11,273 bases of DNA from a bacterium (GTDB lineage Bacteria; NPL-UPA2; JAGMAN01), in contig JAGMAN010000108.1 of the NCBI GenBank assembly GCA_023130215.1, positions 1 through 11,273 of the forward strand, given 5' to 3'. This document shows, piece by piece, positions 1 through 11,273 of this stretch (its first letter is position 1; every line of letters begins with the position of its first letter). The translations under genes were made by a program, and so were the position numbers. The notes under the pieces were generated by a model that worked only from the letters and a program-made list of their open reading frames with translations, was not told the DNA's origin and did not search any database.

Positions 1-1
1 A

Positions 2-199
2 ATCTTAGAGTTAACTCGCTATGCTAATGTCCATACTCAAAAGCCACTCACTAATGATGAGTTAAAGTTCATTGCTAAGTATCCAGAGCAGGCTAAAAAG
101 ATTATGACCGTAGCCCCCTTAGTCCCACCGAAAAATAAAGTGTCATTTTTTGCTAAAGTCTCCGTGATGTGTTATAGTAATAAACAAGTCGCGATTTGA
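2..199 (+). CDS. 3' end of an unrecognised ORF, cut by the window edge
   Basis: An open frame enters from the left edge and runs 65 codons to a TGA at 197-199. The visible residues begin ILELTRYANV and end SNKQVAI. The piece is mixed in charge and lysine-rich, with a proline pair before the final 20 residues and no obvious membrane segment. I do not recognise the family. A possible promoter for the next gene lies inside its last 20 codons, which suggests the C-terminus is weakly constrained or the gene is itself decayed. It could be a chance open frame, but 65 stop-free codons at this AT content make a real C-terminus somewhat more likely than not. Confidence 0.4.
   Translation: MLELTRYANVHTQKPLTNDELKFIAKYPEQAKKIMTVAPLVPPKNKVSFFAKVSVMCYSNKQVAI
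150..178 (+). promoter_or_regulatory. possible sigma70 promoter for the hicB-like gene
   Basis: TTGCTA at 150-155 (4 of 6 consensus) is followed by a 17-base spacer and TATAGT at 173-178 (5 of 6). Transcription would start near 185, about 70 bases before the antitoxin start codon. It lies inside the end of the upstream ORF. Confidence 0.45.
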
Positions 200-238
200 C
201 CATGCCGATTAGAAAAAATGGTTTGGTGGAGGAAGGTT

Positions 239-250
239 AGGAGGTGATCA
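239..250 (+). promoter_or_regulatory. unusually strong Shine-Dalgarno sequence
   Basis: AGGAGGTGATCA is complementary over its full 12 bases to the usual 3' tail of 16S rRNA. It ends four bases before the ATG at 255, and the AGGAGG core is 10 bases from the start. This fixes the start of the HicB-like gene and predicts strong translation. Confidence 0.75.
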
Positions 251-254
251 TCAG

Positions 255-596
255 ATGAAAAAGCTAAATGCTGTGGGGATAATTTCACCCCATCCCAGAA
301 TAATGGTGGAGGAATGTAAATTATCCATCCTTTTAGCCAAGGATAAAAACAAGTATTGTGCTTTATGCCCAGAGTTAGATTTGGTAACTTCTATGAAGAC
401 CCCGGAAACAACGGCAGATGACATGTTAGAAGAAATCAAGGAATACGCTCATGAATATATGGGGGATTTTGATGTTTATTCTAAAAGTCCAAACAGAGCT
501 CACCATTTGCCTTATGTTGAAGCGGTTGTTTCATGTAAGAATGATTGGGAATTGAGAATGCTCACCGAGGTAAAATATGGCTTCATACACGTTTAA
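255..596 (+). CDS. HicB-like antitoxin (type II toxin-antitoxin)
   Basis: This 113-residue protein has the HicB core: a beta strand around residues 22-31 (KLSILLAKDK), then KYCALCPELDL at about 33-43, where HicB proteins typically read YVALCPELD, followed by a helix of the TADDMLEEIKEYAHEYM type. In this family the fold wraps and neutralises the HicA mRNA interferase, and the complex often represses its own operon. The C-terminal third (SPNRAHHLPYVEAV onward) is not a classical ribbon-helix-helix DNA-binding tail that I can recognise. A toxin-like frame overlaps its last 20 bases, the reversed hicB-hicA order seen in some loci. Because the toxin is broken, this may be an orphan antitoxin. Family assignment is from motif memory; the start is well supported by the ribosome-binding site. 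Confidence 0.7.
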   Translation: MKKLNAVGIISPHPRIMVEECKLSILLAKDKNKYCALCPELDLVTSMKTPETTADDMLEEIKEYAHEYMGDFDVYSKSPNRAHHLPYVEAVVSCKNDWELRMLTEVKYGFIHV

Positions 597-681
597 CCAA
601 TTCAGAAAGGCAATAAAGAGATTGGGGTTTGAGAAGATAAGGTCTAAGAAGCATGAAACGTGGCGAAATGAAACTTTTTGA
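577..681 (+). pseudogene. truncated HicA-like toxin
   Basis: A frame beginning at ATG 577, inside the antitoxin gene, encodes 34 residues (MASYTFNQFRKAIKRLGFEK, then RSKKHETWRN). The pattern of a helix, LGFE and a strand carrying the histidine of KKHETW matches the first half of HicA, a small double-stranded-RNA-binding-fold mRNA interferase whose catalytic histidine lies here (H26). HicA proteins normally have about 60-85 residues, so the second half is missing: a TGA follows a T5 run at 675-679, and removing one T only gains a few codons (DKNG) before another stop. Beyond 685 the sequence reads as a different protein. I infer an inactivated toxin; the remaining doubt is whether the family is HicA at all. 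Confidence 0.55.
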
Positions 682-684
682 TAA

Positions 685-876
685 GAATGGTTAAGCTTTC
701 ATAAAAAGTCAGATTCGATACGCATTTCTTGCAAGAAAGAGACCTTGCGCAGTATGCATCTTTATCTCGAAAAATATCCCGCTCAAATTGGCATAAGGAT
801 ATCCCCGATGTCATTTAGCAGTAATCTACCGATCATTTCCGTTCCCCTTCATGCAATAGAGAATCTCCACAGATAA
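685..876 (+). pseudogene. C-terminal remnant of a DUF4143-type AAA ATPase
   Basis: The frame from 685 to the TAA at 874-876 is open for 63 codons and has no credible start codon or ribosome-binding site. Its reading (KKETLRSMHLYLEKYPAQIG, then IRISPMSFSS and IISVPLHAIENL) resembles the end of DUF4143 ATPases, where a nuclease-like fold gives a pattern of the form VK...TLKSLHLFLKE, GIRIS, then IxSIPLYLI. The AAA module and most of the DUF4143 domain are absent. It begins right where the HicA-like fragment stops, so the two were probably joined by a deletion. The resemblance is clear to the eye but rests on memory of the family. Confidence 0.5.
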
Positions 877-910
877 TAAAGCAGTGGTTGGACTGAAAGA
901 GGAGACAAGG

Positions 911-949
911 ATGGATGAACTCTCGCTTTTTGGGTGGGGATGGTATTGA
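911..949 (+). other. 12-codon frame with a good ribosome-binding site ahead of galK
   Basis: ATG 911 is preceded by GAGGAGACAAGG, a better ribosome-binding site than anything in front of galK. The frame encodes MDELSLFGWGWY and stops at 947-949, overlapping the galK start in another frame. Either it is a short leader peptide coupled to galK, or it is the true galK N-terminus thrown out of frame: one extra T in the T5 run at 927-931 would join it to galK. Confidence 0.35.
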
Positions 950-2145
950 AAACGGGAGAGAGGGCACAGTTGGTTAAGGCCAAGTTCAAGGAGATCTTTG
1001 GAGCTGGGGGAGGAAAGATTACCCTGGTCAGAGCTCCAGGCAGGGTCAATCTCATTGGAGAACATACTGACTATAATGACGGATTTGTTCTCCCCATCGC
1101 TATTAACCAGGAGATGATCATGGCTTTCCAGCCCCGCCTGGATAATTCAGTCTGTCTTTATTCGTATAATTTTTCATCATCTCACCAATTTCCCTTAGAC
1201 GGGATAAAATATGAAACTGAGGAGAGCTGGGCCAATTATGTTAAGGGAGTAATCTACATTTTCCAGGAGAGGGAGATTAGCCTATCGGGAATGAACATCG
1301 TCCTGGAAGGAAATATTCCTATTGGAGCCGGTCTTAGTTCTTCAGCCGCAATCGAGGTGGCCACAGCAGTTGGTCTTCAGTTGCTCAGCGGCTTCACCAT
1401 GGAGCCGGTAGAGATAGTTAAGCTCTGCCAGAAGGCTGAGAATGAGTTTGTTGGCGTTAACTGTGGCATTATGGACCAATTTGTCTCCCTGCTGGGAAAG
1501 AAAGACAAAGCTCTCTTTTTAGATTGCCGCAGCCTTGACTATGAACCTGTGCCCCTCCCCAATCCAGAGCACCTGAGAATAGTCGTTTGTAATACTGGGG
1601 TCAGGAGAGAATTAAGTGGCTCTGAATATAATAAGAGAAGGAGGGAATGCCAGGAAGGAGTCTCTCATCTTAAGAAACGTTTACCAGAGATTAAAGCTCT
1701 TCGCGATGTCCCAGTTAGGGATTTTGAGAAATACGGAGACTCCCTTCCCGAAACGATTAAAAGGAGGTGTAAACACATCGTAGAGGAGAACGAGCGGGTC
1801 ACGCAATCAGTGGCTTCGCTCAAGGAGAGTAATTTGAGAAGATTTGGAAGCCTGATGAATGAATCCCACCAGAGTCTGAAAGATAATTATGAAGTAAGCT
1901 GTCGGGAATTAGACTTAATGGTGGATATTGCCCGGAACATAGATGGAGTTTTAGGTGCTCGGATGACCGGAGCGGGCTTCGGCGGCTGCACGGTGAATCT
2001 GGTGGAGGAAGGCAAGGTGGAAAGATTTCAGGAGATAGTTAAAGAAAAATACTGGAAAGAGACTAAAATTCATCCAGAGATTTATATTCTACAGGCGGAA
2101 GAAGGAGCTGGTGAGATATTAAACAAAACTGGAGAAAAACGTTGA
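940..2145 (+). CDS. galK: galactokinase
   Basis: GalK phosphorylates alpha-D-galactose at C1 with ATP, the entry step of the Leloir pathway, in the cytoplasm. All three GHMP-kinase motifs are present, numbering from ATG 940: the galactokinase signature GRVNLIGEHTDYNDG at 34-48, the ATP-binding loop IGAGLSSSAA at 128-137, and the C-terminal GAGFGGC at 344-350. The expected catalytic aspartate is D179 in GIMDQF. The 401-residue length is normal. The start is uncertain: GTG 934 is also in frame, neither has a convincing ribosome-binding site, and a well-placed site serves an out-of-frame ATG at 911. No galT, galE or transporter is nearby, and the flanks are gene debris, so the gene looks isolated. 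The stop codon overlaps a promoter for the next ORF. Function is secure; only the N-terminus is in doubt. Confidence 0.95.
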   Translation: MVLKTGERAQLVKAKFKEIFGAGGGKITLVRAPGRVNLIGEHTDYNDGFVLPIAINQEMIMAFQPRLDNSVCLYSYNFSSSHQFPLDGIKYETEESWANYVKGVIYIFQEREISLSGMNIVLEGNIPIGAGLSSSAAIEVATAVGLQLLSGFTMEPVEIVKLCQKAENEFVGVNCGIMDQFVSLLGKKDKALFLDCRSLDYEPVPLPNPEHLRIVVCNTGVRRELSGSEYNKRRRECQEGVSHLKKRLPEIKALRDVPVRDFEKYGDSLPETIKRRCKHIVEENERVTQSVASLKESNLRRFGSLMNESHQSLKDNYEVSCRELDLMVDIARNIDGVLGARMTGAGFGGCTVNLVEEGKVERFQEIVKEKYWKETKIHPEIYILQAEEGAGEILNKTGEKR

Positions 2146-2170
2146 CATTTGTTATCAAAGATGGTATATG
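2142..2170 (+). promoter_or_regulatory. strong sigma70-type promoter overlapping the galK stop
   Basis: A perfect -35 (TTGACA, 2142-2147) is followed by exactly 17 bases and TATATG (2165-2170). The -35 overlaps the galK TGA at 2143-2145. Transcription would begin near 2177, about 30 bases before the ATG at 2207. Confidence 0.65.
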
Positions 2171-2206
2171 TTTAGTAGATACAAGTAATAAACGAGGACC
2201 GTGTTT

Positions 2207-2356
2207 ATGGCTCTAATAGAACAAATAGCGTACTATTCTCCATGGTGGCATGAAATGGACTGGTATTTGAGGGATAAACATCTTCAGGAAGTCACGGATT
2301 CAGGTATTGCTGATAAGTCTTTTATTGACCAGAGCTACAAAAGCAATTTAGAATAG
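2207..2356 (+). pseudogene. 49-codon ORF like the N-terminus of an AAA/DUF4143 ATPase
   Basis: ATG 2207 follows an ACGAGGA ribosome-binding site and a strong promoter. It encodes 49 residues and stops at 2354-2356. The start (MALIEQIAYYSPWW, then MDWYLRDKHLQEV) resembles the extreme N-terminus of a class of AAA ATPases with C-terminal DUF4143, whose first line is often a PWW motif followed by DxHL. The Walker A and B motifs and everything after them are absent, so this would be a stub of a protein usually near 400 residues. The last 15 residues do not match that pattern and may be out-of-frame sequence. Alternatively it is a real small protein. A tail of the same family lies 1.3 kb upstream, on the far side of galK. 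Confidence 0.4.
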
Positions 2357-2407
2357 TTCCCTGAAATACAACTATGTGAAAAATAAGGTGAAGGTTATGG
2401 AATCGGG

Positions 2408-2438
2408 AAAGGCCCGTTTAAGGCGGGCTTTTTTATTT
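2408..2438 (+). terminator. rho-independent terminator
   Basis: AAAGGCCCG pairs with CGGGCTTTT across a 7-base loop (TTTAAGG), a nine-pair stem with one G-T pair. The stem runs directly into TTTTTTATTT. It would end the transcript from the 2142 promoter, and from galK, before the dehydrogenase operon. Confidence 0.8.
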
Positions 2439-2465
2439 CACATTTAACTTTGATTATGATAAGAT
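2437..2465 (+). promoter_or_regulatory. possible promoter for the dehydrogenase operon
   Basis: TTCACA (2437-2442, 5 of 6) with a 17-base spacer to TAAGAT (2460-2465, 4 of 6) sits immediately after the terminator. Transcripts would carry the sugar-kinase fragment and then E1. TATGAT at 2455-2460 is an alternative -10 with a poorer -35. Confidence 0.35.
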
Positions 2466-2487
2466 AAGTCTGAGAAAAAGGAGAAGG

Positions 2488-2685
2488 ATGATGGAGGAAA
2501 GAGAGGTAAGTTCCTACACTATTATCCTTTTTCCTCCAGGAATGGATAGGATGTTCTTGCATAATCCCGGAGCTAATGATACCTTTGGGTTCAAGGATAG
2601 GCTTGAAATAAAGACGCCGGGCTGGAGGTTCGACGACCAGGCTGAGGCATGGAAAGGCCAGACGATAGAAAGAGTTGACAGATAA
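2488..2685 (+). pseudogene. fragment of a PfkB-family sugar kinase
   Basis: A 65-codon frame with a good ribosome-binding site (AAAAGGAG at 2476-2483) begins [18 protein letters not shown] and continues [18 protein letters not shown]. The segment [21 protein letters not shown] closely matches an internal stretch of PfkB/ribokinase-type carbohydrate kinases, normally about 100 residues into a roughly 300-350-residue protein. The N-terminal sugar-binding region, the catalytic GxGD motif and the rest are missing. The final 28 residues (from RLEIKTPGW) fit no kinase region I know, and the other forward frames do not continue the match. It reads as an internal piece joined to unrelated sequence. 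Whether the start site is used is unknown; transcription from 2437-2465 would include it. Confidence 0.55.
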
Positions 2686-2739
2686 AAAAAGGCATGCTAA
2701 CCTGCTAAATGGTTACATCTTATTCAGGAGGAAAGGAAA

Positions 2740-5073
2740 GTGGTAAAGGAAATAGAAGTCCAATGTGTTTTTCAGCCGGAGAAATTGACATTCGGTGAAA
2801 TCCCGGCATTTGAGTATAATTGTTCTCTGCAAGAGGAACTTGATTCAGGCAATACCTCCCGGGAGGAACTAATCAATCTTTTAGAACAGATGCTCATGGC
2901 CCGCTGCATTGAGGAGATGATAGCCGAGATCAAACTAAATGCTTACGAACCTTTGCCCGGGTTTGATTATTTCGGACCTACCCATTTGTCTATAGGCCAG
3001 GAGGCTACCTCTGTAGGGGCAGTAGCCGCCTTAAATCCGGATGATTATATAACCAGTTCTCACCGGGGACACAGTGACGCCGTGGCCAGGGGATGTTCAT
3101 ATATCAGAAAACTAAATGATACCAAGCTCTCAGAATACTTAAAAGAAAGGGCTGTATGGCTTGAGGCTATTGGTGAGACATTAGATAAGCGGAGTACCCG
3201 TCAGGAATTGGAAGAGAAAGCCCTGCGTGTCCATATCTACCGTATTATAGCGGAACTGTTCGGCAAAAAGGACGGCTACTGCGGTGGTATGGGGGGAAGC
3301 ATGCATATTGCAGATTTCAGCACCGGACATTTAGGGGCTAATGCTATTGTGGGCGGACATATGGGTATTGCCACCGGTGCAGCCATTTCCTGCCGCTATC
3401 AGGACTTGAGAAGAGTGGTGCTTTGTTTTGCCGGCGACGGGGCCTACAATCACGGTATAGCCCATGAATCAATGAATATGGCGGCTATGGCCCAGTTTGA
3501 AAACGGGCTTATGAAGGAAAAATTTGGTGTGCCTATAATCTATGGTGTGGTGAATAACCAGTATGGTATGTCCGGCCAGTTTAGCGGTGAGATAAGCGGT
3601 ATTGATTATGTGGCCCGCCGGGCGGCCGGATATAACCTGAGGAATATGTCCGCCGAAGTGGTCAACGGTATGGATGTCTTAGCGGTCAAAGAGGCCACCA
3701 CTCGAGCAGCAAAAAAGGCCAGAGAAGGTAAGGGGCCTATACTGCTTGAATACATTACCTACCGCTATAAAGGCCATTCTTTATCTGATCCCTCATCCTA
3801 CCGCAGTAAAGAAGAAGTTAAGCTCTGGCAGAGCTATGACCCTATTGAATCCCTTTTTAAGCAGCTTAATGAATACCCGATAAAGGGTCAGCCTCTCATT
3901 TCTGAAGAGGAATTTGAGGCCTTAAAGCAGAAGGCCTGGCAGAGAAATGCGGATATGGCTGTCCAAGCAGCTAAATCAGCCGACCCGGAGCCTTCACACC
4001 TTCTGGAGAACATGTATTGTCGGACCAGCAGTGAGGTAGTTCCCAAGCAATTCAGCGATGTTAAACTGGTTAAATCTCCCACTCCCATTAAACGTGATAG
4101 CGAGGGCAAAATAAACTTCCGCTTTGCCATAAAGGAAGGTCTGATAGAAGAGATGACCAGGGACGGGAGGGTTCTCCTGTTTGGGGAGGATGTGGCTGAA
4201 TATGGCGGCGCCTTTGGTGTAACTTCTGGTCTGCTTGGTATATTCAGCCGGGACAGGGTTTTTAATACAGCCATATCGGAATCAGCTATAGTAGGTGCCG
4301 GTGTAGGTATGGCTATGGCCGGCCTGCGGCCTGTTGCCGAGCTTATGTATTGTGACTTTATCCTTATGGCCATGGACCAGATAGGCAATCAGGCAGCCAA
4401 ATGGCAGTTTATGTCCAACAGACAGATAAAAATGCCCTTAGTCATTCGCATCTCCATTGGTGGGGGCAGGGGATACGCCGGTCAACACTCACAGAGCTTA
4501 GAATCCATAGTAACCCATATGCCCGGGCTAAAGGTGGTTGCTCCCTGGGATGCCTATGATGCCAAGGGTCTGATTAAGAGTGCCGTCAGAGATGATAATC
4601 CAGTCATCTACTTTGAACATCAATTGTTGTATAATCTGAAAGTTAGGGTGCCTGAAGAAGAATATCTGGTCCCAATAGGCAAGGCTAAAGTCCGGAGAGA
4701 AGGAAAAGATTTGACCATAGTGACCTGGTCATATTGTGTGGGACTTGCCTTAGAAGCAGCTGAGAAACTCAAAGGACAGGGGATAGAAGCAGAAGTTATT
4801 GACCTGCGCACCCTAATTCCCTGGGATGAGGAAACAGTAATAGATTCGGTAAAAAAGACAGGCCGCTGTCTGGTTGTGTCCCAGGCAGTTTCCCAGGGAA
4901 GTTATACCGGTGAAATTGCCTCTACTGTCCAGGCCCGGGCCTTTGATTATCTGGACGGACCAGTGCTCAGGTTAGGAGCCATGAACTGTGTTTCACCCTC
5001 ATCAATAGCCCTGGAGAAAGTTTATCTCCCGGATGCTGAGGCTATTGTGAATCAGGTTCAGACAATGTTTTAA
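2740..5073 (+). CDS. 2-oxoacid dehydrogenase E1, alpha and beta subunits fused
   Basis: E1 uses thiamine diphosphate (ThDP) to decarboxylate a 2-oxoacid and acylate the lipoyl arm of E2. This 777-residue chain holds both subunits. E1-alpha spans about 45-430: HRGH at 108-111, DGYCGGMGGSMHIAD from 178, and the ThDP/Mg motif from GDG at 232-234 to NN at 272-273. E1-beta spans about 455-777: GEDVAEYGG, the ThDP-activating glutamate E514 in AISES, and the conserved H583 in GQHSQSLE. The start is GTG with AGGAGG eight bases upstream. It is longer than two usual subunits (about 680) because of an N-terminal extension, roughly 45 extra residues between HRGH and the GYCGG motif, and about 11 extra residues inside the ThDP motif. 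E2 follows 17 bases downstream. The substrate (pyruvate, branched-chain oxoacid or acetoin) cannot be told from sequence by eye. Confidence 0.9.
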   Translation: MVKEIEVQCVFQPEKLTFGEIPAFEYNCSLQEELDSGNTSREELINLLEQMLMARCIEEMIAEIKLNAYEPLPGFDYFGPTHLSIGQEATSVGAVAALNPDDYITSSHRGHSDAVARGCSYIRKLNDTKLSEYLKERAVWLEAIGETLDKRSTRQELEEKALRVHIYRIIAELFGKKDGYCGGMGGSMHIADFSTGHLGANAIVGGHMGIATGAAISCRYQDLRRVVLCFAGDGAYNHGIAHESMNMAAMAQFENGLMKEKFGVPIIYGVVNNQYGMSGQFSGEISGIDYVARRAAGYNLRNMSAEVVNGMDVLAVKEATTRAAKKAREGKGPILLEYITYRYKGHSLSDPSSYRSKEEVKLWQSYDPIESLFKQLNEYPIKGQPLISEEEFEALKQKAWQRNADMAVQAAKSADPEPSHLLENMYCRTSSEVVPKQFSDVKLVKSPTPIKRDSEGKINFRFAIKEGLIEEMTRDGRVLLFGEDVAEYGGAFGVTSGLLGIFSRDRVFNTAISESAIVGAGVGMAMAGLRPVAELMYCDFILMAMDQIGNQAAKWQFMSNRQIKMPLVIRISIGGGRGYAGQHSQSLESIVTHMPGLKVVAPWDAYDAKGLIKSAVRDDNPVIYFEHQLLYNLKVRVPEEEYLVPIGKAKVRREGKDLTIVTWSYCVGLALEAAEKLKGQGIEAEVIDLRTLIPWDEETVIDSVKKTGRCLVVSQAVSQGSYTGEIASTVQARAFDYLDGPVLRLGAMNCVSPSSIALEKVYLPDAEAIVNQVQTMF

Positions 5074-5090
5074 GTTTTGGAGGTTTGACT

Positions 5091-6380
5091 ATGGTCAATA
5101 AAGTGATAATGCCCAAGTTGGGGCAGACGATGGAAGAGGGAGTTATTGAACGGTGGATTAAGAAAGAAGGGGATAAGGTGGAGAAGGGAGATATTTTATT
5201 AGAGATAACCACTGATAAAGCTACCCTGGAAGTAGAATCCTATGCCAAAGGAGTGTTGCGTAAGATATTAGCTCAGGAAGGGGAAACAGTGCCAGTGACA
5301 CAGGTGATTGCCCTCATTGCTGAGTTAGATGAGGAGCTGCCGGAGATAGGCGAAGCCATCCCTTCAGGGGTAAAGGTGGAGGTAGAAGTAGAAGATGGAA
5401 AGAAAGAGCCGGTAGGCGTCACCCTTGAAAAGGGGGAGCCAGTTGCAGTGGTTTCTAAAACAGGGGAATCCCTTCCTGAGAAAGGACGCCCTGTAGCTGA
5501 AGGGCGGGTCAAAGCTTCTCCTCTGGCTAGAAAATTAGCGCAGGAGAAAGGCATCGATTTAACCCAGGTTGTGGGCACCGGGCCAGGAGGAAGGATTACC
5601 AAGGAGGACATATTAAAAAAAGTTCAAGCGACCCACCCTGTGGGTAGGCGAAGCCATCCCTTTAGGGATACCCCGAAGTTAAAAGTGAAAAGTGAAGAAG
5701 AGAAGAAGGTTGTGCCTCTCAGTCCGATGAGGAAAGCCATTGCCGAGGCAATGAGTGCATCAAAAAAGACAGTCCCTCATTATTATGTTACCATTGAGGT
5801 GGATATGACCGGAGCAGTCATCAGGAGGAAGGAAATCCTGGCTCAAATGAAAGGCAAGGGCGGCGTTCCGGTGTCCTATAGTCATATTTTGACTATGGCG
5901 GTTGCTCTTGCCCTAAAGGATTTCCCTGAAGTTATGTCTAGTTGGGATGAAAAGGGAATCACAGTCAATGAAAAGATTAACATTGGTATTGCTATCGCTT
6001 TAGATGAAGGACTAATCGTTCCTGTCCTTAGAAAAGCTGATGAGATGACCCTAAAGGAGATAGCTTCCCGGACTGAATCACTGGTTTCCAGAGCCAAGGA
6101 GATGAAACTTAAAGCTGATGAATATGTTGGGGCTACCTTCACTGTCTCCAACCTGGGAATGTTCGGGGTGGAAAATTTCCTTCCCATCATCAATCAGCCG
6201 CAGTCGGCTATCTTAGGGGTAGGAGCTATTTCGGAAAGACCAGCCGTAGTGAAAGGCAAAGTGGCTATAAGGCATTTAATGAAGCTGACTCTCTCTGTTG
6301 ATCACAGGGTGGTGGATGGTCAAGTCGCCGCCCAGTTTTTGGCCAGGGTAAAGGAGATGTTGGAGAATGGAGAATGGTAG
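5091..6380 (+). CDS. 2-oxoacid dehydrogenase E2, lipoyl acyltransferase
   Basis: E2 is the core of the 2-oxoacid dehydrogenase complex and moves the acyl group from lipoamide to CoA. The 429-residue chain has one lipoyl domain (about 3-80; lipoylated K43 in TDKATLE), a peripheral-subunit-binding domain (139-178, RVKASPLARKLAQEKGIDL then GTGPGGRITKEDIL) and the CAT catalytic domain (about 205-429; H405 and D409 in HRVVDG). The start is ATG 5091, seven bases after GGAGG at 5079-5083; an in-frame TTG at 5085 lies too close to that site. Both inter-domain linkers contain the same DNA repeat in different frames, IGEAIPSG in the first and GRRSHPFRD in the second. The gene is co-directional with E1, and lptD begins 8 bases after its stop. 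The E3 partner is not in the window, and the acyl specificity is unresolved. Confidence 0.92.
   Translation: MVNKVIMPKLGQTMEEGVIERWIKKEGDKVEKGDILLEITTDKATLEVESYAKGVLRKILAQEGETVPVTQVIALIAELDEELPEIGEAIPSGVKVEVEVEDGKKEPVGVTLEKGEPVAVVSKTGESLPEKGRPVAEGRVKASPLARKLAQEKGIDLTQVVGTGPGGRITKEDILKKVQATHPVGRRSHPFRDTPKLKVKSEEEKKVVPLSPMRKAIAEAMSASKKTVPHYYVTIEVDMTGAVIRRKEILAQMKGKGGVPVSYSHILTMAVALALKDFPEVMSSWDEKGITVNEKINIGIAIALDEGLIVPVLRKADEMTLKEIASRTESLVSRAKEMKLKADEYVGATFTVSNLGMFGVENFLPIINQPQSAILGVGAISERPAVVKGKVAIRHLMKLTLSVDHRVVDGQVAAQFLARVKEMLENGEW
5347..5372 (+). repeat. repeat copy A inside the E2 gene (first linker)
   Basis: The core TAGGCGAAGCCATCCCTT is followed by CAGGGGTA. Copy B at 5645-5670 matches at 24 of 26 positions, with two transitions. 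Here it is read as IGEAIPSG, between the lipoyl and subunit-binding domains. CCCTTCAGGG is itself a small palindrome. Confidence 0.75.
5631..5670 (+). repeat. repeat copy B with flanking palindrome inside the E2 gene (second linker)
   Basis: ACCCAC-CCT-GTGGGT (5631-5645) is a perfect six-pair hairpin. It runs into the shared core TAGGCGAAGCCATCCCTT (5645-5662), which ends in a second hairpin, ATCCC-TTTA-GGGAT. It is read as THPVGRRSHPFRD, between the subunit-binding and catalytic domains, in a different frame from copy A. The encoded residues do not resemble usual alanine/proline-rich E2 linkers, consistent with an inserted palindromic element. Confidence 0.75.
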
Positions 6381-6388
6381 GGGAATAG

Positions 6389-8563
6389 GTGGTAGGTAGC
6401 AAACAACTCATCTTTAGTCTAATCTTGGGCCTTTTTCTATCTGAAATTTGCCTGGCAGGGGGAGAAAAGGTGCCTGTTGATATAAAACATGCTGACCAGT
6501 TAAAGTACGAGCGGGAGGGAGAAGTGCTTATCGCTCAGGGGAATGTGGACATCGAGTACAAAGATATGAGAATGAAAGCAGATTGGGCCAAGTGGGATAT
6601 GACAGAAGAAAAGGTCTTTGCTGAAGGAAATGTTATTCTTTACGAGGGGGGCGAGGAATTTCATGGGGAGAGCCTAATTTACGATTTGAAGACCGGGAAA
6701 GGAATCTTGACGAAGCCATATTCATTCCTGGACCCCTGGTTTTGCGAGGGGGAAACAATGATAAAGGTAGCTGAGGGTGAGTACCACCTGAAAAGGGGCA
6801 GTTTCACTACTTGTGACTTAGCCGAACCGCACTATCGGTTCACAGCCAATAGAATGAAGATTTACCCGAAGAAGAGATTTTGGGCTTACCATACTACCTT
6901 CCTGGTGAAGAATGTTCCTCTCTTTTACCTGCCCATTTATCGTAGATCCCTGAAGAGTGTTCCTTATGGGTTTATCATGTGGCCTATCGGGCACGATTCC
7001 AAGAAGGGATGGTTCGTTCTCACTCACTATAACTGGTATGTCCATCCAAAACTTCGGGGCAGAGTCTATCTTGATTATATAGAAGAGTTGGGATACGGAA
7101 AAGGACTGGATACTCATTATACATTTGGTCCGGCCGGGAGAGAAGGAACCGGATTTTTTTATGGCTACTTCATAGACGAGAATCCTCTTATCTGGAACGA
7201 AACCAGAGACAGATGGGAACATCGACATCCTCCAGACGATCCCCATATTGACCGCTGGAAGCTCCATGTCAGACACAAGCAGAGATTCTCTAAGGATACT
7301 ACTGCACTCCTAAGAATAGATAAATTCAGTGATGCTGATTTTAATACTGATTACGAGGATGAGGAGCTGTGGAGGAGGTTCCTCACAAGAGAGGAATTGG
7401 AAGACCAGAGTCCGGAGGGCTCCCTGTCAATAACGAAAGCCAAGCCGGATTATACCCTACAGACCTACTTCCGGAAGCGAATAAATGACTATGTGGGAAT
7501 AGTTACGGAAAAGGTTCCAGAGATATCTTTCGACCTGAATAGACAAAGACTTGGCCGCTCCCCCTATTACTGGGACTGTGACAGTGGCTTTGTCTATTTT
7601 CATCAGGCTCCCCAGGGGGACGATACACCGGGTGATAAAGAGGAAGCTGCTCAGGCAGATGGACATCTTGAAATCTCCAGGCCGGGCCGCATTGGATGGC
7701 TTCGCTATGAGCCGACTATAGGGGGAAAACTCTTCTGGTACAACAAAGACAGTTATACTGACCGGAATCGGTGGATGGGAAACTATGAATTGAGGTTTGG
7801 AACGAACACAACTTTATATAGCCCTATCTTTCAGCCAAGGAAAATCCAGATGAGACATTTAATTCAGCCCAGGTTAACCTATTACTATTCTCCCGAGCCA
7901 GCTAAGAGCCGAGAGGATCTTTTGTCCTTTTGTAGCAAGTTTTCCACTGAGACAGATTATATTGACTTAGAGCTTATCAATAGATTGATGGGAAAAGAGG
8001 ATGATGCAGCAAGTGCAAGAGACTTAGCCACTTTTACTCTAAGTAGCAAGTTTTACCGGAACAGAGAATTTATTGGCATGGAACCTCATGCCTGGGGAGA
8101 TTTAGTGGGTAATCTGGAGTTTCGACCGATTGAAAAGATATCTTTTGACGGAGAAGCAGTCTACGATGTCAACACAGGCCATTTTAACAAATTCTCCACC
8201 GGTTTTGGTTGGACGGAGGAAGATTGGAATATTAACCTGGGAACAAATTATTACGACCCAGAAGGGGGAAGAAGGAACCTTGATATAGAGATAGCTACTG
8301 CCTGGCAGATAAATCCCAAGTGGAAGATAGACCTCTATGACCGCTATGACTGCAGCAAGAACTACGACAGCACAACAACCTGGAAAATAAATGACCATCA
8401 CGAAGAATGGAGGATAGCTATTACCCGTGACCTTCACTGCTGGGAAGGGACGCTCTTTCTGCAAAGGGAGTGGAAAAGAGTAGGAAAGGATGAGGTAACC
8501 ATGTTCCTTGCTTTCAGATTAAAGGCTGCCCCCAAACAACCGCTGGAGATCCCGCTCAGATGA
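6389..8563 (+). CDS. lptD: LPS-assembly outer-membrane protein LptD (OstA family)
   Basis: LptD is the beta-barrel that, with the lipoprotein LptE, inserts lipopolysaccharide into the outer leaflet of the outer membrane. The 724-residue product starts at GTG 6389 with GGGG just upstream and has a signal peptide (about 1-23, hydrophobic LIFSLILGLFL, cleavage likely after CLA). An OstA/LptA-like jellyroll (about 27-130) shows the repeating AQGNVDIEY...AEGNVILYEGGEEF...GESLIYDLKTGKG pattern. Then comes GSFTTCDLAEPHYRFTANRM, a typical LptD stretch, and a barrel of alternating aromatic strands to the end. Only two early cysteines (C119, C142) are evident near the jellyroll. The chain ends in a polar tail after MFLAFRLKA rather than in a terminal aromatic residue. 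Its start is 8 bases after the E2 stop, so it is probably co-transcribed with the dehydrogenase. Confidence 0.85.
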   Translation: MVGSKQLIFSLILGLFLSEICLAGGEKVPVDIKHADQLKYEREGEVLIAQGNVDIEYKDMRMKADWAKWDMTEEKVFAEGNVILYEGGEEFHGESLIYDLKTGKGILTKPYSFLDPWFCEGETMIKVAEGEYHLKRGSFTTCDLAEPHYRFTANRMKIYPKKRFWAYHTTFLVKNVPLFYLPIYRRSLKSVPYGFIMWPIGHDSKKGWFVLTHYNWYVHPKLRGRVYLDYIEELGYGKGLDTHYTFGPAGREGTGFFYGYFIDENPLIWNETRDRWEHRHPPDDPHIDRWKLHVRHKQRFSKDTTALLRIDKFSDADFNTDYEDEELWRRFLTREELEDQSPEGSLSITKAKPDYTLQTYFRKRINDYVGIVTEKVPEISFDLNRQRLGRSPYYWDCDSGFVYFHQAPQGDDTPGDKEEAAQADGHLEISRPGRIGWLRYEPTIGGKLFWYNKDSYTDRNRWMGNYELRFGTNTTLYSPIFQPRKIQMRHLIQPRLTYYYSPEPAKSREDLLSFCSKFSTETDYIDLELINRLMGKEDDAASARDLATFTLSSKFYRNREFIGMEPHAWGDLVGNLEFRPIEKISFDGEAVYDVNTGHFNKFSTGFGWTEEDWNINLGTNYYDPEGGRRNLDIEIATAWQINPKWKIDLYDRYDCSKNYDSTTTWKINDHHEEWRIAITRDLHCWEGTLFLQREWKRVGKDEVTMFLAFRLKAAPKQPLEIPLR

Positions 8564-8591
8564 AATTAGTCGCTTTAAACTACTCTGCACT

Positions 8592-8623
8592 GAGCGTCCA
8601 ACCTTCGCTCTTTATCACTTTTT
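8592..8623 (+). terminator. weak terminator after lptD
   Basis: GAGCG (8592-8596) pairs with CGCTC (8606-8610) across nine bases, followed by TTTATCACTTTTT. The stem is short. It lies between the convergent lptD and zinc-ribbon genes and has a T tract only on the plus strand. Confidence 0.35.
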
Positions 8624-9094
8624 GGTAGGAGGGGAATACTTCAAAGCCTTGCGGTCGTTATTCCCGCACTCGGGACAGGCTAACTCACTCGTTATTTTTC
8701 TTCCCTCCTCAGACATCTCCTTTACCCATTCCCCATCTGGCTTCTTAATGAGCCCTTCCATTTCCATCATCATTTCTGGAGGTATGTCCTCAGAGCCTTC
8801 TGTAGAAGCAGGCAAGGGCGGCATCTTGCTTCTGTAAACTTCAAAGACGGTGCCGCATTTCTCGCACTCATAGTAAGTGCTTCTAACTGCCTCCTTTTTA
8901 CCGCACTTGGGGCATTCTGTTGGCGAAGTAACTGAAGGCGCAATGAACTGATGGCCGCAAGCTTCGCAGGTCCAGTCAACCTTAGGAGGGCGATAGCGCT
9001 TGGGCATTGCCTGCTTAATGACAAAGAATAAAGCAACTACAATTATCACTATTAAGCCAGCTACTGCCAATGGGATCTGTTTCTGATTTGCCAC
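8615..9094 (-). CDS. membrane-anchored zinc-ribbon protein of unknown function
   Basis: I do not recognise a named family. Counting from GTG 9094, the 159-residue protein has one N-terminal membrane helix (about 7-27, PLAVAGLIVIIVVALFFVI) followed by a basic stretch KRYRPPK. Four CxxC pairs follow: C43/C46, C61/C64, C77/C80 and C140/C143. The first two (TCEACG, ECPKCG) and the next (YECEKCG) look like zinc ribbons; the last (LACPECGNND) is about 60 residues away, after an acidic methionine-rich linker (PPEMMMEMEG). The start is GTG 9094 because AGGAGG lies eight bases before it; GTG 9103 overlaps that site. The domain order suggests a cytoplasmic metal-binding or partner-binding head on an inner-membrane anchor. 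It is convergent with lptD and may be transcribed from the minus-strand promoter at 9214-9242. Confidence 0.75.
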   Translation of the reverse strand: MANQKQIPLAVAGLIVIIVVALFFVIKQAMPKRYRPPKVDWTCEACGHQFIAPSVTSPTECPKCGKKEAVRSTYYECEKCGTVFEVYRSKMPPLPASTEGSEDIPPEMMMEMEGLIKKPDGEWVKEMSEEGRKITSELACPECGNNDRKALKYSPPTKK

Positions 9095-9126
9095 CTCTTT
9101 CACCTCCTATCTGGTAAGGCTATCTG

Positions 9127-9192
9127 CTATTTCTTTACCTTCCTCTTCCCGGAACAAACCTTGGTTAGACCTTCTGTCTTTATAGCCAGCAT
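9127..9192 (-). pseudogene. 21-codon stub of an ABC-transporter ATPase
   Basis: ATG 9192, with GAGGA seven bases upstream, encodes MLAIKTEGLTKVCSGKRKVK and one more lysine, then stops at 9129-9127. This is very like the first line of ABC-2-type ATPases (MLAIKTxxLTKVY...KxKVVA). The Walker A and everything after it are gone, and no other frame continues the match. It lies between a good promoter and the zinc-ribbon gene, so it may now act only as a leader ORF whose stop is 18 bases before that gene's ribosome-binding site. Confidence 0.5.
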
Positions 9193-9213
9193 TAGATTTC
9201 CTCTTCTTGGCGT

Positions 9214-9242
9214 ATTGTGACACATAACCTGATCCCTGTCAA
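9214..9242 (-). promoter_or_regulatory. minus-strand sigma70-type promoter
   Basis: On the minus strand, a perfect TTGACA (9242-9237) is followed by a 17-base spacer and CACAAT (9219-9214, 4 of 6). It would transcribe the ABC-ATPase stub and the zinc-ribbon gene, with a start near 9207. Confidence 0.55.
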
Positions 9243-9250
9243 GAAAAAAT

Positions 9251-9279
9251 TTGACGAAGGAAAGATAATTTGCTATACT
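9251..9279 (+). promoter_or_regulatory. plus-strand sigma70-type promoter for the phasin-like/AarF pair
   Basis: TTGACG (9251-9256, 5 of 6), a 17-base spacer and TATACT (9274-9279, 5 of 6). Transcription near 9286 would give a leader of only about 13 bases, almost all of it ribosome-binding site. Its -35 is 8 bases from that of the divergent minus-strand promoter. Confidence 0.75.
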
Positions 9280-9298
9280 TAAGGGGGAGGTGATTATA

Positions 9299-9595
9299 AT
9301 GGGCGATTTGGTTAAGAAGCTTGCTGCCTTGGGCTTGGGGGCCCTGGTCATTAGCGAGGAGAAGGTGAGGGAACTCACCAGGGAACTGATTAAGAGGGGA
9401 GAGCTTAAAAAAGGAGAAGCACCGAAGTTTATAAAAGAGGTTCTTAAGAAGACAAGCAAGAGCAGAAAAGAGATAGAAAAAGGAATCAGTCAGGCGATTA
9501 AGAAGGCCCTGGCCAACTTACCGTTGGTTAGCCGGGACGAGCTAAAGAAGTTAGAGAAAAAAGTGGAGAAGTTAGAGAAAAAAGTCGGGAAATAG
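9299..9595 (+). CDS. phasin-like coiled-coil protein
   Basis: A 98-residue, lysine-rich helical protein. It opens with an amphipathic stretch (MGDLVKKLAALGLGALVISE), continues through charged helices (EKVRELTRELIKRGELKKGE, then KFIKEVLKKTSKSRKEIEKG) and ends in a heptad coiled coil (ELKKLEKKVEKLEKKVGK). This layout matches small phasin-family (polyhydroxyalkanoate granule-associated) proteins, which are often found beside AarF/ABC1 genes in bacteria without obvious PHA synthesis; a role in membrane or lipid-surface association is inference. The start is ATG 9299, eight bases after GGGGGAGG; an in-frame GTG at 9290 overlaps that site. The AarF-like gene starts 53 bases after its stop with no terminator between, so the two probably form one operon. 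Confidence 0.65.
   Translation: MGDLVKKLAALGLGALVISEEKVRELTRELIKRGELKKGEAPKFIKEVLKKTSKSRKEIEKGISQAIKKALANLPLVSRDELKKLEKKVEKLEKKVGK
9548..9589 (+). repeat. 21-base tandem duplication coding a coiled-coil heptad
   Basis: Two units of AAGTTAGAGAAAAAAGT plus four bases (GGAG or CGGG) lie head to tail, each 21 bases and coding for KLEKKV plus E or G. The unit length equals one heptad, so duplication keeps the coiled-coil register. Confidence 0.7.
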
Positions 9596-9648
9596 CCAAT
9601 AGCCTCCTGAGGGACCAAAAGGCTGACAGACTAATTGAGGGACAAACA

Positions 9649-11273
9649 ATGATTCCCGTTCTTCCCTTCGCTCAGCGATTAAGGCAGATCCTCAATGTCC
9701 TGGTAAAGCATGGATTTGGATATTTAATCGAATGGGTTAATCTCCAGCGTTACCTTTCCCTGGGCAAAAGAATTATCACCCTGAAGAAGAAGCAGGAGCC
9801 AGCCAGGGAAAGGCGAACCATGGCTGAGAGGGCTCGTTTAGCCTTAGAGGAGCTGGGTCCCACCTTCATCAAATTAGGGCAAATCTTAAGTGCTCGTTCT
9901 GACCTCATCCCGCCTGAGTTCCTAAGGGAATTCAAGAAACTCCAGGATGAAGTTCCTGACTTCTCTTTCTCGGAAGTCCAGCAAATAGTAGAAGGTGAGT
10001 TTGGTCTTCCACTGAAAGAACTCTTCTCCCATTTTGAAGAGGTCCCCATGGCTGCCGCCTCCATTGCTCAGGTTCATCGAGCCTCCCTTCCTGATGGGGA
10101 AGAAGTCATCGTCAAGGTGCAGCGCCCCGGGATAGCCGAGAAAATAAAGACTGACCTGCAAATCTTACTCTATTTAGCTCCTTTGGTAGAAAGGCATATT
10201 CCTCGTAGTCGTCTCTACAGTCCGGTGGCAGTAGTGGAGGAGTTTGCCGCCACCGTGCGAAGGGAACTTGACTTTACCGCAGAAGCTAATCACACCGAGC
10301 GATTCTATCGGAATTTCGAAGAGGATGAGACTGTTCGCATTCCCCAGGTTTACTGGGACTTCACCAGCCAGAGAGTGCTCACCTTAGAGAGGTTGGAGGG
10401 AATAAAGATAAATGATATTCAGGCTTTAGAGAGAGCTCACGTTGACCGGAAGAAGATTGCTGTCAATGGAGTCCATGCTTTCCTGAAGCAGATCTTTGAG
10501 CATGGTTTCTTCCATGCCGATCCCCATCCAGGCAACTTCTTCGTCATAGATAAAGAGGTAATTGGTTTAGTTGACTTCGGTATCGTCGGACGTCTTAACC
10601 AGGAGACACTTCGCTGCCTGAGTAATATGTTCATCTCCTTCATCTCCCATGACTTAGAACGTTTAGGAGATGAGGTGGTTAATTTAGGTCTTCCCTCAGA
10701 AGAATTTGATGTGAAGGGATTTAACCGGGACCTATTCGAATTTGTAGATAGATATTTCGGAGTTCCTTTAAAAAGAATCCGGGCTGAGAACTTCATTAAC
10801 GACATGGTCCGAATAGCTGGTAAGCATGGAATAAGACTGCCGCGGGATTTCATTCTCTTAGGCAAGACGGTCTTCATCATTGGAGGCATTGGTCGGGAAC
10901 TGGATCCGGACTTTGACTTCCTTGAGGTAGCCAAGCCGTTTGCTTATGATTTGATTAAAAAGAGACTGCATCCTAAGAAATTATTCACAAATCTGGTAAA
11001 GACCTTATCCGAACTCTCTTCCTCTTTGGAATCCCTTCCCGGGCAGGTCAGTCAAATTTTAAGGCGCTTTCGTCAGGGAGAGTTTAAGTTAACCATAGAA
11101 CATAAAGGTCTGGAGGAAGCCACTCGAGATAGGGATAGATCAAGCAACCGCTTGGCTCTTGGCCTGGTTATCACTTCACTCATAATTGGTTCCTCCCTGC
11201 TAATCCAATCTAAGGGGCCGGCATTCTGGGGAGGAATCTTTGGCTTCGCGCTTGCCGCTCTATTGGGACTCTG
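9649..11273 (+). CDS. ubiB: AarF/UbiB/ABC1 atypical kinase-like protein, 3' end outside the window
   Basis: The family is a protein-kinase-like ATPase fold that supports ubiquinone or other isoprenoid-lipid metabolism at membranes; the direct substrate is unsettled. 541 codons are visible, close to full length (about 550). Seen features: the KxGQ motif (KLGQ, 75-78, in FIKLGQILSARSDLIPPEF), the alanine-rich loop replacing the usual glycine-rich loop (AAASIAQVH, 135-143), lysine K156 in VIVKVQRPG, catalytic-loop HADPHPGN (289-296), metal-binding DFG (309-311), and two C-terminal membrane helices (about 502-521 and 525 to the edge) typical of the family. ATG 9649 has GAGGGA six bases upstream. 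It is co-directional with the phasin-like gene and probably shares its promoter. No quinone-biosynthesis genes are in the window, so the ubi name indicates family only. Confidence 0.9.
   Translation, partial: MIPVLPFAQRLRQILNVLVKHGFGYLIEWVNLQRYLSLGKRIITLKKKQEPARERRTMAERARLALEELGPTFIKLGQILSARSDLIPPEFLREFKKLQDEVPDFSFSEVQQIVEGEFGLPLKELFSHFEEVPMAAASIAQVHRASLPDGEEVIVKVQRPGIAEKIKTDLQILLYLAPLVERHIPRSRLYSPVAVVEEFAATVRRELDFTAEANHTERFYRNFEEDETVRIPQVYWDFTSQRVLTLERLEGIKINDIQALERAHVDRKKIAVNGVHAFLKQIFEHGFFHADPHPGNFFVIDKEVIGLVDFGIVGRLNQETLRCLSNMFISFISHDLERLGDEVVNLGLPSEEFDVKGFNRDLFEFVDRYFGVPLKRIRAENFINDMVRIAGKHGIRLPRDFILLGKTVFIIGGIGRELDPDFDFLEVAKPFAYDLIKKRLHPKKLFTNLVKTLSELSSSLESLPGQVSQILRRFRQGEFKLTIEHKGLEEATRDRDRSSNRLALGLVITSLIIGSSLLIQSKGPAFWGGIFGFALAALLGL

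Follow-up and report, generated by a model that had tools for sequence, protein, structure and literature searches.

Two related segments in the linkers of one E2 gene

The window analysed here, a stretch of 11,273 nucleotides of bacterial DNA, carries a dihydrolipoamide acyltransferase (E2) gene in which two closely similar 26-base segments (copies A and B, Table 1) are read in different frames, which raises the question of how the same DNA came to stand twice within one protein-coding gene. A sequence-only reading had proposed a genome-wide mobile palindrome that is tolerated in frame. Our analysis bears this out: further copies were found in the same genome and in its relatives, together with precise empty sites, and we put the probability that the two segments are copies of a dispersed, non-autonomous mobile micro-element at about 0.8.

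Table 1 Features of the E2 locus (positions in the window)
Feature	Position	Strand	Description or basis
Copy A	5347..5372	+	TA + 24-nt unit, TA shared at both ends; TAGGCGAAGCCATCCCTTCAGGGGTA
Hairpin 1 of copy A, GGC-GAA-GCC	5349..5357	+	Fold of consensus unit; same pairs in all 42 copies
Hairpin 2 of copy A, ATCCC-TTCA-GGGGT	5358..5371	+	Fold of consensus unit and pair counts
Remnant, probably of a 21-nt unit, linked to copy B by a common TA	5624..5646	+	3'-end match to the 21-nt form
Copy B	5645..5670	+	Same element as copy A, GGGATA end; TAGGCGAAGCCATCCCTTTAGGGATA
Hairpin 1 of copy B, GGC-GAA-GCC	5647..5655	+	Consensus fold and pair counts
Hairpin 2 of copy B, ATCCC-TTTA-GGGAT	5656..5669	+	Consensus fold and pair counts
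Host gene, E2: lipoyl, E3-binding and catalytic domains	5085..6380	+	Pfam

The positions of both segments, the two transitions that separate them and their use in two frames of a single E2 gene, all described before, were verified on the sequence; the two related 26-base segments stand, but the natural limits of the repeat are TA...TA around a 24-nt unit. Copy A matches TAGGCRAAGCCATCCCTTYAGGGRTA with zero mismatches, and a search of the window with the 26-mer at up to three mismatches returned copies A and B only, while 200 dinucleotide shuffles of the window gave no match at the same threshold. Pfam places the lipoyl domain of E2 at reading-frame positions 21-93, the E3-binding domain at 157-192 and the catalytic domain at 220-443, in agreement with the proposal that both interdomain spacers are occupied: copy A lies in the linker between the lipoyl and E3-binding domains and is translated as (I)GEAIPSG(V), and copy B lies in the linker between the E3-binding and catalytic domains and is translated, in another frame, as GRRSHPFRD. 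The E2 linkers have tolerated two insertions. An alignment of E2 orthologues and a search of the genome for further copies had been suggested as checks; in both congeners (G001 and G002) the orthologue has neither insert, and the genome holds five copies in all. The hairpin noted ahead of copy B is also real. Its last 14 nt (5633-5646, CCACCCTGTGGGTA) equal the 3' end of the 21-nt form of the element described below, and it is therefore probably a decayed second copy, so that, judged by this match, copy B probably represents two units in tandem with one common TA, a decayed one of 21 nt and one of 24 nt.

Two neighbouring features were recorded at this locus. Just 3' of copy B, at 5676-5697, AAGTTAAAAGTGAAAAGTGAAG resembles a heptamer-like tandem repeat, and heptamers of such kind accompany small dispersed repeats in cyanobacteria. 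Directly upstream of E2, at 2740-5073, a 777-aa ORF resembles fused E1 alpha and beta subunits of 2-oxoacid dehydrogenase.

Distribution of the element among genomes

The genome to which the window belongs (1.01 Mb in 136 contigs, about 90% complete) carries its remaining copies in tandem within the phosphomannomutase gene (two) and in a short ORF (one). When the 5' module alone (TAGGCRAAGCCRYCC) was used as query, 40 matches were obtained in four genomes, all of them, like every genome considered here, incomplete metagenome-assembled genomes (MAGs): five in the window's own genome (G000), 21 in G005, nine in G007 and five in G041. The reversed-pattern control of this module gave no match in the carrier genomes. 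G005 and G007 belong to one genus in another family of the window's phylum, while G041 comes from another GTDB phylum. When contigs from 84,980 species were scanned, matches came only from three MAGs bearing the title Candidatus Omnitrophota; by their coordinates two of these are G005 and G007, and the third is G041. No copy was found in viral contigs, phages or plasmids. The comparison included nine genomes of the window's phylum and at least 384 of the phylum of G041. The module was not found in the six other genomes of the window's phylum (the two congeners and four others). Among the 383 other genomes of G041's phylum there were 11 single 15-mer matches, none followed by a second hairpin and TA; their frequency is about that of the reversed-pattern control, and they were ruled out as real copies and ascribed to chance.

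Misbinning of G041 contigs from the lineage of G005 was considered and rejected, since the carrier contigs of G041 have 34-38% G+C, as do its other contigs, compared with 41-44% in G005. As far as sequence matches can establish it, identical sequences of the element occur in two GTDB phyla. Such a distribution offers a handle on how tiny repeats move, a question that has been open since the first accounts of the cyanobacterial repeats.

Architecture and folding of the unit

The 24-nt unit consists of a GGCRAAGCC hairpin followed by an ATCCC-TTTA-GGGGT hairpin, between TA dinucleotides. The general architecture is a fixed GGC-RAA-GCC and then ATCC(C)-variable-GG(G)GT, with the two hairpins adjacent and no spacer. 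The second hairpin reads ATCC-TGT-GGRT in the 21-nt unit, ATCCC-TGCGAAGCAA-GGGGT in the 30-nt unit, ATCCC-ATGCCTCTGGCTA-GGGGT in the 33-nt unit and ATCCC-TGCCCCGGGGGGGCAA-GGGGT in the 36-nt unit. Over 42 copies, unit lengths were 21 nt (n = 9), 24 nt (n = 27), 30 nt (n = 2), 33 nt (n = 3) and 36 nt (n = 1), all divisible by three. Tandem units share one TA and are arranged head to tail.

On the GGCRAAGCC strand, every length form folds to the same two hairpins. In the fold prediction for the complementary strand, the end pairs are lost in the GGGGT forms, because T:G (32 copies) and T:A (7 copies) alternate at the second pair of hairpin 2. The stem of hairpin 1 did not vary in the 42 copies, a constancy that the search pattern itself required. 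The folding energies of single units were not exceptional compared with shuffles (z 0.28 to -1.66), and the structural case thus rests on pairing that persists while length and sequence change. No curated Rfam RNA family matched at the copies.

At an orthologous ABC-transporter site, a 21-nt unit in G005 (L125, G005:C32) stands opposite a longer, differently shaped one in G007 (L186, G007:C109; ACACCCTAAAGGGCACAGGCAGGATGGCTTCGCC), and on this comparison hairpin 2 may be able to change length in place.

Insertion site, empty sites and recent movement

Comparison of related genomes revealed precise empty sites, all of which keep a single TA. The congener G001 reads GGAGGG-TA-GGGGAC where the phosphomannomutase gene of G000 carries two 24-nt units. 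Between G005 and G007, exactly 24 nt are missing in G007 at AGG-TA-AAGATG of rpoB, 24 nt are missing in bamA and 21 nt in tilS. The proteins around the tested sites are 86-94% identical between these two genomes, and since most tested G005 insertions are nevertheless missing in G007, the movement is recent; one 21-nt copy is common to an orthologous site in both. For MutL and PolX, the G001 sequences had diverged too far to call empty sites, and murF and the 33-nt rpoB site have further indels close by.

These data dispose of the view that nothing has moved, according to which the similarity would reflect chance, or local duplication or gene conversion within E2. Copies A and B do lie only 300 bp apart in one gene, but none is expected by chance, 42 copies occur in unrelated genes of four genomes, and the empty sites are exact. 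We regard this explanation as refuted, with next to no probability remaining for it.

TA stood directly 5' of all 40 copies from searches that did not demand it (TA frequency 0.059), and was also present at the 3' end in 36 of 42. CC followed the TA at 18 of 39 independent sites (1.9 expected, P = 5e-14) and CCC at 10 of these 39 (0.5 expected); some targets lack TACC. At rpoB and phosphomannomutase, the alleles without insertion already carry the CC. The base before TA varies, with G in 10 of 39, and copies are dispersed on both strands.

TA at both ends and a single TA in empty sites satisfy the criterion of TA target duplication, as expected if the unit were a MITE (miniature inverted-repeat element) derived from a Tc1/mariner/IS630 transposon. 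Yet there is no terminal inverted repeat (the 5' end is TAGGC, while the complement of the 3' end is TACCC), the unit measures only 21-36 nt with a variable middle, and the target preference reaches as far as TACC. Such an origin is therefore improbable. The likeness to MITEs such as RUP, Correia/NEMIS and ERIC, which are 100-200 bp long with terminal inverted repeats (PMC2229807), is limited to TA at the termini and non-autonomy; the element has neither their inverted repeats nor their length.

Host genes and reading frames

Of the 42 copies, about 33 are inserted in frame within Pfam-supported genes, and three are probably outside genes. The hosts include rpoB (two copies), mutS, mutL (two), E2 (two), phosphomannomutase (two), tilS, murF, bamA and polX, as well as leuA-like, folC-like, another Mur ligase, DnaJ-like and PilM-like genes, the coaBC C-terminal domain, the PPDK N-terminal domain, a PD-(D/E)XK nuclease (two), an O-antigen ligase (two), glycosyltransferases, an epimerase, an ABC ATPase, a V-ATPase subunit and MOSC. 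Alignment with solved homologues of RpoB and MutS shows the inserts as extra residues. The earlier suggestion that the repeat occupies flexible linkers is thus correct for both E2 copies but does not extend to the element in general, other copies being found inside rpoB, mutS and bamA.

Within ORFs of at least 250 aa, the frames used were antisense phase 2 (TPKGMASP, 14 copies), sense phase 1 (GEAIPLG, seven), sense phase 2 (RRSHPFR, five) and antisense phase 0 (two). Both antisense phase 0 copies are 21-nt units, a form without stop codons in that frame, and no copy was found in a frame closed by the unit's own stop codons. This usage is what would be expected if insertion were random and gene-breaking events were then eliminated, although the in-gene fraction was not compared with random insertion. 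With the same reservation, most copies of the element sit within genes, many of which are essential, and add amino acids without breaking the protein. With copies in frame in such core genes as rpoB, mutS and bamA, the element amounts to a natural insertion scan of core proteins. For annotators, the peptides TPKGMASP, LGEAIPLGV and RRSHPFRG in host proteins are relevant as insertion scars, not domains.

Possible mechanism and candidate mobilisers

Direct observation covers dispersal, entry at a single TA with TACC preferred, maintained pairing, lengths divisible by three, open frames and recent insertion. The route is inferred, and no mobilising gene was identified in searches for Y1_Tnp and RVT_1. 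We propose that an enzyme supplied in trans would recognise the folded GGCRAAGCC strand, as ssDNA or RNA, and that this strand would go in at TACC, which is able to pair with the GGGGTA 3' end of the unit. Selection would then weed out gene-breaking insertions, so that the surviving copies would be additions of 7-12 codons tolerated by the host proteins. Most probably the element is selfish and nearly neutral.

One narrower form of this single-strand or RNA-mediated insertion is a REP-like element moved on ssDNA by a Y1/HUH transposase (RAYT or IS200/IS605), in which the unit would be excised and inserted beside GGTA of the complementary strand, the terminal TA being a remnant of the cleavage site and not a duplication. 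The formal outcome would be the same as that of TA duplication, and hairpins without terminal inverted repeats and a short asymmetric target (TACC/GGTA) fit such an enzyme, which by anatomy is the best candidate class. Y1_Tnp genes are present in G005 and G041, but none is flanked by the element, and none was found in G000, which is 90% complete and has five copies, or in G007. The Y1 gene on contig C31 of G041 lies amid three copies of a different palindrome, CGGTTTAGGCGAATCCTAAACCG, and a GTAG tag of the REP type is not constant, the bases before TA being variable. Present in two carriers and absent from two, this transposase could not be accepted as the mobiliser, although the incompleteness of the genomes keeps the possibility alive; we consider this version possible but unlikely.

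A second specific version, RNA-mediated insertion, is slightly less likely still. Here the transcribed hairpin RNA would pair with TACC via its 3' GGGGUA and be copied into DNA at a nick, a route said to have been proposed earlier for the cyanobacterial small dispersed repeats. Folding favours one strand, where G:U takes the place of A:U, and the 3' end can base-pair with the favoured target; however, ssDNA forms G:T pairs too, and a reverse transcriptase was matched only once, in G005, and in no other carrier. With one match in one carrier it was not retained as the mobiliser, and again incomplete genomes leave the possibility alive.

Speculatively, and with as little confidence as for the RNA route, the element may represent a minimal class in which the two-hairpin single strand of 21-36 nt would itself be the substrate, find TACC by 3'-end pairing, rely on an undescribed enzyme, cross bacterial phyla and rewrite core proteins in frame.

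Relation to known small repeats

In size, hairpins and precise insertion, the element resembles most the cyanobacterial small dispersed repeats (SDRs), an analogy drawn without direct sequence comparison. The SDR families of Elhai et al. 2008 are reportedly about 21-27 nt long, hairpin-forming and recently mobile, with tandem or nested copies and an unknown mobiliser. The shared traits are 21- and 24-nt forms, hairpins, recent mobility, tandem copies and precise insertion at a short site. Unlike these SDRs, the element has 30-36 nt forms exceeding that range, belongs to another lineage with another sequence, and has a 5' hairpin that stays fixed while the second varies in length, unit lengths divisible by three and a location mostly in frame in genes. 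SDR5 inserts between bases 3 and 4 of HIP1, as quoted in PMC4390886, whereas the target here is TA, preferably TACC.

Rickettsia palindromic elements, the analogy drawn by the sequence-only reading, are 105-146 bp long stem-loops with 12-bp terminal inverted repeats, in which TA ends are not constant and target duplication is unknown (PMC2229807). The analogy is apt for behaviour (in-frame, protein-coding, in several frames): like these elements and the Wolbachia protein-coding palindromes, the unit is a selfish palindrome in frame in many unrelated conserved genes. It fails for family. With 21-36 nt the element is four to six times smaller, differs in sequence and consists of two adjacent hairpins whose ends are not complementary; membership was rejected on size and inverted ends.

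GTAG/CGTC REPs and REPINs with RAYT are mostly intergenic, with a constant GTAG/CGTC tag and often as head-to-head dimers (PMC3733652, PMC3116915). They share with the element hairpins of 20-40 bp, G:T stem pairs and some intragenic units, but the element has no constant tag, forms head-to-tail tandems and is mostly intragenic. Assignment to this group was rejected because the tag is missing and no Y1 transposase is flanked by the element, with the proviso of incomplete genomes. PARCELs, 25-residue amphipathic tandem domains in their own ORFs (PMC2996958), are likewise palindromic coding repeats with a patchy, horizontally spread distribution, but the element forms no such 25-residue domains. 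To our knowledge, which covers the literature only in part, this is the first case to combine lengths divisible by three, a TACC target, mostly in-gene residence and a two-phylum distribution. Among mobile DNA units for which exact empty sites, a defined target and recent activity can all be shown, the element is one of the smallest.

Other repeats and features in the carrier genomes

On contig C31 of G041 (L143), three CGGTTTAGGCRAATCCTAAACC(G) palindromes at 1219, 1978 and 2485 surround the Y1 transposase gene in the classical manner of REP/RAYT, without relation to the element. G005 (L120-L133) contains several copies of a second dispersed repeat, GGGACTGACTCCG / GTGTCTGTCCCTTTTTTGC, one of them near the element in tilS. 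In G007 (L012, G007:C8:5915), the element is flanked by two other palindromes, CGCAACCTAAAGGTTGCGG and CGCGGGCTTTAGCCCGCG, which suggests a cluster of different small palindromes at this place. A selenocysteine tRNA gene lies in G005 (L122:3108-3192, G005:C14), its match to Rfam RF01852 being just above the cut-off, which hints at selenoproteins in the lineage of G005.
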